Shown here: one piece after another, positions 1-64,000 of the stretch
Position numbering within the stretch: position 1 is the first letter of the stretch
Layout of the letters: the number at the start of each line of letters is the position of its first letter
Source of the DNA: Modicisalibacter luteus DSM 23508
GTDB lineage: Bacteria > Pseudomonadota > Gammaproteobacteria > Pseudomonadales > Halomonadaceae
Direction: 5' to 3'
DNA: 64,000 bases
NCBI RefSeq assembly: GCF_000378505.1
Contig: NZ_KB899995.1
Span: 186,001-250,000 of the forward strand
Position numbers and translations under genes: made by a program
The notes under the pieces: generated by a model
What the model was told of the DNA's origin: nothing
What the model saw: the letters and a program-made list of their open reading frames with translations, nothing else
The model's database searches: none

Positions 1-458
1 CGAAAGGCCGTGAACTCTATGATCGGCTGCTCGGCGAGTCGCGCCGACAAACGGCGGGGCTGGACAATACCGAACACCAGCGCGTCCTGACCGAGATCTT
101 TACCGACTTTCCCGATACGGAAGCGGAGCTGCGCCGCCAAAAGCTGGCATTCTTCGAATACCGATTGACCGAGGCAGGCCGCAACTCAGGCAAGGTGAGC
201 GATACGAATCTCGAAGCATTGATCGAGCAGGGCCTCGTAGAGGCCCGGCCGATTACCTACGAGGACTTTCTCCCGATCAGTGCGGCAGGCATCTTCCAAT
301 CGAACCTCGGCGGCGATAACAACGAGGCCTATGCCGGCAACGCGAACCGGGACGCCTTCGAGGCCTCCCTGGAAGGCAAGGTCCTTGATGAGCTGACGCT
401 CTACGCCGAGCGCGAGAGCGCATCTTGCCGGGCGGTGCTGCAGGCATTGCAAGGCTAA
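1..458 (+). CDS. 2-oxoadipate dioxygenase/decarboxylase (HglS/YdcJ, DUF1338), C-terminal part
   Basis: Only the last ~152 codons are present; the gene enters from the left edge, with its frame starting at base 3. The visible part contains GRELYDRLL and, near the end, ITYEDFLPISAAGIFQSNLG, which I recognise as the conserved C-terminal signature of DUF1338 proteins such as E. coli YdcJ. Characterised members (Pseudomonas HglS) convert 2-oxoadipate to D-2-hydroxyglutarate in lysine breakdown, using a VOC-like fold and one metal ion. Most metal ligands of the family lie in the missing upstream part, so activity cannot be judged here. The gene ends at TAA, just before a hairpin terminator, and converges on the CocE-type hydrolase gene. 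Family assignment is fairly sure; the exact substrate is inferred. Confidence 0.75.
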   Translation, partial: KGRELYDRLLGESRRQTAGLDNTEHQRVLTEIFTDFPDTEAELRRQKLAFFEYRLTEAGRNSGKVSDTNLEALIEQGLVEARPITYEDFLPISAAGIFQSNLGGDNNEAYAGNANRDAFEASLEGKVLDELTLYAERESASCRAVLQALQG

Positions 459-475
459 TCCGGTCCGTTCACCCG

Positions 476-509
476 CGGCCCTTGCCTTCCTTGAGGCGAG
501 GGCCGTTTT
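476..509 (+). terminator. Rho-independent terminator
   Basis: An 11-bp stem (476-486 with 495-505, one G-T wobble, CGGCCCTTGCC pairing with GGCGAGGGCCG) has an 8-nt loop and is followed by TTTT. It lies 18 bp after the stop of the HglS-like gene and before the convergent hydrolase gene. Confidence 0.75.
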
Positions 510-2551
510 CAGACGAGGTCGCGCGGGATTTCCTCGTCCCAACTCTTGGCAAAGACCCGGCTATCGCCTTCGTAGGCATCCAGTGTCGCCCGCAAGCGAA
601 AGCTTTCTGCATTGGACGTCATCAATGTACGGGTCACACTTCGTACTTCCCAGTCGCCACGTCGGAAACTGCGCTCCCATTCGGTCCAGCCGCTCAGGCT
701 GTCGTAGTTGCCGTAGGCATAGGTATAGCGCTCGACAACACGTGACGAGAGTTGGAGATCGATATCATCGAGACGGAAGGTGCCCTCGTCATTGATGACT
801 TCGAGTGTGGTCTGATCCTTGGCCAGGTCTCGTATCACCCGCCATGCTTCTTGGCTTGGCTGTATCAGGGTCACCGCTAGCGGCGGCGCGCCCTCCGGCG
901 GGCCGAAGTGGGGCAGGGCCGCTTCTTCCTGGGGCCGGGGCTCGCGGCATGGCAGGATCAGCCGGCAGCCGGCAGGGTGTACTGTCAGCTTGACGGGAAC
1001 CGGCGATGGCCAGGCCAGCGGCCAGTAACTGGTCGAGAGCGAGAGCCGGATGGCGTTACCCACCGGAAACTTCTGCGCGATGTGTTTAAGCGGTACACGC
1101 ACGCGATAACGCTTGCCGGGTTCCAGTGGCTGGGGAAATTCGTCACTGTCACGGTGAGTCAGGTTGAGCAGGCCATAGGATATCCGGGTCGCCTTGTCGT
1201 CTTCCGCAATGTCGCTGAGCCGTAGCGCCACCATGGCTACCGGTTGGTCGGCCTCGATGTCGAGCTCGACCACGGGTTGTCCGCAAATTTCGATGTCGTG
1301 ATCGAGTCGTGCCGTCTGGAATATCAGCGCACCGCCATCCTCGTCGCGTTGATCGTGAGGCAGATCCGGCGGGGCATTGTAGGAACACCACTTGCCGGCA
1401 TATAACCCTACCGACAGCGGCGAGCGCACAGAGAGGGGAGTATCGTCGCCCGTTACGGCAGTCGCAGGATCCTGCGGGGCAGGCACGAGGTCATGCCCGC
1501 TGGTGAGACGGAAATGCTTCGGCTCGATCCGCGGTGAAGGCCAGCTCGGTTCGGCAACCCAGCGCCCCGGTCGAAATTCATAGCGGGCCGACGGTGGAAC
1601 CGATTCCTGCATCCATACGCGCAGCATCGGCTCGTCCATGATGCTCGTTTCCTTGCCCTTCAACCAATGATCCCACCAGCGCAGCGACTCCTGTAAAAAG
1701 CCGATGGCCGGGCCTGGAACGCCAAGGTGGGGGTACTTGTGCGCCCACGGGCCAACCAGGCCCTTGCGTGGCACGTCGAGCCCCGCGAGCAACCGGAACA
1801 CGGCATTGCAGTAACCGTCAGCCCAACCGCTGATGGCATAGACGGGGCAGTGAATGCGTGAGAAATCCTCGCAGACCGAGCCATGCTTCCAGTAGTCGTC
1901 GCGCCGCTGATGCTGGAGCCAGGTAGCCAGCCAGAGGCCGCTATCCTCAAGGCGCTCCCGCCACATGTCCCGCCAGCGCTCGCCGACCAGTAACGGGTCG
2001 GGTGGGCAGGTATTGGCATCGAACATGGTCGAGGCCCATGACAGGTTGTCGCCGAGCAGGCAGCCGCCCATGTGGTGGATATCATCGGCGTAGCGATCAT
2101 CGGTCGAACACAGCGTGATGACGGCTTTCAGCTCGGGCGGCTGCAGGGCCGCGATCTGCAGGCCGTTGAACCCGCCCCAGGAAATACCGACCATGCCGAC
2201 ATCGCCGGTGCACCAGGGTTGCTCACCTAGCCAGCGCAGGATTTCGACGCCATCGTCCAGTTCCTGCTGCAGATATTCATCAGTCAGCACGCCGTCCGAC
2301 TCGCCGCTGCCGCGGATATCTACACGGACTCCGGCGTAGCCATGACCGGCCCAGTAAGCGTGCGTCTGAGCATCGCGCATTGCCGTCAGGTCTCGCTTGC
2401 GATAAGGCAGGTACTCGAGAATCGCCGGCACCGGATCGCTCTCGGCATCCACCGGGCGCCAGATACGCATGCCCAGCCGGCAACCATCGGCCAGCGTGAT
2501 CCAGCCTTCTTCCTCCTGAACGTCGCGGGGAAAATCGCTGACGATATGCAT
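509..2551 (-). CDS. CocE/NonD family serine hydrolase
   Basis: A 680-residue alpha/beta hydrolase of the X-Pro dipeptidyl-peptidase/cocaine esterase family (peptidase S15-like). The nucleophile elbow GISWGG puts Ser124 at the active site. Asp245 in GWADGY and His271 in GPWAHKYPH complete a plausible triad. The C-terminal ~300 residues match the jelly-roll domain typical of CocE proteins. No signal peptide is visible, so it is probably cytoplasmic. The ATG at 2551 follows a GGGAGCAGGG ribosome site. It is the second gene of a leftward pair: the ATP-grasp gene ends 59 bp upstream, and the pair is divergent from the cyanophycin operon. Family members cleave esters, amides or N-terminal dipeptides; the substrate here is unknown. 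A role in processing an aspartyl-arginine-derived compound is my inference only. Confidence 0.85.
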   Translation of the reverse strand: MHIVSDFPRDVQEEEGWITLADGCRLGMRIWRPVDAESDPVPAILEYLPYRKRDLTAMRDAQTHAYWAGHGYAGVRVDIRGSGESDGVLTDEYLQQELDDGVEILRWLGEQPWCTGDVGMVGISWGGFNGLQIAALQPPELKAVITLCSTDDRYADDIHHMGGCLLGDNLSWASTMFDANTCPPDPLLVGERWRDMWRERLEDSGLWLATWLQHQRRDDYWKHGSVCEDFSRIHCPVYAISGWADGYCNAVFRLLAGLDVPRKGLVGPWAHKYPHLGVPGPAIGFLQESLRWWDHWLKGKETSIMDEPMLRVWMQESVPPSARYEFRPGRWVAEPSWPSPRIEPKHFRLTSGHDLVPAPQDPATAVTGDDTPLSVRSPLSVGLYAGKWCSYNAPPDLPHDQRDEDGGALIFQTARLDHDIEICGQPVVELDIEADQPVAMVALRLSDIAEDDKATRISYGLLNLTHRDSDEFPQPLEPGKRYRVRVPLKHIAQKFPVGNAIRLSLSTSYWPLAWPSPVPVKLTVHPAGCRLILPCREPRPQEEAALPHFGPPEGAPPLAVTLIQPSQEAWRVIRDLAKDQTTLEVINDEGTFRLDDIDLQLSSRVVERYTYAYGNYDSLSGWTEWERSFRRGDWEVRSVTRTLMTSNAESFRLRATLDAYEGDSRVFAKSWDEEIPRDLV

Positions 2552-2610
2552 GACCCTGCTCCCTTTACCGTAACCGGATGTCTCACGTTTCGTGCCCGTG
2601 GCGAGAACGC

Positions 2611-3912
2611 TCAGCCTACGATGTCATCGAACTCGAAATGTAGCTGCTCGGCGAGTCTTGCGTAGTTCTCTTCCAGTGCAACGTCATCGTCTGCGCCCAT
2701 CCACACGTAGGCCAGGGCGAAGCTGTAGCTGTCCTGCTCAGGCAGGGATGACAAGCGCGTGCCCACGTCGACCTGTACCGCGATAAAGGTGCCGGGGAAC
2801 GCTCGCTGCAGTGTCTCGATCTCCTCGATACTCGGCACTTTGCTGACGGTGGCATCGACGAAGAACACCCGATAGAAGAATTTCGCTGCGACCTTGAATG
2901 CCCCTTGGCGGTAAGGCATGTCTGGCAACTGTCCCAGAGCCAGGTCCACGGTCACTTGCTGATGGCTGACCCCATCGACCTTTTCGAACAGGTCGCAATG
3001 CGACTGTGCGATACGAGTATTGATTTCCAATAACCAGATACGGTCTTGCACTTCGTCCCAGAAGTATTCGATATTGAAGGCGGCATTGTCGTACCCGATA
3101 TGGGCCATGACTTGGCGAGTTAGCTCTTGCATCCTTGTCTGAATGGAAGAGGGCAGGCGGGACGGATAGCGATAAGAGAAGAAGCTCAAGACTTGCGGAT
3201 AGCGAATCGAATCGACGATGCCATAAGGAACGACGTCGCCTTGGAACACGTAGCCTTCGACCGTACATTGCCAGCCACCGATAATCTCCTCCGCCATACA
3301 GTGGCCACCATCGACCGAGCGTACGCCGTCTGGCAGATTGGCGTGCTCCAGCACGTAATTGAACGGCTCCGAAATCGTCCCTATGCCTTCGCATAAGCGC
3401 GCTACGGCATAGGAAAAGTCCTCGGGGCTCTCGATGCGGAAACCCAGTCGCGAGCCTGATGACTTGATGGGTTTGACGAAGAAGGGGAAATACAGACCAG
3501 CTTCGCCGATATGCTGCAGTGCCTGGACATCGAAGGGATCGAAGGCGGTAAAACGCGGAATATACTCGGCGATCACCTCGCGTTGGACGAGCCGACTCCA
3601 ATACTTGTGCTCGCATTTGAGCAAGCTTTCCAGACTGGTAGAGCGTGTGCCAAATCGCTCGCAAAGCAGCGGCAACATGGTCGAGACGGGAAAATCCATG
3701 TAGCCAACGATGGCATCGATAGGCTCACTAAATTCTTTCAACTGGGTTTCGGCTCGGGCCAACATGTCTTCGATAGGAAAGATTTCCGTATCATAGACTT
3801 CCGTTGGCTCGATCACGCCATGGAACTGGTAATTCTCAGCTCCACGTAAATGCTCTAGCCGTTTACGATTGTGTTCATCCAGCCCGACAACAAACACGTT
3901 CCGAACGCTCAT
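2611..3912 (-). CDS. ATP-grasp domain ligase, unknown substrate
   Basis: A 433-residue protein of the ATP-grasp superfamily, whose members join a carboxylate to an amine or thiol through an acyl-phosphate. The N-terminus (VFVVGLDEHNRK) looks like the pre-ATP-grasp domain. Residues ~110-330 hold the grasp fold, with FPFFVKPIKSSGSRLGF (nucleotide-binding lysine and flexible loop), YVLEHANL, and the metal-binding WLLEINTRIAQSH. The remaining ~100 residues are a C-terminal domain I do not recognise. I chose the start at 3912 because a perfect AGGAGG lies 5 nt upstream; a longer open frame to 4005 has no such site. It is first in a two-gene leftward unit with the CocE-type hydrolase and shares its upstream region with cphB. 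It differs from CphA, which has its own ATP-grasp domain. Substrate unknown. Confidence 0.8.
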   Translation of the reverse strand: MSVRNVFVVGLDEHNRKRLEHLRGAENYQFHGVIEPTEVYDTEIFPIEDMLARAETQLKEFSEPIDAIVGYMDFPVSTMLPLLCERFGTRSTSLESLLKCEHKYWSRLVQREVIAEYIPRFTAFDPFDVQALQHIGEAGLYFPFFVKPIKSSGSRLGFRIESPEDFSYAVARLCEGIGTISEPFNYVLEHANLPDGVRSVDGGHCMAEEIIGGWQCTVEGYVFQGDVVPYGIVDSIRYPQVLSFFSYRYPSRLPSSIQTRMQELTRQVMAHIGYDNAAFNIEYFWDEVQDRIWLLEINTRIAQSHCDLFEKVDGVSHQQVTVDLALGQLPDMPYRQGAFKVAAKFFYRVFFVDATVSKVPSIEEIETLQRAFPGTFIAVQVDVGTRLSSLPEQDSYSFALAYVWMGADDDVALEENYARLAEQLHFEFDDIVG

Positions 3913-4265
3913 GATCGCCTCCTGGCGCAAGCTCGGCTGTCGCAGTTCCCGCCGCTGAGGTGCAGCAGATCGCAGGCAGGGAAAGACACTTGTCCGCCTT
4001 GGCATTCAAGCCAGGCATGGGAACGGCCAATTATCGAAGCATAGCGGTTTATCGTTGCTGCGCTGGGGCACTACGCGAGAAAGCAGGAATTTTCATTGCT
4101 CTTCAGGAGGGGGTTAGTCAGGCCCGGGGTTCGTTATTAATCTGGCTAGGGTGGTATCCGGCTGTTATAAGTGAAGACACGGGTTAAGCATCAGGCGACA
4201 CGACATTACCGGTATCGGTAATGATTCAGCGTTCCTCAAAAGCGTCGCTGGGCGGCGAATGGGAT
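3913..4265. promoter_or_regulatory. Divergent control region between ATP-grasp unit and cphBA-iadA
   Basis: This 353-bp gap must hold the promoters for both the leftward ATP-grasp/CocE pair and the rightward cyanophycin operon. Its right half is noticeably more AT-rich. I cannot assign -35/-10 boxes with confidence. The clearest element is the palindrome at 4205-4222, listed separately. No gene is visible here. Confidence 0.5.
4205..4222. promoter_or_regulatory. Palindrome upstream of cphB, possible operator
   Basis: A perfect inverted repeat of ATTACCG and CGGTAAT separated by GTAT. It sits 43 bp upstream of the chosen cphB start, where a repressor could block transcription. No regulator gene is adjacent, so the protein that binds it is unknown. 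Confidence 0.4.
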
Positions 4266-5120
4266 ATGGCTTCACACCCCCCCACCGTTTCCGGTCATAT
4301 CGTGGCCATCGGCGGTGCCGAGGACAAGACCTCCGAACTCGCCATTCTTCGACGGGTTTTCGAGCTTGCTCCCGAAGACAGTGACGAAGTGGCCATCATC
4401 ACCACGGCCAGCAGCATTCCTGAACAGCTCTTGCCTACCTACGAGACGGCCTTCTCTCGCCTGGGTGCAAGCCAGGTCCACGCCCTGGACATCCAGGATC
4501 GCAAGCAAGCCGCCGATGCCGACAACGTCCGGTTGATCCAGCGAAGTGGCGTGATTTTCTTTACTGGAGGGGATCAGCTTCGCCTGACCAATATCTTTGG
4601 CGGTTCAGCCACACTCCGGGCCATTCGTGAGCGTTTGAGGGCGGGTGCCGTCGTGGCGGGGACCAGTGCGGGGGCTGCAGCCATGCCTAGCACCATGATC
4701 TACAACGGTGCGGCGGCAGACGCCTTGCGCAAGGGCGCGGTCAACATGACCTTCGGTCTGGGCTTCGTCCGCGGGATGATCATCGACAGTCATTTTCTCG
4801 AGCGCGGTCGATTCACTCGGCTCATGGAAGTGGGCGCCAGCAACCCCGAGCAGCTGGGCGTCGGCCTCGGCGAGGATGCGGCGGTCATCATCCATCCTAG
4901 CCGCATCCTGGAAACCATCGGGCCTGGGCACGTCATCATCATCGATAGCCGGGATCTGGCGAGTTCCAATATTGCGGAGCTGGCCATGGGCGAGCCGGTT
5001 GCCATCGAGAACATGATCCTGCATGCCATGGTCAGTGGCCATGGGTACGACATCGATGCGCGGCGCTATCTCGTTGCCGACGAGCTCAACGCCATCCTGG
5101 CGGAGAAACACGTACGATGA
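4266..5120 (+). CDS. cphB: Cyanophycinase
   Basis: A 284-residue peptidase-family-S51 enzyme that cuts the polymer cyanophycin (multi-L-arginyl-poly-L-aspartate) to beta-Asp-Arg dipeptides in the cytoplasm. The catalytic serine is Ser134 in GTSAGAAAM. Other family hallmarks are GGAEDK at the N-terminus, IFFTGGDQLRLTN before the active site, and IIDSHFLERGRFTRL after it. No export signal is seen, consistent with an intracellular enzyme. The ATG at 4266 gives a normal N-terminus for the family. An in-frame ATG at 4221 lies inside a palindrome and lacks a ribosome site, so I reject it. The stop overlaps the cphA start as ATGA, which indicates translational coupling. Confidence 0.93.
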   Translation: MASHPPTVSGHIVAIGGAEDKTSELAILRRVFELAPEDSDEVAIITTASSIPEQLLPTYETAFSRLGASQVHALDIQDRKQAADADNVRLIQRSGVIFFTGGDQLRLTNIFGGSATLRAIRERLRAGAVVAGTSAGAAAMPSTMIYNGAAADALRKGAVNMTFGLGFVRGMIIDSHFLERGRFTRLMEVGASNPEQLGVGLGEDAAVIIHPSRILETIGPGHVIIIDSRDLASSNIAELAMGEPVAIENMILHAMVSGHGYDIDARRYLVADELNAILAEKHVR

Positions 5121-7756
5121 ATATCCTCGAGCATCGGGCGCTACGCGGCCCTAATTACTACAGCCGCTATCCGGCCATCTTCATGCGCCTGGACATCGGT
5201 GAGCTTGAGGATCGGCCGAGCGATACCATTCCCGGCATCGTCGAACGCGTCACCGAGCTTCTACCCACCCTGTACGAACATCGCTGTTCGGTAGGGCGGG
5301 CAGGTGGGTTTCTGGAGCGTCTCGAGCGGGGCACCTGGGCCGGACATGTGGTAGAGCATGTCGCGATCGAATTGCAGAACCTGATCGGCTTCTCGGTGGG
5401 TTACGGCAAGACGGTCGACTCCTACGACACCGGCATCTATAACGTCGTCTATCGCTACCGGGACGAGGCCTGCGGCCTGGCGGCCGGAGTGGAAGCCGTC
5501 GATATCGTCGCCCGGCTCTTCAACGGCGACGATATTGATATCTCATCAGTCATCACTCGCCTCAAGCACGTCCGCGACGCGCATATGCTGGGGCCGTCTA
5601 CCGCGTCCATCGTGGATGCCGCCATGCGCCGCGGGATTCCCTGTGCTCGCCTTGACGAGAACAGCAGTTATGTTCAGTTGGGCCATGGTTGTCGTCAGCA
5701 GCGGATCCAGGCGACGGTGACCGGCCGCACGAACCTGATCAGCTACGGTATCGCCGACGACAAGCACTGGACCAAGCAAGTGCTCGGCGAAGCCGGTATT
5801 CCCGTGCCGCGTGGGTGCGTTTGCCACTCGATCGATGAAGCGCTCGAGGCCGCCCTCGATATCGGCTATCCCGTCGTCGTAAAACCGCTGATCGGGAACC
5901 ACGGCCGGGGCGTCAGCACGGATATACACGACGAACAGGCTCTGCAGGAAGCGTTCGCTATCGCATCCCGCCGGAATTCCTCGGTCATCGTCGAGAGGTA
6001 CGTCAAGGGAGAGGACCATCGACTGCTGGTGATCGATGGCAAGCTTGTGGCCGCCGCCCGGCGGCGCCCGGCGCATGTGGTCGGCGATGGACAGTCGACG
6101 CTGCAGGCACTGATCGACAGGGAGAACCAGGACCCGCGTCGCGGAATCGGCCATGAAAACCTGCTGACACAGATACAGGTGGACGAGCAGTCGCATCGAC
6201 TGATCGCTCAGCAGAAGCTGACCCTCGAGAGCGTCATCCCCAAGGATGAGATCGTCTACCTGAAGCCCACGGCAAACCTCAGCACCGGGGGCACGGCGAC
6301 GGATGTCACCGATGATGTCCACCCTGATGTGAAGTACACGGCGGAGCGCATCGCTCGCCTGGTCGGACTCGATATCATTGGCATCGACCTGCTCGCCGAG
6401 ACCCTGACGCGCCCCTTGGAAGAGCAGTCTGCCGCGGTGGTCGAAGTCAACGCCGGACCGGGGTTTCGCATGCATCTTTCACCGACCCATGGCACGGGCC
6501 GCGATGTCGGCCAACACGTGATAGAGATGCTTTTCCCCGATAGCGAGGACACCGGACGGATACCCATCGTTGCGGTGACCGGGACCAACGGAAAAACCAC
6601 CACGGTGCGCCTGATCTCGCACTTGCTCCGCCAGGCGGGACGCAGCGTCGGCACGGCTTGCACGGGGGCCATCGAGATCGACAACCACACCATCCTGCGT
6701 GGGGATTACAGTGGGCCGCAGGCGGCCGCGACCGTACTCCGCGAGCCCACCGTCGAGTATGCCGTGCTCGAGGTCGCACGAGGCGGCATCATGCGGCGCG
6801 GGTTGGGGTTTGATGAGTGTCAGGTTGGCGTACTGCTGAACATTGCGAGCGACCATCTGGGGGAAAACGACATCCGCACTCTGGATGAGCTGGCACGTTG
6901 CAAGAGCGTGGTCATCGATGCGGTCCGCCAGGAAGGGACGGCCGTGCTCAATGCCGATGATCCCCGCGTACTGGCGAGTCGGGAATGGGCCAGAGGGGAT
7001 GTGATTTACTTTTCCCTGAACCCCGACTCCCAACCTGTCCGTCAGCATGTGCATCACCATGGGGTCGCTTTCACGGTACATGATGGGGCCATCGTGATGC
7101 GCCAGGGCCATGTCGAAGCCACAGTCATCCCCGTCGTGGATGCTCCCATTACGTTTGAAGGGCATGCGCGTTTCAATATTGCCAATGCCCTGGCCGCCAG
7201 CGCCGCCGCTTATGCCCTGGGGCTAAGCATCGCCGACATCCAGTTGGGTTTGCAGACGTTCCATCCCTCGCCGGGGCAGAACCCGGGGCGTACCAATCTG
7301 ATCGATGCCGGCGACATGAAAGTGTTGATCGATTACGGCCATAACGTGCCGGCGCTCGAAGCCTTGAGCGAGCTCGTAAGCCGTATCCCCGCGCACCGGC
7401 GCATTTGCGTGGCCAGCGCCCCGGGCAATCGCCGCGACGAGGACCTGTTCAGCCTGGGGGGTCAGCTCGCCAGCATGCATGACTTCGTCTTTCTCTGCGA
7501 GACCGACCCGCGTGGCCGCCCCGACGGTGAAACCGTCAACCTGTTGCGCGCTGGCGCGGAGTCGGAGCCTGGTACCTGCCGAGTCGAGGTGATCATGAAA
7601 GAACGCCACGCGGTCGACAGAGCGTTCGATGAGGCCAGGGAAGGCGATCTGCTGGTATTGCTGATCGAGGACATCGACCACGCCACCGAGCGCCTGCGTG
7701 GCCGCCGGTTCCTGCCGGATACGACGACGGACAGCGACGCAGGTGGCCGATCATGA
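5117..7756 (+). CDS. cphA: Cyanophycin synthetase
   Basis: An 879-residue enzyme that makes cyanophycin from Asp and Arg using ATP, of normal length for CphA1. Order of parts: an N-terminal CphA-specific domain (1-~210); an ATP-grasp domain (~215-470) with VVVKPLIGNHGRGV near 252-266 and the metal-binding EVNAGPGFRMH near 441-451; then a Mur-ligase-like domain with the P-loop GTNGKTT at 489-495 and DYGHNVPALEAL towards the C-terminus. The ATP-grasp half adds Asp to the backbone and the Mur-like half adds Arg to each side chain. It overlaps cphB at its start and iadA at its end (ATGATG), so all three are one operon able both to build and to break down the polymer. Confidence 0.95.
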   Translation: MNILEHRALRGPNYYSRYPAIFMRLDIGELEDRPSDTIPGIVERVTELLPTLYEHRCSVGRAGGFLERLERGTWAGHVVEHVAIELQNLIGFSVGYGKTVDSYDTGIYNVVYRYRDEACGLAAGVEAVDIVARLFNGDDIDISSVITRLKHVRDAHMLGPSTASIVDAAMRRGIPCARLDENSSYVQLGHGCRQQRIQATVTGRTNLISYGIADDKHWTKQVLGEAGIPVPRGCVCHSIDEALEAALDIGYPVVVKPLIGNHGRGVSTDIHDEQALQEAFAIASRRNSSVIVERYVKGEDHRLLVIDGKLVAAARRRPAHVVGDGQSTLQALIDRENQDPRRGIGHENLLTQIQVDEQSHRLIAQQKLTLESVIPKDEIVYLKPTANLSTGGTATDVTDDVHPDVKYTAERIARLVGLDIIGIDLLAETLTRPLEEQSAAVVEVNAGPGFRMHLSPTHGTGRDVGQHVIEMLFPDSEDTGRIPIVAVTGTNGKTTTVRLISHLLRQAGRSVGTACTGAIEIDNHTILRGDYSGPQAAATVLREPTVEYAVLEVARGGIMRRGLGFDECQVGVLLNIASDHLGENDIRTLDELARCKSVVIDAVRQEGTAVLNADDPRVLASREWARGDVIYFSLNPDSQPVRQHVHHHGVAFTVHDGAIVMRQGHVEATVIPVVDAPITFEGHARFNIANALAASAAAYALGLSIADIQLGLQTFHPSPGQNPGRTNLIDAGDMKVLIDYGHNVPALEALSELVSRIPAHRRICVASAPGNRRDEDLFSLGGQLASMHDFVFLCETDPRGRPDGETVNLLRAGAESEPGTCRVEVIMKERHAVDRAFDEAREGDLLVLLIEDIDHATERLRGRRFLPDTTTDSDAGGRS

Positions 7757-8922
7757 TGCCCCGCAATGCGTGTACTCCCGGGCTCATGACCTTGTTGCGC
7801 GTTGGCGGTATTTTTTCACCCGATCGGCTCGAGGCGACCGACATCCTCATGGCGGGGGGGAAGATTATCGCGCTGGGAAGCGACCTCGACGTTCCCGGGG
7901 GCTGGCCTATCCACGTGGAGGAGGCGCGCCATCTTATCGCCGTTCCCGCCTTCATCGATCAACATGTCCATGTCACCGGCGGCGGGGGCGAAGGTGGTTG
8001 CGGTACTCGCTGTCCGGAAATTTCGGCCCAGGAAATCGCGTCGATGGGAATTGGTACGGTTGTGGGTGTACTTGGCACGGATGGCATCAGTCGCTCCCCG
8101 GCAGACCTGCTGGCCAAGGTACGCGGGCTTGGTGCCGAAGGTATTTGTGCCTACATGTATACCGGCGCGTATCGCGTACCGCCTCCCACGTTGACCGGCG
8201 ACATTCAACGCGACCTGGCCTGGATCCCCGAGGTCATCGGCCTGGGCGAAATCGCCATTTCGGACCATCGGTCGAGCCAGCCACGCCAGGATGAAATCGA
8301 ACGGATCGTCAGCGATACACGCGTCGGCGCCATGCTGGCAGGCAAGCGGGGAATCTGCCATTTCCATATCGGGGATGGAAAGCGGGGGCTGGAGCCGCTG
8401 CGTAGATTGCTGACCGAGACCGAGATTCCCGCCGACCAGGTGATCCCGACCCATGTGAATCGCCGGCGTGAGTTGCTCGAGGAGGCTGCAGATTACGCGT
8501 TAACGTTCAACGCAAGTGTGGACGTAACCGCCTTTGAAGATGCCGGTGACGGCCTTTCCAGCTTTGATGCCGTGTCCCGGTTACTTGAGCTCGGCGTTCC
8601 TCCGGCGCGCATCACCCTGAGCTCCGATTGCAACGGCAGCTTGCCTGAATTCGACGCTGAAGGTGCGTACCTGGGAATGAAGGTAGCCAGGAACACTACC
8701 CTGATTGCGGATTGGCAACGTCTCGTCCATGAAGGTGTGCTGCCTCTCGAAACGGCCTTGGGACTGATTTCCACGAACGTGGCCCGGGTACTCGGGTTAC
8801 ACGCCAGCAAGGGGCGCTTGGCTGTTGGTTTCGATGCCGATGTGGCCCTACTCGACAGCGAACTTCAGCCACAGCAGACGTTTGTATCTGGGAAATCCGT
8901 TTTCAAGACAATCAAGCGCTAG
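7753..8922 (+). CDS. iadA: Isoaspartyl dipeptidase, cyanophycin-associated, Glu at metal bridge
   Basis: A 389-residue amidohydrolase that should split the beta-Asp-Arg dipeptides released by CphB into aspartate and arginine. Metal and substrate residues are visible: His71 and His73 in DQHVHV, Glu80 in GGGGEGG, His205 in HFHIGDG, His234 in THVNR, and Asp292 in LSSDCNGS. In E. coli IadA the two zinc ions are bridged by carboxylated Lys162 in VKCAISDHRS. Here the aligned segment is LGEIAISDHRS, with Glu166 in that place and a one-residue insertion. Glutamate at this strand is known in other amidohydrolases such as NagA, so the site may still bind metal. The start ATGATG overlaps the cphA stop. 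Its place as third gene of the cph operon supports a cyanophycin role over general protein repair. Confidence 0.92.
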   Translation: MMPRNACTPGLMTLLRVGGIFSPDRLEATDILMAGGKIIALGSDLDVPGGWPIHVEEARHLIAVPAFIDQHVHVTGGGGEGGCGTRCPEISAQEIASMGIGTVVGVLGTDGISRSPADLLAKVRGLGAEGICAYMYTGAYRVPPPTLTGDIQRDLAWIPEVIGLGEIAISDHRSSQPRQDEIERIVSDTRVGAMLAGKRGICHFHIGDGKRGLEPLRRLLTETEIPADQVIPTHVNRRRELLEEAADYALTFNASVDVTAFEDAGDGLSSFDAVSRLLELGVPPARITLSSDCNGSLPEFDAEGAYLGMKVARNTTLIADWQRLVHEGVLPLETALGLISTNVARVLGLHASKGRLAVGFDADVALLDSELQPQQTFVSGKSVFKTIKR

Positions 8923-9080
8923 TCAGGATAAAACCACAATCCAGGGTTCGCAGTGTCTTTCCTGATGCAGTGGCCATGCCTCGCCAACATGGCTAGTTAC
9001 TGAAGAATCGATGCAGGGCGGATCGTAAAAGGCTCGGAACCTCTGTTAGCTTATTGTGATGGTGTCCTTGAGAGGCTGTT

Positions 9081-9539
9081 ATGAAAGCTGCAGTACTGGT
9101 GGTTCTTGTCGGGCTTGCCGTTGCGTTATTCGCTTGGTTTCCCAATAAGGAAAATCCCGAGCAACCCAACATCGATAGCATGCATCGCCAAGCTGCTGTC
9201 ACCGACGCTCGGATCGCCCTGGCCGGTTCACAAGCGGAGTGTATTGCGCTGGCGGACGGCGAGTATGGGAAGGCCGTGACCGAGTCCTTGAACTATGTCG
9301 GGCTGAAGCCTGATTACCAGCGTGTCCTTCAGGACGGGAGCGGAAGCCAGCCGGAGACACCAAGCGATAGCCAGCGCGAGGATCTTCGCGCCGAGTTCGA
9401 TTCGATGGGCCATGCCGGGCTCGTGCTGCTCATGTGCCTGCGCCATCTGGATGATGAGGGTATCGTGCCGCTTGGGGAGAGCGTGCCTACCGTCGCCGAG
9501 CGGCTGTCTCGTCCTTCGGCACAAGGGCAAGGCGGTTAG
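9081..9539 (+). CDS. Small membrane-anchored or exported protein, unknown
   Basis: A 152-residue protein with a hydrophobic N-terminus (MKAAVLVVLVGLAVALFAWF) that could be a signal anchor, followed by a polar domain with two cysteines (in AECIAL and LLMCLRHLDDEG). No cleavage motif is clear, so anchoring in the inner membrane with a periplasmic domain is the simplest reading. The start is supported by GAGAGG 5 nt upstream. I do not recognise the family. It follows iadA by 158 bp with no evident link to cyanophycin. Confidence 0.7.
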   Translation: MKAAVLVVLVGLAVALFAWFPNKENPEQPNIDSMHRQAAVTDARIALAGSQAECIALADGEYGKAVTESLNYVGLKPDYQRVLQDGSGSQPETPSDSQREDLRAEFDSMGHAGLVLLMCLRHLDDEGIVPLGESVPTVAERLSRPSAQGQGG

Positions 9540-9668
9540 TTTCTGCATGAGGCATGCGAAGGCTCGCCAAGCCACCATCCCCATGGACTAAAGACTAACG
9601 AGGCCGTTACGCCACTGCATCAAGCGGGGTTCTATGCTGTAGGTAGCTTCGTCTCGTTGGAGGCGGCA

Positions 9669-9953
9669 ATGAACAGGCAGCTTGGTGCGGCGTTTTTGAT
9701 CCTTATGGTTACGGGGTGTGCCTCATACCAGCGTCCGCACGACGATACGGCGGGATTCCAGTTGGCAGGGCAGGCGTGCCGGGATGAACCCATGAGCTTG
9801 GGCACGACGATGTTTCACGCTCAGGATGCCTCCTCCGTACGTATGGCCATCTTGGCCACACCTTCGGATTTCACTATGCGAAGTGCCTCCACGCCGGCCA
9901 CGAGTCCGTTGCTGTTTCGACACCTCACCTCGCGCATGGCTTGTCTCGATTGA
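9669..9953 (+). CDS. Putative small lipoprotein, possibly frameshifted
   Basis: The start ATG at 9669 follows a strong GGAGG site. The N-terminus MNRQLGAAFLILMVTGCASY is a clear lipoprotein signal with the lipobox VTGC (cysteine at residue 17). The first ~55 residues look ordinary. After about base 9838 the frame becomes rich in S, T, P and R and looks less like a natural protein. A different frame, reading TYGHLGHTFGFHYAKCLHAG, stays open from there to the TGA at about 10188, inside the terminator hairpin. The gene may therefore carry a frameshift, or simply end in a disordered tail. Family not recognised. Confidence 0.5.
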   Translation: MNRQLGAAFLILMVTGCASYQRPHDDTAGFQLAGQACRDEPMSLGTTMFHAQDASSVRMAILATPSDFTMRSASTPATSPLLFRHLTSRMACLD

Positions 9954-10177
9954 AAGCGGGGCCTCCTCCATTGATGTGCCTGGGCATGAAGGTGGCAACC
10001 CTCAAAACAATGACGAGAATCATGCTTGGGCTCGCTTGCCGGCCGGCCAGGACTGATTCTAGATTACAAGTAAGCCAGCAGACCGATACCGCCATGGCAG
10101 TTCCCGTTCCAGCACTATTCCATGGATGGAGTAGCCGGTACGGTACTGCTGGCTGTAATGATACGTCCTATGAAATT

Positions 10178-10207
10178 GCCCCCAGCTGAGAAGCTCGGGG
10201 CTTTTTG
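10178..10207 (+). terminator. Rho-independent terminator
   Basis: A GC-rich hairpin (GCCCC-AGC paired with GCT-CGGGGC, one bulged base, loop TGAGAA) is directly followed by TTTTT. It would end transcripts from the lipoprotein region. It also shows that the following regulator gene must start downstream of it. Confidence 0.75.
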
Positions 10208-10250
10208 GTGTTTCAGGCTGGCGCGACGGCAATCGCTCAAGCAAGGCGAA

Positions 10251-11054
10251 ATGCGTTATGTTGGTAGAGTGCTTTCGTTGCCGAGTCGCTACATGACAAG
10301 CAAACCACGCCCTGACCACGCCTGCTCGAACACCGCAGCCTTACCTCAGTCTGACGACGCCTCGAAGACGCAGGCGCGCCCCACCAAGCTCAGCGATCGC
10401 GTTTATGGCGACATCGTCGAACGCATTCTTCAGGGTGAGTACGGCGAGGGTGATCGGTTGCCTTCCGAGACGAAGCTGGCCGAGATGAACCGGGTCTCCC
10501 GCCCCATTGTCCGTGAGGCCCTGTCCCGCCTCAGGGAGGATGGGCTGGTGCGTTCGCAACGGGGCGCGGGAAGCTACGTCGAGTGCCGTCCGGATCGCGC
10601 CATGCTGGACTTCGCCCCGCTGGAAAGCCTGGCGGATATGCAGCGCTGTTTTGAATTCCGCGCGGCACTGGAGGGGGAATCGGCACGCCTGGCAGCACAG
10701 CACGTTTCTCCCTCCTCTCTCAAGGAGATCGAACGGGCACTGCAACGTCTCGAGGAATGCATCCAGGCCGGCGAGCTCGGTGTCGATGCAGACTTCGGCT
10801 TTCATCTGGCCATTGCCGAAGCGACCAACAATCGCTTTTTCACCGATACGCTGCTGTCCCTGAAGCCGCAGATCAATTTCGGTCAGAACCTGGCGCGCAA
10901 CCTGGGGTTGCGTCGCCCCGGGCAGCATTTGCCCGAAGTCCAGCAGGAGCACGTTAAAATTCTTCAGGCCATTCGCGAGGGCGATCCTGAACGCGCGTGC
11001 CAACGCATGCGTCAGCACATCGGAAATTCTCGACGTCGAGTATTCGAAGGGTAA
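10251..11054 (+). CDS. GntR family regulator, FadR/FCD type (likely tartrate operon)
   Basis: A ~267-residue regulator with an N-terminal winged helix (KLSDRVYGDIVERI, then LAEMNRVSRPIVREALSRLREDGLV) and a C-terminal FCD ligand domain (FEFRAALEGESARLAAQ, DFGFHLAIAEATNN). FCD regulators usually bind small carboxylic acids through histidines and an aspartate of this domain. The start is uncertain: ATG at 10251 has an AAGG site, while ATG at 10293 is also possible; anything upstream of 10207 is excluded by the terminator. It lies 334 bp upstream of, and in the same direction as, the TTT transporter and tartrate enzymes. Control of that operon is my inference from position. Confidence 0.85.
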   Translation: MRYVGRVLSLPSRYMTSKPRPDHACSNTAALPQSDDASKTQARPTKLSDRVYGDIVERILQGEYGEGDRLPSETKLAEMNRVSRPIVREALSRLREDGLVRSQRGAGSYVECRPDRAMLDFAPLESLADMQRCFEFRAALEGESARLAAQHVSPSSLKEIERALQRLEECIQAGELGVDADFGFHLAIAEATNNRFFTDTLLSLKPQINFGQNLARNLGLRRPGQHLPEVQQEHVKILQAIREGDPERACQRMRQHIGNSRRRVFEG

Positions 11055-11388
11055 ACCGACGGTACTCAGGCCTGTTGTCTGATATCCGGTATGACAAGTT
11101 TCGTTGCTGATTCGCCGACATTTAATAGAACAATAAAATACTCATAATCAATTATATAGCTATGTATATAGACCGTATTTTTTAGGCTTACTCCTGCCGC
11201 TCCGACTAATGTCTATACACTCTGAGTGGACAGGTTTTACAAGTTGGCTAGCTTTAAAAGGTGAGGTACGTGTTCAGGCTGTCCTGTCGGGAATGCGTAT
11301 ATCGTTTTGTCCGCTCAAACCATGCCGGTGACAAGAACAATCGAGCGGACGAAGTCGCCAGACCACAAGAATACCAAGGAGTACGCCA
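11055..11388 (+). promoter_or_regulatory. Promoter region of the TTT/tartrate operon
   Basis: A 334-bp gap with an AT-rich core (about 11120-11190) suited to promoter and operator sites for the operon that follows. I see no strong perfect palindrome and no coding potential. Box assignment would be guesswork. Confidence 0.45.
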
Positions 11389-12348
11389 ATGAAACTCGCC
11401 ACGACCCGCTGGGTAGGCTCGCTGTCTATGCTGGCCGCCTTGGGCATGCCCGGCATCGCCTTTGCCGAGTACCCTGAACAGCCCATTACCTACACGATTC
11501 CTTTCGATCCGGGCGGCGAATCCGATGTCACGGCGCGCTTCCAGGAACCCCATCTGGAAGAGATTCTGGGAGTCGACGTCAACGTGAATCATCGACCCGG
11601 GGGCGGTGGCGCCGTCGGCTGGAGCGAATTCCAGAACAACGCCGAGCCGACGGGCTATGAAATGATCGGGGTAAATATTCCGCATATCATTGCGCAGCCC
11701 ATCATGCGTGAGAATGCCGGCTACGAAACTGACAACTGGAAGATCGTGACCTTCTTCCACACGACACCCAACGCGCTGATCGTGCCCAAGGATAGTCCCT
11801 TCGAGTCGCTGGATGATCTGGTCCAGTATGCCAAGGAGAATCCCCAGGCGGTGACGCTGGGCGGCAGCGGGACGTTCAGTGCCAACCATCTGGGTGCCTT
11901 GCGCCTGGAGCGTGAAGCTGACATCGACGTGACCTACATTCCATTCACCGGCACGGGGCCGTTACCGGCGGCGGTCCAGGGCGGTCACGTCTCGGGCATC
12001 TTCAACTACTCCATGCTTGGCGTACAGATGCAGGATAACGCCCGCGTGCTGGCCGTGGCCTCGGAAGAGCGTGTGCCGGCCCTGCCGGACGTGCCGACCT
12101 TCAAGGAGTTGGGCTATGACATCGTCGGCGGAGCCTACCGCGGTGTCGCTGTGCCCAAGGATACCCCCGACGAGATCGTCAATAAGCTGGAAGAGGCATT
12201 TGCGCAGACCAACCAGCGTATCGCTGAAAAACAGGAGCCGCTCGGCTTCGTCATGACCGACATCACCGACGAGGAGGTGGATAAGATCATCCAGCAACTC
12301 AAGTCGGCCTACCAGCCCATTCTCGAAGAAGCCAAAGCCAACCAGTAA
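11389..12348 (+). CDS. TTT transporter periplasmic binding protein (Bug/TctC family)
   Basis: A 319-residue extracytoplasmic solute-binding protein. The first ~26 residues (ending GMPGIAFA) are a Sec signal peptide. The mature part starts YPEQPITYTIPFDPGGESDVTAR, the usual beginning of Bug proteins, which clamp a carboxylate of the ligand through the two loops near here and near GGSGTFSANHLG. It carries the ligand to the TctA/TctB membrane pair encoded just downstream. The start follows AAGGAG. Given the tartrate enzymes in the same operon, the ligand is probably tartrate or D-malate; that specificity is inferred from context. Confidence 0.9.
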   Translation: MKLATTRWVGSLSMLAALGMPGIAFAEYPEQPITYTIPFDPGGESDVTARFQEPHLEEILGVDVNVNHRPGGGGAVGWSEFQNNAEPTGYEMIGVNIPHIIAQPIMRENAGYETDNWKIVTFFHTTPNALIVPKDSPFESLDDLVQYAKENPQAVTLGGSGTFSANHLGALRLEREADIDVTYIPFTGTGPLPAAVQGGHVSGIFNYSMLGVQMQDNARVLAVASEERVPALPDVPTFKELGYDIVGGAYRGVAVPKDTPDEIVNKLEEAFAQTNQRIAEKQEPLGFVMTDITDEEVDKIIQQLKSAYQPILEEAKANQ

Positions 12349-12367
12349 CGCAGCGTGACGCGTCATG

Positions 12368-12399
12368 CGACCCTGTGGTCCGTCCGGGCTGCAGGGTCG
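12368..12399 (+). other. Intercistronic hairpin
   Basis: An inverted repeat (CGACCCTG with CAGGGTCG, 16-nt GC-rich loop) lies in the 104-bp gap between the binding-protein gene and tctA. There is no T-run, so it is not a standard terminator. Hairpins in this position often protect the upstream message and help give more binding protein than permease. Confidence 0.4.
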
Positions 12400-12452
12400 G
12401 GTGCTGACCGGTCATCTGACGCGACCCCTCATGCATTCAGTGGAGTTGGCTT

Positions 12453-13994
12453 ATGGACATGCTTCTCGAAGCGCTGCTTTCGATCCTGACGCTCGAAGGG
12501 CTGGTCACGATTCTGGCCGGGGTAACGGCGGGGCTATTCATCGGTGCCCTGCCCGGTCTCACGGCGACCATGGCCCTGGCGGTACTGTTGCCGTTCACCT
12601 TCACGATGTCGCCCCTGCAGGGGTTGATGGCGCTGGGGGCGGTCTATATGGGCGCCATCTACGGCGGGGCCTTTACCGCCATCCTGATCAACACGCCGGG
12701 GACGCCATCGTCGATTGCCACGACCTTCGACGGCTATCCCATGGCTCGCCAAGGACGTGCCTACGAGGCACTGGCCGCTGCCACCATCGCCTCGGTCGTT
12801 GGCGGTATCGTTGGGGTAACTTTTCTATTGCTGTTAGCGCCGCCGCTGGCGCGAATGGCCGTGGTGTTCGGGCCGGCGGAGATGTTCTGGGTGGCAATGC
12901 TGGGCCTGACCCTGGTTGCCAGCCTGTCCAGCGGTTCGCTACTCAAGGGGTTGCTTGGCGGTTGTATCGGCATGTTGTTGAGTACCATCGGGGTCTCGCC
13001 GATCGGTGGCGAAACCCGCTTCATCTTCGGCATGCCGGCCCTGCAGGGTGGGATCGAGCTGATCGTGGCCTTGATTGGGCTGTTCGTGATTCCCGAGTTG
13101 ATCTCGATGGCGGCCCAGGGACGGGGCGCCCTGCCCGAGAGCGGCAAGCTGCAGGGCGGCGCCGGCTCCGCCGTCATGCGGATGGGCAAGCATGTCTTCA
13201 GCAAGCCCATCAACCTGATTCGCTCCTGCATCATTGGCCAGATCATCGCCATCATCCCCGGCGCGGGGGGTAACGTCACCAGCCTGGTGGCGTATAACGA
13301 GGCCCGGCGTTTTTCGAAGGACCCGGCGTCGTTCGGCAAAGGCAACGTCGACGGGGTGATCGCCTCGGAATCAAGCAATAACGTCATGGTGGCCGGCAGC
13401 ATGGTGCCCCTGCTTACCCTGGGCATTCCGGGGGCGCCACCGGATGCCATCATTCTCGGGGTGTTGCTCATGCATGGCTTGCGTCCGGGGCTCGATCTGT
13501 TCACCCAAACCGGGGTGCTGACCAACGGCTTCATCCTCTCGATGGGCTTTGCGGCGCTGTTCCTGCTACCGGTCGGCTTGATGGGCGGCCGGTTGATTCA
13601 CCGCATCGTGGTCAAGACGCCGTTCTATTTCCTGCTGCCCAGCATCGCCATGGTCACCATTCTGGGAACCTATGCGCTGCGCAACAGCATGGTCGATGTA
13701 TTCATCATGCTGCTGCTGGGCACAGTGGGGTATTTCCTGCGCCTGATCGGCATCCAGGCCGCTCCCATCGTGCTGGGCATGATACTCGGCGTCATCGCCG
13801 AGAAAGGCTATGTGCAGACCATGCTGGCAGCGGTCGTGGACCCGATTCCTTGGCTGCGGCTGGTGTCCAACCCCTTGTCCATCGTCCTGGCCTGCCTGGT
13901 AGTGCTGAGTGTTGCGACCACCTTGTTGCCTGGCTGGCTGGAGCGCAGTGGGCGCATGGCCAAGGTCGACCGCGACGAGGAGCAATCGCCATGA
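12453..13994 (+). CDS. tctA: TTT transporter large membrane subunit (TctA)
   Basis: A 513-residue protein with about 12 membrane segments, normal for TctA. Family motifs visible include GALPGLTATMALAVLLPFTF near the N-terminus, YGGAFTAILINTPGTPSSIATTFDG, and a related second-half motif IPGAGGNVTSLVAYNEARR with ASESSNNVMVAGSMVPLLTLGIPGAP. The two similar halves reflect the internal duplication of the family. It forms the ion-driven transport channel in the inner membrane together with TctB and the periplasmic receptor. The start is preceded by a GGAG site. Its last codons overlap the tctB start as ATGA. Confidence 0.93.
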   Translation: MDMLLEALLSILTLEGLVTILAGVTAGLFIGALPGLTATMALAVLLPFTFTMSPLQGLMALGAVYMGAIYGGAFTAILINTPGTPSSIATTFDGYPMARQGRAYEALAAATIASVVGGIVGVTFLLLLAPPLARMAVVFGPAEMFWVAMLGLTLVASLSSGSLLKGLLGGCIGMLLSTIGVSPIGGETRFIFGMPALQGGIELIVALIGLFVIPELISMAAQGRGALPESGKLQGGAGSAVMRMGKHVFSKPINLIRSCIIGQIIAIIPGAGGNVTSLVAYNEARRFSKDPASFGKGNVDGVIASESSNNVMVAGSMVPLLTLGIPGAPPDAIILGVLLMHGLRPGLDLFTQTGVLTNGFILSMGFAALFLLPVGLMGGRLIHRIVVKTPFYFLLPSIAMVTILGTYALRNSMVDVFIMLLLGTVGYFLRLIGIQAAPIVLGMILGVIAEKGYVQTMLAAVVDPIPWLRLVSNPLSIVLACLVVLSVATTLLPGWLERSGRMAKVDRDEEQSP

Positions 13995-14446
13995 CCCTGC
14001 GACTCAATACCGATCTTGCGTCGGGCCTGTTCGGCCTGCTGTTCGCCGCCCTGTTGTGGTTTCCCCGCGAGGGTATGGGACGACTGAGCATCATCTTTCC
14101 CCGCGCCATTCTGGTCATCACCGTGGTGATTTCCCTGGCCCTGATAATCAAGGCCTTTACCAAGCCGGCGGCACGTGAAGTGCATATCGAAGGCAGCATG
14201 CGCCGCCTGGCCGTCATGGTGGTCGTGCTGTTCGCCTGGTGGTACGCCATCGGCCTGCTGGGTTTCCTGCTGGCCACGGTCATCGTCTTTTTCGGCCTCG
14301 TCTGGTACCTGGCGCGCATCGAAGGGCCGGTACCGGCGCGCCGTCTCGCCCAGTGGGTGCCGATTGTTGCCGTCCTGATCGGAGTGTTCTACCTGGCATT
14401 CACCCAGGTGTTGAACGTCAGGTTGCCGTCCGGCATCTGGTCGTGA
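13991..14446 (+). CDS. tctB: TTT transporter small membrane subunit (TctB)
   Basis: A 151-residue membrane protein with four predicted hydrophobic segments (LASGLFGLLFAALLWF, IIFPRAILVITVVISLALII, LAVMVVVLFAWWYAIGLLGFLLATVIVFF, and a C-terminal one), the normal layout of TctB. The ATG at 13991 lies in the ATGA overlap with tctA. The gene order binding protein-large subunit-small subunit differs from the classical tctCBA order but is common in TTT loci. Confidence 0.88.
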   Translation: MTLRLNTDLASGLFGLLFAALLWFPREGMGRLSIIFPRAILVITVVISLALIIKAFTKPAAREVHIEGSMRRLAVMVVVLFAWWYAIGLLGFLLATVIVFFGLVWYLARIEGPVPARRLAQWVPIVAVLIGVFYLAFTQVLNVRLPSGIWS

Positions 14447-14485
14447 TCGTTCAATAACAACAATGCCTCAAGACAAGGAACAAAC

Positions 14486-15649
14486 ATGCGAATTACCGAC
14501 ATCAAGGAGGCGCGGGTCTCGATCGCGTCCGATATCGCCAATGCCTACATTTCCTTTGCCAAGATGGATGTTTCCATCCTGGCGATCTACACCGACGTCA
14601 AGGTCGATGGGCGGCAGGTGGTGGGGTACGGCTTCAATTCGAACGGGCGTTATGCCCAGAGCGGTCTGCTTCGGGAGCGCTTCCTGCCTCGCCTGCAGGA
14701 GGCCGATTCCGCCTCGCTGCTGGACGAGAGCGGCCGCAACCTCGATCCGTTCAAGGTCTGGGCGACGGTAATGGCCAACGAAAAGCCGGGCGGCCACGGC
14801 GAGCGCTCGGTGGCGGTGGGTGTCATCGACATGGCGATCTGGGACATCGTCGCCAAGGTCGAGAACAAGCCGCTGGCGCAGCTATTGGCCGAACGCTTCG
14901 GCGATGGCGAGGCGGACCGCCGCGTCTCGGTCTATGCCGCCGGAGGATATTACCATCCCGGCAAGGAGATCCGTGGCCTTCAGGAAGAGATGCGCGACTA
15001 TCTGGCGATGGGTTACGTGGCCACCAAGATGAAGATCGGCGGTGTGCCGCTGGAAGAGGACCTGCCGCGTGTCGAGGCGGCGCTCGACGTGGTGGGGGAT
15101 GCCTCGCGCCTGGCGGTGGATGCCAACGGGCGCTTCGATATGCAGACTGCGCTGCAGTTCGCCGATGGCCTGGCCCCCTATGGGGTGCGTTGGTATGAGG
15201 AGGCTGGTGATCCTCTCGACTATGCACTGCAGCGCCAGCTATGCGAACACTATGCCGGTCCGACCGCCACGGGGGAAAACCTGTTTTCCCATCAGGACGT
15301 GCGCAACCTGTTGCGTCATGGCGGCATGCGCCCCGATCGCGACATCCTGCAGATGGACCCGGTACTGTCCTACGGGTTGGTCGAATACTTGCGGATGCTC
15401 GACGAGCTGCGTATTCGGGGCTGGTCGACCCGTCAGTGTATTCCCCATGGGGGCCACCAGTTCGCCCTGAACATCGCAGCCGGCCTCAAACTGGGCGGCA
15501 ACGAATCCTACCCGCGCGTCTTTGCGCCTTTCGGCGGTTTTGCCGACTCCACACCGGTCGAAGAAGGGTTCGTCGCCATCCCGGACATGCCGGGTATCGG
15601 TTTCGAGGACAAGGCCGAACTCATGAAAATCTTCCACGCCCATCTTTGA
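14486..15649 (+). CDS. tarD: D(-)-tartrate dehydratase
   Basis: A 387-residue enolase-superfamily enzyme that strongly resembles Bradyrhizobium TarD as I remember it, starting MRITDIKEARV and containing FNSNGRYAQ, NEKPGGHGERSVAVGVIDMAIWD and CIPHGGHQ. TarD removes water from D-tartrate to give oxaloacetate. Catalytic residues line up: the KMK motif with Lys183, the magnesium ligands Asp212 (VDANGR), Glu238 (WYEEAGD) and Glu264 (TGENLF), and the general acid His321. The start follows AAGGAAC. It lies between the TTT transporter and tartrate dehydrogenase genes, which fits a tartrate operon. Other acid-sugar dehydratases are possible but less likely given the motif match. Confidence 0.88.
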   Translation: MRITDIKEARVSIASDIANAYISFAKMDVSILAIYTDVKVDGRQVVGYGFNSNGRYAQSGLLRERFLPRLQEADSASLLDESGRNLDPFKVWATVMANEKPGGHGERSVAVGVIDMAIWDIVAKVENKPLAQLLAERFGDGEADRRVSVYAAGGYYHPGKEIRGLQEEMRDYLAMGYVATKMKIGGVPLEEDLPRVEAALDVVGDASRLAVDANGRFDMQTALQFADGLAPYGVRWYEEAGDPLDYALQRQLCEHYAGPTATGENLFSHQDVRNLLRHGGMRPDRDILQMDPVLSYGLVEYLRMLDELRIRGWSTRQCIPHGGHQFALNIAAGLKLGGNESYPRVFAPFGGFADSTPVEEGFVAIPDMPGIGFEDKAELMKIFHAHL

Positions 15650-15679
15650 GTCAGGGCCCAACGGTAAAGGATATTTACC

Positions 15680-16747
15680 ATGCGACACCACAAGATCGCC
15701 GTGATCCCTGGCGATGGCATCGGCGTCGAAGTCATCGAAGCGGGCAAGCAAGTCTTGCAGGCGTTGGCGGATAGAAGCGGAGAGCTAAACTTCGCCTTCA
15801 CCGACTTCCCTTGGAGTTCCGAGTATTACCTGGAGCACGGTCACTATATTCCCGAAGGCGGACTGGACGAGTTGGCCCGGTTCGATGCCATCTACTTCGG
15901 CGCGGTAGGCAGCCAGCAGGTTCCGGATCATGTCTCGCTCTGGGACTTGCGCTTGGCGATATGCCAAGGCTTCGACCAGTACGCCAATGTTCGTCCGGCC
16001 CGGCTGTTGCCTGGGGTCAATAGCCGGCTGCAGGGCGCAGACAAGATCGACTGGGTGATCATTCGCGAGAACAGCGAAGGCGAGTATTCCGGCAATGGTG
16101 GCCGGGTTCATCGTGGCCTGCCGGAGGAAATCGGCACCGAAGTGTCGATCTTCTCGCGAAAGGGTGTGGAGCGCATCCATCGCTTCGCCTTCGAGATGGC
16201 CCAGAGTCGCCCGCGCAAGAAGCTGACCCTGGTCACCAAGTCCAATGCCCAGCGACACGGCATGGTGCTGTGGGATGAGGTGTTCTTCGAGGTTGCCAGA
16301 GACTACCCCGAGGTCGAGACCGACCGGGAACTGGTCGATGCGGTGACCACACGCATGGTACTCAAGCCGGACACGCTGGATACCGTCGTGGCGACCAATC
16401 TGCATGCTGACATCATTTCGGACCTGGCCGCGGCGCTTACGGGCAGCCTGGGGATCGCGCCCACCGCCAATCTGAACCCCGAGCGAACCTTTCCCTCCAT
16501 GTTCGAGCCCATTCATGGCTCGGCCTTCGATATCGCCGGGCAGGGTATCGCCAACCCAGTCGGGGCCTTCTGGACGGCCGTGATGATGCTGGAGCATCTG
16601 GGCGAGACTACCGCAGCCGAGCGGCTCATGGCGGCCATTGAGCGGTTGACCCGTTCCGGTGTTCATTCTCAGGACCTGGGCGGCACTGCAACAACCCGGG
16701 CGCTGACCCAGGCCATTTGTGACGATATACGACAGCAGGATGGTTAA
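15680..16747 (+). CDS. Tartrate dehydrogenase / D-malate dehydrogenase (decarboxylating)
   Basis: A 355-residue member of the isopropylmalate/isocitrate dehydrogenase family, subgroup TtuC/DmlA. It uses NAD and a divalent metal to oxidise tartrates or D-malate, with decarboxylation for D-malate. Visible signatures are IPGDGIGVEVIEAG at the N-terminus, the substrate segment RPARLLPGV, IIRENSEGEYSGNGG, the catalytic lysine region TLVTKSNAQRHGM, the metal-binding DTVVATNLHADIISDLAAAL, and the NAD loop FEPIHGSAFDIAGQGIANPVGA. It starts 30 bp after tarD behind AAAGGA. Together with TarD it would let the cell use D-, L- and meso-tartrate or D-malate. It is followed by a strong hairpin. Confidence 0.88.
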   Translation: MRHHKIAVIPGDGIGVEVIEAGKQVLQALADRSGELNFAFTDFPWSSEYYLEHGHYIPEGGLDELARFDAIYFGAVGSQQVPDHVSLWDLRLAICQGFDQYANVRPARLLPGVNSRLQGADKIDWVIIRENSEGEYSGNGGRVHRGLPEEIGTEVSIFSRKGVERIHRFAFEMAQSRPRKKLTLVTKSNAQRHGMVLWDEVFFEVARDYPEVETDRELVDAVTTRMVLKPDTLDTVVATNLHADIISDLAAALTGSLGIAPTANLNPERTFPSMFEPIHGSAFDIAGQGIANPVGAFWTAVMMLEHLGETTAAERLMAAIERLTRSGVHSQDLGGTATTRALTQAICDDIRQQDG

Positions 16748-16896
16748 CGGATGGCTCGCTTGGTGAAGGTGGCATGCCCCCGGCCGGCGTAACGACCAGC
16801 GATGTTGGAGATGTCCCGGGCTGACAGGTAGCTTCGGCAATGGTCCGGCGGTCTACAACCTGTTCAATGAACAGGCTTCTGACTATCAGCTCATCA

Positions 16897-16928
16897 CGAT
16901 CAAGCCTGCCAGGCGGCAGGCTTGATCG
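16897..16928. terminator. Strong hairpin, likely bidirectional terminator
   Basis: A perfect 14-bp stem (CGATCAAGCCTGCC and its complement) with the loop AGGC lies between the convergent tartrate dehydrogenase and cytochrome b561 genes. The T-run on the + strand is weak (GTTTCATTT). Confidence 0.7.
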
Positions 16929-16954
16929 GTTTCATTTGACGAAAGCCACCGCCT

Positions 16955-17491
16955 CTATCGTTTGCCAATCATCCTGCGCAACACGTCTTCATCGCCGGGA
17001 CGCCGACGATGAACCAACGTCATGAGGATGTGGCCCAGAATCAGGGCGAGCAATAACCAGCCCAACCAACCATGGAAGAGGCTGGCTGGGGCTTCCATCC
17101 ATTCGATGGCTTCTCCATCGAAGCCGGGCATGAGAGGCAGGCCGAAGGGAGAAAACTCACGCCCGGAGCCGTATTGCCGCATCAGGGCGATGACGGGGAT
17201 AACGACGATTAACGCATACATGGCCAAATGGCCGATCTTGGCTGCTGCGCTCAGCGGAGCCGGCCGATGGCCGGCATTGCTGAGCGACCAGGCGGCACGA
17301 ATAGCGACCAGAACGAGAAGCAGCAGCCCAAGCGGTTTATGCGTGGCCCACAGAAAACTGTCGAGCGGTGAGTCTTCGAAGAGCACCCGCGCGCCCGCTG
17401 TGGCGAACTGCCAGGCAATCAACAACGCCATACCCCAATGCAGAGCACGGCTGACTGTGCCGTAGCGATCCCCCGAATCACGTAGCTGCAT
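16955..17491 (-). CDS. Cytochrome b561
   Basis: A 178-residue inner-membrane b-type cytochrome with four membrane helices, as in E. coli CybB. The start RYGTVSRALHWGMALLIAWQF holds His18. Further likely heme ligands are His51 (ATHKPLG), His140 (FHGWLGW) and His154 (GHILMTL). These proteins move electrons between the quinone pool and periplasmic partners; CybB itself oxidises superoxide. The start at 17491 is preceded by a GAGGAAA site. It converges on the tartrate operon and has no functional partner beside it. Confidence 0.9.
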   Translation of the reverse strand: MQLRDSGDRYGTVSRALHWGMALLIAWQFATAGARVLFEDSPLDSFLWATHKPLGLLLLVLVAIRAAWSLSNAGHRPAPLSAAAKIGHLAMYALIVVIPVIALMRQYGSGREFSPFGLPLMPGFDGEAIEWMEAPASLFHGWLGWLLLALILGHILMTLVHRRRPGDEDVLRRMIGKR

Positions 17492-18377
17492 GACATTTCC
17501 TCCTCAAGCAGGCCGGTCTGGCCCTGGCTGGTCACCTACGTCTTTTATACCCAAGTTGTGTACTGCCAGCCTACTCCAAGGGATTGCCGTTTGAGGTGGG
17601 CCAAAGCGAAAGCCACACTATTTGCATCTTTCTGAGGGCCGGTTTCGGTGGGCGCCTATCGCTCGGCCAATGGGAAGCGCTGTTGCATCACGTGGTGACA
17701 AGAAAATGGGCCACATCGGGTGGCCCAAGGTACAAGGGGAACTGGGGTCGCCTCATCGAGGCAAGGAATGCTTATCGAACATCACGCTCAGCCGGTCCAT
17801 GGAAACACAAGCCCCTCGAAATGCCTTCTCGAGTCTGCCTGCTCCCTGGCAGGGCTTGCCGGGTATCCTTACCCGAACTGCATCCGTTTTGACCAAGCAT
17901 TTCCGTTGGCGAGAGCCACTCAATAACGGAAAGTGAGTAGCCGCCAGTCGGTTACGTTTGGGTTTTAGCCAGAATCATGCCGAATTAGTGAATTAATAGT
18001 AAAATCAGTTGGTTATGTAATTTAGCGGAATGGCGCCGGGAAAGATCCTGAGTATGCTGCTATCGAGATCGGCAATTAGTGTCGCCATTTGGTTACGCTA
18101 ATATAAGATTTTAAGAAACTATTAATGGAAAACAGTCATTTGCTGTGTCTCCATATACTTACATGACGGCCTTTTCTGAAAAATAAAGAAATAAACAGTT
18201 TTATTGGATCACAAAAGTGCCGCCGACAAGGGCTTGGCGTTATCGACCTGGCTAGCGAACAAGCGATAGCCATCGCAGGATATAGACCTGCGGGGACAGC
18301 GGCTGGACTGATCGATGTGCGGGGAAACATACATTGGCCCGAGGCCAGCCTTGACTGTGCCTCGGAGCCGCAAGAAG
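17492..18377. other. Long intergenic stretch, AT-rich right half, no clear gene
   Basis: An 886-bp gap with a clear drop in GC after about 17940. Short open frames on the + strand at 17584-17936 lack ribosome sites and recognisable motifs. An open frame of ~75 codons ending at the TGA near 18386 (reading GVIDLASEQAIAIAGYRPAG) could be a gene remnant, but it has no start. Three copies of a GGTTAYG motif occur near 17950, 18011 and 18090. A small inverted repeat (GGGCCAC/GTGGCCC) lies near 17710-17730. AT-rich DNA next to mvaT may be a target for silencing. Confidence 0.4.
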
Positions 18378-18629
18378 TTACATCATGAGTAGGTTCAGGA
18401 CGTCTTCATCATCGGTCGTGAATGCATCGCAGCCATCCTGGCAGACGAATTGAAACTGGCCGCTGACATAATTCACGGGACGCCCATCCGTCGTCGAGAG
18501 TTGGATCGGCCCGAGTCGATAGGCGGTCTCACCATCTGGCTGGGCATCTTCTGTAAACTGAAGAAAAGCGACCAATGTGACAGGCTCGCCGCGCTGACTT
18601 GTAGCGGAGAATTCGAAGGCCTCGAACAT
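18378..18629 (-). CDS. Small hypothetical protein
   Basis: An 83-residue acidic protein starting MFEAFEFSATSQRGEPV, behind a perfect GGAGGAG site. It contains CQDGCDAF near the C-terminus, a CxxxC pair that could bind metal or form a disulfide, and ends in a DDEDVLNLLMM tail. No signal peptide or membrane segment. I do not recognise the family. The good ribosome site and normal composition suggest a real gene. Confidence 0.65.
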   Translation of the reverse strand: MFEAFEFSATSQRGEPVTLVAFLQFTEDAQPDGETAYRLGPIQLSTTDGRPVNYVSGQFQFVCQDGCDAFTTDDEDVLNLLMM

Positions 18630-18731
18630 GGGCTCCTCCGTTCGCTGGCTTGTTGGTTTTGTTTATCTACAAGGTAGCACAAGGATGGGGTACGGCATGC
18701 CTATCTACTGGAAGTACTCCTCTGATGCTCT

Positions 18732-18938
18732 TTAGCGCAACGGCTCTAGTAGATCATTCAGGCCGTTATGATCGATCTCATGCATCAAGGCCAGCAACTT
18801 GCCGAGCTCTCCCGTGGGAAAACCCTCGCGAGCGAACCAATTGAGGTAGGGGCCGGGCAGGTCGGCCAACAGGCGCCCCTGGTACTTGCCGAACGGCATT
18901 CTCCATTCCACCAGCTTCTTGAGGTCGTTGGGATTCAT
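18732..18938 (-). CDS. DUF3820 family small protein
   Basis: A 68-residue protein that I recognise as DUF3820 from WRMPFGKYQGRLLADLPGPYLNWFAREGFP and the conserved GELGKLLALMHEI. The family is widespread in gammaproteobacteria and is sometimes labelled a quorum-sensing-regulated virulence factor, but its molecular function is not established. The ATG at 18938 has a GAG-type site; a GTG 9 bp further upstream is an alternative start. It stands alone, 102 bp from the preceding unknown small gene. Confidence 0.8.
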   Translation of the reverse strand: MNPNDLKKLVEWRMPFGKYQGRLLADLPGPYLNWFAREGFPTGELGKLLALMHEIDHNGLNDLLEPLR

Positions 18939-19329
18939 CGGGCTCACTTTGGGGTTAAACGTGGCTGCAACGATACCGCACTCGTTAGCCTGCCGAGGAG
19001 ACTTGCCTGCAATATATCAATGCGTAGTGCAATTGGCAGTTAACCCACCGCCAGATGCGGTAACCACAGGATGTTAGGTTAAGGCGCAACGTTAACATGG
19101 GTAAAAGCCCTGCCGGAAATCACCTGTCGTAGCTGCTGCTTAGAATGCTAACGAGCAAATTGCGTTTATTCATTGAAAGGATAGTTTTCAGCCAACGGGC
19201 GGGGCTGGGATCAAGTGATACGGCTACCTAGAATAGGCAAAGACTCTGAAGTGCTTTTCTTGTTGGCTGCGTTATTGTTTATCTGTTATATTTCCCGCAA
19301 CTGATTTGAATTCATCAAAGGGTAAGTAA
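18939..19329 (+). promoter_or_regulatory. AT-rich upstream region of mvaT
   Basis: A 391-bp gap that rises in AT content towards mvaT and must carry its promoter. Possible boxes (TTGGCT, 17 bp, TTATAT around 19263-19291) are poor matches and are offered only as candidates. H-NS-type genes are often self-silenced through such AT-rich upstream DNA. No coding signal seen. Confidence 0.4.
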
Positions 19330-19710
19330 ATGTCATCGACTTTGCAGAAGTATGTTGAGAAAGAACGTCTATTGAAGCAACTGAGCGAAGAGCTCAAGCA
19401 GCTTGAAGGCGATCAGGGCTTCCAGCGTGAGCTTGAATTCAAGAACAAGCTCGAAGCACTGATGAAAGATTTCGACAAGAGTGCTGCCGACGTTATCGAG
19501 CTGCTTCAGCCCGGCAAGCCGGCGGAAACTAAAGTATCCCAGCCGGCAAACGGCGGCGGACGCCGCAAGCGTCGACTGAAGATCTACAAGAATCCTAACA
19601 CTGGTGAAGTCGTGGAGACCCGCGGCGGCAATCAGAAGACTCTCAAGGCGTGGAAAGAAGAGCACGGCGACGAGACAGTCGAGTCCTGGTTGGTTCGTAT
19701 TGAAGAATAA
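19330..19710 (+). CDS. mvaT: MvaT-family nucleoid protein (H-NS functional analogue)
   Basis: A 126-residue protein of the MvaT/MvaU family, which coats AT-rich DNA and silences horizontally acquired genes in Pseudomonas and relatives. Residues 1-~62 form the coiled-coil oligomerisation domain (YVEKERLLKQLSEELKQLEGD, RELEFKNKLEALMKDFDKS). A basic linker (GGGRRKRR) follows. The C-terminal DNA-binding domain has KIYKNPNTGEVVETRGGNQKTLKAWKEEHG, including the RGGN minor-groove hook. The start follows AAGGG. It is monocistronic with its own terminator. Its presence argues for a gammaproteobacterium that uses MvaT rather than H-NS. Confidence 0.92.
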   Translation: MSSTLQKYVEKERLLKQLSEELKQLEGDQGFQRELEFKNKLEALMKDFDKSAADVIELLQPGKPAETKVSQPANGGGRRKRRLKIYKNPNTGEVVETRGGNQKTLKAWKEEHGDETVESWLVRIEE

Positions 19711-19736
19711 GTCTGTCGCTACTAAGCGATAAGCAG

Positions 19737-19767
19737 CGACCGGTCCTAACAGGATCGGTCGTTTTTT
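19737..19767 (+). terminator. Rho-independent terminator of mvaT
   Basis: The stem CGACCG-G-TCCT pairs with AGGA-T-CGGTCG (one internal mismatch), closed by a short A/C-rich loop, and is followed by TTTTTT. It begins 26 bp after the mvaT stop. Confidence 0.88.
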
Positions 19768-19959
19768 ATTAGCTTAGTTTAACCCCATAATAGTCTGGCA
19801 ACGGTAACGTAAGCATATCAAGCATTCTTGATCGCGCTGGGTGCTGCCTGAGGGATTGCCTGACCTCGAAGGGATTATCCAAGCATGCGACACGAAACGT
19901 TAGAGCGCGGATCCTTCCAATCTGGGGCTCAACGCGCGGACATAACGCAAAATCGCTAA

Positions 19960-20319
19960 CTATAGTTTATCTATAGAATAGACGTACCCAATGATCGGAT
20001 AGCCGGCCTTCTTGGCTGCTTTCTCGGCATCTAGGCGGGCTTCTAGCTTCGATAGCTTATCGGACTTGTACTCAAACATTTCATCAAGAGCAATTTGTTT
20101 CCTGCGCACCGCCAAGCGTACGATATGGCCGGTCTTGAAACTGTCGGAAGAAGAGACTGGTTGAGAGCGAGAAAGCCTAGGCCGCTCGAGTTTCTTTTCC
20201 TTCACGTTCCTTTTTCCAAACTGCTCCCTGGCGTGCTCAACGGCTTTATTCTGACGGACAATAAAGTCATCCCGTGACGAGATCAGGGCATCTTCGAAGT
20301 CTTTGAAGTTTTCGCTCAT
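19960..20319 (-). CDS. Small basic hypothetical protein with helical tail
   Basis: A 119-residue, highly charged protein starting MSENFKDFEDALISSRDDFIV, with a KEKKLERPRLSRSQ basic stretch in the middle and a long predicted helix (KSDKLSKLEARLDAEKAAKKAGY) that could form a coiled coil. The end is YPIIGYVYSIDKL. The ATG at 20319 follows AGGAGAG; upstream in-frame codons lack a site. No family recognised. It lies in the AT-richer island near mvaT, so horizontal origin is possible. Confidence 0.6.
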   Translation of the reverse strand: MSENFKDFEDALISSRDDFIVRQNKAVEHAREQFGKRNVKEKKLERPRLSRSQPVSSSDSFKTGHIVRLAVRRKQIALDEMFEYKSDKLSKLEARLDAEKAAKKAGYPIIGYVYSIDKL

Positions 20320-20511
20320 GGGCTCTCCTGCGATGGCTCTGGGCAAGCCATTCTAGCAGCTATTTTGACAGCGTGAACGATATCGGGTTCGCGCGTAATG
20401 GTAAGGCTTACAGTACTCATCGATACTGTGTGTCATACATTAGCAATATGCCAACGTTATGCTTCATTCACTTGCTCGACTGACCTTCGCACAACAGGGC
20501 AAGTGGACGTT

Positions 20512-20541
20512 GAAGCCGGCCTTTGGCCGGCTTCGTTCGTT
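20512..20541 (+). terminator. Orphan terminator hairpin, possible small RNA end
   Basis: A perfect 10-bp stem (GAAGCCGGCC with GGCCGGCTTC, loop TTT) followed by GTTCGTTT. There is no gene on the + strand directly before it: the nearest upstream gene points the other way. It may end a short transcript from about 20350-20510. Confidence 0.55.
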
Positions 20542-20638
20542 TATACCGCCTGCTCCCGGGAACATTGACAACTGCGTCTTGCCCGTCTGTTCTGCAATAT
20601 CCCGATGCATGATGCCAGCGCTGGTAAGAGGGCCGAAC

Positions 20639-21079
20639 ATGCGAGACGATCAACAGCGGATAGCATATAAGGCAGACCATACGACAGGCGGCTGTCGACT
20701 AAAACATAGCGCCAAGGTCTTGCGTGTCTTTTCGTATTCCAGTCTTTTGGTAAAGGTGGCCGTATGCGTGTTCGTCCTGACCGGCTTTGACGCCATGATA
20801 ACAGTCGCTCAGGCTGGCCCGGAACAACCGTCTGCTGGTTTCAAGGATGACGACTCATCGCGCCCCGGGGTGCGCCGCTATGGCCCCCAGTACGATGAGC
20901 GGCGGTATGGTCCCGAAGCCGATAGCCGGCGTTACGGTCCTCGCTCCGACGCGTTGCCTGATTCACGGTGGCGTAGGCCGGATGCGCGTGAGCCTGCAAG
21001 GAATCATGTGTTTCCTTCGGAGTCGCGTGAGCCGCCCGAGCGCTCCGATACCGGAGACGGTTCGGAGCGGGATACCTGA
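20639..21079 (+). CDS. Exported protein with tandem RRYGP repeats, unknown
   Basis: A 146-residue protein with a start at 20639 behind AGAGGG. A basic N-terminus is followed by a hydrophobic segment (VFSYSSLLVKVAVCVFVLTGFDAMI) ending TVAQAGPEQ, which looks like a signal peptide with AQA cleavage. The mature part is short, polar and arginine-rich. It contains three exact-spaced 9-residue repeats beginning RRYGP (RRYGPQYDE, RRYGPEADS, RRYGPRSDA), then a proline/arginine/glutamate-rich tail. Such sequence is probably disordered. Function unknown. An in-frame ATG at 20459 is rejected because a terminator lies between it and the coding part. Confidence 0.6.
   Translation: MRDDQQRIAYKADHTTGGCRLKHSAKVLRVFSYSSLLVKVAVCVFVLTGFDAMITVAQAGPEQPSAGFKDDDSSRPGVRRYGPQYDERRYGPEADSRRYGPRSDALPDSRWRRPDAREPARNHVFPSESREPPERSDTGDGSERDT
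20873..20953 (+). repeat. Three 27-bp tandem repeats coding for RRYGP units
   Basis: Units start at 20873, 20900 and 20927, with an exact period of 27 bp. The first 15 bases of each encode RRYGP with synonymous changes; the other four residues vary. Third-base drift shows that the repeat is old and kept at the protein level. Confidence 0.75.
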
Positions 21080-21133
21080 AGAGCAACATGTTACTTATCA
21101 GGTAGTAGCTTGGGCAGGCTGTGTCGTTAAGGC

Positions 21134-22183
21134 TTATCTCAGCGCGCCCTGCAACCCCGGTCCGGTCATTTCTGGAGTACTGAGCAGCAGGCCGAGACCC
21201 AGCGCCAGTATGAGAATACCCCCGCAAAGTGCGAACCCATGGCCGGCCAGGGCTTGCCAATGCGGTGTCGTACGCGACAGCAGGCGCGTCGCCCGCTGTC
21301 GGGCGAAGACGGCGAACACGGCCAGGCACGACGTGGTCACGGCCGTGCCCACCGACATGGCGAGCACCGCCAACACGCCGGCCCACCAGTACCCCAGCAG
21401 GCTGGACACGCCGAGTACCATGACCGCACCGCTACAGGGCCGAAGGCCAATGGCCAACAGGGCGCCCAGGCTTTCCCTGGCATCGCGGGTAACCCCAGGA
21501 TCGATATGGTGATGACCACCACAATGCTTGCATGCCGTGTCGGCATGGGGGGCAGTAGACGTCAGCATTGGGGCAGCATGGGAGGCGCTGTCCATGCCTT
21601 TGAAAGCCATGCCATCAAATGCCAGGGAAGACGCACGAGGTTCGGCGGCGTCAGACTTGCGCGGTAATCGGTCGAGGCTGCGCTTGAGCCGGGTCAGGGC
21701 GCGCCAGGTCAGCCAGGCGCCAAGCCCGGCCAGGACGACGAAGCTAGCCTGTTCGAGAAGCCCCGTCTGGGCCATGGCTTCACGGGTCAGCAGGCCCATC
21801 CCCCATACCATGACACCGACGAGTAGAATCGCCACCAGGCCCTGCAACAGCGCGGCGGCCACGGTCAGCACCAGGCCACGGCGCAGAGCGGTGGGATGCG
21901 ACAGCAGGTAGGCGGTGATCACGGCCTTGCCGTGACCCGGGCCAAGGGCATGAAACACGCCATAGCCCAGGCTGAGCGCCATCAGGCTCAGGCTGGTATC
22001 GAGCGATGGCTGACGCGACAACGCCATCGTCGAGAGTGTCAGGCCGCGATGCAGCTCACGCTGCCAATCGTGTGTCTGTGCCATGATGGCCTGAGCCAGA
22101 ACCTGCCCGGTGTCGGTCATGGTCAGCAGAGCCACCCCCAGCAGGGGCAGAAGGGCGATCAGTACGGCTAGCGGGCGGGACAT
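21134..22183 (-). CDS. NicO family nickel/cobalt (or zinc) transporter
   Basis: A 349-residue inner-membrane protein of the NicO/RcnA-like group with six or more membrane segments. The signature YGVFHALGPGHGKAVITAY (His78, HGK to 86) matches the family metal-path motif. A long loop in the middle is rich in histidine and cysteine (CKHCGGHHH), a likely metal sensor or donor. A second motif LAIGLRPCSGAVMVLG opens the C-terminal half. It overlaps the DUF1007 gene by 16 bp and is cotranscribed with it. NicO-DUF1007 pairs are common, and the metal (Ni, Co or Zn) and direction cannot be read from sequence alone. Confidence 0.85.
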   Translation of the reverse strand: MSRPLAVLIALLPLLGVALLTMTDTGQVLAQAIMAQTHDWQRELHRGLTLSTMALSRQPSLDTSLSLMALSLGYGVFHALGPGHGKAVITAYLLSHPTALRRGLVLTVAAALLQGLVAILLVGVMVWGMGLLTREAMAQTGLLEQASFVVLAGLGAWLTWRALTRLKRSLDRLPRKSDAAEPRASSLAFDGMAFKGMDSASHAAPMLTSTAPHADTACKHCGGHHHIDPGVTRDARESLGALLAIGLRPCSGAVMVLGVSSLLGYWWAGVLAVLAMSVGTAVTTSCLAVFAVFARQRATRLLSRTTPHWQALAGHGFALCGGILILALGLGLLLSTPEMTGPGLQGALR

Positions 22184-22830
22184 GTCACTTCTCCGGTTTC
22201 CGCAAAGAAATGCCCCAGCCCGCTTGGGGCGGTGGCGTCCCTGTCCAGCGCTGCCGCGTCGGCGACCCGCTGCGGGTCAGGGGCCGCGGCGATGACGCGG
22301 CTGGTGCAGTCGGTGGGGGCGTTGTACAGGTCAATCGGTGTACCGATGTCCTGGTCGTACAGAAACTCGATGTAATAGGTGTCGTCGTAGATCTGCCAGG
22401 TAAGCGGCGAACCCTCAAGCGCCAGTGGTTCGGCCAGTGGTACCACGAAGCGGAATGTCAGGCGGTGGTCCTCACCCTGGCGAATGGTGTAGTCACGCAG
22501 GTTTCCCAGCGCGACGTTGTCTCCAGCATGCGTGACATGAGTCAGGTAATGCTCGCCACGCAGGTTGTTGGCGATTTCCTCGCCGAGCATGTCCAGCCGT
22601 TCTTCCATGCTCTCATCGCCTTCCGCCTGGGCCAGTTCTTCGGTCAGCGTCAGGCTGTAGAACGGGTCCATCTTCCAGACCTGCTCCAGGGCGATAACGT
22701 GCGCTTGGTCATCGAAATGCAGGATCACGCGGTAATCCACCCAGCCATGCGGGTGGGCCAGTGCTGTCATGGGCACGAAGCCAATGAGGGTAAGCCAGGG
22801 TGCGATATATCTAAACAGACGAGACAGCAT
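22168..22830 (-). CDS. DUF1007 family periplasmic protein
   Basis: A 220-residue protein with a signal peptide ending TALA, followed by HPHGWVDYRVILHFDD, the hallmark of DUF1007. The exposed N-terminal HPH after cleavage is a possible metal-binding site. It contains further conserved text WKMDPFYSLTL and FRFVVPLAEPL. The family is usually encoded next to NicO permeases, as here, and is thought to act as a periplasmic partner in metal transport; the mechanism is not established. It precedes the transporter gene with a 16-bp overlap. Confidence 0.88.
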   Translation of the reverse strand: MLSRLFRYIAPWLTLIGFVPMTALAHPHGWVDYRVILHFDDQAHVIALEQVWKMDPFYSLTLTEELAQAEGDESMEERLDMLGEEIANNLRGEHYLTHVTHAGDNVALGNLRDYTIRQGEDHRLTFRFVVPLAEPLALEGSPLTWQIYDDTYYIEFLYDQDIGTPIDLYNAPTDCTSRVIAAAPDPQRVADAAALDRDATAPSGLGHFFAETGEVTCPAR

Positions 22831-22863
22831 GGGGACGTTCTCCAGGCAATGCCAATGAAGCAG

Positions 22864-22894
22864 GCCCGGGCCGCTCGCTGCGGGCGGCCCGGGC
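22864..22894 (-). terminator. GC-rich hairpin after the PepSY gene
   Basis: An 11-bp stem (GCCCGGGCCGC and complement) lies between the PepSY gene end and the DUF1007 start. It lacks a T-run on the minus strand, so termination is only possible, not certain. Confidence 0.4.
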
Positions 22895-22941
22895 GCGTCA
22901 TACTTTACGTTCGTATGTGCCGATGGGCTATCCCCGAATCG

Positions 22942-24285
22942 TTAACTTGTAGTTCCGGCAGCGGGGCGCGCCGCCCGGTGACGGATTCCCGCATCGATCA
23001 ACGCCATCACGATCATCGAGGCGCCTACCAGCGGAAAGATCACCCCACCGATGGCGAGCAATGCCAGGACGCCACGCAGCTTGCGTGGATCCTGCGGTGC
23101 CGGCGGTACACCGAGCCGTCCGCTGGGCCGGCGCATCCACCACATGACGCCCGAGGCCACGCACAGCAGTACGATTCCGGCGCAGGCCAACGCCAGCACG
23201 ACCTGGTTGACGACCCCGAATTCCTGACCCAGATGGACATTGACGCCCCATTCGAGGGTACGGCCCAGCGGGCCATAGTCGGCATAACTCATATCGAGCA
23301 GCGGTTCGCCTGTGTACTGGTCGATATGAACGACCCGCTGCTGGCTGAGGTCGTCGGGGTAGATCGAGCCGGTGATCGCGTCGTCGGCGCCATTGGGTAG
23401 GCTGACCGCATAGCCTGGAGCCAGGCCCAGCGTATCGAACCGGGCAATCGCACGGTCGAGTCCCATGGCCGGGGCGTGACTCGCTGTTGAAGCGGGCAGT
23501 TGCGCCTGTTCCAGCGACCACGGAGTCAGCTCACGCTCGGCCAGCCGGGTATCCGACATCGGCACGTTGACGCGAACCCCGTCGGGGTAACCGAAATTAT
23601 TGCCGTTGGCGATTTCGTTGACCTTGCTGCCCCATACCGTCGACCAGGGCATGCCGGTCACGGCCAGGAACAGGATGAAGCCCCCGACGAACAGACCCGT
23701 GACCGCATGCAGGTCGCGCCAGAACAGGCGCTTCGTCGGGCGCGAGCGTACCGTGACCACACCGCCGCGTTGGCCGCGCGGCCACCACAGGTAGATACCG
23801 GTCAACACCAGCAGAATCGACCAGCCGGCCACGATCTCGATGATCATGCTCGCGGCAGAGCCGAAATAGTTGAGGCTATGCAGGTGGCGTATCGTCCACA
23901 TTACGCTGCCTCGATAGGGCAGGGTGCCGGTCACGTCGCCGGTGTAAGGGTCGACATAGACGGCTCGCTTGCCGCCGTCGGCAGTTCGGATGTCGACCTC
24001 GGTAGCCAAGTCAGGGGCGGCAGGTGTGACATAGCGGAACGCCTCGCCCGGCTGGGCCGTGAGTGCCGCATCCAACTGGGCCTGGGCCGAGACGGGCGCT
24101 GTCGACTGCGCTTCCACCTGCAGCATGTCAGCATACCACCACTGCTCGACCTCGTCCTTGAACAGGTACAGCGCGCCGGTGGCTGCCAGCAGTATCAAAA
24201 AGGGAAGGGCGACCAGCCCGGCATAGAAATGCCAGCGCCAGACGGCGCGGTAAAGATCGTTGGCGTCACGTCGGGTACGGGACAT
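22942..24285 (-). CDS. PepSY-associated TM protein (putative iron/siderophore-linked reductase)
   Basis: A 447-residue membrane protein with four main hydrophobic segments: near the start (WRWHFYAGLVALPFLILLAATGALYLF), two in the middle (MIIEIVAGWSILLVLTGIYLWWPRG; AVTGLFVGGFILFLAVTGMPW) and one close to the C-terminus. Two periplasmic PepSY-like regions lie between them. Conserved histidines (RWHF, RHLHSLNYFG, HAVTG, VHLGQEFG) could bind heme or metal. Relatives are often encoded by TonB-receptor genes and are proposed to reduce ferric siderophores. No TonB receptor is nearby; the neighbours deal with Ni/Zn/Mn. The start at 24285 has a GAGAA site; a GTG 21 bp further out is an alternative. 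Confidence 0.85.
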   Translation of the reverse strand: MSRTRRDANDLYRAVWRWHFYAGLVALPFLILLAATGALYLFKDEVEQWWYADMLQVEAQSTAPVSAQAQLDAALTAQPGEAFRYVTPAAPDLATEVDIRTADGGKRAVYVDPYTGDVTGTLPYRGSVMWTIRHLHSLNYFGSAASMIIEIVAGWSILLVLTGIYLWWPRGQRGGVVTVRSRPTKRLFWRDLHAVTGLFVGGFILFLAVTGMPWSTVWGSKVNEIANGNNFGYPDGVRVNVPMSDTRLAERELTPWSLEQAQLPASTASHAPAMGLDRAIARFDTLGLAPGYAVSLPNGADDAITGSIYPDDLSQQRVVHIDQYTGEPLLDMSYADYGPLGRTLEWGVNVHLGQEFGVVNQVVLALACAGIVLLCVASGVMWWMRRPSGRLGVPPAPQDPRKLRGVLALLAIGGVIFPLVGASMIVMALIDAGIRHRAARPAAGTTS

Positions 24286-24412
24286 AAAATTTTTCTCACA
24301 AGACACGCTGGGCCTGTCGCCTAGCGGGTAGGTATGGGTGCCGCAGCCATGGGACCTGTGCGCAGGCAGACAGAGGCCTCACACACCGACAGCGGCGGGT
24401 CATCGTCGCAGC

Positions 24413-24808
24413 TCAACGAAAAATGGCTGGCGGCGCCCGGGACAAGGCATTGGGGAAGACCGCAAGGTGCCCATGTGCGGCCTGCGGTGAGGCCAGAGGC
24501 TGCCCGGCGGCCCAGAGGGCGAGGCGTGCCGCTGGCGTCAGCGCACCGGGAAGAACGGGAAAGTGCTGAAATAATGAACAATAGCCGCACTGCGCGTGCC
24601 AGCCGATTGCTTCCGAAAGGGGAGGATGCTGCGCAGATGTTGTCGCTGATGTCATGGCTGACCTCGAGGCATCTGAGTGAAGATGATGCCCCAGGTCATC
24701 GAAAGCGCTGAGCTGGCCAATGACCGGGCCGGTCACCAGCAGCAGCATGGCGATCAGCGCCAGTGAGACAGCGTGTCGGTAAGTCCGAGCATGGCGACGA
24801 CGCGGCAT
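24413..24808 (-). CDS. DUF2946 family protein
   Basis: A 131-residue protein with an N-terminal hydrophobic segment (AVSLALIAMLLLVTGPVIGQ) and the DUF2946 core around HAQCGYCSLFQHFPVLP, where the CxxC and histidines suggest metal binding. A second hydrophobic stretch (PAARLALWAA) follows. DUF2946 proteins are small membrane proteins often found with TonB receptors, PepSY or copper genes; function unproven. It lies 127 bp upstream of the PepSY gene on the same strand, so the two are probably one transcript. Confidence 0.78.
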   Translation of the reverse strand: MPRRRHARTYRHAVSLALIAMLLLVTGPVIGQLSAFDDLGHHLHSDASRSAMTSATTSAQHPPLSEAIGWHAQCGYCSLFQHFPVLPGALTPAARLALWAAGQPLASPQAAHGHLAVFPNALSRAPPAIFR

Positions 24809-25011
24809 GAGCAACCAACGCGATAGAAGAAAGCGCCATGCTATCCCAGGCGGGGTTTGGCGTATGCCTGGCCGCGTCAGTTTGACGCATTCCGAGCGAT
24901 CGGCTGGTAACCACGATACGCTTCAACCTACCCTTTGAAGTTGCAATCCTCTTCCTCATGGGCATGATGGAGTTCGACCGTTCTTTCCCTGTTCAAGGTT
25001 GCTGGTAGCCA

Positions 25012-25458
25012 ATGACCTCCCACTTCGATGCCAGTCGTGAATCCCTGATGGCGCCCGACAGTCATGTCGAGGGGTTCCGCAAAGCTCGGGATGCCCGTCG
25101 TACAGAGCTTTTCGAGGACTACGTCGAGCTGATCGATGACCTGATCAGCGATGAAGGCGAGGCACGTCAGGTCGATATCGCTCGGCGTCTCGGTGTGACA
25201 CAGCCGACGGTCGCCAAGATGCTCAATCGTCTCGTCGAGGAGGGGCTGATCATCAAGCGCCCCTATCGCGGACTCTTCCTGACCAAAGAGGGAGAAAGGC
25301 TGGCAGCGGCGAGCCGCCGTCGCCACATGATCGTCGAAGCCGTGTTGTGTCGAATGGGGGTGAGCGCGGATACTGCCCGTATCGATGCCGAGGGCATCGA
25401 GCACCATGTCAGTAGCGAGACTCTCGCCGCATTCGAGCAATTCCTGAAAAAATCCTGA
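25012..25458 (+). CDS. mntR: Manganese-responsive regulator MntR (DtxR family)
   Basis: A 148-residue regulator very similar to E. coli MntR. The winged helix is [29 protein letters not shown] followed by the wing [16 protein letters not shown]. Manganese ligands in the dimerisation domain are visible as RRRHMIVEA and [11 protein letters not shown] (the ExxEH pattern). It represses Mn import when the metal is plentiful. An excellent MntR-type operator lies 60 bp downstream of its stop, in front of the ABC importer, so it most likely controls that operon. It is transcribed in the same direction. The upstream ribosome site is weak, and M at 25048 is a possible alternative start. Confidence 0.93.
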
Positions 25459-25517
25459 AGATACCAAGCCGCGCTGCTGGACGGAGAGGCCTTGACGCGA
25501 GGCGAGGTTTTGCCTAG

Positions 25518-25539
25518 CTATATAGCAAAGGCTATATAG
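25518..25539. promoter_or_regulatory. MntR operator
   Basis: A perfect inverted repeat: CTATATAGC and GCTATATAG around AAAG. Its core ATAGCAAAGGCTAT is the same as that of the known E. coli MntR box. It sits 26 bp before the binding-protein start and probably overlaps the promoter. Confidence 0.85.
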
Positions 25540-25565
25540 TTTAGCCGGGGTCAGCTGGAGGAAAG

Positions 25566-26594
25566 ATGAGACAAGGTTTGGTAGGGGGGGTATTGGTGGC
25601 CCTGCTGCTGGGGGCACTGCCGAGTCAGGCGAAGCCGGTAGCGCCACTCAAGGTTGTGACCACCATTGGCATGCTTGGCGACGTCGTCGAACATGTTGGT
25701 GGTGATTGCGCCGAGGTGATGGCCCTCATGGGCCCGGGTGTCGATCCACACCTTTATCAGGCGAGTGCCAGGGATGTGAATACCCTGCAGAAAGCCGATC
25801 TCATTCTCTATTCAGGCTATTCCCTGGAAGGCCAGCTCGGTGAGGTGCTGGAGCGCTTTGGTGAGATCAAGCCCACGCTTGCCGTAGCCCCCGCCTCCAT
25901 TGACAGAGATACCTTGATTACCGTCCAGGACAGCTACGGCATCGATCCCCACCTGTGGATGGCCGCCGATCTGTGGGCACAGACCATTCCGACCATAACC
26001 GAGGCGCTGATCGAGCAGCGCCCGGGCTGCGCAGATACGATCCAGCAGAACGCCGAGGATTATGCTTCCCAGCTCGAGGCCCTGCATGACTGGATCCGCC
26101 GTAGCATCGCGACCATTCCCGACGAGCAACGCATTCTGGTTACCGCCCATGACGCCTTCAACTACTACGGGCGCGCCTACGGTATCGAGGTGGCCGGCAT
26201 CCAGGGCATCAGCACGGAAGCCGAGACCGGGATTGCGGACATCCGCGAAATGGCCAATGTCGTCGTCGAGCGCAAGGTGCCGGCCATATTCGTCGAAAGC
26301 ACCATCAATCCGCGGACCGTCCAGGCCGTGATCAACGCGGCGAGACAGCAGGGCCAGCCGGTATCGATCGGGGGGCAGCTCTACTCGGACGCCATGGGGG
26401 AAGCCGGTACGGCCGGCGGGACCTACCTTGGCATGCTCTATTTCAATACCCGCCACATCGTCGAGGCACTGGGCGGCAAGCTGCCTCCGTTGCCCGACGC
26501 CCTGAATGGCTGGGCGCAGCGGTGGGATATCGCCACCGATCAAACACATGAGAACGCCTCAGGACCTGGCGGCACGAACGGGGCGCATTCATAG
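25566..26594 (+). CDS. Mn/Zn ABC transporter substrate-binding protein (cluster 9)
   Basis: A 342-residue periplasmic metal-binding lipid-free protein with a signal peptide (about residues 1-22, ending PSQAK). Likely metal ligands are His62 (DPHLYQ), His129 (DPHLWM), His195 (TAHDAFNYY) and Asp275 (LYSDAMG). The third ligand is histidine, as in Treponema TroA which binds both Zn and Mn, whereas PsaA/YfeA-type manganese proteins have glutamate there. A strong GGAGG site precedes the start. It is first in a four-gene operon under an MntR operator, so manganese is the expected cargo; zinc or iron cannot be excluded. Confidence 0.92.
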   Translation: MRQGLVGGVLVALLLGALPSQAKPVAPLKVVTTIGMLGDVVEHVGGDCAEVMALMGPGVDPHLYQASARDVNTLQKADLILYSGYSLEGQLGEVLERFGEIKPTLAVAPASIDRDTLITVQDSYGIDPHLWMAADLWAQTIPTITEALIEQRPGCADTIQQNAEDYASQLEALHDWIRRSIATIPDEQRILVTAHDAFNYYGRAYGIEVAGIQGISTEAETGIADIREMANVVVERKVPAIFVESTINPRTVQAVINAARQQGQPVSIGGQLYSDAMGEAGTAGGTYLGMLYFNTRHIVEALGGKLPPLPDALNGWAQRWDIATDQTHENASGPGGTNGAHS

Positions 26595-26604
26595 GACCGT
26601 GAAC

Positions 26605-27405
26605 ATGGCAGAGCTGCACGAGCCGAATCTGGCGTTGCACGTCGAAGACCTGACCGTCAGTTACCAGAGCAAGCCGGTATTGTGGGACATCGACTTCGAT
26701 GTTCCGCCCGGTGTGATGGCCGCCATCGTCGGCCCCAACGGCGCCGGCAAGAGCACGCTGATCAAGAGCGTGCTGGGGCTGGTTCCCGTGGTTGCAGGAC
26801 ATGTCACGCTGTTCGGTCGGCCCTACAAGGACCAGCGCCGTCGTGTAGGGTACGTGCCGCAGCGTTCCAGCGTCGACTGGGACTTTCCCACCACCGCATT
26901 GGACGTGGTCACCATGGGGCTTTATGGCCGCCTGGGGTGGCTGAAACGGCCGGGGCGGCGTGAGCGCCAGGAAGCCATGCAGGCGCTGGAAAAGGTAGGC
27001 ATGCAGGACTTCGCGCAGCGGCAGATCAGTCAGCTGTCCGGCGGGCAGCAGCAGCGCGTGTTTCTCGCCCGGGCACTGGTGCAGAATGCGGATGTCTACT
27101 TCCTCGATGAGCCCATGGCGGGGGTCGATGCCACTACCGAAAAGGCCATCGTCGACATCCTGCGGCGGCTGCGTGACGAGGGCAAGACCGTGATCGTGGT
27201 ACACCATGATCTGCAGACCGTGCGGACCTACTTCGACTGGCTGCTGCTACTCAACGTACGTGTCGTCGCCCAGGGCGAGGTCGGTGATGTCTATACCGCG
27301 GCCAATCTGCGCAAGGCCTATGGTGGCCAGATTGCCCTGCTCGACGAGAGTGCATTCCTGCCGCCGCAGGAGCGTGACGTGCCGGTGACCGAGAAGCTGC
27401 CATGA
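26605..27405 (+). CDS. Mn/Zn ABC transporter ATP-binding protein
   Basis: A 266-residue ATPase with Walker A GPNGAGKST, Q-loop in GYVPQRSSVDWDFP, signature LSGGQQQRV, Walker B VYFLDEP and switch His in VVHHDLQ. This matches the metal ABC family (SitB/MntB/YfeB). It powers uptake through the two permeases that follow. The ATG at 26605 is 10 bp after the binding-protein gene and gives a normal N-terminus; an earlier in-frame ATG at 26506 lies inside the upstream gene and is not used. Its stop overlaps the next start as ATGA. Confidence 0.94.
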   Translation: MAELHEPNLALHVEDLTVSYQSKPVLWDIDFDVPPGVMAAIVGPNGAGKSTLIKSVLGLVPVVAGHVTLFGRPYKDQRRRVGYVPQRSSVDWDFPTTALDVVTMGLYGRLGWLKRPGRRERQEAMQALEKVGMQDFAQRQISQLSGGQQQRVFLARALVQNADVYFLDEPMAGVDATTEKAIVDILRRLRDEGKTVIVVHHDLQTVRTYFDWLLLLNVRVVAQGEVGDVYTAANLRKAYGGQIALLDESAFLPPQERDVPVTEKLP

Positions 27406-28547
27406 CAATGCTCGACTGGTTGCAGGACTACACCATCCAGAACGTCGTGATCGGAGCGGCCCTGCTGGGCTTGATCAGTGGGGTGCTGGGTAGCTTTGCC
27501 GTGCTGCGCAAGCAGAGCCTGCTTGGCGATACCCTCTCGCATGCGGCACTTCCCGGGGTGTGCATTGGCTTTATCATTGCCGGTACCCGGAATATGGGCA
27601 GCATTCTGCTTGGTGCACTTGTCTCCGGGGCGCTGGCGGCGCTTTTGATGCTGGTTCTGACCCGCAACAGCCGGCTCAAGACCGATGCCGGGCTGGGCAT
27701 TACGCTGAGTACCTTCTTCGCCCTTGGCGTGGTGCTGCTGACTTACATCCAAGGCATGAACAATGCCTCGCAGGGCGGCCTCGATTCCTTTCTGTTCGGC
27801 CAGGCTGCAGCGACCCTGCGTAGCGACCTGTGGATCATGGGGGGCATTACCGTTGCTGCCCTGGGGTTGGTGGCGTTGCTGTGGAAGGAGTTCAAGCTGG
27901 TTTCCTTCGACCCCGGTTTCGCGGCCTCGCTGGGCCTGCCCGTGGTCTGGCTGGATGTCCTGTTGACGGTAATGATCGCCTTGGCCGTGGTGGTAGGGCT
28001 ACAAATGGTCGGTGTCGTGCTGATGGCGGCCATGGTCATCGCGCCGGCAGTCGCAGCGCGTCAGTGGAGTCACAGACTGGAGGGCATGGTCACGCTGGCG
28101 GCAGTCATCGGTGTGAGTGGCGGGATCTTTGGCGCCTTGCTGAGCGCCCTGTCACGCGGGCTGGCCACCGGACCGTTGATCATTCTCAGCGTGTCGAGCG
28201 TAGTTCTTGTCTCACTACTGTTCGCGCCGGAGCGCGGCTTCGTTTGGGAGGCCGTACGGCTTCGGCGCAGCCGCCGGCGTCTGCGCTACCAGCAGGTGCT
28301 GACTACGCTCTACCAGCTCGCCGCCGCCCATGCCGACTCCACCTACCGGTCCGGACAGGGCATGATCGATACCTATCATGGCATCAGCACCCAGCGAGCC
28401 CTGCACAAGCTGCACCGCCGGGGCTACGTCGTGCATCATGCGCCTCCCCCCGAAGAACCGAATACGGCGGGGCAGTGGGTACTGACGCCGGCGGGGCTCA
28501 GCGAAGCCGAGCGTATCCTCGAGTCGCTGGGGCGGGAGGAGCTCTGA
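27402..28547 (+). CDS. Mn/Zn ABC permease 1 with C-terminal winged-helix-like extension
   Basis: A 381-residue ABC-3 family permease. Residues 1-~275 hold 8 or more membrane segments, with the family text GSFAVLRKQSLLGDTLSHAALPG near the start and VGVVLMAAMVIAPAVAARQW later. Usual members end near 280-290 residues. Here ~105 extra cytoplasmic residues follow, starting with an arginine-rich stretch (RLRRSRRRLRYQQVL) and containing ISTQRALHKLHRRGYVVHH and GQWVLTPAGLSEAERIL, which resemble the recognition helix and wing of DtxR/MntR-type domains. The extension may sense metal or bind DNA or protein; this is inference. It overlaps both neighbours. Confidence 0.92.
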   Translation: MTMLDWLQDYTIQNVVIGAALLGLISGVLGSFAVLRKQSLLGDTLSHAALPGVCIGFIIAGTRNMGSILLGALVSGALAALLMLVLTRNSRLKTDAGLGITLSTFFALGVVLLTYIQGMNNASQGGLDSFLFGQAAATLRSDLWIMGGITVAALGLVALLWKEFKLVSFDPGFAASLGLPVVWLDVLLTVMIALAVVVGLQMVGVVLMAAMVIAPAVAARQWSHRLEGMVTLAAVIGVSGGIFGALLSALSRGLATGPLIILSVSSVVLVSLLFAPERGFVWEAVRLRRSRRRLRYQQVLTTLYQLAAAHADSTYRSGQGMIDTYHGISTQRALHKLHRRGYVVHHAPPPEEPNTAGQWVLTPAGLSEAERILESLGREEL

Positions 28548-29677
28548 TGCTGGCCGCCTTCTTCGATAACATTCCGCTGATGATCATGCTGGTCGGCATG
28601 CTGGTGGGCATCGCCTCGTCATTGGTCGGCACGTTTCTGGTCCTGCGCGGTTCCAGCATGCTTTCGGATGCCATCGGCCATTCCATCGTGTTCGGCATCG
28701 TGATCGTCTGGCTACTAACTCATCAGCAAAGCGGCCCCATACAGATCGTGGGGGCGGCACTCACCGGCATTCTTACGGTGTTTCTGACCGAGCTGCTCAT
28801 CAATACGCAGCGCGTGAAGGAGGATGCCGCCATCGGCCTGGTCTTCCCGGTGCTGTTCTCTATCGGGGTGTTGTTGCTCAACCTGTACGCCCGCGACGTG
28901 CATATCGATACCCATACCGTGCTGCTGGGCGAAATCGGCTTCGTGTGGCTCGACACCGTGACCCTCGGCGACTTTCGCGTGCCGATATCATTGCTCTCCA
29001 TGGGTGGCATGACCCTGATCAACGGCCTTTTCGTGCTGCTGTTTTACAAAGAGCTCAAGCTTGCCACTTTCGACGCTCCGCTGGCGAAGGCGCTGGGCTT
29101 CGCACCCGGGGTGCTGTTCTATGCGCTGCTCATGCTGACCAGTAGTACGGCCGTGGCGGCGTTCGATGCTGTGGGCGCCGTGCTGTTCGTGGCCTTCGTC
29201 ATCGTCCCTCCCTCGACAGCCTATCTGCTGACCAACCGACTATGGCTGATGTTCGTTTACGGCGCGCTGGTCTCGGTGCTTTCGAGTGTATCCGGCTACT
29301 ATCTGGCGGTGATGTGGGATGTATCGATCGGCGGCATGATGGCAGTCATGACCGGGGTGTTCCTGCTGCTGGCCTTTCTGGTCGGGCCCCATTACGGCCT
29401 GCTTGCCCAAATGGCGAGGCGGCGGGAGCAACGGCGTATGAATGAGAATCGCACCCTCGCCGTCCACCTGTATAACCATGAGAGCGGCCCGGAACAGGCG
29501 GTGGAAAATGTCACCCGGGCGTTGCGCGAGCACCTGCACTGGGATGCCGCCAAGGCGCGACGCGTGGTTCAGAGGAGTCGCGAGCAGGGCCACATCCTGC
29601 AGAACGGGGAGTGGTTGTACCTGACCCCGGCCGGACGTGCCATTGCTCGAGAAATCCTCGAACCTACGCAGTTGTAA
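28547..29677 (+). CDS. Mn/Zn ABC permease 2 with C-terminal winged-helix-like extension
   Basis: A 376-residue second ABC-3 permease; its start overlaps the previous stop as TGATG. Membrane part 1-~280 includes GTFLVLRGSSMLSDAIGHSIVFG and AFDAVGAVLFVAFVIVPPSTAYLL. A cytoplasmic tail of ~90 residues follows (from RREQRRMNENRTLAVHLYNH), with AAKARRVVQRSREQGHIL and GEWLYLTPAGRAIAREIL, again like a winged helix, and related in pattern to the tail of permease 1. Two different permeases form the usual SitC/SitD or YfeC/YfeD pair. The gene ends the operon. Confidence 0.92.
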   Translation: MLAAFFDNIPLMIMLVGMLVGIASSLVGTFLVLRGSSMLSDAIGHSIVFGIVIVWLLTHQQSGPIQIVGAALTGILTVFLTELLINTQRVKEDAAIGLVFPVLFSIGVLLLNLYARDVHIDTHTVLLGEIGFVWLDTVTLGDFRVPISLLSMGGMTLINGLFVLLFYKELKLATFDAPLAKALGFAPGVLFYALLMLTSSTAVAAFDAVGAVLFVAFVIVPPSTAYLLTNRLWLMFVYGALVSVLSSVSGYYLAVMWDVSIGGMMAVMTGVFLLLAFLVGPHYGLLAQMARRREQRRMNENRTLAVHLYNHESGPEQAVENVTRALREHLHWDAAKARRVVQRSREQGHILQNGEWLYLTPAGRAIAREILEPTQL

Positions 29678-29701
29678 TGGTCGTAACAGGTGTTCGACTG
29701 C

Positions 29702-29917
29702 TCACATGGGCTTGCCACGCGCACAGGATGCCGGGCGCAGCTTGTTGCGGCGTGCTTCGCCGAGCGCCAGTAGCCAGACGAGCGGGCCCGCTGCAACCAG
29801 AATGGGCAGGCCTGTCCACGTTCGGCAGAGATGGGCGATACGGCGTCGGGCACGTAGCCCCCGGGTGATGACGAAGCCGATATGGGCCCAGACGAGAAGT
29901 ATGGGCAACACGCTCAT
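29702..29917 (-). CDS. Possible small membrane protein
   Basis: A 71-residue frame starting MSVLPILLVWAHIGFVITRG, with a second hydrophobic segment GLPILVAAGPLVWLLAL and basic residues between and after them. This is the layout of a two-helix inner-membrane protein. The ribosome site (AGG, distant) is weak and no family is recognised. It converges on the end of the Mn transporter operon. Confidence 0.4.
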   Translation of the reverse strand: MSVLPILLVWAHIGFVITRGLRARRRIAHLCRTWTGLPILVAAGPLVWLLALGEARRNKLRPASCARGKPM

Positions 29918-30268
29918 GATGCTTCATGCCTCTTTGGTGTTGGCAGGGTGGTAGGCCGACGGGGCAGCGAACCGGATCCGGCTGCCGAGACCAGCAAATG
30001 ATATTTCCCGTTATCGGCCGACTTGCCTGGAAATTAACCAATGATTTGTTGCTGGGCGTCGAAAGCTGTGCATGTCCGTTTTCCTTTATCTACCTCTGCA
30101 GCGTAACTGCTCCGGATGTCGAATCGATGACCGCGGCATATTTGGCGCCTCAATGAAATAGGCGCCGACAGAGCAAGCGTCATCGACTGTTCAACCGACT
30201 GTCGTTTCCTCGTCATGAAGTCCCGCGAAGCTGGGTGGTAAGCACAGCCAACGACGTGAGGACACGGC
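29918..30268 (+). promoter_or_regulatory. Upstream region of the glycosyltransferase gene
   Basis: A 351-bp gap with no convincing gene. It holds a short inverted repeat (GGCAGC/GCTGCC) around 29963-29986 and otherwise mixed sequence. It must include the promoter for the glycosyltransferase-PAP2 pair, which I cannot place. Confidence 0.35.
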
Positions 30269-31423
30269 ATGCGCATCGCCATGGTCAGCGAAACCTGGGC
30301 CCCGGATATCAACGGCGTAGCCCATACACTGGGCCACATCAGTCAGGAATTGATCCGGCGAGGCATGCAGGTTCAGCTGATTCGTCCAGCGCCGCAGGTG
30401 CCCTCCCGGGCAGAAGGCATTGAGCACGAGCTACAGGTTCGGGGAATTCGCGTGCCGCGCTATACGGACGTGCAACTCGGCGTACCGTCACGCCGGGCCA
30501 TGGCCGCGCTATGGCGCAAGGCCCGGCCTGATATTCTCTATATCGCCACCGAAGGCCCGCTGGGCTGGTCGGCACTCAACCTGGCCCGGCATCTCGGCAT
30601 CCCGGTGGTCAGCGGTTTCCATACCAACTTCGATCACTACGCCGGTGATTATGGGGTGGGCTGGATGAAACGGCCGGTATGTACGGTCCTGCGCCACTTT
30701 CACAACCGCACCCAGGCCACGCTGGTGCCCACCGCACAACGCGCTGCCGAGCTGAGCGCGATTGGTTTCAAGAACGTGCATGTCCTCGGGCGCGGGATTG
30801 ACGCCGACCATTTTGGACCGCACCGACGAGACAGCGAACTGCGCCGTGCCTGGGGCGTGACCGAACATCAACCCGTGGCGCTGCATGTCGGCCGTCTGGC
30901 CCAGGAGAAAAACCTCACCCTGCTGGCGGAAACCTTCGAGGCCATGCAGCGTTGCCAGCCCGATCTTCTGCCGGTCCTGGTCGGTGACGGCCCCCAGCGC
31001 GCCGCGCTGCAAAAGCGCCTGCCCAATGCCATCTTCACCGGCTTCGTCGACGCCGACAGCCTGGCCCGCCATTACGCCAGTGCCGATATGTTCGTATTCC
31101 CGTCGCTATCGGAAACCTACGGCAACGTGGTCAACGAAGCCATGGCAAGCGCACTGGGCATCGTCGCCTTCGACTACGCTGCTGCTGCCGAGATGATCGA
31201 GAACGGCCGTAATGGGCTGGTTGTGCCGTTCGGCGACGACCGGGCTTTCATCGATGCCGCCGTTGCGCTGTGTCAGCAGCCGGTGCGCTATTCCCAATTG
31301 GGTAACGCCGCGCGGCTGCGCGTCGAAAGCCAACGCTGGTCGCACATTGCCGACCAGTACCTGGATATCCTGCGCCAGCTTCTGGAGACGGCCGATGGTA
31401 AACCGCAGCTTTCCCGTATTTGA
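30269..31423 (+). CDS. Glycosyltransferase family 4 (GT-B fold)
   Basis: A 384-residue retaining glycosyltransferase. The N-terminal acceptor domain begins MRIAMVSETWAPDINGVAHTLG with the glycine-rich loop; the C-terminal donor domain has HVGRLAQEKNLTLL and the E-x7-E motif in ETYGNVVNEAMA. It is close in style to MgtA/PimB-type mannosyl or glucosyl transferases that act on lipids. The start follows a GAGG site. It overlaps the PAP2 phosphatase gene by 29 bp and faces a flippase-like protein and a second glycosyltransferase, suggesting glycolipid or lipid-linked glycan assembly. Sugar and acceptor are unknown. Confidence 0.88.
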   Translation: MRIAMVSETWAPDINGVAHTLGHISQELIRRGMQVQLIRPAPQVPSRAEGIEHELQVRGIRVPRYTDVQLGVPSRRAMAALWRKARPDILYIATEGPLGWSALNLARHLGIPVVSGFHTNFDHYAGDYGVGWMKRPVCTVLRHFHNRTQATLVPTAQRAAELSAIGFKNVHVLGRGIDADHFGPHRRDSELRRAWGVTEHQPVALHVGRLAQEKNLTLLAETFEAMQRCQPDLLPVLVGDGPQRAALQKRLPNAIFTGFVDADSLARHYASADMFVFPSLSETYGNVVNEAMASALGIVAFDYAAAAEMIENGRNGLVVPFGDDRAFIDAAVALCQQPVRYSQLGNAARLRVESQRWSHIADQYLDILRQLLETADGKPQLSRI

Positions 31424-31961
31424 ACGCCTCGATCTGGTCGAGTGGCAGGCCTGCCGACGTCTGGCCCTGTTCTGCCACTACCGCCCATTGCTGGCCCTGC
31501 TGCGGCTGGCCAGCCGCTTGGGTGACTGGCCGGCATGGGTGTTGCTGATCGCCTGTCAGCCACTGATTCATGGCCATGCCGGCTGGCATGTCGTCGTGCA
31601 GTTCGCGACGACGGCCGTGGTCGGGATCATGGTCTATCGCCTGCTCAAGACGCGCCTGTGCCGCGAGCGCCCCTTCATTACCTTTACGGCGATTCCCTGC
31701 ACGATGCCGCCAATGGACCGCTATAGCTTTCCCAGCGGGCACACGATGCATGCGGTGAGCTTTGCCACCCTGACTGCAGCGACGGCACCCTGGCTGCTGG
31801 CGATCATCGCCCCGCTGGCGCTGCTGATTGCCGCTTCACGGGTGGGGCTGGGATTGCACTACATGAGTGACGTGGCTGCGGGCGCCCTGCTCGGCCTGCT
31901 GTTGGCCAAGGCCAGCCTGTGGCTGTATCCGGCCACGCTGGTAACCGCTGTGCTGCCGTGA
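31395..31961 (+). CDS. PAP2 family membrane phosphatase
   Basis: A 188-residue integral membrane phosphatase with the three catalytic motifs of the PAP2 family: KTRLCRERP (Lys85, Arg92, Pro93), PSGHT (Ser114, His116) and SRVGLGLHYMSD (Arg149, His155, Asp159). These enzymes remove phosphate from lipid phosphates or lipid pyrophosphates such as undecaprenyl pyrophosphate. The ATG at 31395 lies inside the end of the glycosyltransferase gene, so translation is probably coupled. Its stop directly abuts the convergent flippase-like gene. Likely role: recycling a lipid carrier or preparing a lipid acceptor. Confidence 0.9.
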   Translation: MVNRSFPVFERLDLVEWQACRRLALFCHYRPLLALLRLASRLGDWPAWVLLIACQPLIHGHAGWHVVVQFATTAVVGIMVYRLLKTRLCRERPFITFTAIPCTMPPMDRYSFPSGHTMHAVSFATLTAATAPWLLAIIAPLALLIAASRVGLGLHYMSDVAAGALLGLLLAKASLWLYPATLVTAVLP

Positions 31962-32960
31962 CTAGCGGCGCCACGACAGGCGCCGGCGGAGAAGAAACTG
32001 GCGGTGGAACAGGCAGACGAACACGGGGGCGCCGGCCAGAAGATAGAAGTGGAAGGTCACGAAGCGCCAGATCAATACCGCCACGGAGGCCTGTGACAGG
32101 CCGATCAATGGGGTCAGCAGGGCCGTCGAGGCCAGCTCGGCGCCGCCCAGGCCGCCCGGCAGCATGCTGACCTGACCCGCCGCCATCGATAGCATCTGGA
32201 CCAGAAACGTCCACGCCCAGGCCACGTCGTGACCGAGCCCCTCGATGACCAGGTAAAGCACGCTGTAGCGCAGGAGCCAGTGGCTACAGCAAAGCATGAA
32301 GACCAGCGCCAGCCGGCGGCGTGACAGGCCGAGCGTGGCAAGCAGGGCACGACGAAAGCGCAACAGACGGCGGGCCAGGCCGAAGCGCAGGCGCCAGGGC
32401 AGCCGTAGCCCTGCCAGCCACTGGCCGCTGATGGCCAGAAAGCGCGACGTATGGCGCAGCCATAGCCATGCCAAGGCCAGCACGATGCTGAGCAGGGCGA
32501 TAGAGGTGCCGATCAGCCAGTCGAGGCGGGAATCGAGCAGAGCCACCGTGGCATACACGGCAACGAACAGCAGGGCGACAAGGAAAAATACCAGGTCGGT
32601 CAACTGATCGGCGGCGAAGACCGCCGTGGCGCGGGATGCCGGAACACCGCGACGGACCAGCAAGCCGTATAGGGTGATCGGCCCACCGCTGCCACCGGGC
32701 GTGGCGCAAAAGGCGAACTCGGTGGCCATGACAGTCGCCAAGGCCTGGGGTGGGCTCACGGCATGTGCATGTCCCGCCAGCAACAGCCGCAGACGCCAGG
32801 CATTGATGATCCAGCACAGCCCGATCATACCCAACATGAACGTCAGGTAGCCGCCCGGGAAGGCTAGCAACGTGCCCATCAGCGCCGGGCCTACGACCAC
32901 AAAAGGGATGGCCAGGGCCAGGGCCAGCGAGACGGGCAGCAGCCACAAGGCATGCCGCAT
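31962..32960 (-). CDS. YbhN/AglD-like membrane protein (LPG synthase TM family, flippase-like)
   Basis: A 332-residue protein with about eight membrane helices, matching the lysylphosphatidylglycerol synthase transmembrane family. Typical text is AFCATPGGSGGPITLYGLLVRRGVPASRATAVFAADQLTDL and MAAGQVSMLPGGLGGAELA. It has no aminoacyl-transferase domain, so it is not MprF; stand-alone members are proposed to move or hold lipids or lipid-linked sugars. It is cotranscribed with the glycosyltransferase just upstream (4-bp gap) and convergent with the PAP2 gene. Confidence 0.87.
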   Translation of the reverse strand: MRHALWLLPVSLALALAIPFVVVGPALMGTLLAFPGGYLTFMLGMIGLCWIINAWRLRLLLAGHAHAVSPPQALATVMATEFAFCATPGGSGGPITLYGLLVRRGVPASRATAVFAADQLTDLVFFLVALLFVAVYATVALLDSRLDWLIGTSIALLSIVLALAWLWLRHTSRFLAISGQWLAGLRLPWRLRFGLARRLLRFRRALLATLGLSRRRLALVFMLCCSHWLLRYSVLYLVIEGLGHDVAWAWTFLVQMLSMAAGQVSMLPGGLGGAELASTALLTPLIGLSQASVAVLIWRFVTFHFYLLAGAPVFVCLFHRQFLLRRRLSWRR

Positions 32961-32964
32961 GGCG

Positions 32965-34083
32965 TCAGCCGTGTTGCTGGACGGAGGGCATCACGCTATC
33001 ACCGAGCACGCTGCGATAGTGCCCAAGCAGCGTATCGACGACGGCGTGCCAGTGGTAGTGGCGCTCGACATGGCGGCGGGCATGACGCCCCATCGACTTG
33101 GCGTCGTTCAAGAATAGCTCCTGGGTCGCCTGGACCATGGCATCGGGGGAGTGGGGTGTACACAAGATACCGCAACCCAGCGGAATGTTCTCCTGCAGCG
33201 CGCCGGCGCGAACACCTACGACCGGCAAGCCGCTGGCCATGGCTTCCAGCGCTACTAACCCGAATGTTTCCCGGGTGCCGGCGTGGACAAGCGCATCGGC
33301 ACTGGCGAACCAGCGGGCCACTTCATCGCTGTCGCAGTAGCGATTGAAGACGGTGACGTTGTCCGGCACGCGCCGTGGCATGTGCGGGCCCATAATCAGC
33401 AGGTGATAGCGACTGCCCAGACGCTGTGCAGTGGCCAGCAGCTCAGGAATGTTCTTTTCGCGTGAGTTTCGACCGGCAAACACCAGCAAGCGGGTGTTCG
33501 GCGACAGGCCCAGCATATCGCGCAGCAGAGGATCGCGGCGCCGGGGGTGAAAGGTATCCAGGTCCACGCCCAGCGGCTGCAGGTGCACGTTGGGTACACC
33601 CCATTGCCCGAGGCGCTCGGCCATCGAGCGGCAGGGGGCCAGCACGCGGTCGAAGCGGCTATAGAGATCAGCGACATAGCGTTCCAGACGACGCGCCACA
33701 CCGGGGCCGAGTCGATCCCCCATCAGGCGGGGCAGGTCGGAATGATAGAAACCGATTACCGGCACTCCCAGATGCTGCCCGGCATCCAGCGCGGACCAGG
33801 CGGTCATGTAGGGGTCGCCCGCCTCGATCAGATCCGGACGCAGCCGTGTCAGCGCCTGTGCCCAGCGACGCCGGTGCAAGGGAAAGCGATAGCCCTGCCC
33901 GAAAGGCAGATGCATCGCCGGCAGTGTATGCAGGTTGCCGAGCTGCATGGCCTCGGCGCCGGGCACGAGCAGGCTGGCCTGCACGCCGGGCAACTGGGCC
34001 AGGCGACGATGCTTGGCTTGTAGATAGGTCCTGACGCCGCCGCTGGTCGGCGCATGAAACATGGTCACGTCGGCGATGTGCAA
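32965..34083 (-). CDS. Glycosyltransferase family 4, TTG start
   Basis: A 372-residue GT-B glycosyltransferase. It starts HIADVTMFHAPTSGGVRTYL with the usual glycine loop and has FAGRNSREKNIPELL and the E-x7-E motif ETFGLVALEA in the donor domain. I chose the TTG at 34083 because AGGAGA lies 8 nt upstream and the protein then begins at the first conserved strand; a TTG at 34128 would add 15 residues without a site. It forms a two-gene unit with the flippase-like protein. Its partner genes on the other strand are the PAP2 phosphatase and another glycosyltransferase. Confidence 0.87.
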   Translation of the reverse strand: MHIADVTMFHAPTSGGVRTYLQAKHRRLAQLPGVQASLLVPGAEAMQLGNLHTLPAMHLPFGQGYRFPLHRRRWAQALTRLRPDLIEAGDPYMTAWSALDAGQHLGVPVIGFYHSDLPRLMGDRLGPGVARRLERYVADLYSRFDRVLAPCRSMAERLGQWGVPNVHLQPLGVDLDTFHPRRRDPLLRDMLGLSPNTRLLVFAGRNSREKNIPELLATAQRLGSRYHLLIMGPHMPRRVPDNVTVFNRYCDSDEVARWFASADALVHAGTRETFGLVALEAMASGLPVVGVRAGALQENIPLGCGILCTPHSPDAMVQATQELFLNDAKSMGRHARRHVERHYHWHAVVDTLLGHYRSVLGDSVMPSVQQHG

Positions 34084-34218
34084 GGGCCGGTCTCCTGGAG
34101 GACATGATGCCTTCAGGCTAGTGTCCAAATGCGGCAGTCCGATGACAACGCAGTATGGCAGCCACTCGCCCTGGCGCCGGCATGGCTCCAGAGCGAGGGC
34201 TGGGGGGACATGGCCCGC

Positions 34219-35751
34219 TCAGCGAACCTGCGCCGGTGCGTAGATGTCCTGGTACTGCTGGCGCAGCTGGTTCTTCTGTACCTTGCCCATGGTGTTGCGC
34301 GGCAGAATATCGGCGAAGAATACTCGTTTGGGCTGCTTGTACTTGGCCAAGCGCCCGGAGAGCGAGGCGAGGATCTGGGCCTCGTCGAGCTGCGCACCTG
34401 ACTGAGGCACCACCACGGCAGTCACGCCCTCGCCAAAATCGGGGTGAGGCACGCCGATCACCGCGGACTCGACCACGCCGTCGAGCTCGTCGATGACCTG
34501 TTCGACTTCCTTGGGATAGACGTTATAGCCGCCCGAAATCACCAGGTCCTTGTCGCGCCCGACGATATGCACGTAGCCGCGCTCGTCGATCATGGCCAGG
34601 TCGCCGGTGATGAAAAAGCCGTCCTCGAGCAGTTCCTCGCGGGTCTTTTCGGGCATGCGCCAGTAGCCGATGAACACATTGGGGCCGCGCACCTCAAGCA
34701 TGCCGATCTCGCCCTGTGCCACCGGCTGGTGGGTCTCGCGGTCGGTGATACGAATCTCCACCCCCGGCAGCGGCGTGCCCACGGTACCGGCAATGCGGTC
34801 GCCCTCGTAGGGGTTGGAGGTATTCATGTTGGTTTCGGTCATGCCGTAACGTTCAAGGATGGCATGCCCGGTGCGCTGTTCGAACGCCTGGTGCGTCTCG
34901 GCGGTGAGCGGGGCGGAGCCGGAGGTGAACAGGCGCATGTTGGCGGTGAGTTCGCGAGTCAGGCGGCTATCCTGGAGCAGACGCGTATAAAAGGTCGGCA
35001 CACCCATCATTGTCGTGCCGTTGGGCAGTTCCTCAATGATCGTGTCGACATCGAAGCGCGGCAGAAACAGCATGCTGGCACCGGCCATGAGTATGACGTT
35101 GCAGGCCACGAACAGGCCGTGGGTGTGGAAGATCGGCAGGGCGTGAATCAATCGGTCGGTCTCGCTGAAACGCCAGGCCTCGACCAGCGACGCCGCGTTG
35201 GAAGCCAGGTTGCGGTGCGTCAGCATGGCGCCCTTGGAGCGCCCGGTGGTGCCCGAGGTATAGAGGATCGCTGCCAGATCGTTGGCGTCGCGAGGCTCGA
35301 TGGTCTCGAGCGGTGTGGCCTGTCTAGCCTGCTCCAGCAGGCTGCCATCGCCCCCGGTACCCAGGGTGGCGACCTGCGGGCAGCCGGTATCCTCGGCGAC
35401 GCCTTGGGCGGGCCCGAGATCCTCGGGGCGACAGACAAACAGGGCCGGCTCGGCATCGCCGAGAAAGTAGCGTATCTCCTCGGCGGTGTAGCCCGTGTTG
35501 AGCGGCAGATAGACGCCGCCCAGGCGCAGGCAGGCCAGGTACAGCAGGACCGTCTCGGGACTCTTGTCGACCTGTACCGCTACACGATCCCCGGGGCGCA
35601 CGCCCAGGGCCCGCAGGGCGCCTGCAATGCGCGCCGTGTGATCTAGCGCCTCGCGGTAGGCGTAGTGGCTGCCATCACGGGTGGTGATGAAAGTGGCGTC
35701 TCCACGGGCGTGCATGCGCGCCGCAAACGTCTCGAACAGATTGTCGCTCAT
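34219..35751 (-). CDS. matB: Malonyl-CoA synthetase
   Basis: A 510-residue acyl-adenylate-forming ligase that makes malonyl-CoA from malonate, ATP and CoA. Motifs: the P-loop TSGTTGRSKG at 165-174, YGMTETNMNTSNPY (the malonate-specific variant of the A5 motif), GRDKDLVISGGYNVYPKEVE, and the C-terminal catalytic lysine in LPRNTMGKVQ. Length equals that of known MatB. The start overlaps the decarboxylase stop by 4 bp. Last gene of the leftward malonate operon (TRAP transporter-matA-matB), controlled by the divergent GntR regulator. Confidence 0.93.
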   Translation of the reverse strand: MSDNLFETFAARMHARGDATFITTRDGSHYAYREALDHTARIAGALRALGVRPGDRVAVQVDKSPETVLLYLACLRLGGVYLPLNTGYTAEEIRYFLGDAEPALFVCRPEDLGPAQGVAEDTGCPQVATLGTGGDGSLLEQARQATPLETIEPRDANDLAAILYTSGTTGRSKGAMLTHRNLASNAASLVEAWRFSETDRLIHALPIFHTHGLFVACNVILMAGASMLFLPRFDVDTIIEELPNGTTMMGVPTFYTRLLQDSRLTRELTANMRLFTSGSAPLTAETHQAFEQRTGHAILERYGMTETNMNTSNPYEGDRIAGTVGTPLPGVEIRITDRETHQPVAQGEIGMLEVRGPNVFIGYWRMPEKTREELLEDGFFITGDLAMIDERGYVHIVGRDKDLVISGGYNVYPKEVEQVIDELDGVVESAVIGVPHPDFGEGVTAVVVPQSGAQLDEAQILASLSGRLAKYKQPKRVFFADILPRNTMGKVQKNQLRQQYQDIYAPAQVR

Positions 35752-37106
35752 TTTTCCGTTTCTCCCGTGAGCAGTTTTCGGGCACGCCGCTTCAGGTCGC
35801 GTACGCTCGAGGAGCACGCGATCGTGCCGTTGGTCGTGTATTGCTCGTGATTGCGCTCGATGTCCTCGAGCACGTAGAGATAATTGACCATCAGGCCCGC
35901 GGCCTGATGGATGCCCTTGGCCGAGATGTCCCCCAGCCAGTTGATGCGATGCAGCTCCGCGCCATTGCCGAGATGGAAGCGGGCGACCGGATTCAGCGGC
36001 AGGCCCTTGCCGTTCTTTTCCTGCAACAGGTAATGGGCCGCCAGTGGCTTGATCACTTCCCGCAGGCGGTCGGCCTTTGCCGGGTCGCTGTGCCAGTCGG
36101 GGTCGTCGAGCAGGGTCAGCGTCTCGCTGGCCCCATCGTCCAGGTGGTCTTCGCTCTCGTGCAGGCTATCCAGCCACTGGCGGAAACCGGGTACCGGCGA
36201 CAGCGTCACGAAGTGGCGCAGGTTGGGCAACTCCTGCTTCAGCTCCTGAACGACCTGCTTGATCAGGAAATTGCCGAACGAGATGCCGCGCAGGCCGACC
36301 TGGCAGTTGCTGATCCCAAAGAACGCCGCGGTATCGGCGACGTCGGGATCCTCGATCACGCCGTGTGTCCCGCTGAGAATCGGCTGGATCTGGTCGGGCA
36401 GGCCCTTGTAGAGCGCCACCTCGACGAAAATCAACGGCTCGTCGCCGATGGCCGGGTGGAAGAAGGCGAAACATCGCCGGTCGCGAGCATCCAGGCGACG
36501 CCGCAGATCATTCCAGTCCTGGATCTCATGCACCGCCTCGTAGTGAATGATGCGCTCGAGGATCGCCGCCGGCGTGTTCCAGTCGATGCGCCTCAGCACC
36601 AGGAACCCCCGGTTGAACCACGAGGCGAACAGGTGGGCGAAGTCGTCGTTCAAAGGCAGCAGGTCGGGATGCGCCTTGAGCACGTTCAGCAGGTCTTCAC
36701 GCATGCCCACCAACTTGTGAGTGCCGCCGGTGGTCAGGTTAAGCCGCCTCAATACTTCCTGACGGCTCGGCTCGCAGACATTGAACAATGCCTGGAGGTC
36801 GCCGTCGTTGCGGGACGCCTGGTAACGCTGGTACGCCTCGTCGATACGCTCGGGGTCCGCCGAGAACTCGCTGGTCAGGCGCTCGAAGAAGCGCAGTTTC
36901 TCGGTCTCGTCGAGACGCGTGTAGAGGTCGAGGGCACGGCTGGCCAGGGTGATGCTGGAAGCCTCGCCATCGCTTTCCAGCAGCGCCCGGCACGCCGCGA
37001 TCACCCGCTCGTTATCGACCGGGACGCGGGCCTCGGAGCGCTGCCAGCGAAGGGCATCCCGCTGGGTGATGGTACTGAACAGTTCCTGCAGAAAGCTCAT
37101 GTTCAT
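35748..37106 (-). CDS. matA: Malonyl-CoA decarboxylase
   Basis: A 452-residue enzyme that converts malonyl-CoA to acetyl-CoA and CO2. The N-terminal helical domain runs to ~residue 170. The GNAT-like catalytic domain has GISFGNFLIKQVV, the catalytic serine in LSPVPGF and the catalytic histidine in NPVARFHLGNGA. These match bacterial MatA and human MLYCD. The ATG at 37106 is used, with a second ATG two codons on. It follows the TRAP large permease by 23 bp and overlaps matB, so uptake, activation and decarboxylation of malonate are encoded together. Confidence 0.94.
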   Translation of the reverse strand: MNMSFLQELFSTITQRDALRWQRSEARVPVDNERVIAACRALLESDGEASSITLASRALDLYTRLDETEKLRFFERLTSEFSADPERIDEAYQRYQASRNDGDLQALFNVCEPSRQEVLRRLNLTTGGTHKLVGMREDLLNVLKAHPDLLPLNDDFAHLFASWFNRGFLVLRRIDWNTPAAILERIIHYEAVHEIQDWNDLRRRLDARDRRCFAFFHPAIGDEPLIFVEVALYKGLPDQIQPILSGTHGVIEDPDVADTAAFFGISNCQVGLRGISFGNFLIKQVVQELKQELPNLRHFVTLSPVPGFRQWLDSLHESEDHLDDGASETLTLLDDPDWHSDPAKADRLREVIKPLAAHYLLQEKNGKGLPLNPVARFHLGNGAELHRINWLGDISAKGIHQAAGLMVNYLYVLEDIERNHEQYTTNGTIACSSSVRDLKRRARKLLTGETEK

Positions 37107-37129
37107 GGTCGCTTCTCTTGTGGTGACGG

Positions 37130-38458
37130 TCAGTTCATCAGCAGATCGGGTAGCCAGGTGGCGATGCCGGGGAAGAAGCACAGCAGCACGATGCCCAGCA
37201 CCATGCACAATGCGTAGGGCAGACTGCCCAGCAGCACGTCGCGCAGGGCGATGTCCGGGGCAATACCCTTGATTATGAAAAGGTTCAGGCCAACCGGCGG
37301 CGTGATCAGCCCGATCTCCAGATTGATGGTCAAAACCACCGCGAACCAGTAGGGATCGAAATCCGCCGCGAGAATGATTGGCAGTAGGATAGGAGCGGTC
37401 ATCACGATCACCGCCACCGGTGGCAGGAAGAAGCCGGCCACCAGCAAGAACACGTTGATGATGCCCATCAGTACCCAGCGGTTGACCTCGAGATCGGCGA
37501 TGGCGCCGGCCACGGTCTGGGTGATGAACATCGACGACAGCGCATAGGCGAAGATCTCCGCTGCGGCGATGATCAGCATGATCATTACGCTCTCGCGCAG
37601 TGCGTCGCGCATGATGATCTTGAGTGGTTTCGCGCGCCACATGCGGTAGACCACGATGGCCAGCGCCAGGCACAGGAAAGCGCCGGCACCTGCGGCTTCC
37701 GAGGGTGTCGCGACCCCACCATACAGGGCAAACAGGATGCCGGTGACTACCACCAGAAACGGCAGCACCCGCACCAGGGCCTTGAGGTTGCCCTCGACAT
37801 TCTGTTTTACCTGGGCCGCCGCCTCCGCCACCGGGTTCGGCGCGTTATAACCGCCGGCCAGCTTGCAGGCGATCAATGTCCAGGCCATGAACAGCAGGGC
37901 CAGCATGACACCGGGCACGGCACCGGCGATGAACAGCCGGCCAATGGAGGTCTCGGTGGAAATGCCGTAGACGATCATGGTCACCGAGGGCGGAATCAGG
38001 ATGCCCAGCGTGCCGCCGGCAGCGATGCAGCCGGCGGCCACGCCATCCGGATAGCCACGCTTGCGCATCTCGGGGATACCCAGCTTGCCGATTGCCGCAC
38101 TGGTCGCCGGCGAGGAGCCGGACAGTGCGGCGAAGATCGAGCAGGCGCCGATGTTCGAGATTGCCAGTCCGCCGGGAACGCGACCCAGCCAGAGATCGAG
38201 CGAGCGATACAGGTCGCGCCCGGTGGGTGACGATGCCACGGCTGCACCCATCAGTATGAACATGGGAATCGCCACGAAACTGAACGAGGCGAGACTGCCA
38301 TAGAAGGTTTCCCCGAAGTAGGTCAGTTCGCCCATGCCCCGATTGAGCACCAGGGCACCGAGGGACACGCTGCCCAGGGCGAAGGCAATGGGCGTACCGA
38401 TGGCCATCAGGACCATCAGCGCGACCACGATAAGGATGCCGCTAGTGACTGGATCCAT
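37130..38458 (-). CDS. TRAP transporter large permease, malonate (DctM/MatM)
   Basis: A 442-residue membrane protein with about 12 helices and the DctM-family patterns SFVAIPMFILMGAAV, NIGACSIFAALSGSSPATSAAIGKLG, GTLGILIPPSVTMIVYG and NLEIGLITPPVGLNLFIIKGI. It forms the sodium-driven translocation channel. The start at 38458 follows GGGGAGG and lies within the end of the small permease gene (17-bp overlap). Malonate specificity is inferred from matA and matB downstream; similar MatPQM systems are known in rhizobia. Confidence 0.92.
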   Translation of the reverse strand: MDPVTSGILIVVALMVLMAIGTPIAFALGSVSLGALVLNRGMGELTYFGETFYGSLASFSFVAIPMFILMGAAVASSPTGRDLYRSLDLWLGRVPGGLAISNIGACSIFAALSGSSPATSAAIGKLGIPEMRKRGYPDGVAAGCIAAGGTLGILIPPSVTMIVYGISTETSIGRLFIAGAVPGVMLALLFMAWTLIACKLAGGYNAPNPVAEAAAQVKQNVEGNLKALVRVLPFLVVVTGILFALYGGVATPSEAAGAGAFLCLALAIVVYRMWRAKPLKIIMRDALRESVMIMLIIAAAEIFAYALSSMFITQTVAGAIADLEVNRWVLMGIINVFLLVAGFFLPPVAVIVMTAPILLPIILAADFDPYWFAVVLTINLEIGLITPPVGLNLFIIKGIAPDIALRDVLLGSLPYALCMVLGIVLLCFFPGIATWLPDLLMN

Positions 38459-38981
38459 GGTTGGCCTCCCCACGAATAATTTCCGCGATGTACTGCAGCG
38501 AGAGCAGACTGGCGCCGATAGCCATGGGCAGCAGCGCCGGCCACAAGGGTGGGTTCCAAACCGTGCCTGTGGTCCAGCCGCCGTGCCAGGCCTCGAGCAC
38601 GTATAGCCAGGCGCCATAGGACAGGGCGATACAAAAGCCCAGGCCAACCAGCGATGCGGCCAGCAGCATGGCCTTTCTCAACCAGCCGCCTATGGCATCG
38701 GGCAGCACGGTCACGGCGACATGGCCACCGGTCATCAGGACATAGGGGGCGCCGAGCAACATGGCGCCGGTGATGGTGAACACGGTGAACTCCGTTTGCC
38801 AGGTGGTGCTCTGGCCTAGCGCGTAGCGCACGAAGATCATGTGACAAACAGCGAGCACACCGGCAGCCAGGGCCACGGAGGCGAGGACGGCCGTGGCGCC
38901 GGAAATGACGTCCATCATGCGGATGTATGCGCCGATCACGCCACGGTTGGGCAGCAACGTGTGGCTCGAGGTATGGGCCAT
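38442..38981 (-). CDS. TRAP transporter small permease, malonate (DctQ/MatQ)
   Basis: A 179-residue protein with four membrane helices, including FVRYALGQSTTWQTEFTVFTITGAMLLGAPYVLMTGGHVAVTVL, which holds the DctQ-family W-x-x-E and hydrophobic GA core followed by the conserved H. The start at 38981 follows GGGAGG. It scaffolds the large permease in TRAP systems. It lies 88 bp after the binding-protein gene. Confidence 0.88.
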   Translation of the reverse strand: MAHTSSHTLLPNRGVIGAYIRMMDVISGATAVLASVALAAGVLAVCHMIFVRYALGQSTTWQTEFTVFTITGAMLLGAPYVLMTGGHVAVTVLPDAIGGWLRKAMLLAASLVGLGFCIALSYGAWLYVLEAWHGGWTTGTVWNPPLWPALLPMAIGASLLSLQYIAEIIRGEANHGSSH

Positions 38982-39069
38982 GATGCCTCCCTCATCGGTG
39001 AGTGGGAGAACCGCCATGCAAGGCGGTTCCAAAGGACGACGGCCCGACAGGCGTGGTCGGGCACCGCAT

Positions 39070-40068
39070 TCACTCCACGGCCAGGGCCGCATCGATCAGG
39101 GCTTGTCCGTTGGGCACGTTCTCGGCAAAGGTCTTGTAGGAGCTTTCCTTGGCGATCTTCAGCCAGGCCTCATAGTCTTCCTGCGACATGGAAACGACCT
39201 CGACGCCGTTCTCCTTGAACACGTCGATCATCTTCTGGTCGAGGGCGGCCGCCTCACCGGCAAAATACTCCTCAGCCTTCTGACCGGCCTCGGTCAGGGC
39301 CTTCTGCTGCTCTTCGTTGAGGCGGTCCCAGCTCTGCTGTGAGATCAGGATGGGCTCGTACATGAACCACAGGGCGTTCTCCCCGGGGGCGGTCAGGCAG
39401 TCGACCTGTTCGTAGATACGGTAGGAAACGAACGAGCCGGATGAGGTGTTGGCGCCGTCGAGCACGCCGGTCTGCATGGCGGTGTAGATTTCCGAGGACG
39501 GCATCGAGGCGATCGACGCGCCTGCGGTGGCCAGCATTTCATCGAAAGCGGGACCGGCGGCGCGCATGGCCTGGCCCTGGACGGTATCCGGTGAGGTGAT
39601 GCATTGCTTGCTCGAGGCGAAACCGCCGGCGAGCCAGGCATCGGCTAGCACCTTAGCGCCGGCGTCGTTGATCACCTGTTTGATCATGTCCATGAATTCG
39701 GAGTCGTTGAGCCGTTGGGCGCGTTCATGGTTGCGGACCAGGCCCGGCATCAACGTGGCGGAGAACTCCGGGTGACGGCCACTGGCGTAATCCAACGGCA
39801 GTGCGGTCATATCCAGACGACCGCGGACCAGAGCACCCCATTGCTCCTTGGCATCGAACAGCGACTGTCCCGGGTAGACCTGGATCTTCAAGTCGACGTT
39901 CGCGGCCTCGACCTCCTTGGCCATGAGCTGAACCATCTCGTCGCGAACGTCGCCCTTGCCACCGGGGAACTGGTGGGAGGCACGCAGGACGGTCTCGGCT
40001 GAGGCGGCGGAACTAAAGGCAACGGCCAGGCCGAGCGAGGCCATGGCCACAAGTGCAGTGGGTTTCAT
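39070..40068 (-). CDS. TRAP transporter periplasmic binding protein, malonate (DctP/MatP)
   Basis: A 332-residue DctP-family receptor with a signal peptide ending ASAE. The mature part starts TVLRASHQFPGGKGDVRDEMVQLMAKEV. The ligand-anchoring arginine is expected in the GQAMRAAGPAFDEML segment. A GGAGA site precedes the start. It is the first gene of the malonate operon and lies 143 bp from the divergent GntR regulator. Dicarboxylate binding is the family rule; malonate is inferred from the operon. Confidence 0.92.
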   Translation of the reverse strand: MKPTALVAMASLGLAVAFSSAASAETVLRASHQFPGGKGDVRDEMVQLMAKEVEAANVDLKIQVYPGQSLFDAKEQWGALVRGRLDMTALPLDYASGRHPEFSATLMPGLVRNHERAQRLNDSEFMDMIKQVINDAGAKVLADAWLAGGFASSKQCITSPDTVQGQAMRAAGPAFDEMLATAGASIASMPSSEIYTAMQTGVLDGANTSSGSFVSYRIYEQVDCLTAPGENALWFMYEPILISQQSWDRLNEEQQKALTEAGQKAEEYFAGEAAALDQKMIDVFKENGVEVVSMSQEDYEAWLKIAKESSYKTFAENVPNGQALIDAALAVE

Positions 40069-40102
40069 GTTGGCGTCTCCGATTCGATTGTTTTTGTGCT
40101 AG

Positions 40103-40129
40103 GTATATATCAGACGAGCTGATATATAC
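40103..40129. promoter_or_regulatory. Operator of the malonate operon (GntR/FCD site) with extra half-site
   Basis: A perfect palindrome: GTATATATCAG and CTGATATATAC around ACGAG, midway between the divergent regulator and the TRAP operon. A third half-site (CTGATATAT) follows at 40143-40151. AT-rich 11-bp arms with a 5-bp spacer fit a dimeric winged-helix regulator; the adjacent GntR protein is the obvious binder. Confidence 0.8.
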
Positions 40130-40211
40130 TTTAATAGCGGCGCTGATATATTTATGTCAATTTCTTGACCACTAGACGTTAGTGGCAGGCGATCGGATCG
40201 GGAGGTAGAGC

Positions 40212-40898
40212 GTGAGCGGCATGAAGCCATCCAATGCGCAGCGGCTCAGGGACGCGCTGGAAAACGACATTCTCAATGGCCATCGCGCACCGGGAGAACG
40301 CCTCGATCCCGAGGCCCTGGGGCAGGAGTTCAACGTCTCGCGTACCCCGGTCCGTGAAGCCATCCAGCAGTTAGTGGCCAGTGGGCTGGTTATCGTGCAG
40401 CCCAAGAAAGGCACGTTCGTGGCCCAGGTCGGCATCGACCGGCTGATCGAGATGTTCGAGGTCATGGCGGAACTGGAGGGCATGTGTGGCCGACTCGCTG
40501 CCCGGCGTATCTCACCACAGGAGCTTGCCGAGCTGCAGGCGGCCCTGGAGCGCTGTGAACAAGCGGCGCTCAACGGTGATACTGACGAGTACTATTACGA
40601 GAACGAGAGTTTCCATAACTGCATCTATATCGCCAGCCACAACGCGTTTCTAGCCGATGAGGCCCGCCAGCTGAAGATGCGCCTGAAACCCTATCGGCGT
40701 TTGCAGCTCAAGGTACGTCATCGCATGCAATCGTCGCTGGAAGAGCATCGGCGTATCGTGGCGGCGATCGAGACGGGGGATATCGAGGCGGCCGAGCAGA
40801 CCTTGCGGTCCCACGTGCTCGTGCAGGGCGAGCGGTTCAGTGATCTGGTGGCGAGCGTCAAGGACCTGAATCGCGCCAGGGAGCCCGAATGGTCCTGA
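40212..40898 (+). CDS. matR: GntR/FCD regulator of the malonate operon
   Basis: A 228-residue regulator with an N-terminal winged helix (LEQEFNVSRTPVREAIQQLVASGLV pattern, here preceded by GERLDPEALG) and an FCD ligand domain (AELEGMCGRLAARR, ENESFHNCIYIASHN, SLEEHRRIVAAIETGD with its metal-site histidines). The GTG at 40212 follows GGGAGG at good spacing. It is divergent from the TRAP-matA-matB operon with a perfect palindrome between them. By analogy with rhizobial MatR it should respond to malonate; whether it represses or activates is not visible. Confidence 0.88.
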   Translation: MSGMKPSNAQRLRDALENDILNGHRAPGERLDPEALGQEFNVSRTPVREAIQQLVASGLVIVQPKKGTFVAQVGIDRLIEMFEVMAELEGMCGRLAARRISPQELAELQAALERCEQAALNGDTDEYYYENESFHNCIYIASHNAFLADEARQLKMRLKPYRRLQLKVRHRMQSSLEEHRRIVAAIETGDIEAAEQTLRSHVLVQGERFSDLVASVKDLNRAREPEWS

Positions 40899-40946
40899 CC
40901 CGCGCACCCTTTACCAAAATACAAATGCTGACCTGAGTCATCGTTC

Positions 40947-41735
40947 ATGCTGCTCGCTTTTCTTTTCTTCTCCCTGGTAGGCATCGTCGCCGGCTTCGTC
41001 GCCGGCCTGTTTGGCATCGGCGGCGGGGTCGTGATCGTCCCGGCCCTGCTGTTTGCCTTCGCCCAGCAGGGCATGGACCCGGCGTTCATGACGCACATGG
41101 CCATCGGCACATCTTTGGCCACCATTGCAGTGACGGGGTCGTCATCGGCTTTCGGTCATTGGCGGCGGGGCGCGGTCGCCAAGGGGCTGCTGGTCCGGCT
41201 GCTGCCAGGGTTGATTGCCGGGGCGATTCTCGGCGGAGTGCTGGCGAGCGTGCTGCCGGCAGAGCAACTGCAGTGGCTATTCGGGGTGTTCCTGATTCTG
41301 CTGTCGCTGAGGTTTCTGCTGTCACGCATGCCCCGCCCATCGGATGAGGGGGCCGGCACGCTCCAGACGCTTGGCGCCGGTACGGTGATCGGCACGTTTT
41401 CCTCGCTGTTCGGGATCGGTGGCGGTGTGCTCAGCGTGCCCTGGCTGTTGCGCAGCGGAGCAAGCATGACCCGCGCCGTAGGGACATCCGCGGCCTGCGG
41501 CATTCCCATTGCTGCCTTCGGGGCGCTAACCTTCGTGGTGACGGGCTACCGACATGCCGGACTGCCCGACTACGCCTCGGGCTATCTCTACTGGCCGGCC
41601 TTTTTGGGCATGGTGCTATGGAGCGTGCCATCGGCCAGGCTGGGCGTCGCCGTGGCCCATCACCTGCCGGCCGGCCTGCTCAGGAAGCTGTTCGCCCTGG
41701 TCATCCTGCTGGTGGGAATCAAAATCCTGCTGTAA
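40947..41735 (+). CDS. TauE/SafE family sulfite/organosulfonate exporter-like protein
   Basis: A 262-residue protein with about eight membrane helices in two similar halves; each half has the family motif, GLFGIGGGVVIVPALL near residue 25 and FSSLFGIGGGVLSVPWLL near 155. It belongs to the TauE/SafE group (DUF81), whose members export sulfite, sulfoacetate or other anions, and some may take up organic acids. It starts 48 bp after matR in the same direction. A link to malonate is possible but unproven. Confidence 0.88.
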   Translation: MLLAFLFFSLVGIVAGFVAGLFGIGGGVVIVPALLFAFAQQGMDPAFMTHMAIGTSLATIAVTGSSSAFGHWRRGAVAKGLLVRLLPGLIAGAILGGVLASVLPAEQLQWLFGVFLILLSLRFLLSRMPRPSDEGAGTLQTLGAGTVIGTFSSLFGIGGGVLSVPWLLRSGASMTRAVGTSAACGIPIAAFGALTFVVTGYRHAGLPDYASGYLYWPAFLGMVLWSVPSARLGVAVAHHLPAGLLRKLFALVILLVGIKILL

Positions 41736-41740
41736 CACGC

Positions 41741-42481
41741 TCAGGCATTGCCGAGCCGCCCGGCTACTTCCTCCCATAGCGCGGTGTAGGCCTGTGCCGC
41801 ACGGGTGCGTCGGGCGAAGCTGGCTACCGGCGCCTGTTCCAGCCCCATGTGTTCAATCACGCTGGCATACGGGATCGCGGCGGATAGCCGCAGCGGCCAC
41901 TGCTCGGAAAGCGCTTCCAGCATGTCGCGATGCAGCCGCTTGCGGCGATCGACCAGCGTGGCGAACGGCCACATTGGACACGTATGGTCCTCGGCATCCA
42001 GATGCTCGCGCAGCATGGTGAGGGTACGCAGGGACAAGGTGGTGGGAATGACCGGTACCAGCAAGGCGTCGACACTGGAAAAAACCTGGCCGGACAAGGC
42101 GGATAGGCTCGGTGGGCAATCCAGCAGCACCAGATCGTAATCGTCACTGACTGGCTTGAGAATCTTACGCAGTCGGCTCGGCTTGCGGTCTTCCAGCAGA
42201 CGATCCATCTCCCGCGAGCCGAACGAGGCGGGCAGCAGGTCGAGGCGATCGATCTCTGTGGCGCGGATCACTTTATCAAGCGTCGCCTTACCCTTGACCA
42301 GCTTGTCGACGCCACCCCGTACCTTGGCCTTGCTCTTCAGGTAGAACGTGGTGGCCGCCTGCGGATCGAGATCCCACAGCAGGACACGCTTGCCGGCAAG
42401 AGAGGCTTCCGCTGCCAGATTGACAGCGGAAGCGGTCTTGCCCACGCCGCCCTTGATGCTGTAAAGGGCCAGCATTTGCAT
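41741..42481 (-). CDS. Orphan ParA-family ATPase
   Basis: A 246-residue P-loop ATPase with the deviant Walker A KGGVGKTASAVNLA at the N-terminus, the DLDPQAATTFYL motif, and VLLDCPPSLSALS (Walker B). Residues after ~190 are less conserved. Members of this short ParA group are often encoded without ParB and position large complexes or act with unknown partners. The ATG at 42481 has GGAG 7 nt upstream; other nearby ATGs are possible. No parB, parS or plasmid gene is nearby, so it is not an obvious segregation cassette. Its stop lies 5 bp from the convergent TauE-like gene. Confidence 0.88.
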   Translation of the reverse strand: MQMLALYSIKGGVGKTASAVNLAAEASLAGKRVLLWDLDPQAATTFYLKSKAKVRGGVDKLVKGKATLDKVIRATEIDRLDLLPASFGSREMDRLLEDRKPSRLRKILKPVSDDYDLVLLDCPPSLSALSGQVFSSVDALLVPVIPTTLSLRTLTMLREHLDAEDHTCPMWPFATLVDRRKRLHRDMLEALSEQWPLRLSAAIPYASVIEHMGLEQAPVASFARRTRAAQAYTALWEEVAGRLGNA

Positions 42482-42598
42482 GCGCATTCTCCGTTATTAT
42501 CGTGTGTGGCCTGCATGTGGGTAGCTTGGCGTTACAAGATGTCAAAAAGGTGACAGATGCCAAGCGGCGGGGTGTCCTCTGGCATCCTGCCACATGGC

Positions 42599-43543
42599 TT
42601 ATTGCCTGAGCCATTGCCAATAGTCATGAAGTCCCTTTCTGATATCTACATAAACTGGTTGGAAACCCAGCTCGTCCCGGGCTAGCGAAATATCCAGTGG
42701 TGACCCGCGCACTACGAACGGCCCTGGACCCAGCTGCATGTTGCTCGGCTTGCCCAGGAGCTGTTCGACTTCATCGACGATAGCCTGATGATCCACCGTC
42801 ACGCCACTGGAGATATTGAAATGTCTCGCTTGGACGGTCTCTTTTTCGAACAGCAACACGATGCCTCTCGCAGTGTCGTGGACGTGCGTCCAGTCCAGGG
42901 CCTGGTCCCTCCCGTTGGGCGCCTGAACATCACTGAGCCCTTCGAGCGGCCCGAATAACGCCTGATAAACCTGATGCATATGCGACGGTCGCTTGCCGGG
43001 CCCGTAGACGAAGAAAAGACGTGCATGACGGATATCCATGCCGTAGGTCTCAGTGTACTGGTCGCCGAAAAGCTCACCGGAGATCTTGGTGGCACCGTAA
43101 AGGTCTGTGGCCTTGTAGGGAGTCGTTTCATGCTGAGGGCCTGAAGCATCGCCGTAGACGGCACCCGAACTCATGTTGACGATCTTGCGAATGCCGAGGA
43201 TGCGGCAGGTCTCATAGACGTTGAGCGTCCCCAGCGTGTTGATAGAAATGTTGCGGAAAGGACGTTGTTGGAAGCTGGGGCCGGCAATGACCGAGACGCC
43301 ATGAATGACTCCCTCGAGTTCGTCGCGGTAGGCCAATAACGTCTCGAACAGGGTGTGGTAATCCAGCACATCGATTGCTTCCAGTACCAGCTTGTCGCGC
43401 ACCGCTTCTAGGTAATCCAATCCCAGGCTGTCGAATTGCTTCGCCGCCATGTCGCATATGATGACTTTCTTGCCCTGGCTGGCCAGCATCTGGGCTACCC
43501 AAGAACCTACATGACCCAGGCCACCCGTAATCAATACCGCCAT
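42599..43543 (-). CDS. NAD-dependent epimerase/dehydratase (extended SDR)
   Basis: A 314-residue extended short-chain dehydrogenase with the nucleotide motif TGGLGHVGS at the N-terminus and catalytic Ser125/Ser126 (NMSSGAVYG), Tyr149 and Lys153 (YGATK). A substrate loop follows (ARLFFVYGPGKRPSHMHQVY). Relatives include nucleotide-sugar epimerases and uronate or aldonate dehydrogenases. It follows a TRAP permease gene by 65 bp on the same strand behind a GAAGGAG site. Because the TRAP system imports a free acid or sugar acid, a catabolic dehydrogenase or epimerase acting on that substrate is more likely than nucleotide-sugar synthesis. Substrate unknown. Confidence 0.88.
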   Translation of the reverse strand: MAVLITGGLGHVGSWVAQMLASQGKKVIICDMAAKQFDSLGLDYLEAVRDKLVLEAIDVLDYHTLFETLLAYRDELEGVIHGVSVIAGPSFQQRPFRNISINTLGTLNVYETCRILGIRKIVNMSSGAVYGDASGPQHETTPYKATDLYGATKISGELFGDQYTETYGMDIRHARLFFVYGPGKRPSHMHQVYQALFGPLEGLSDVQAPNGRDQALDWTHVHDTARGIVLLFEKETVQARHFNISSGVTVDHQAIVDEVEQLLGKPSNMQLGPGPFVVRGSPLDISLARDELGFQPVYVDIRKGLHDYWQWLRQ

Positions 43544-43608
43544 GGTGTGTCTCCTTCATGATGAGTCCCGAAGAACATTTGGCCTTGCGTGTTCGGTTTG
43601 CTCCCTTG

Positions 43609-44901
43609 CTATCGCAGCACCAGATCCGGCAAGAACATGACGATCGACGGGAAGCAGGTGATCAGGATCAGTACCGCCAGCAGTGGAATGTAGAAGGGCA
43701 GCGTGGCCCGGATCAGATCCATAAGCGGCAGGTTGGTGATCTTCTGGATGGTGAACAGGACGGTGCCTACCGGTGGTGTAATCAGCCCGATCATCAGGTT
43801 GAAGATCATCAGCACACCAAAGTGCACCGGGTCGATACCGTATTGCACGACTACGGGAACCAGTAGCGGTGTTAGTAGGAACAGCGCCGGGACGGAGTCG
43901 ACGAAGAGCCCGATCAAAAGGATGAACAGGCTCAGCAGCAGCAACAGCATCAATGGGTCGGTGATCGTGGCCAGCAGGAAGTCGGCGACCAGCGCCGTGA
44001 CCTGATAGCGCGCCAGGACCCAACTGTAGAGGGCGCTGCCAGCAATGATCAGTAATAGCGCGGCGGTGTCGATGGCGGTGGCGCGCAGTATGTCGTAGAA
44101 CTCACGCAGATTGATTGAGCGATAGACGCCAAACGAGATGATCAGACAGTAGAGCAGCGCAACGACCGAGGCTTCAGTCGGCGTGAATAGGCCGGACAGG
44201 ATGCCGACGATAATGATCAGCGGCGTCAGCATTGGCAGCAGGCCCCGCGACAGGGCTCGCAGGAATTCCTGCAAGGTGGCTCGGGCCCGGGTCGGATAGC
44301 CACGGCGATGGGAAATCACACCGACCATGATCATCAGTCCCAGCCCCATGAACAGGCCTGGCAGTATCGAACCCAGGAAGATGGCGGCGATCGAGGTGTT
44401 GGCCAGGGCGCCATAGATCACCGCAGGGATGCTTGGTGGGATGATCGGGCCGATCGTGGCCGAGCTGGCAGTGACGGCGGCACTGAAATCCGTGGGGAAA
44501 CCGTCGTCCTGCATCGCCTTGATCTCGACGGCGCCCAACCCTCCGGCATCGGCCACGGCCGAGCCGGACATGCCGGCAAATAGCATGCTGGCTAACACAT
44601 TGACGTGACCCAGGCCGCCCTTGAAGTGACCTACGGCGCAGCGTGCGATGTCGAATACCCGATCGGAAATACCGGCGGCATTCATCAGCCGGCCAATCAG
44701 CAAAAAGGCCGGGATGGCCAACAGAGTGAAGCTATTCACTCCGTAGAGGGTGCGCTGGGCGATCATCTCGAGCGGGATGGCGTCGAAGCCACGGGTATAA
44801 CCCAGCACCAAGGCTGATGAGGCAATCATCGCGAAGGCTACCGGCAGCCCCAGCATCAGCAGACTGATCAGGCCTACGAACATGATGATGAAGACTTCCA
44901 T
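43609..44901 (-). CDS. TRAP transporter large permease (DctM), unknown substrate
   Basis: A 430-residue DctM-family protein. It contains NSFTLLAIPAFLLIGRLMNAAGISDRVFD, MLFAGMSGSAVADAGGLGAVEIKAM, GPIIPPSIPAVIYGALA and NLMIGLITPPVGTVLFTIQKI, and has around 12 membrane helices. It is the UxaC/SiaM-like type often used for sugar acids. The ATG at 44901 follows GGAG, 2 bp after the small permease stop. The operon order is binding protein, small permease, large permease, SDR. Confidence 0.92.
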   Translation of the reverse strand: MEVFIIMFVGLISLLMLGLPVAFAMIASSALVLGYTRGFDAIPLEMIAQRTLYGVNSFTLLAIPAFLLIGRLMNAAGISDRVFDIARCAVGHFKGGLGHVNVLASMLFAGMSGSAVADAGGLGAVEIKAMQDDGFPTDFSAAVTASSATIGPIIPPSIPAVIYGALANTSIAAIFLGSILPGLFMGLGLMIMVGVISHRRGYPTRARATLQEFLRALSRGLLPMLTPLIIIVGILSGLFTPTEASVVALLYCLIISFGVYRSINLREFYDILRATAIDTAALLLIIAGSALYSWVLARYQVTALVADFLLATITDPLMLLLLLSLFILLIGLFVDSVPALFLLTPLLVPVVVQYGIDPVHFGVLMIFNLMIGLITPPVGTVLFTIQKITNLPLMDLIRATLPFYIPLLAVLILITCFPSIVMFLPDLVLR

Positions 44902-44903
44902 GC

Positions 44904-45419
44904 TCAGTCGCTCCAGGGTTTGGCAGGGGGAGTGGCAGTCTTGCCACGGAGGTGGCGCTGACATTGGCTGGTCAGCAGGATCACCATCAGCAGAGCGGCA
45001 ATGAACTGCACCAGATAGACGTACGAGAAGCTCATCTGGAATGTGCTGGCAAACACGCCGGCGGTACGTTCCATCATGTTCCAGGCGCCCCCCATGATCA
45101 TGATCAGCACCACAATCCCGATCAGATCGGCGAGGGCCGCGACGAGATGTGCGATCTTGGGAGGGAGCCGATCGGTCACGATCGTCACGCGGATATGTTC
45201 CTGATAGCGCAGCGCCAGCACGGAGCCGAGAAAGATTTCGGCGAGAAACAGGTAGCGCGACACCTCATCAGTCCACGGCACGGCGAGGCCCAGCGTATAG
45301 CGTGAAATGACTTGTATGGCCATGACCACGAGCATCAGGCAGAAGGCCGTGACCACGACGGTGGTCAGCAGGGACCAGAAGATAGCCAGCGCACTCGAGA
45401 CGAAGGATCGGGGACTCAC
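44904..45419 (-). CDS. TRAP transporter small permease (DctQ), GTG start
   Basis: A 171-residue protein with four membrane helices and the DctQ signature RYTLGLAVPWTDEVSRYLFLAEIFLGSVLALRYQEHIRVTIV. The start is GTG at 45419 with a strong GGGAGG 5 nt before it. It pairs with the large permease that follows directly. Confidence 0.9.
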   Translation of the reverse strand: MSPRSFVSSALAIFWSLLTTVVVTAFCLMLVVMAIQVISRYTLGLAVPWTDEVSRYLFLAEIFLGSVLALRYQEHIRVTIVTDRLPPKIAHLVAALADLIGIVVLIMIMGGAWNMMERTAGVFASTFQMSFSYVYLVQFIAALLMVILLTSQCQRHLRGKTATPPAKPWSD

Positions 45420-45484
45420 GTGAACCTCCCTTGCGAAGGCGGATGGGCCCGCATCGCTCAGACGCGATGCGGGCCGGTACGAGG

Positions 45485-46462
45485 CTACTGGTTGAGCAGC
45501 GACATGACGTAGTCGCGCACGGCGGGGTCGTAGCCTTGGGCGATTTCCTCGACGGCCGGCTTGGCCGCTTCGCGGAAGGCCGCGACATCCGGCTCGACGA
45601 CCTCCATGCCCTCATCCTTCAGCTTCTGGTACACCTCTTCCTGGCCTTGAGCGACGAGGTCGTTGCCCCACTGGGTGGCCTCATCGATGGCCGAGAGCAG
45701 CATGTCGCGGTTCTCTTCGGACAGGCCCTGGTAGAAGTCCTCGTTCATTAACCAATGGAAGAAGGAGTACACGTGTTCCGTACGATTGATGTAGTCCTGC
45801 ACCTCATGCAGCTTGCCGGCATAGATCAGGTCGACCGGGTTTTCCTGCATCTCGATCACGCCCGTCTGCAGCGAGGTGTACACTTCCGGCCAAGCGATGG
45901 GACTGGGCAGGGCGCCTATCTGCTCCCAGACCTTCACCCAAGGCGCGATTTCCGGGACACGCATACGCACACCCTGGATATCCTCGGGTGACTTCACTGG
46001 CATGTTGGAGGTCAGGTTGCGCGGGTTGCGTGCCGACAGGCCTACCAAGCGCATGTTGCCGTTGGCCACGAGTTGCTTGTTGATGGCTTCCCCAGTTTCG
46101 CCTTCATAAACCTGGCGGGCTTCGTCACTCGAGTCGTAGACGAAGGGCAGGTCGGCGGCCGCGAACTTGGGAGCATAAAGTGTCATGGGCATGGAGCCGC
46201 CCAGGGCGATGTCATATTCCCCGTAGCTGACGCCTTCCAGATGGTCGCGTTCGCCACCGACTTCGGTGCCGAGCAGAGTGACGCTCATCTCACCGTCCGT
46301 CTGCTCCTCGATTGACTGTTTCAGGCGTTCGCCAACCTTGAACATGGCATGTGCCGGGTCAACGTGAATGGCGATGGCGATTTCCTGGGCAGAGGCGGAC
46401 ATGGCCACCCCCAACGTCATCACACTGGCAAGTACGAATTTTTTGGTGGTTGTTATCTTCAT
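45485..46462 (-). CDS. TRAP transporter periplasmic binding protein (DctP)
   Basis: A 325-residue DctP-family receptor. Its signal peptide (KKFVLASVMTLGVAMSASAQ) ends AQE, and the mature part has IHVDPAHAMFKVGERLKQSIEEQT. The ligand-pairing arginine is in DIQGVRMRVPEIAPW, and ALPSPIAWPEVYTSLQTGVIEMQENP is the typical hinge segment. The ATG at 46462 has a GGAGATAG site; earlier in-frame starts are unlikely. First gene of the TRAP-SDR operon, downstream of two LacI operators. The ligand is unknown; sugar acids such as uronates are common for this subgroup. Confidence 0.92.
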   Translation of the reverse strand: MKITTTKKFVLASVMTLGVAMSASAQEIAIAIHVDPAHAMFKVGERLKQSIEEQTDGEMSVTLLGTEVGGERDHLEGVSYGEYDIALGGSMPMTLYAPKFAAADLPFVYDSSDEARQVYEGETGEAINKQLVANGNMRLVGLSARNPRNLTSNMPVKSPEDIQGVRMRVPEIAPWVKVWEQIGALPSPIAWPEVYTSLQTGVIEMQENPVDLIYAGKLHEVQDYINRTEHVYSFFHWLMNEDFYQGLSEENRDMLLSAIDEATQWGNDLVAQGQEEVYQKLKDEGMEVVEPDVAAFREAAKPAVEEIAQGYDPAVRDYVMSLLNQ

Positions 46463-46628
46463 GTGGGCTATCTCCAGGTGCTTTGGCAGGCTAGGGACCG
46501 CAGGGAGCGGTCTTGGTGACATGAGTCGCCGATAGAGGAGATTCAGGGGCTGGCATGGCGTCCTCCTGTCTCTTGTTGTTGTCGGTACGACGACGGGGAG
46601 AGGCACTAGGAAAAAGCTAGCAGGGCAT

Positions 46629-46648
46629 TTTTGGTAGCGCTACCAAAA
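46629..46648. promoter_or_regulatory. LacI-type operator 1
   Basis: A perfect 20-bp palindrome with core GGTAGCGCTACC flanked by TTTT and AAAA. The central CG and symmetric arms are typical of LacI/GalR-family sites. It lies between the TRAP operon and the divergent LacI gene. Confidence 0.85.
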
Positions 46649-46652
46649 CGAT

Positions 46653-46664
46653 GGTAGCGCTACC
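46653..46664. promoter_or_regulatory. LacI-type operator 2
   Basis: A second copy of the 12-bp core GGTAGCGCTACC, followed by AAAA. Its centre is exactly 20 bp from that of operator 1, so two dimers would sit on the same face of the helix. Confidence 0.83.
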
Positions 46665-46723
46665 AAAACTTTAGTCGTAGGGTACACTGCGACATGCATG
46701 GATGAGCGAGGACGAAACAGCCC

Positions 46724-47761
46724 ATGGGAAAAACAGAACGCGGCCGCCGACGCCACAAGGGAGTGGGGCGCGTGACGCTGGGCGACGTTGCCAAGCATGC
46801 CGGCGTGGCGCCGATTACCGTCTCGCGGGTAATGAACAACCCAGACCAGGTCTCGGAGAAATTGCGCAAGCGTGTCGAGCAGGCCGTGGATGCGCTGGGC
46901 TATGTGCCCAACCTGATCGCCGGTGGCCTCGCCTCGGCAGGCACCCGGGTGATCCCGGTGATTGTGCCCTCGCTGTCGATTCTGACCTACATCGACGTGA
47001 TCCATGGCATCCAACAAACCCTGGAAGATACCGGCTACCAACTGTTGCTGGGCTCGACCGACTTCGATCTGGATCGCGAGGCGGCCCTGATCGACACGGT
47101 CTTGGGCTATTCACCGTCAGGCATCATCATTGCCGGGCTACGTCATCGCGAGCGGGCGATCCAGCGTCTCGAGGCGTGCCAGCGCCCGGTGGTCGAAATC
47201 ATGGAATATGGCGCGTCCTGCATCGATAGCAATGTCGGTGTCGACAACGCCGAGGTGGGGCGCTGCATGGCCCGGCATCTCGTCGAACGGGGCTATCGTC
47301 GCATCGCCTACGTGGGGTCGCGCATGGACCGGGACTATCGGACCATCCAGCGCTACGAGGGCCATCGCGAGATGCTGGAGTTGGCAGGCATCGATGGCAG
47401 TCGCTTGTTACAGAATGACGAGGCGGCTTCCTACAAGACCGGAGGCAGGCTGTTCATGGAAGCCATGGCGAGCTACCCGGATCTCGACGCTATTCACTTC
47501 ACCAATGACAACCTGGCGGCCGGCGCCATCCTGGAGGCCAACCGGCGGGGTATACGGGTGCCCGACGATATCGCCGTTGCCGGTTATCTGGGCCTGCCGC
47601 TCAGTGAATGCCTGACGCCTGCGCTGACCACGGTATCGGTGCCGCGCTTCGAGATGGGCGTCCAGGCGGCCAAGTTTCTGCTGGCACGCCTGGATGGGGA
47701 GCAGGGCGAGGCATTACGCTGCGATATCGGCTTCGAACTGATCGTGCGGGACAGCACATAA
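46724..47761 (+). CDS. LacI family regulator of the TRAP-SDR operon
   Basis: A 345-residue LacI/GalR protein. The helix-turn-helix is VTLGDVAKHAGVAPITVSRVMNNPDQVSEKLR (residues 17-48), followed by the hinge region NLIAGGLASAGTRVIPVIVPS with a hinge alanine/leucine pattern, and a periplasmic-binding-fold effector domain with the usual DAIHFTNDNLAAGAILEANRRGIRVPDDIAVAGY. It resembles the gluconate-type GntR subgroup of LacI regulators. The start follows GAGGAC. Divergent from the TRAP operon across two identical palindromes; most likely a repressor released by the TRAP substrate or its product. Confidence 0.92.
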   Translation: MGKTERGRRRHKGVGRVTLGDVAKHAGVAPITVSRVMNNPDQVSEKLRKRVEQAVDALGYVPNLIAGGLASAGTRVIPVIVPSLSILTYIDVIHGIQQTLEDTGYQLLLGSTDFDLDREAALIDTVLGYSPSGIIIAGLRHRERAIQRLEACQRPVVEIMEYGASCIDSNVGVDNAEVGRCMARHLVERGYRRIAYVGSRMDRDYRTIQRYEGHREMLELAGIDGSRLLQNDEAASYKTGGRLFMEAMASYPDLDAIHFTNDNLAAGAILEANRRGIRVPDDIAVAGYLGLPLSECLTPALTTVSVPRFEMGVQAAKFLLARLDGEQGEALRCDIGFELIVRDST

Positions 47762-47792
47762 CGCCTCGACCTCTCAGACCTCACTACCATCC

Positions 47793-48023
47793 TCAATCAT
47801 CCAAATTGACATCGTCTTCGTCGGTCATGGCTCCCGTGGCCGCGCCGGCGCCTGCGCCCAATACAGCGCCTTTGGTCATGCTGCCGCCGGTTACGGCAGC
47901 CGCACCCGCTCCGGCGGCGGCGCCAATGCCCGCGCCGCTCAGGGCCCTGTCCTTGGTGGTCGAGCCGCAGCCGGCCAGGCCGAGCAGCAGCGCGATGATT
48001 AGGCCCAGCATCATGGTACGCAT
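47793..48023 (-). CDS. Small glycine-zipper lipoprotein
   Basis: A 76-residue protein with a lipoprotein signal (MRTMMLGLIIALLLGLAGC) and cysteine at residue 19. The mature part is a run of Gly/Ala zipper (ALSGAGIGAAAGAGAAAVTGG) followed by an acidic tail DEDDVNLDD. This is the composition of glycine-zipper outer-membrane or osmotically induced small lipoproteins. Start at 48023 behind GGAGAC. It converges on the LacI gene. Function unknown. Confidence 0.78.
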   Translation of the reverse strand: MRTMMLGLIIALLLGLAGCGSTTKDRALSGAGIGAAAGAGAAAVTGGSMTKGAVLGAGAGAATGAMTDEDDVNLDD

Positions 48024-48092
48024 GGTTTGTCTCCTTGCCTGGCGTGTCATACCAATATCAGCGTAGAGCACAGCCGCACAAAGCGGCGAGAC

Positions 48093-48722
48093 TTACACAG
48101 GCTGGCGTAGACGCAACAGCGAAACACCGAGGCCGATGAAGGCGCTGCCCACGAAGCGATTGACCCAGCGCGCCTGCTTCGCGGAGCCAAGCCAGCGGGC
48201 AATCTGCCTGGCCAGGCTGCCATAGGTCATCAGCGTGACGAACGACAGCGCCATGAAAGTACCAACCATGAGGGTGAATTGCGGTACGAGCGGTAACTGA
48301 GGATCAAGAAACTGCGGGAACAGGGCGGTGAAGAACAGGATTGCCTTGGGGTTGCTGATGGCGACTAACAGCCCCTCGCTGAAGACGCGAGCTCGAGCGC
48401 GGCCGTGTGTCGGTGCGGTGGGGCGAGTAACGACCAGGCTCGGTTGACGCCACTGGCGCACGCCGAGGTAAATCAGGTAACCGGCGCCACACAGCTTGAG
48501 TGCTGTAAACAGCACTTCAGAGGTAGTCAGCACGACACCCAGGCCCAGCACGGCGGCGCTGGCGAGCAACAGCAGGCCGCTGATGTTGCCCAGCGACGAG
48601 AGCGCCACGCGACGCATGCCGCCGGCCATGCCGTTGCGTACCGCCACCAGAAAGGCCGGGCCGGGGCTGAGGATACTGACCGCAGCGATGGCTACGAAAA
48701 GCAACCAGGTCGTGAGAGCCAT
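48093..48722 (-). CDS. LysE/RhtB family amino-acid exporter
   Basis: A 209-residue membrane protein with six predicted helices. It starts with the family pattern AIAAVSILSPGPAFLVAVRNGMAGGMRRVALSSLGNISG and has LKLCGAGYLIYLGVRQWR followed by the long loop and FSEGLLVAISNPKAILFFTALFPQFLD. These proteins export amino acids such as homoserine, threonine or lysine. The substrate cannot be predicted. It stands alone, upstream of the small lipoprotein gene. Confidence 0.9.
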   Translation of the reverse strand: MALTTWLLFVAIAAVSILSPGPAFLVAVRNGMAGGMRRVALSSLGNISGLLLLASAAVLGLGVVLTTSEVLFTALKLCGAGYLIYLGVRQWRQPSLVVTRPTAPTHGRARARVFSEGLLVAISNPKAILFFTALFPQFLDPQLPLVPQFTLMVGTFMALSFVTLMTYGSLARQIARWLGSAKQARWVNRFVGSAFIGLGVSLLRLRQPV

Positions 48723-48803
48723 GCGTCTTCCCTGAAAGCTGGTAAGAGGAGAAATACTTTGAGCCAGGCCTCGTCGCTTGTCTAGGCGCGACGGGTGTCA
48801 AAC

Positions 48804-50024
48804 TCACTCGGCTGGATCCGGACGAGAGGCCGAGCCGCTGGCCGGTACGCGGTTGGTACTGCCAAGCTGCACTATCAGGGCCAGAGCCACAAAAGGCAGT
48901 AGGCCGACATTGACTGCTGTCCAGCCCAGTGTCGTCACCAGGGCCCCCGAGGCGAACGACATGACGGCGGCGACGCTACCGTTGCTCAACTCCATCAAGC
49001 CTTGGGCGCTGGCACGTTCAGCGAGCGTATGCCCACGCCCCAGCAGGGTGATGCCGGCGACTAGCATCAGGTTCCATCCGACCCCCAGCAGGCAACTGCT
49101 CAGCAGGAAGTGTGCCCAATCCAGGCCCGCCAAGGCGATGGCGGCACTGCACGCCAGTAGGCATGCCCCAATGCAGGCGACCCGGCGACTGCCCAGGCGA
49201 TCGGTGAGCGGGCCGGCGATGAATGCCGGCAGGAACATGCCGAGCATGTGCCATTGGATGACCTGACCACTGGCATCGAGGCTTAGCCCATGCAGGCTCA
49301 TGGCCAGCGGTGTCGCATTCATGACCAGAATCATCAAGCCATGGCCGATGGCCGTGGTCAGGATGGCTGCCCGGACAATGGGCCGGCTCAACAATTGGCG
49401 CCTTGATACGCGAGGCGCCGAGGTGGCAGAGGAGACAGAGGAGACAGAGGAGACAGGGTTGCCCGGAATGCCACTGAGAATGCCTAGGGCAATCAATGCC
49501 AAGATTGCGATCAACAGGTAGGCGCCGAGATAGGGCGTGGCCAGCGCATGGCGCGACAGCGAGCCCAGAGAGGGTGCGATGAGTGCGGCAACGACACCGC
49601 CACCGATCACGTAAGCCGTTGCCCGCCCTTGGAAGGCGACATCTACTGACTCGACGGCGGCGAAGCGGTAATACATGGCCGAGGCTTGGTAGATCCCCAG
49701 CGTCATGCTTCCCAGGCACAGCAGAAGAAAGCTGGCCTGCCCGATACCCAGCGCGCAAATGAGCCCGCCGATGACACCCGCGAGCGCACCGAACTGAAAG
49801 CCCCGGCGACGCCCTTGGCGTTGCATCAGTTGCGAAAGGGGCTGAATGGCGAGCAGATTGCCCAGCATCAGCAGGGCGAGCGGCAGGGTAGCCAGGCTCT
49901 CTCGCGGGGCTAGGGCCAGCCCGGCGAGAGAAGTCAGCAGAATGCCGATCATGGCGCAGGACCAATAGAGCGCCTGAGCGAGGAACAGGCGCAGAATTGG
50001 TGGATGGCGTAGCAATAATGACAT
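48804..50024 (-). CDS. MFS transporter with in-frame VSS microsatellite
   Basis: A 406-residue major facilitator protein with about 12 membrane helices, starting MSLLLRHPPILRLFLAQALYWSCAMIGILL. The loop between the two six-helix halves contains VSSVSSVSS, encoded by three 9-bp direct repeats. The second half includes a weak MFS motif-A-like PLTDRLGSRRVA. The start at 50024 was chosen by the conserved N-terminus; upstream sequence in frame is not membrane-like. It lies 60 bp downstream of a GlxA-type regulator on the same strand, which may control it. Substrate unknown; drug or metabolite efflux is plausible. Confidence 0.85.
   Translation of the reverse strand: MSLLLRHPPILRLFLAQALYWSCAMIGILLTSLAGLALAPRESLATLPLALLMLGNLLAIQPLSQLMQRQGRRRGFQFGALAGVIGGLICALGIGQASFLLLCLGSMTLGIYQASAMYYRFAAVESVDVAFQGRATAYVIGGGVVAALIAPSLGSLSRHALATPYLGAYLLIAILALIALGILSGIPGNPVSSVSSVSSATSAPRVSRRQLLSRPIVRAAILTTAIGHGLMILVMNATPLAMSLHGLSLDASGQVIQWHMLGMFLPAFIAGPLTDRLGSRRVACIGACLLACSAAIALAGLDWAHFLLSSCLLGVGWNLMLVAGITLLGRGHTLAERASAQGLMELSNGSVAAVMSFASGALVTTLGWTAVNVGLLPFVALALIVQLGSTNRVPASGSASRPDPAE
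49431..49457. repeat. Three 9-bp tandem repeats inside the MFS gene
   Basis: GGAGACAGA occurs twice exactly and a third time with its last base changed. On the coding (minus) strand it gives VSS units. Nine-base steps keep the frame if the copy number changes. Confidence 0.75.
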
Positions 50025-50083
50025 GGCGGAAGGCTCCAGGCAGAGGCGATAGAGACGAGAGCGATACCCCAACGCGACAGGCG

Positions 50084-51073
50084 TCAGCCGAAACGTTCGA
50101 TGAAAGCCTGGGGGCTGATCGCGTGGTGTTTCTGAAACGTGCGTCGCAAGTTTTCCGGGTGCCCGAAGCCGGTCAGTCGCGCCACGCTGGCCACCGAGGC
50201 CTGGGCGCCGAGCAGCAGGCTGCGTGCGGCCTCGAGACGTACCCGCTCTACGTATTGTCCGGGGGCCATGCCGACGTCTTGCTTGAACAGACGACACAGC
50301 GTGCGTGTCGACAGGTTGGCGCGCTCGGCCAGTGCCTCAATGGACAGGTCTTCTGAAAGATGCGCAGGAATCCAGTTCAGTAGCCCGGCCAGACGCTGTG
50401 AACCGTTGGCGGATAAGATCAGCAGGGGGCTGAATTGCGCCTGCCCGCCTGGGCGGTGCAGGAACATCACCAAGCGCTGAGCGACCGCCAGAGCCAAGGG
50501 GCGGCCGAGATCCGCCTCGACCAGAGCCAGTGCCAGGTCGATACCCGCCGTTACACCGGCCGAGGTAAATAAGTGGGCAGCATCGGCGACGTTCGGGTCG
50601 TAGGTATGTAAGCGATCCCCCTGAACTTGGACGGATGGATATTCGTCGGCAAGAGTTTCCAAGTCTGCCCAGTGGGTAGTGGCCTGGCGGCCATTCAGCA
50701 AGCCAGCTTCGGCCAACAGTAGAGCCCCCGAGCAGACCGAGCCAAGGCGGCGTATCCTGGGCTCGACGGCACGCAGCCAGGCGACCAGTGCCGTGTCGCG
50801 ACGCTGTGCATCGACGCCCTGGCCGCCCGGCACCAGCAGGGTGTCGAGCGTGCCGCCATCTATCGCCTGCCAGCTTTCATCGGCATGCAGTCTGATACCG
50901 CTGGATGTGGCTATCGGCCCCGCGCGCTTGCCAACCAGCAGCAGGCGATACAGGGGCGGCAGGCCTAGCCGTTCGCGTTCGACATTGGCCGAGGCGAAGA
51001 CCTGCATGGGGCCGGTCACGTCCAGGCTCATCACATCGGGGTAAAGCAGGCAGGCAATGGTGCGGGTGAGCAT
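50084..51073 (-). CDS. GlxA family AraC-type regulator
   Basis: A 329-residue regulator with an N-terminal DJ-1/PfpI-like domain (1-~190), including the LGSVCSGALLLAEAGLLNGRQATTHW nucleophile-elbow region, and a C-terminal AraC helix-turn-helix pair (SIEALAERANLSTRTLCRLFKQDVGM and ASVASVARLTGFGHPENLRRTFQKHH). GlxA-type proteins often sense small amines or metabolites and activate neighbouring transport or catabolic genes. It lies directly upstream of the MFS gene. Effector unknown. Confidence 0.9.
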   Translation of the reverse strand: MLTRTIACLLYPDVMSLDVTGPMQVFASANVERERLGLPPLYRLLLVGKRAGPIATSSGIRLHADESWQAIDGGTLDTLLVPGGQGVDAQRRDTALVAWLRAVEPRIRRLGSVCSGALLLAEAGLLNGRQATTHWADLETLADEYPSVQVQGDRLHTYDPNVADAAHLFTSAGVTAGIDLALALVEADLGRPLALAVAQRLVMFLHRPGGQAQFSPLLILSANGSQRLAGLLNWIPAHLSEDLSIEALAERANLSTRTLCRLFKQDVGMAPGQYVERVRLEAARSLLLGAQASVASVARLTGFGHPENLRRTFQKHHAISPQAFIERFG

Positions 51074-51311
51074 CGGTACGCTCCGTCAGGCAGGTATCGC
51101 CAGTCTGGGCTTGCCCAGGAATTGGCACAATGACAAAAGCCCCACATTTCTTGCCAGATGGCAGCGACTCGGATCGATACCCCTTGTCGCCGTTGTCGGA
51201 TGGCCCGTTTGCCGAGGTCGGCGGGGGTAGCTAGGCTGATTCTGGCTATATGACGATGCAGCGACGTCGTCATCCTCTTACGCCATACGTTTTCGACAGG
51301 AGGTTGAAACC

Positions 51312-51800
51312 ATGTCCAGCCCCGAGCACAAGCAGAAGATCTGGAAGATGATCAAGGACATCAAAGTCGGCATGCTGGTCACGCTGGACGGTGACATGCC
51401 TCGTGCCCGGCCGATGCACCTGGTTCAGGACGAATACGACGGTACCCTGTGGTTCTACACCCGTCGCAGTGCCGAGAAGGTCTTTGAAACCGCCGTCGAT
51501 CATGACGTCTGTCTCAGCTTCTCCGATCAGGAGGAGGGGGTATACGTGTCGCTCTCGGGCAAGGCCAACCTGACTGATAACCATGAGCTGATCGAGAAAT
51601 ACTGGAATCCTTTCATCGCGGCCTGGTTCCCTGAAGGCAAGGACGACCCGGATGTGGCGCTGCTGGAAGTCAAGGTACAGATGGGCGAGCACTGGAAGGC
51701 CAAGGAAAGCAAGACTTTCCAGCTTTACGAGATCGCCAAAGCCAACGTCAAGAAAGACGCTACTCCGAATATGGGCGAAAATGAAAAGTTCGGTGGCTAG
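51312..51800 (+). CDS. PNPOx-like flavin/heme-binding stress protein
   Basis: A 162-residue split-barrel protein of the pyridoxamine 5-phosphate oxidase-like group, close to general stress protein 26. It reads KIWKMIKDIKVGMLVTLDGDMPRARPMHLVQ and TLWFYTRRSAEKVFETAVDHDVCLSFSDQ, then YVSLSGKANLTDNHELIEKYWNPFIAAWFPEG, all typical. The fold usually binds FMN, F420 or heme; here FMN is the likely ligand. Start behind AGGAGG. It overlaps the following CAP-domain gene by 20 bp, so the two are probably cotranscribed, possibly as a stress response pair. Confidence 0.88.
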   Translation: MSSPEHKQKIWKMIKDIKVGMLVTLDGDMPRARPMHLVQDEYDGTLWFYTRRSAEKVFETAVDHDVCLSFSDQEEGVYVSLSGKANLTDNHELIEKYWNPFIAAWFPEGKDDPDVALLEVKVQMGEHWKAKESKTFQLYEIAKANVKKDATPNMGENEKFGG

Positions 51801-52347
51801 TCTCGCACCGACATGGCCCGTCACCTGGGTACTGGCCGGCATGCTGGGGCTTATGGCTTGCAGTGCAGCCTGGGCCGCCGAAGGCGCGCCGGAGGGCAAC
51901 ACGGTAGTCAAGGGCGACTGCGAGCTGACCGATCGCAAGCGAGAGATGCTGTCGAGAGTTAACGAGGCGCGCAGCCAGGCTCGGCAGTGCGGAAACCAGC
52001 GTTTTGCTGCGGCCGAACCGCTGACCTGGAATTGCACCCTCGAGGCTGCTGCCCAGGCGCACTCCCGGGATATGGCCAAGAAGGACTATTTCAGCCATAC
52101 CGGCCCGGATGGTGTGGGTATTCAACAGCGCGTCAGTAGCAGAGGCTACGTGTGGCGGGCGGTAGGCGAGAACATTGCCGCTGGTCAGGCGTCGATCGTT
52201 GCCGTGGTCGATGGCTGGATGGAGAGCCCGGGACATTGCCGCAACATCATGAATGAGGCCTTCACCGAGATGGGTATGGCCAAGGCTGATGATCCGGGAT
52301 CGATGTACTCACCCTACTGGACGCAGGTATTGGCCCAGCCACGCTGA
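51781..52347 (+). CDS. CAP/SCP-domain secreted protein
   Basis: A 188-residue protein starting MKSSVASLAPTWPVTWVLAGMLGLMACSAAWAAE, a signal that could be cut at AWA or processed as a lipoprotein at LMAC. The mature part is a CAP (SCP/PR1) domain: NEARSQARQCG, HSRDMAKKDYFSHTGPDG, AVGENIAAGQ, VVDGWMESPGHCRNIMNEAFTEMGMA, and WTQVLAQ. Conserved His/Glu residues (HTG, GEN, GHC, NE) and cysteines are present. Bacterial CAP proteins are exported and of mostly unknown role. It ends before a strong terminator. Confidence 0.9.
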   Translation: MKSSVASLAPTWPVTWVLAGMLGLMACSAAWAAEGAPEGNTVVKGDCELTDRKREMLSRVNEARSQARQCGNQRFAAAEPLTWNCTLEAAAQAHSRDMAKKDYFSHTGPDGVGIQQRVSSRGYVWRAVGENIAAGQASIVAVVDGWMESPGHCRNIMNEAFTEMGMAKADDPGSMYSPYWTQVLAQPR

Positions 52348-52362
52348 ATTCACCATGACGAG

Positions 52363-52393
52363 AAAAGGCCTGCACCGACATGCAGGCCTTTTT
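52363..52393. terminator. Rho-independent terminator
   Basis: A perfect 12-bp stem (AAAAGGCCTGCA with TGCAGGCCTTTT, loop CCGACA) lies between the CAP gene and the convergent small gene. The A-run and T-run let it work on both strands. Confidence 0.9.
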
Positions 52394-52422
52394 GCTTATA
52401 TGAAGTATCAGTACAGCTAGAC

Positions 52423-52689
52423 TCAGCGGCTATCCTGGTGAGGTTCGCTGTCTTCGAAGCGGGCGCCGATGCCTCGCATGCGGGTGCGTACGTTACGAAT
52501 CGCGTCGAGATAGGCTTCGCGGGTCGGAGTCGAGCCACTGTCCAGGTGCGCCACGCGAACGGCATAGCCATCCACCTGAACGGTCACTTCCACCTCGTCC
52601 TTTTCATCGATCAACGTTGCCACCGGATACGGGGCAAAAGTCTTGCGCGCGTAGTCCACTGCCTCGTTGATGGTCAGACTGCGATCCAT
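52423..52689 (-). CDS. Small hypothetical protein
   Basis: An 88-residue protein starting MDRSLTINEAVDYARKTFAPYPVATL behind a GGAGAGG site. It has a predicted helix, two or three strands (EVEVTVQVDGYAVRVAHLD) and a C-terminal helix (TREAYLDAIRNVRTRMRGIG). No signal or membrane segment. I do not recognise the family, but codon use and ribosome site indicate a real gene. Confidence 0.7.
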   Translation of the reverse strand: MDRSLTINEAVDYARKTFAPYPVATLIDEKDEVEVTVQVDGYAVRVAHLDSGSTPTREAYLDAIRNVRTRMRGIGARFEDSEPHQDSR

Positions 52690-52940
52690 GCGGTCCTCTC
52701 CTCTTTATATGCCATCACGTGTATCGGCGTGCGATTCTATATGCTCGATAGGTAATGTTTGGTTAAGGTTGGTGACTTAAACGTAGACCGTCGCCTGTTG
52801 GGGCTCAAGCGAATTTTCTCTCATGAGAAATCATGTCCCGTTCTGGTCATACCGTAACGAGGGAAATTACCGACCAGCATCACATGTGCGGATGACCAAA
52901 GGATGAAAGGGCTTTGCGATATCGTGACGCCCTCAGCGTT

Positions 52941-54251
52941 TCATGCCACTGGGCGATCCAGGGGCAGGATCAGGATGGCTCGAAAGTCGTTGACGTTGGT
53001 GCGGGTGGGGCCGGTGACGACCAGGTCGTCCAGGGCGTTGAAAAACGTGTAGGCATCGTTGCGGGTCAGATAGTCCGCTACCGAAAGCCGGGCAGCCCTG
53101 GCCCGCTGCCAGCCATCGGGAGAAATGATGGCGCCGGCGTTGCTCTCGGAGCCGTCGATGCCGTCGGTATCGATGGCCAGGGCGTGAATGCCTTCGCTGC
53201 CCTTGAGCGTCTCGAACACGCCCAGCAGGTACTCGACGTTGCGACCGCCGCGACCCTCGCCCTTGACGGTGACGCTGGTCTCGCCTCCCGAGAGAAGCAG
53301 CAGTGGATGTGAGCGTTCGCTTTGCAGGCTCAACGCCAAGCGGCCCTGTGCGCGGCCCAGGTCGCGTGCCTCGCCTTCCAGATCATCGCCGAGCAGGCAA
53401 ACCTCGATACCAGCGCGCTCGGCGTGCCCTCGTGCAGCATCCAGGGCGTCGGCTGCCCGGGCAAGCACGAAGGCCTCGTCTCGGGCAAAGTCAGGATCGT
53501 CGCGGCGCGGCGCGCTGCTGTCGGTAACCAGGTGACGGCGCACACTATCGGGAACCGCGATACCGCGAGTTTCGAGAATCGCCAGCGCATCGGCGGGCGT
53601 GGCGTCGTCGGGCAGGGTCGGGCCCGAGGCAATGAGGCTGGGCTCGTCGCCGGGCACATCGGAGATCAGGTAAGTAACCACCCGGGCCGGATGAGCGGCG
53701 GCAGCCAGTCGGCCACCCTTGATAGCCGATAGGTGGCGTCGCACGGTGTTGATTTCGCGGATCGGCGCTCCGCTGTGAAGTAGCGCCTTGGTCAGTGTCT
53801 GTTTTTGACGCAGGGTCAGGCCTGGGGCCGGTAGTGACATCAGTGACGAGCCTCCACCCGAGATCAGCGCGATCACTAGATCATCCTCGCCCAGGTCGCG
53901 GACAGACCCCAGCATGCGCTGGGCCGCCTGCTCGCCGAGCTCGTCGGGCATGGGGTGCGAGGCTTCCAGCACCTCGATCCGTCGGCACACCTCGGCATGG
54001 CCATAGCGGGTGACCACGAGCCCGGACAACGGCGCATCGGGATGCGAGGCCTGCCAAGCGATCTCCAGCGTTTGCGCCATGGCCGCGGCCGCCTTGCCGG
54101 CGCCCACCACGACGGTGCGGCCGGCGGGCGGCTCGGGGAGGCGATCGGGAAGCAGGCTGGCGGGATGGACCGCCGAAACGGCGACCTGGGCGAGGCGGTA
54201 CAGCCAGGCCCGCGTGGTATCGCGGCTGGTAAAGGGCGTTAAGGCATCCAT
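52941..54251 (-). CDS. Glycerate 2-kinase (MOFRL family)
   Basis: A 436-residue enzyme of the glycerate kinase group formerly labelled hydroxypyruvate reductase TtuD. It phosphorylates D-glycerate to 2-phosphoglycerate, feeding glycolysis. Motifs: VVVGAGKAAAAMAQ, ALISGGGSSLMSLP, INTVRRHLSAIKGGRLA, and the C-terminal MOFRL part LLSGGETSVTVKGEGRGGRNVEYLL with AIDTDGIDGSESNAGA. The start at 54251 has GAGAGG. It is the last gene of gcl-hyi-glxR-kinase and would complete the glycerate pathway. Agrobacterium TtuD is part of a tartrate locus, so it may also serve the tartrate genes at 11-17 kb. Confidence 0.92.
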   Translation of the reverse strand: MDALTPFTSRDTTRAWLYRLAQVAVSAVHPASLLPDRLPEPPAGRTVVVGAGKAAAAMAQTLEIAWQASHPDAPLSGLVVTRYGHAEVCRRIEVLEASHPMPDELGEQAAQRMLGSVRDLGEDDLVIALISGGGSSLMSLPAPGLTLRQKQTLTKALLHSGAPIREINTVRRHLSAIKGGRLAAAAHPARVVTYLISDVPGDEPSLIASGPTLPDDATPADALAILETRGIAVPDSVRRHLVTDSSAPRRDDPDFARDEAFVLARAADALDAARGHAERAGIEVCLLGDDLEGEARDLGRAQGRLALSLQSERSHPLLLLSGGETSVTVKGEGRGGRNVEYLLGVFETLKGSEGIHALAIDTDGIDGSESNAGAIISPDGWQRARAARLSVADYLTRNDAYTFFNALDDLVVTGPTRTNVNDFRAILILPLDRPVA

Positions 54252-54371
54252 GACATGACCTCTCGGCAAACGGCGACGAAGACCCACATAAAAAACCGGT
54301 AACCGCACAGAGGATGGCGGCTACCGGAAATCGCCGGTCGGCAATCTCCGGCGATGCAGCGCTCGGTAGGG

Positions 54372-55262
54372 TTACTTGCTGGTGATCTCGTGGTCGGCAA
54401 GCGCTTCCAGGGCACGTACCATTCCGGCATGGTCCCAATCTCCGCCATCATGGGCGGTGCAGGCCTGGAACAGCTGCTGAGCGTTGGCCGTTCCCGGCAG
54501 GGCGAGGTTAAGGCTGCGCGCGCCTTCCAGTGCCAGGTTGAGATCCTTCTGGTGCAGGCGGATCTTGAAGCCCGGGTCGAAGGTACGCTGGATCATGCGC
54601 TCGCCATGCACGTCGAGAATCTTCGATTGGGCCAGACCGCCAAGCAGGGCCTCGCGCACCTTGGCGACATCGGCACCGGCCCGGGAGGCGAACAGCAGGC
54701 CCTCGGAGACCGCCTCGATGGTCAGGGCGACGACGATCTGGTTGGCCACCTTGCAGGTCTGGCCGTCGCCGTGGCCACCAATATGGGTGATGGTCTTGCC
54801 CATGATCTCGAGCAGCGGCCTGGCTCTGGCAAAGCCTTCTTCGGTGGCGCCTACCATGATGGTCAGCGCGGCGTTGATGGCGCCGCCTTCGCCCCCGGAG
54901 ACCGGCGCATCGACATATTCGCCGCCGGCATCATGGATGCGCCTGGCGAATTGCTGGGTCGCCAGCGGGGCGATGGAGCTCATGTCGATGACCAGCGTGC
55001 CGGGCTGAAGCCCTTCGATGACGCCCCGATCACCGAACAGCACCTGCTCGACGTCCGGCGTGTCCGGCACCATGGTGATGATCACCTCGCTGGCTTCGGC
55101 CACGGCCGCCGGTGAGTCGAGCTCGCGCATGCCCTTGTCAGCCAGGGTGGCGTCCAGCGGCTTGTCGCGCTTGACGGTGACCAGGGTGTGGCCGGCATTC
55201 AGCAGGTGGCCGGCCATGGGGCGGCCCATGATGCCGAGTCCGATGAATCCAATCTTGCTCAT
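54372..55262 (-). CDS. glxR: Tartronate semialdehyde reductase (2-hydroxy-3-oxopropionate reductase)
   Basis: A 296-residue member of the beta-hydroxyacid dehydrogenase family. It has the nucleotide motif GFIGLGIMGRPMAGHL, the substrate motif DAPVSGGEGGA at 118-128 and the catalytic Lys171 in GQTCKVANQ. It reduces tartronate semialdehyde, made by Gcl, to D-glycerate. The start at 55262 follows AAGGAG; the longer open frame upstream is not used. Third in the operon, 39 bp after hyi. Confidence 0.93.
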   Translation of the reverse strand: MSKIGFIGLGIMGRPMAGHLLNAGHTLVTVKRDKPLDATLADKGMRELDSPAAVAEASEVIITMVPDTPDVEQVLFGDRGVIEGLQPGTLVIDMSSIAPLATQQFARRIHDAGGEYVDAPVSGGEGGAINAALTIMVGATEEGFARARPLLEIMGKTITHIGGHGDGQTCKVANQIVVALTIEAVSEGLLFASRAGADVAKVREALLGGLAQSKILDVHGERMIQRTFDPGFKIRLHQKDLNLALEGARSLNLALPGTANAQQLFQACTAHDGGDWDHAGMVRALEALADHEITSK

Positions 55263-55300
55263 GTCGTGACTCCTTCTCGCAATCTTGTTCTCGGGTTGTC

Positions 55301-56080
55301 TCAGACGCCTACGCCATCCATCCAGCCCAGCCCTTCCCGGGTCGTGGCCGCCGGCTTGTATTCGCAACCGATCCAGCCGTCGTAGCCCAGCCGCTCCAAG
55401 TGGCGGAACAGGAAGGGATAGTTGATCTCGCCGGTACCTGGTTCGTGACGCCCCGGATTATCGGCCAGCTGGATATGCGCAACCCGCGGCAGGTGCGTCT
55501 CGAGGGTGGCGGCCAGATTCCCCTCCATGACCTGCATGTGATAGATGTCGTACTGCAGTTTCAGGTTGTCCGAACCGACCTCATCGAACAAGGCCAGCGC
55601 CTGTTCGGTGCGGTTGAGAAAGAATCCCGGGATATCACGGGTATTGATCGGCTCGGCAAGCAGCAGAATGCCTGCCGCCTCGAGCTTGTGCGCGGCGAAG
55701 CGCAGGTTGTCGATCAACGTCTGGCGGGCGTCGGCGTCGCTCACGCCTTCGGGCTTGATGCCGGCCAGACAGTTGACCTGCTTGCAGCCCAGCGCCGTGG
55801 CGTACTCGATGGCGCGGTCGACGCCTGTGCGGAATTCCTCGATCCGGTCAGGGTGGCAGGCGATACCGCGCTCGCCGGCGCTCCAGTCGCCCGCCGGCAG
55901 GTTGTGCAGCACCTGGGTCAGGCCATGGGTATCCAGGCGCTCCTTGAGCTGCGCCGGGGCGTAGTCGTAGGGAAACAGGTACTCGACGCCCCGGTAACCG
56001 GCCTGTGCGGCGGCCTTGAAGCGGTCGAGGAAATCCTCCTCGGTGAACAGCATGCTGAGGTTGGCGGCGAACTTGGGCAT
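55301..56080 (-). CDS. hyi: Hydroxypyruvate isomerase
   Basis: A 259-residue TIM-barrel enzyme that interconverts hydroxypyruvate and tartronate semialdehyde. It starts MPKFAANLSMLFTEEDFLDRFKAAAQAGYRGVEYLFPYDY, the standard Hyi N-terminus. Metal-binding and catalytic residues sit in LLLAEPINTRDIPGFFLN (Glu), LQYDIYHMQVMEGNL, HIQLADNPGRHEPGTGEINY and GWIGCEYKPAA (Glu). Second gene in the gcl operon. Confidence 0.93.
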   Translation of the reverse strand: MPKFAANLSMLFTEEDFLDRFKAAAQAGYRGVEYLFPYDYAPAQLKERLDTHGLTQVLHNLPAGDWSAGERGIACHPDRIEEFRTGVDRAIEYATALGCKQVNCLAGIKPEGVSDADARQTLIDNLRFAAHKLEAAGILLLAEPINTRDIPGFFLNRTEQALALFDEVGSDNLKLQYDIYHMQVMEGNLAATLETHLPRVAHIQLADNPGRHEPGTGEINYPFLFRHLERLGYDGWIGCEYKPAATTREGLGWMDGVGV

Positions 56081-56117
56081 GTCAGTCTCCTTGTCTTCTT
56101 GCGCTGGTTCGTTGTTG

Positions 56118-57893
56118 TCAGGTCAGCGAGGCGATCGACGTCGGCGCATCGGTTGCATTCTCGGCGAGCGCCTCGAACTCGTTGACGCCGTCTAGCTCAG
56201 TGCCCATGGCGATGTCGGTCACCCTCTCGAGGATGATCTCGACCACCACCGGTACCCGGTGCTCTCGCATCAGCTCGCGGGCCTGGGTGAAGGCACCGGC
56301 GATCTCCTCGGGGCGCGTCACGCGCAGCGCCTTGCAGCCCAGCCCCTCGACCACTGACACGTGATCGACGCCATAGTCGTTGATCTCGGGACAGTTGACG
56401 TTCTCGAACGACAATTGCACGCAGTAATCCATGTCGAAGCCACGCTGGGCCTGGCGGATCAGCCCCAGGTAGGCGTTGTTCACCAGCACATGGATGTAGG
56501 GCAACTTGAACTGCGCACCGGCGGCGAGCTCCTCGACCATGAACTGGAAGTCGTAGTCACCGGACAGTGCCACGACTTCGGCCACAGGGTCGGCGCGGCG
56601 CACGCCGAGCGCGGCGGGAATCGTCCAGCCCAGGGGGCCGGCCTGGCCGCAGTTGATCCATTGGCGCGGCTTGTAGACGTGCAGGAACTGGGCGCCGGCT
56701 ATCTGCGACAGGCCGATGGTGCTGACGTAGCGGGTGTTCCTGCCGAATGCCTTGTTCATCTCTTCGTAGACGCGTTGCGGCTTGATCGGCACGTTGTCGA
56801 AGTGGGTCTTGCGCAGCAGGCTGCGCTTGCGCGCGCGGCACTCCTCGGCCCAGGCGCTGCGGTCCCTGAGCTTGCCCGCCACCTGCCACTCGCGTGCCAC
56901 CTCGACGAACAGCGCCAACGCTGCACCGGCATCCGAGACGATGCCGTAATCGGGACCGAACACGCGTCCGATCTGGGTCGGCTCGATATCCACATGCACG
57001 AAGGTACGCCCGCGGGTATAGGTCTCCACCGAGCCGGTATGGCGGTTGGCCCAGCGGTTGCCGATGCCGAGCACGAAGTCTGAGGCCAGCAGGGTGGCGT
57101 TGCCGTAGCGATGCGAAGTCTGCAGCCCGACCATGCCGGCCATCAGCGGGTGATCGTCGGCGATGGTGCCCCAGCCCATGAGGGTTGGCACCACCGGCAC
57201 GCCGGTGATTTCGGCGAATTCAGTGAGCAACTCACTGGCATCGGCATTGACGATGCCGCCCCCGGCAACCAGCAGGGGCCGCTCGGCCGCATTGAGCATG
57301 TTCAACGCCTTCTCGATCTGGGCGCGCGAGGCGGCGGGCTTGTAGGCGGGCAGCGGCTCGTAGGTCTCGGGATCGAACTCGATCTCGCTCATCTGCACAT
57401 CAAGCGGCAGGTCGATCAGTACCGGCCCGGGGCGGCCGGAGCGCATCAGGTGAAAGGCCTGCTGAAAGACGCGTGGCACCTGGGCCGGCTCCAGCACGGT
57501 AACCGCCCACTTGGTTACCGGGCCGGCGATGGCCTGGATGTCCACCGCCTGGAAATCCTCCTTGTGCAGCCGGGCGCGCGGTGCCTGGCCGGTGATGCAC
57601 AGGATGGGGATGGAGTCTCCCAGCGCCGAGTAGAGTCCCGTGATCATGTCGGTCCCGGCCGGGCCGGAGGTGCCGATGCAGACCCCGATGTTGCCGGCCC
57701 GAGTGCGTGTATAACCCTCGGCCATGTGCGATGCGCCCTCGACGTGACGGGCCAGCACGTGGTCCACACCACCGATCTTGCGCATCGCGGCGTAGAACGG
57801 GTTGATGGCGGCGCCAGGGACACCGAAGGCCACGTCGATCCCTTCCTTGCGCAGTACATGCACGGCAGCTTCGGCAGCGGTCATCTTGGCCAT
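56118..57893 (-). CDS. gcl: Glyoxylate carboligase (tartronate semialdehyde synthase)
   Basis: A 591-residue thiamine-diphosphate enzyme that joins two glyoxylates, releasing CO2, to give tartronate semialdehyde. It closely matches E. coli Gcl throughout. Val51 in RHVEGASH replaces the glutamate found in nearly all other ThDP enzymes, a diagnostic Gcl feature. The ThDP motif is in [20 protein letters not shown] through NNAYLGLI, and FAD- and substrate-contact segments such as [22 protein letters not shown] are also present. The start at 57893 follows AAAGGAG. It heads the gcl-hyi-glxR-glycerate kinase operon, which converts glyoxylate (from purines, glycolate or allantoin) into 2-phosphoglycerate. 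Confidence 0.95.
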
Positions 57894-58232
57894 GGCCGGG
57901 TTCTCCTTTGTGGTTGTTGTATACAAAATCTAGGCTGGCATTTTGTGGCTGTCAATTTTTATGGAAAGTATTTCCATTATATTTTTTTGGAAGTATGGTG
58001 CTCTGACAGCCTTGGAAGGCAGGCGCTCAAGGAGTTGGTCTGTAAGCGCTTTTTGTGAATACGGTTTGATTCAGCCCGAGTGCACAATTAACAAGCCGGA
58101 CCCATGCCATGCCTACACTCAAGCGCAGGAGGCATCGATGAAGAAGAGGAGGGTTGCCAGATCGAGCTCAGGCTGAGCGAGTGAGGGTAGGGGAGAGAGG
58201 CGAGGGCGGGGATAGTCCCGCCCCGGCAGGTA
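57894..58232 (-). promoter_or_regulatory. Upstream region of gcl
   Basis: A 339-bp gap holding the gcl promoter and an AT-rich core near 57950-57995, with no gene visible. The palindrome TTGTATACAA at 57917-57926 lies 24-33 bp before the gcl ATG and is a candidate site for a GntR- or IclR-type repressor. No regulator gene is adjacent. The right side carries a GC hairpin (GGGCGGG/CCCGCCC near 58205-58225) that could end the EF-hand gene's transcript. Confidence 0.5.
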
Positions 58233-58556
58233 TCATTCGTTCTCGAGGCTGTCCTGAATCCGCTCGAACTCGGTTTCATCGATGCGTTCGTCGCTGTTCA
58301 GGTCGACCTCGTTATAGTCCCGGTACATGTTGTAGATGGCACGATCATCCTCGTTCGCATTGCCGCCTTCCTCGGCCTGCATGCCGGTGCGGATGTTGGC
58401 GATGCCGCCATCCCACTCCTCTTGGCTGATGTCGCCCGAGGCATCGGTGTCCCAGAAGGCGAAATCACTGCCATCGCTTTCCTGGGCGTGGGCCGCAACG
58501 GCGAATGACAGGGCCAGCGCCGATCCTGCCATGAGCGTAATCCAGTGACGTTGCAT
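58233..58556 (-). CDS. Exported EF-hand calcium-binding protein
   Basis: A 107-residue periplasmic protein with a signal peptide ending AAHAQ. It has two EF-hand loops: Asp36-Asp38-Ser40-Asp42 to Glu47 in DTDASGDISQEEW, and Asp85-Asn87-Asp89-Arg91 to Glu96 in DLNSDERIDETEFE. Both keep the key acidic positions and should bind calcium. Start behind GGGAGG. It stands alone between the gcl operon and an antiporter gene. Confidence 0.82.
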   Translation of the reverse strand: MQRHWITLMAGSALALSFAVAAHAQESDGSDFAFWDTDASGDISQEEWDGGIANIRTGMQAEEGGNANEDDRAIYNMYRDYNEVDLNSDERIDETEFERIQDSLENE

Positions 58557-58613
58557 GCGTGTTTCCTCCCTGAATGGATGCGTCCTTATTCACTGTAGTG
58601 CCGGTGGCGGATG

Positions 58614-58638
58614 AAGCAAACCCGGCCTGATGGCCGGG
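58614..58638 (-). terminator. Rho-independent terminator of the antiporter gene
   Basis: A 7-bp GC stem (CCCGGCC with GGCCGGG, loop TGAT) with TTTGCTT on the minus strand. It lies 17 bp after the stop of the leftward antiporter gene. Confidence 0.7.
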
Positions 58639-58654
58639 CGTGTCGAGGACCGGC

Positions 58655-60019
58655 TTACAGGATCATTGCGGCAACCCAGCCGAAGGCGATCAGCGGAAGG
58701 TTGTAGTGCAGGAAGGTGGGCACGCAGGTGTCCCAGATATGATCGTGCTGGCCGTCGGCGTTGAGCCCGGCGGTGGGGCCGAGGGTCGAGTCCGAGGCGG
58801 GAGACCCGGCATCGCCGAGTGCGGCCGCCGTGCCGACCAGGGCGACCGTGGCCATCGGTGAGAAGCCGAAGCTGATGGCCAGCGGCACATACAGCGAGGC
58901 GATGATGGGTATGGTCGAGAATGACGAGCCGATGCCCATGGTGATGAACAGGCCCACCAGCAGCATGATCAGGGCCGCTAGTCCGCGATTGTCGCCGATC
59001 ACCTCCACCGAGCTCTGTACCAGTGTCTCGACGTCGCCGGTGGCCTGCATCACACCGGCGAATCCGGAAGCGGTGATCATGATGAAGCCCACCAGGGCGA
59101 GCATGCGCATGCCCTCGGTAAAGATGTCGTCCTGCTCACGCCAGCGAAACACGCCGCTGACCGAGAGGATGGCGAAACCAAGAATGCCGCCCAGCATCAT
59201 GGAATCGAAGACCAACTGGGTAGCCAGGGCGCCGACGATGGCGATGATCAGTACGGCTTTCTGCCAGGGCGCGAGGCGCTTGGCCGTTTCGACCTTGGAC
59301 GCGACCTGCGCATGGCGCTGGTCTGCATGCGACAGGTCGCGGTCCTCATAGGCGCGCCGACGGCGATAGCTGACAGTCAGCGCGAAAACCAGGCCGAGCG
59401 CCATGCCCGCGATGGGTAGCAGCATCGCCATCGGCACGATGTCGGGCGTCACGTTGAGACCCAAGGACGCTCCGGCCTCGTTGAGGTTGCTCAGCAGGAT
59501 ATCGTTGAGAAAGATCGCGCCGAATCCGACCGGCAGCAGCATGTAGGGTGCCGTGATGCCGAATGTGATGGCGCAGGCTGCGGCACGACGATCCATGCGC
59601 AGATGGTTCATCAGCTTGAGCAGGGGCGGCACCAGAATGGGGATGAAGGCAATGTGCACGGGAATCAGGTTCTGCGAGAAGATCGCGGCGATCAGCAGAA
59701 TGCCCAGCAGGGCGAAATAGATCCCGGTGCGGGGCGGGGTGCCCCGATCCAATTGCAGCTTGTCGATAGCCTTGGCGGATAGTAGCTCGGTGATGCCCGA
59801 ACGCGACAGGGCAACGGCAAAGGCGCCCAGCGTGGCGTAGGCCAGGGCAATGGTAGCGCCGTTACCGAGGCCGTCATTGAAGGCGACGAGCACGTCGGAA
59901 ATATCCATGCCGCTGTACAGGCCACCGACCAGGGCGGCGACAATTAGTGCGAAGACCACGGAAACGCGGGCAAGACTCAGGGCGACCATCACCAGGATGG
60001 CCAGGACGATTGCATTCAT
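58655..60019 (-). CDS. COG2056/YuiF-type Na+/H+ antiporter family permease
   Basis: A 454-residue protein with about 11 membrane helices. It starts MNAIVLAILVMVALSLARVSVVFALIVAALVGGL and has FNDGLGNGATIALAYATLGAFAVALSRSG, QNLIPVHIAFIPILVPPLLKLMN and the C-terminal SDSTLGPTAGLNADGQHDHIWDTCVPTFLHYN, all hallmarks of the COG2056 group (IT superfamily, NhaC-related). The family is annotated as Na+/H+ antiporter or amino-acid permease; the true substrate is uncertain. Sodium extrusion would suit a halophile. Monocistronic. Confidence 0.88.
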   Translation of the reverse strand: MNAIVLAILVMVALSLARVSVVFALIVAALVGGLYSGMDISDVLVAFNDGLGNGATIALAYATLGAFAVALSRSGITELLSAKAIDKLQLDRGTPPRTGIYFALLGILLIAAIFSQNLIPVHIAFIPILVPPLLKLMNHLRMDRRAAACAITFGITAPYMLLPVGFGAIFLNDILLSNLNEAGASLGLNVTPDIVPMAMLLPIAGMALGLVFALTVSYRRRRAYEDRDLSHADQRHAQVASKVETAKRLAPWQKAVLIIAIVGALATQLVFDSMMLGGILGFAILSVSGVFRWREQDDIFTEGMRMLALVGFIMITASGFAGVMQATGDVETLVQSSVEVIGDNRGLAALIMLLVGLFITMGIGSSFSTIPIIASLYVPLAISFGFSPMATVALVGTAAALGDAGSPASDSTLGPTAGLNADGQHDHIWDTCVPTFLHYNLPLIAFGWVAAMIL

Positions 60020-60152
60020 CGGTATTCCTGAACGGCTTGAATGGCGGAGGAATCAGCGTACCGCCCCGTCACGCTGGCGCACTGCGGGGCGAGAAGCCGG
60101 GCATGATACCGCACCCGGCCATGCGATGCCCGGCAGAGCGCTATTCGGCTGG

Positions 60153-60785
60153 CTAATCTGGCAGCCCGTCGCCGCTCAGGCACGCCGCAGTGGCCGCTCC
60201 AAGCCCCTCCTCCGCCTGCAGCCCCCGGTAAATAGCCTCACGTTCGGCGTCGGACTTGTGCTGGCTGGCCTTGTGCTTGCCAGTCAGTTGAGTGATGGTC
60301 AGTTCGACGCCGACGATGACCCGGCACAACCCCTCGATGTAGTCGGCTGGGGCGTCTTCGACCGACCAGGGCATGGCCTGCGTTCGCTCGAAACGCTCGC
60401 TCAGGTCGGTCACTAGTCCCAGGAGCCAGGCGGGATCGTGAATAAAGCGCAGTCGGCCGTGTGCGTGAACGACCTGATAGTTCCAGGTGGGAACCACTCG
60501 GCCGTGCTCACGCTTGTCCGGGTACCAGTTCGGTGTGATGTAGGCCTGCGGACCATGGAAGATCGCCAACGCATCGGCCTCGCCTTCTCGCCAGAGAGGA
60601 TTGGCACGGGCGATGTGACCGCGCAGCACGCCATGTTCCCCACCTTCGGAATCGAAAAGCAGAGGGAGATGATCTGCCATGACGCCGCAGCCCGTGACAA
60701 GGGCCAGCGTGGCGAAGGGATGCTCATCGATGACGGCCCGCAAGGCAGCGTGTTCGGTCATGGCGAAGTGGCGGGGCAGGTACAT
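60153..60785 (-). CDS. PaiB family FMN-binding protein (negative transcriptional regulator)
   Basis: A 210-residue PNPOx-fold protein that matches PaiB: MYLPRHFAMTEHAALRAVIDEHPFATLAL, HIARANPLWRE, AIFHGPQAYITPNWYP, and VPTWNYQVVHAHGRLRFI. Bacillus PaiB acts with the acetyltransferase PaiA in repressing sporulation and protease genes. Here it lies 23 bp downstream of a GNAT gene, which echoes the PaiA-PaiB pair. Start at 60785 with GAGGAG. DNA binding has not been shown for most members; FMN or heme binding is more likely. Confidence 0.9.
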   Translation of the reverse strand: MYLPRHFAMTEHAALRAVIDEHPFATLALVTGCGVMADHLPLLFDSEGGEHGVLRGHIARANPLWREGEADALAIFHGPQAYITPNWYPDKREHGRVVPTWNYQVVHAHGRLRFIHDPAWLLGLVTDLSERFERTQAMPWSVEDAPADYIEGLCRVIVGVELTITQLTGKHKASQHKSDAEREAIYRGLQAEEGLGAATAACLSGDGLPD

Positions 60786-60808
60786 GGGACTCCTCGACTG
60801 TCGTTGCA

Positions 60809-61567
60809 TCAGGTGGGTTCGGGGCGTGGCGTCAGCACCGCTGTGGTCAGCGTCGACAATGCCTGGCGTTGCCGGCCATCAACATCGAAGTTATCCGGGG
60901 ACAGCCAGCATTCGAAGACCGGCGCGAGCCGGCGCCACTCGTGATCGAGCAAGGCGTACCAGGCGCTGTCGCGGTTGTGCCCGTTCACCACACGGTGCTG
61001 ATGAAAGATGCCCTCGAAGCGAAGGCCGAGGCGTTGCGCCGCCTGTCGCGAAGGGGTATTGAGGGCATCGCATTTCCACTCCAGGCGTCGATAACCCAAG
61101 TCGAAGACATGACGCATCATCAGGACCAGCGCCTCGGTAGCCACCGGGGTGCGAGCCAGGCGGGGCGAGAAGTTGAGATGGCCCAGCTCGACGCTGCCGT
61201 GCTCCGGCTGGATGTTGAGCCAGGCCGCCACGCCCAAAGCATCACCGGAACCGGTTGCCACTACCGTCATGAAACGAGGGTCCTGCGCATCACTACACTG
61301 CTGTAGCCAGGCATGGCAGCTTGCCGCATCGTTGAAGGGCCGACCGCCCAGATAGGTCCAGCGGGCTTTGCCGCTCCCGTCGCCGGGGGTTGCCGGATCG
61401 GGCTGCTGCCAGGCCGCCCAGAGCGCATCGGCATGCCGCTCAGCGGAGAGTGGCTCGAGACGGCAAAAGCGCCCTTGAAGTGCGGTATTGCCCGGCAGCA
61501 TTGGCGGTCGCCAGTCAGCGACCGGGAAGCCAACGGGCTGACCGAATTGGTTGGTAGTCGTGGTCAT
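60809..61567 (-). CDS. GNAT family N-acetyltransferase (RimJ/RimL type)
   Basis: A 252-residue acetyltransferase. The GNAT core includes LGHLNFSPRLARTPVATEALVLMMRHVFDLGYRRLEWKCDALNTPSRQAAQRLGLRFEGIF, with the acetyl-CoA binding stretch and the conserved N-x-x-S-x-x-x-A-x-R pattern seen in ribosomal-protein acetyltransferase-like enzymes. The ATG at 61567 has GAGG 7 nt upstream. Encoded just before PaiB and after a rhodanese gene (9-bp gap), so likely one operon. Confidence 0.88.
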   Translation of the reverse strand: MTTTTNQFGQPVGFPVADWRPPMLPGNTALQGRFCRLEPLSAERHADALWAAWQQPDPATPGDGSGKARWTYLGGRPFNDAASCHAWLQQCSDAQDPRFMTVVATGSGDALGVAAWLNIQPEHGSVELGHLNFSPRLARTPVATEALVLMMRHVFDLGYRRLEWKCDALNTPSRQAAQRLGLRFEGIFHQHRVVNGHNRDSAWYALLDHEWRRLAPVFECWLSPDNFDVDGRQRQALSTLTTAVLTPRPEPT

Positions 61568-61576
61568 CGGCAAGCC

Positions 61577-62032
61577 TCAAGCACAGCCGCAGTCGTCCGG
61601 CATGTCGCCGACCAGGCTGCCGGGCGTATCACCGCTGGCGACGGGGTGGCCATCGCGTTTCCAGAAGTCGAGCCCGCCCAGCAGCTCCTTGACTCGCAGC
61701 CCATGTCGGGCGAGCTTCCAGGCGCCCTTGGTCGAGGCGTTACAGCCGATGCCATCGCAGTAAGTGATATAGACGCGCTCTGTGGCCAGCTCGGCCAGGC
61801 GCTCGGGTGTCATGTCGCGATGCGGCAGGCTGATTGCCCCGGGAATATGGCCCGCCAGGTACTTTGCCGAACTGCGGGTATCGATGACGACGAGTTCACG
61901 GATGTCGTTGGCCAGGTCCACGGACAGATCCCAGGCATCGGTATGATGGCTGAGCTTGGCGGCCATGGCATTGGCGGTCGATTCGGGCGTGTCCGGCGGA
62001 AAGGCAAGCACGACGGAAGTCGGGTTCGGCAT
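61577..62032 (-). CDS. Rhodanese-like sulfurtransferase
   Basis: A 151-residue single rhodanese domain: IRELVVIDTRSSAKYLAGHIPGAISLPHRDM, then ITYCDGIGCNASTKGAWKLARHGLRVKELLGGLDFWKRDGHPV. The catalytic cysteine is the first Cys of YCDGIGC. The C-terminus ends DDCGCA, giving extra cysteines that may relay sulfur. No signal peptide. It is cotranscribed with two GNAT genes, an unusual mix. Confidence 0.88.
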   Translation of the reverse strand: MPNPTSVVLAFPPDTPESTANAMAAKLSHHTDAWDLSVDLANDIRELVVIDTRSSAKYLAGHIPGAISLPHRDMTPERLAELATERVYITYCDGIGCNASTKGAWKLARHGLRVKELLGGLDFWKRDGHPVASGDTPGSLVGDMPDDCGCA

Positions 62033-62044
62033 GTCAGTCTCCAG

Positions 62045-62494
62045 TCAGTCGATATCAAGGATGTAGCCATAGAAGGCGTCGTTGCGCTGCCAGCCCAGCG
62101 ATTCGTAGAGCCGTTGGGCAGCGCCATTGCCGGTCTGGGTGCTCAGGCTCAGGCGTGGCACGCCATGGTCCCTAGCCAGTTCGGCAGCGGCCTGCATCAA
62201 GGCTCGGCCAATACCTTGGCCACGTGCTTTGGGGTCGACGAACAGATCGTTGAGTATCCAGCGTGGAGCGAGGCTGACGGTCGATAGCACCGGGTAGAGC
62301 TGGACGAAGCCCATAAGCTGGTTCGCGTCGTCCTCGTAGACCAGCAGGTGCGAATCGCTGAGCCCCAGGCGCTGAACGAGAAAGGCACGAGCGGCGTGGG
62401 TATCCCCGGGTTGGGCATAGAATTGCCGATAGCCATCGAGCAGAAGGCTCAAGGCATCGAGATCGGCAGTGCTCGCAGGACGAAGGCAGGCCAT
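62045..62494 (-). CDS. GNAT family N-acetyltransferase
   Basis: A 149-residue GNAT starting MACLRPASTADLDALSLLLDGYRQFYAQPGDT, with the acetyl-CoA loop NDLFVDPKARGQGIGRALMQAAAELARDHG and LSLSTQTGNGAAQRLYESLGWQRNDAFYGY. Typical of small-molecule or amino-acid acetyltransferases. An ATG at 62539 with a GGGGAA site would add 15 residues; I prefer 62494 by family alignment. It is divergent from the MocR regulator, with 91 bp between them, so it is a plausible target. Confidence 0.85.
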   Translation of the reverse strand: MACLRPASTADLDALSLLLDGYRQFYAQPGDTHAARAFLVQRLGLSDSHLLVYEDDANQLMGFVQLYPVLSTVSLAPRWILNDLFVDPKARGQGIGRALMQAAAELARDHGVPRLSLSTQTGNGAAQRLYESLGWQRNDAFYGYILDID

Positions 62495-62585
62495 GAGAAT
62501 CCCCAAAAAAGCGATGACAGGATCCCAGTCTGGCGACATAGTGGTTCCCCTGTAAGAACCAGTTAAAGCCAATTGAGGGGAGCCA

Positions 62586-64000
62586 GTGAGCGCAACACGG
62601 GCACGCAGCGAATGGATCGTCGAGGCACTGGCCATGCGTCTCGAGGCATCCGAGACCCAGCCACGGGCGCAGTGTCTGTACGAGGCCCTGCGCGGTTGGA
62701 TTCAGCACGGCGAACTGGCCTCGGGAAGTGCTCTTCCTTCATCGCGCCGGCTGGCCCAGTCGCTGGCACTGGGACGCAATACGGTGTTGGCCGCAATGGA
62801 TCGACTGGTGGCGGAGGGCTTCGTCGTCGCGCGGCAGGGGGCCGGGCTGTTCGTCGCTGCGTTGCCCTCGCCGCCACAGACGCTGAGCGACACGCCCTTG
62901 TCGCCCGCGGCGGTGCGGTTATCCCGGCGCGGCCAACGGCTGCTCGATTTCTGCGCTACGCTGAGCACCGGACATCGGGCCTTCGCTCCCGGCGTGCCGG
63001 CGCTGGACCGGTTTCCCCGCGAGCGCTGGCAGCGCCTGCTGCGCCGGCATCAGCACCGGGCCGACACGCGCTGGTTCGACTACTCGTCCTTGGGCGGCGT
63101 GCCGGCGCTCCGTGAGGCGCTTTGCGATTATCTGCGCCTGTCCCGCTCGGTGAACTGTCGTCCCGAGCAGATCCTGATCACCCAGGGGGCGCAGCAGGGC
63201 TTCGAGCTGATCGCCCGGCTACTGGCCGACCCTGGTGAGTCGGCCTGGATCGAGGAGCCCGGTTATGGCGGCGCCCAGGCGTGTTTTATTGCGGCGGGCC
63301 TGAATGTCGTACCCGTTGCGGTGGACGACGATGGCCTACAACCCGAGGCGGTCCCGCCAGGATCGCCGTCGCCGCGGCTGATCTACGTCACCCCGTCGCA
63401 CCAGTACCCCAGCGGCGTGACCATGCCCCAGGCACGACGCCTCGCGCTGTTGGCCGCCGCCGAGCGCCATGGCGCCTGGGTCGTCGAGGACGATTACGAC
63501 AGCGAGTTCCGCTATACCACGGCGCCGGTGGCTTCGCTGCAGGGCCTGGCACCGCATACGCCGGTGATCTATGTCGGAACCTTCAGCAAGGTACTCTATC
63601 CGGGGCTTCGGCTCGGTTACCTGGTTTTGCCCGAGGCGCTGATCGACGACTTCCGGCGGGCCAATGCTCGCCTGCATCGCGAAGGGCAGTACGTCGTCCA
63701 GTCGGCCCTCGCCGAATTCATCACCGAGGGCCACTTCGCCCGCCATGTGGCACGTATGCGTACCTGCTACCGGCAGCGCCAGGCGGCCCTGCGCGAAGCG
63801 CTGGCATCGGCCCTGGCGCAAGGGCTTGAGCTGTCGCGAGGCCAGGCCGGGATGCATCTTGTGGCCCGGCTGGACTCGCACGATGAGGAGCGCCGCCTGG
63901 TCGAGGCCGCGCGAACCCAGGGCATCACACTTTCGCCGTTATCGCGCTATTACCTGCAGGGCCCCGGCGAGCCCGGCCTGGTACTGGGCTATGCCGGTGC
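62586..64000 (+). CDS. MocR/PdxR family regulator (GntR HTH fused to aminotransferase), truncated by window end
   Basis: About 471 codons are visible and the frame is open to the right edge. The GTG at 62586 follows GAGGGGA. The N-terminal winged helix is LYEALRGWIQHGELASGSALPSSRRLAQSLALGRNTVLAAMDRL, followed by a class-I aminotransferase fold: LITQGAQQGFELIARLL, EEPGYGGA, IYVTPSHQYPSGVTMP, EDDYDSEFRY, and GTFSKVLYPGLRLGYLVL, whose lysine binds PLP. MocR regulators sense PLP or amino compounds and often control the divergent gene; here that is the GNAT. Only a few C-terminal residues are missing. Confidence 0.92.
   Translation, partial: MSATRARSEWIVEALAMRLEASETQPRAQCLYEALRGWIQHGELASGSALPSSRRLAQSLALGRNTVLAAMDRLVAEGFVVARQGAGLFVAALPSPPQTLSDTPLSPAAVRLSRRGQRLLDFCATLSTGHRAFAPGVPALDRFPRERWQRLLRRHQHRADTRWFDYSSLGGVPALREALCDYLRLSRSVNCRPEQILITQGAQQGFELIARLLADPGESAWIEEPGYGGAQACFIAAGLNVVPVAVDDDGLQPEAVPPGSPSPRLIYVTPSHQYPSGVTMPQARRLALLAAAERHGAWVVEDDYDSEFRYTTAPVASLQGLAPHTPVIYVGTFSKVLYPGLRLGYLVLPEALIDDFRRANARLHREGQYVVQSALAEFITEGHFARHVARMRTCYRQRQAALREALASALAQGLELSRGQAGMHLVARLDSHDEERRLVEAARTQGITLSPLSRYYLQGPGEPGLVLGYAG

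Follow-up and report, generated by a model that had tools for sequence, protein, structure and literature searches.

Gene organization of the locus

The window, a stretch of 64,000 nucleotides from Modicisalibacter luteus DSM 23508, contains two divergent gene units with the following features:

509..2551, minus strand: CocE/NonD serine hydrolase (peptidase S15 fold), 680 aa, with a PepX_C domain and a C-terminal beta-rich extension (TIGR00976)
2611..3912, minus strand: ATP-grasp ligase, predicted L-amino-acid-ligase fold, 433 aa; the ORF extends from 4005, with ATG 3912 as the likely start (PF13535, fold)
3913..4265: intergenic region common to the divergent units, 353 bp
4205..4222: palindrome ATTACCG-N4-CGGTAAT, located 61 bp ahead of the cphB start at 4266
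4266..5120, plus strand: cphB, cyanophycinase; alternative in-frame ATG start at 4221 (TIGR02069)
5117..7756, plus strand: cphA, cyanophycin synthetase with a Cx19HxxEH self-priming motif (TIGR02068)
7753..8922, plus strand: iadA, beta-aspartyl (isoaspartyl) dipeptidase (TIGR01975)

Open reading frames and family models confirmed the five genes at the positions given in a preliminary description of this DNA, and likewise its divergent layout with a 353-bp gap (given starts at 3912 and 4266) and its palindrome near cphB, which reads ATTACCG-GTAT-CGGTAAT. The metabolism of cyanophycin, a nitrogen-storage polymer, is by the usual account in need of CphA, a cyanophycinase and a dipeptidase, and cphB-cphA-iadA seems to be a complete cyanophycin operon of the ordinary kind: its products exceed the cut-offs of the equivalog models TIGR02069 (235 versus 126.6 bits), TIGR02068 (1160 versus 850 bits) and TIGR01975 (388 versus 331 bits), and 4-bp overlaps occur at both cphB/cphA and cphA/iadA. 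On the opposite strand, 59 bp separate the CocE gene from the ATP-grasp gene; the former product scores 223 bits with TIGR00976 (cut-off 66.3) and the latter matches PF13535 above its cut-off.

Affinities of the two enzymes

The ligase had initially been described as an ATP-grasp enzyme of unknown type. This can be narrowed to a probable L-amino-acid ligase fold, as a profile search against the PDB recovered BL00235 as the best match (E 6e-12), and Foldseek placed BacD, BL00235 and RizA at ranks 1-3 and 5-7 with a structure model of pLDDT 94.9. Rank 4 was a phosphoribosylglycinamide synthetase, and the biotin-carboxylase and PurK folds scored close behind the dipeptide ligases. PF13535 was found in all 42 ligase homologues, and the aligned ligases share invariant K147, E282, E296, N298 and R300, which we take to be the conserved ATP/Mg residues.

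All 30 aligned homologues share the hydrolase residues S124, D245 and H271, which, judging from the motif and what is known of the family, presumably form the catalytic triad. A fold search with the hydrolase recovered cocaine esterase first and alpha-amino acid ester hydrolase from rank 16 onwards, with X-Pro dipeptidyl aminopeptidase also among the top 29 matches. More distant CocE relatives (47-54%) lie at most 4 kb from ABC transporter operons in all six annotated plasmid records viewed, and one of these transporters is named oligopeptide/dipeptide, an association that fits small-peptide substrates. Of 13 plasmid records with ligase relatives (32-34%), two were viewed, and neither has a CocE annotated within 8 kb.

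The pair as a conserved unit and its linkage to cph genes

The conserved unit is the pair, not the five-gene set: of the 80 nearest loci, 79 have ligase and hydrolase side by side but only 26 adjoin cph, the pair being physically away from cph in the other 54. In 30 further, mostly distant loci the two genes are adjacent in 23, in either order and once divergently, and the ligase lacks an adjoining hydrolase in seven, two of which start at a contig end. No third conserved partner recurs in most of the 80 nearest or the 30 further loci. A loose, merged ORF cluster, sensor kinase/PAS-like by eye, is seen near 10 of the latter.

The head-to-head linked loci of the Halomonadaceae form one clade in the tree, spread over several genera. 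In the alphaproteobacterial locus L231 the pair instead adjoins cphBA tail-to-tail, and this other arrangement, together with the tree, indicates that linkage between the pair and cph arose at least twice. Genome G498 still carries the pair, but next to it there is no cphA or cphB, and iadA lacks its first 118 residues. For Fodinicurvata fenggangensis, a comparison of the contig ends of the pair with those of cph revealed no overlap.

The linked loci bear on the possibility that the hydrolase acts as an additional dipeptidase for beta-Asp-Arg, with the ligase re-making the dipeptide or a relative. A gene weakly similar to cocaine esterase adjoins a CphA1-cyanophycinase cluster and is proposed as a possible isoaspartyl dipeptidase in a passage of Sharon 2023 (PMC10206079), and the 20-kb stretch of L231 yielded no iadA match. 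We nevertheless regard this explanation as quite unlikely: such an enzyme would be redundant because all 26 linked halomonad loci, and 16 of the 17 unlinked cph loci viewed, have iadA next to cphA, and the pair also occurs without CphA.

Of the 27 loci linked head-to-head (the window included), 16 have the palindrome with at most two mismatches, consistently 55-63 bp before the cphB start used, and its recurrence at this near-constant distance is therefore more than chance. At unlinked loci no such match occurs in the 400 bp preceding either unit, and the palindrome is absent from L231; with matches confined to linked loci, co-regulation of the pair and cph through the palindrome is unsupported. 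Searches recovered no sigma-70-like promoter or terminator-like site in 3850-4330, no Rfam match in 1-12000, and no sigma-54-like site in the regions preceding the starts of ligase (93) and cphB (55), counted with duplicates. Common 7-mers upstream of unlinked cphB (17 regions) and ligase (54 regions) reached 0.134, against 0.065 for the best of 20 simple base shuffles. We rejected them as a regulatory motif, as only three of the 17 cphB regions contain the leading word and the remaining words are mostly GC-rich. No common regulatory motif was established upstream of the unlinked pair and unlinked cph.

Co-occurrence with one lineage of cyanophycin synthetases

We distinguished close (type-1) from distant (type-2) ligases, the two types being separable by four ligase and five hydrolase residues, and counted them in genomes; all counts are raw genome counts rather than species-tree-corrected ones, and the linked Halomonadaceae loci represent a single clade. 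The sample with the CphA type of the window, here termed halophile-type, comprised 63 genomes (56 Halomonadaceae, 3 other gammaproteobacteria and 4 alphaproteobacteria), and all 63 carry a type-1 ligase, even though ligase and CphA lie apart in 39 of them. A close hydrolase (at least 71%) is full-length in 60 of these genomes, partial in two (G004 and G445) and not found in one. The last, G588, is metagenome-derived.

Within the Halomonadaceae the type-1 ligase is present in 56 of 56 genomes with CphA versus 24 of 145 without it; in a single genus the corresponding figures are 15 of 15, 13 of them with the ligase unlinked to cph, versus 11 of at least 23 (p=0.0008, kinship ignored). The pattern extends to another gammaproteobacterial family (3 of 3 with halophile-type CphA) and to an alphaproteobacterial order (4 of 4 with CphA of this type versus 1 of 57 others; p=1e-5, kinship ignored). 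The type-2 ligase, serving as an internal control, follows no one-way rule (21 of 56 CphA-containing Halomonadaceae versus 29 of 145 others). No ligase of the family (E<=1e-40) was detected in genomes with other types of CphA (0 of 14 gammaproteobacteria and 0 of 8 alphaproteobacteria, or 0 of 22). None of 16 genomes with distant ligases has a CphA above the model cut-off, and a cyanophycinase (E<=1e-20) is absent from all 24 CphA-free Halomonadaceae with a type-1 ligase. At the level of genomes the pair is strongly tied to cyanophycin, and the tie is one-way: halophile-type CphA implies the close ligase.

The association with cph genes put forward in the preliminary description is strengthened as a genome-level tie (63 of 63, with linkage arising at least twice) and weakened as a matter of adjacency (54 of 80 loci away). 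The neighbourhood comparison suggested there, in which a pair found mostly away from cph would speak against the association, gave a divided answer: the pair is mostly away, yet its ligase occurs in all sampled genomes with halophile-type CphA. The 54 unlinked loci, the 24 CphA-free Halomonadaceae and the 16 genomes with distant ligases together imply a module with its own function rather than an add-on exclusive to cyanophycin.

These same data could mean that there is no functional tie at all, the pair and halophile-type CphA being separate accessory genes in one halophile gene pool from which CphA is lost more readily. The prevalence of unlinked loci, the retention of the ligase by CphA-free Halomonadaceae and of the pair by G498, which has lost cphA and cphB, all accord with this, as does the single clade of linked copies over several genera, which means that many genomes with CphA and the pair are not independent. 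Against it, not one ligase-negative genome exists among the 63, the rule is seen again both in an order of alphaproteobacteria and inside one genus where most copies are unlinked, the 22 sampled genomes with other CphA types never carry the ligase, and adjacency arose again in another arrangement. The Halomonadaceae are a halophilic family, but a salt-loving habit alone is insufficient because 121 of the 145 CphA-free members lack a close ligase. We consider the absence of a tie a real possibility, at less than even odds.

Functional implications

Based on these observations, we propose, with a probability of roughly 0.4, that the pair is a make-and-break dipeptide (or amide) module on which this CphA lineage relies and which has another role besides. 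The ATP-grasp and CocE genes would constitute a self-contained two-enzyme module, in which the ligase probably uses ATP to form a small dipeptide or amide, coupling the carboxylate of an amino acid to either an amine or another amino acid, and the hydrolase probably splits this product or a related small peptide. The module may handle the arginine/aspartate or beta-Asp-Arg pool arising from cyanophycin turnover, so that cells with halophile-type CphA would depend on it. Because the pair persists without cphA, it is likely to have a cyanophycin-independent role as well, perhaps through a small peptide connected with stress or salt. The stronger version, which appears doubtful at present, is that this is an undescribed make-and-break dipeptide system needed for keeping one CphA lineage, coupling halophile nitrogen storage to a new small peptide made from Arg, Asp or beta-Asp-Arg and used as a solute, a signal or a polymer modification. 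A literature search returned no paper whose title or summary describes the pair.

Two further explanations place the ligase closer to the polymer. It might attach a residue to cyanophycin, at chain ends or on side chains, for the hydrolase to remove, a scheme consistent with the restriction of the tie to one CphA lineage, the opposite sense of the two enzymes and the linkage to cph. We consider such modification or capping unlikely, as the pair or its ligase occurs in CphA-free genomes, the window CphA can be aligned over its whole length with cyanophycin synthetases of known structure, and the nearest folds of both enzymes act on small molecules. Alternatively, the ligase could make short primers, which some CphA1 enzymes need, as stated in PMC9262961. 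This is disfavoured and highly improbable: the Cx19HxxEH self-priming motif is present in 54 of 54 halophile-type CphA loci (not de-duplicated), the motif is missing from the aligned stretch in 9 of 10 other-CphA loci, whose genomes lack the ligase, and the ligase occurs without CphA.

The presence of the ligase in all sampled members of one CphA lineage, and in 0 of 22 genomes with other types, suggests a hitherto unrecognised step or product of halophile nitrogen storage, and a concrete ligase and a concrete hydrolase can now be assayed against a short list of substrates.

Comparison with known systems

The L-amino-acid ligases BacD/YwfE, BL00235 and RizA resemble the window ligase in profile and fold, but share only 14-17% identity with it in fold alignments. 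LAL_C2, the Pfam C-terminal domain of L-amino-acid ligases, is matched by only 4 of its 42 homologues at E<=0.001, the window ligase itself not being among them. The CocE/NonD hydrolases and alpha-amino acid ester hydrolases have the S15 fold and the invariant Ser/Asp/His also found in the window hydrolase, at about 20% identity; cocaine esterase has 574 residues, whereas the window protein is about 100 residues longer and has a C-terminal extension. The NAGGN osmoprotectant system, in outline an ATP-grasp ligase (Ngg, model TIGR03103) and a peptidase handling a dipeptide solute, is similar in outline to the pair. An assignment of the ligase as the NAGGN synthetase was rejected: TIGR03103 is not among its NCBIfam matches (E<=0.001), and in that search was found for CphA only. 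The cyanophycin clusters described by Sharon 2023 (PMC10206079), with cphA1, cyanophycinase and isoaspartyl dipeptidase, comprise the same three gene types as cphB-cphA-iadA, and the terms ATP-grasp and Halomonas are absent from the main text of that paper. To such a cluster the window adds a ligase/hydrolase module tied to it at the genome level.

A ligase-hydrolase pair beside a cyanophycin operon

The preliminary description placed five genes in this part of the window, and curated models bear out the identities of all five:
509-2551, minus strand, CocE/NonD hydrolase
2611-3912, minus strand, ATP-grasp ligase
4266-8922, plus strand, cph operon (cphB-cphA-iadA), divergent from this pair across a 353-bp gap

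CphB, CphA and IadA pass equivalog cut-offs, with 4-bp overlaps at cphB/cphA and cphA/iadA. These scores, the end-to-end alignment of its CphA with solved cyanophycin synthetases and the presence of the N-domain Cx19HxxEH motif make the operon by itself look like a complete make-store-degrade pathway. A 2022 study (PMC9262961) ties this motif to primer-independent synthesis; it is kept in all 54 fetched loci with a halophile-type CphA, i.e. that of the window (≥70% identity; some genomes counted twice), and occurs in one of 10 with another CphA (aligned stretch only). That the ligase serves primer synthesis is thus a highly improbable alternative.

A scan of genome contigs recovered 508 stretches encoding a relative of the ligase. 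In 79 of the best 80 the hydrolase adjoins it, counting locus L067, where it is in two pieces, and L117, where a contig end cuts it; no hydrolase was found near the ligase of the exception, L115. Among 30 further stretches both genes occur in 23, including all five with a type-1 ligase, close to that of the window (L162-L164, L171, L172), and hence in 18 of the 25 with a distant, type-2 ligase (35-50% identity). In two of the seven stretches lacking the hydrolase (L144, L145) the ligase stands first, at the end of a contig. The gene order is swapped in some type-2 loci (L155, L159) and divergent in L150, and extra ligases are present in L148 and L149. In L148 (G203:C14) two different type-2 ligases stand in tandem beside one hydrolase, hinting that ligase specificity is diverging with the hydrolase common to both. 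No third gene conserved with most pair loci was found in these 80 and 30 stretches. The genome whose contig C7 holds the window (G000), assigned to Halomonadaceae by its named relatives, encodes a further full type-2 pair at C8:153768-157149 (L143; ligase 44-45%, hydrolase 58%) and two more ligase copies at the starts of contigs C29 and C3 (L144, L145); all three loci contain an ORF of one family, Crp/Fnr-like by eye.

The attachment of the pair to cyanophycin genes holds in part: cph genes lie beside it in 26 of the best 80 loci, and the other 54 are unlinked, an upper bound because flanks extended to at most 10 kb and less at contig ends. Downstream of the operon (9081-14446) lie a 152-aa ORF without a Pfam match, a GntR/FCD regulator and tripartite-tricarboxylate-transporter-like genes; L041 alone among the best 80 loci has this ORF together with the close GntR gene at that place.

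Association with one CphA lineage

Among 201 Halomonadaceae genomes (CphA called at E≤1e-150, type-1 ligase at ≥69%), CphA occurs in 56 and the type-1 ligase in 80. The latter is present in 56/56 genomes with CphA versus 24/145 without, an association that the Fisher value of 6e-31 overstates since the genomes are related. Within one genus (g20) the ligase is found in 15/15 genomes with CphA against 11 of at least 23 without (p=0.0008; p=0.002 with two linked genomes removed), the latter total being a minimum as ligase-free genomes are incompletely listed. Across 369 gammaproteobacteria, just four genomes, G000 and three from a single further family, encode window-type CphA (≥74%), and exactly those have the ligase at ≥61%; at E≤1e-40 it is absent from all 14 with other CphA (35-45%). 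Similarly, among 61 genomes of the order that includes Fodinicurvata, the type-1 ligase occurs in all four genomes with window-type CphA (≥71%) and in one more, and no ligase was found in the eight with other CphA. Overall, the ligase accompanies window-type CphA in 63/63 genomes versus 0/22 with other CphA. Of these 63 genomes, 60 encode a full-length close hydrolase (≥71%) and two (G004, G445) a partial one; none was found in the remaining genome (G588, a Rhodovibrio metagenome-derived genome with a type-2 ligase about 3 kb from cphBA). Judging by coordinates, no more than about 5 kb separates the ligase from CphA in 24 genomes (the alphaproteobacterium G596 and 23 Halomonadaceae); in the other 39 the two are apart or on separate contigs. 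The type-2 ligase breaks this one-way rule, occurring in 21/56 Halomonadaceae with CphA and 29/145 others; none of 16 genomes having only type-2 ligase encodes a CphA over the model cut-off.

These counts might also arise if pair and CphA merely co-circulated among halophiles, a possible explanation that we rate only somewhat less probable than the main proposal below. The earlier proposal that the pair modifies the polymer agrees with its constancy alongside window-type CphA and sits less easily with the CphA-free genomes that carry the ligase; we consider it improbable.

Linkage and control region

A ligase tree of 94 rows places the head-to-head linked Halomonadaceae loci in one strongly supported clade (28 rows, support 100/99), with records named Chromohalobacter, Vreelandella, Modicisalibacter, Litchfieldella and Billgrantia. 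In one member, G498 (L181), the pair and the final two thirds of iadA are retained, with cphA and cphB missing. In G596 (L231) the pair is tail-to-tail with cphA, 9 bp separating the reading frames; its ligase falls elsewhere in the tree, and the linkage therefore has a second origin here.

Of the 27 head-to-head linked loci, 16 keep the palindrome described near cphB (4205-4222) to within two mismatches, and in L040, L043 and L048 its two arms have changed in step. It was not seen in the seven Chromohalobacter loci or, in unlinked loci, ahead of either the pair or cph, and no promoter-like, terminator-like or Rfam matches were found in the region searched. It may be a regulator site in part of the linked clade, and is no proof of common control. 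Just 5' of the cphB start (4234-4262) are overlapping 8-mers of AAAAGCGTCGC, which recur in 13/17 unlinked cphB upstream regions and are either a regulatory repeat or part of a CphB N-terminal extension from an ATG at 4221. In 41 of the 54 unlinked loci (L063-L117) the 250 bp upstream of the ligase contain AGCATAG on one or other strand, perhaps as part of a promoter.

Predicted activities and role

The ATP-grasp protein most likely starts at 3912, giving 433 aa (AlphaFold model pLDDT 94.9). The top PDB match of its profile is the L-amino-acid ligase BL00235 (E 6e-12), and BacD, BL00235 and RizA take ranks 1-3 and 5-7 in a structure search. The partner has a cocaine-esterase/alpha-amino-acid-ester-hydrolase fold (model pLDDT 85.5), with S124, D245 and H271 invariant in 30/30 homologues, and has a longer C-terminus. 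Both assignments are predictions of class and do not extend to substrate.

Of 214 plasmid records with CocE relatives, eight of the 12 listed were examined, two of them unannotated. In all six annotated records the relative (47-54% identity) has an ABC transporter operon no more than 4 kb away, one annotated oligopeptide/dipeptide and the remainder generic; the Mesorhizobium sp. AR07 and Fuscovulum plasmids have additional genes resembling amino-acid or betaine breakdown. These neighbors suggest that the family at large acts on small peptides or amides that are imported. In several Halomonadaceae a head-to-head arrangement of two genes of the CocE family (about 61% and 53% to that of the window) is present, as at G018:C1:18548-22709 and G586:C51:313869-318137; for these two genomes no ligase is listed on the contigs concerned.

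Given that ligase and hydrolase are opposite in sense and nearly always together, we tentatively propose that the former would make, and the latter break, a small dipeptide or amide. As window-type CphA never occurs without the ligase, and the ligase often occurs without CphA, this module would be needed by that CphA lineage and would have a second role besides; we give this proposal as a whole a probability of about 0.4.

Among open-access papers that combine CocE, NonD or L-amino acid ligase with cyanophycin or ATP-grasp, none was seen, judging by their listed entries, to describe the pair, which is not proof of absence; the main text of a 2023 cyanophycin-cluster survey (PMC10206079) mentions neither ATP-grasp nor Halomonas. 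That survey (Sharon 2023) does remark on a cocaine-esterase-like gene, a parallel for the quite doubtful alternative that the hydrolase is a second beta-Asp-Arg dipeptidase, beside an operon that already has IadA.
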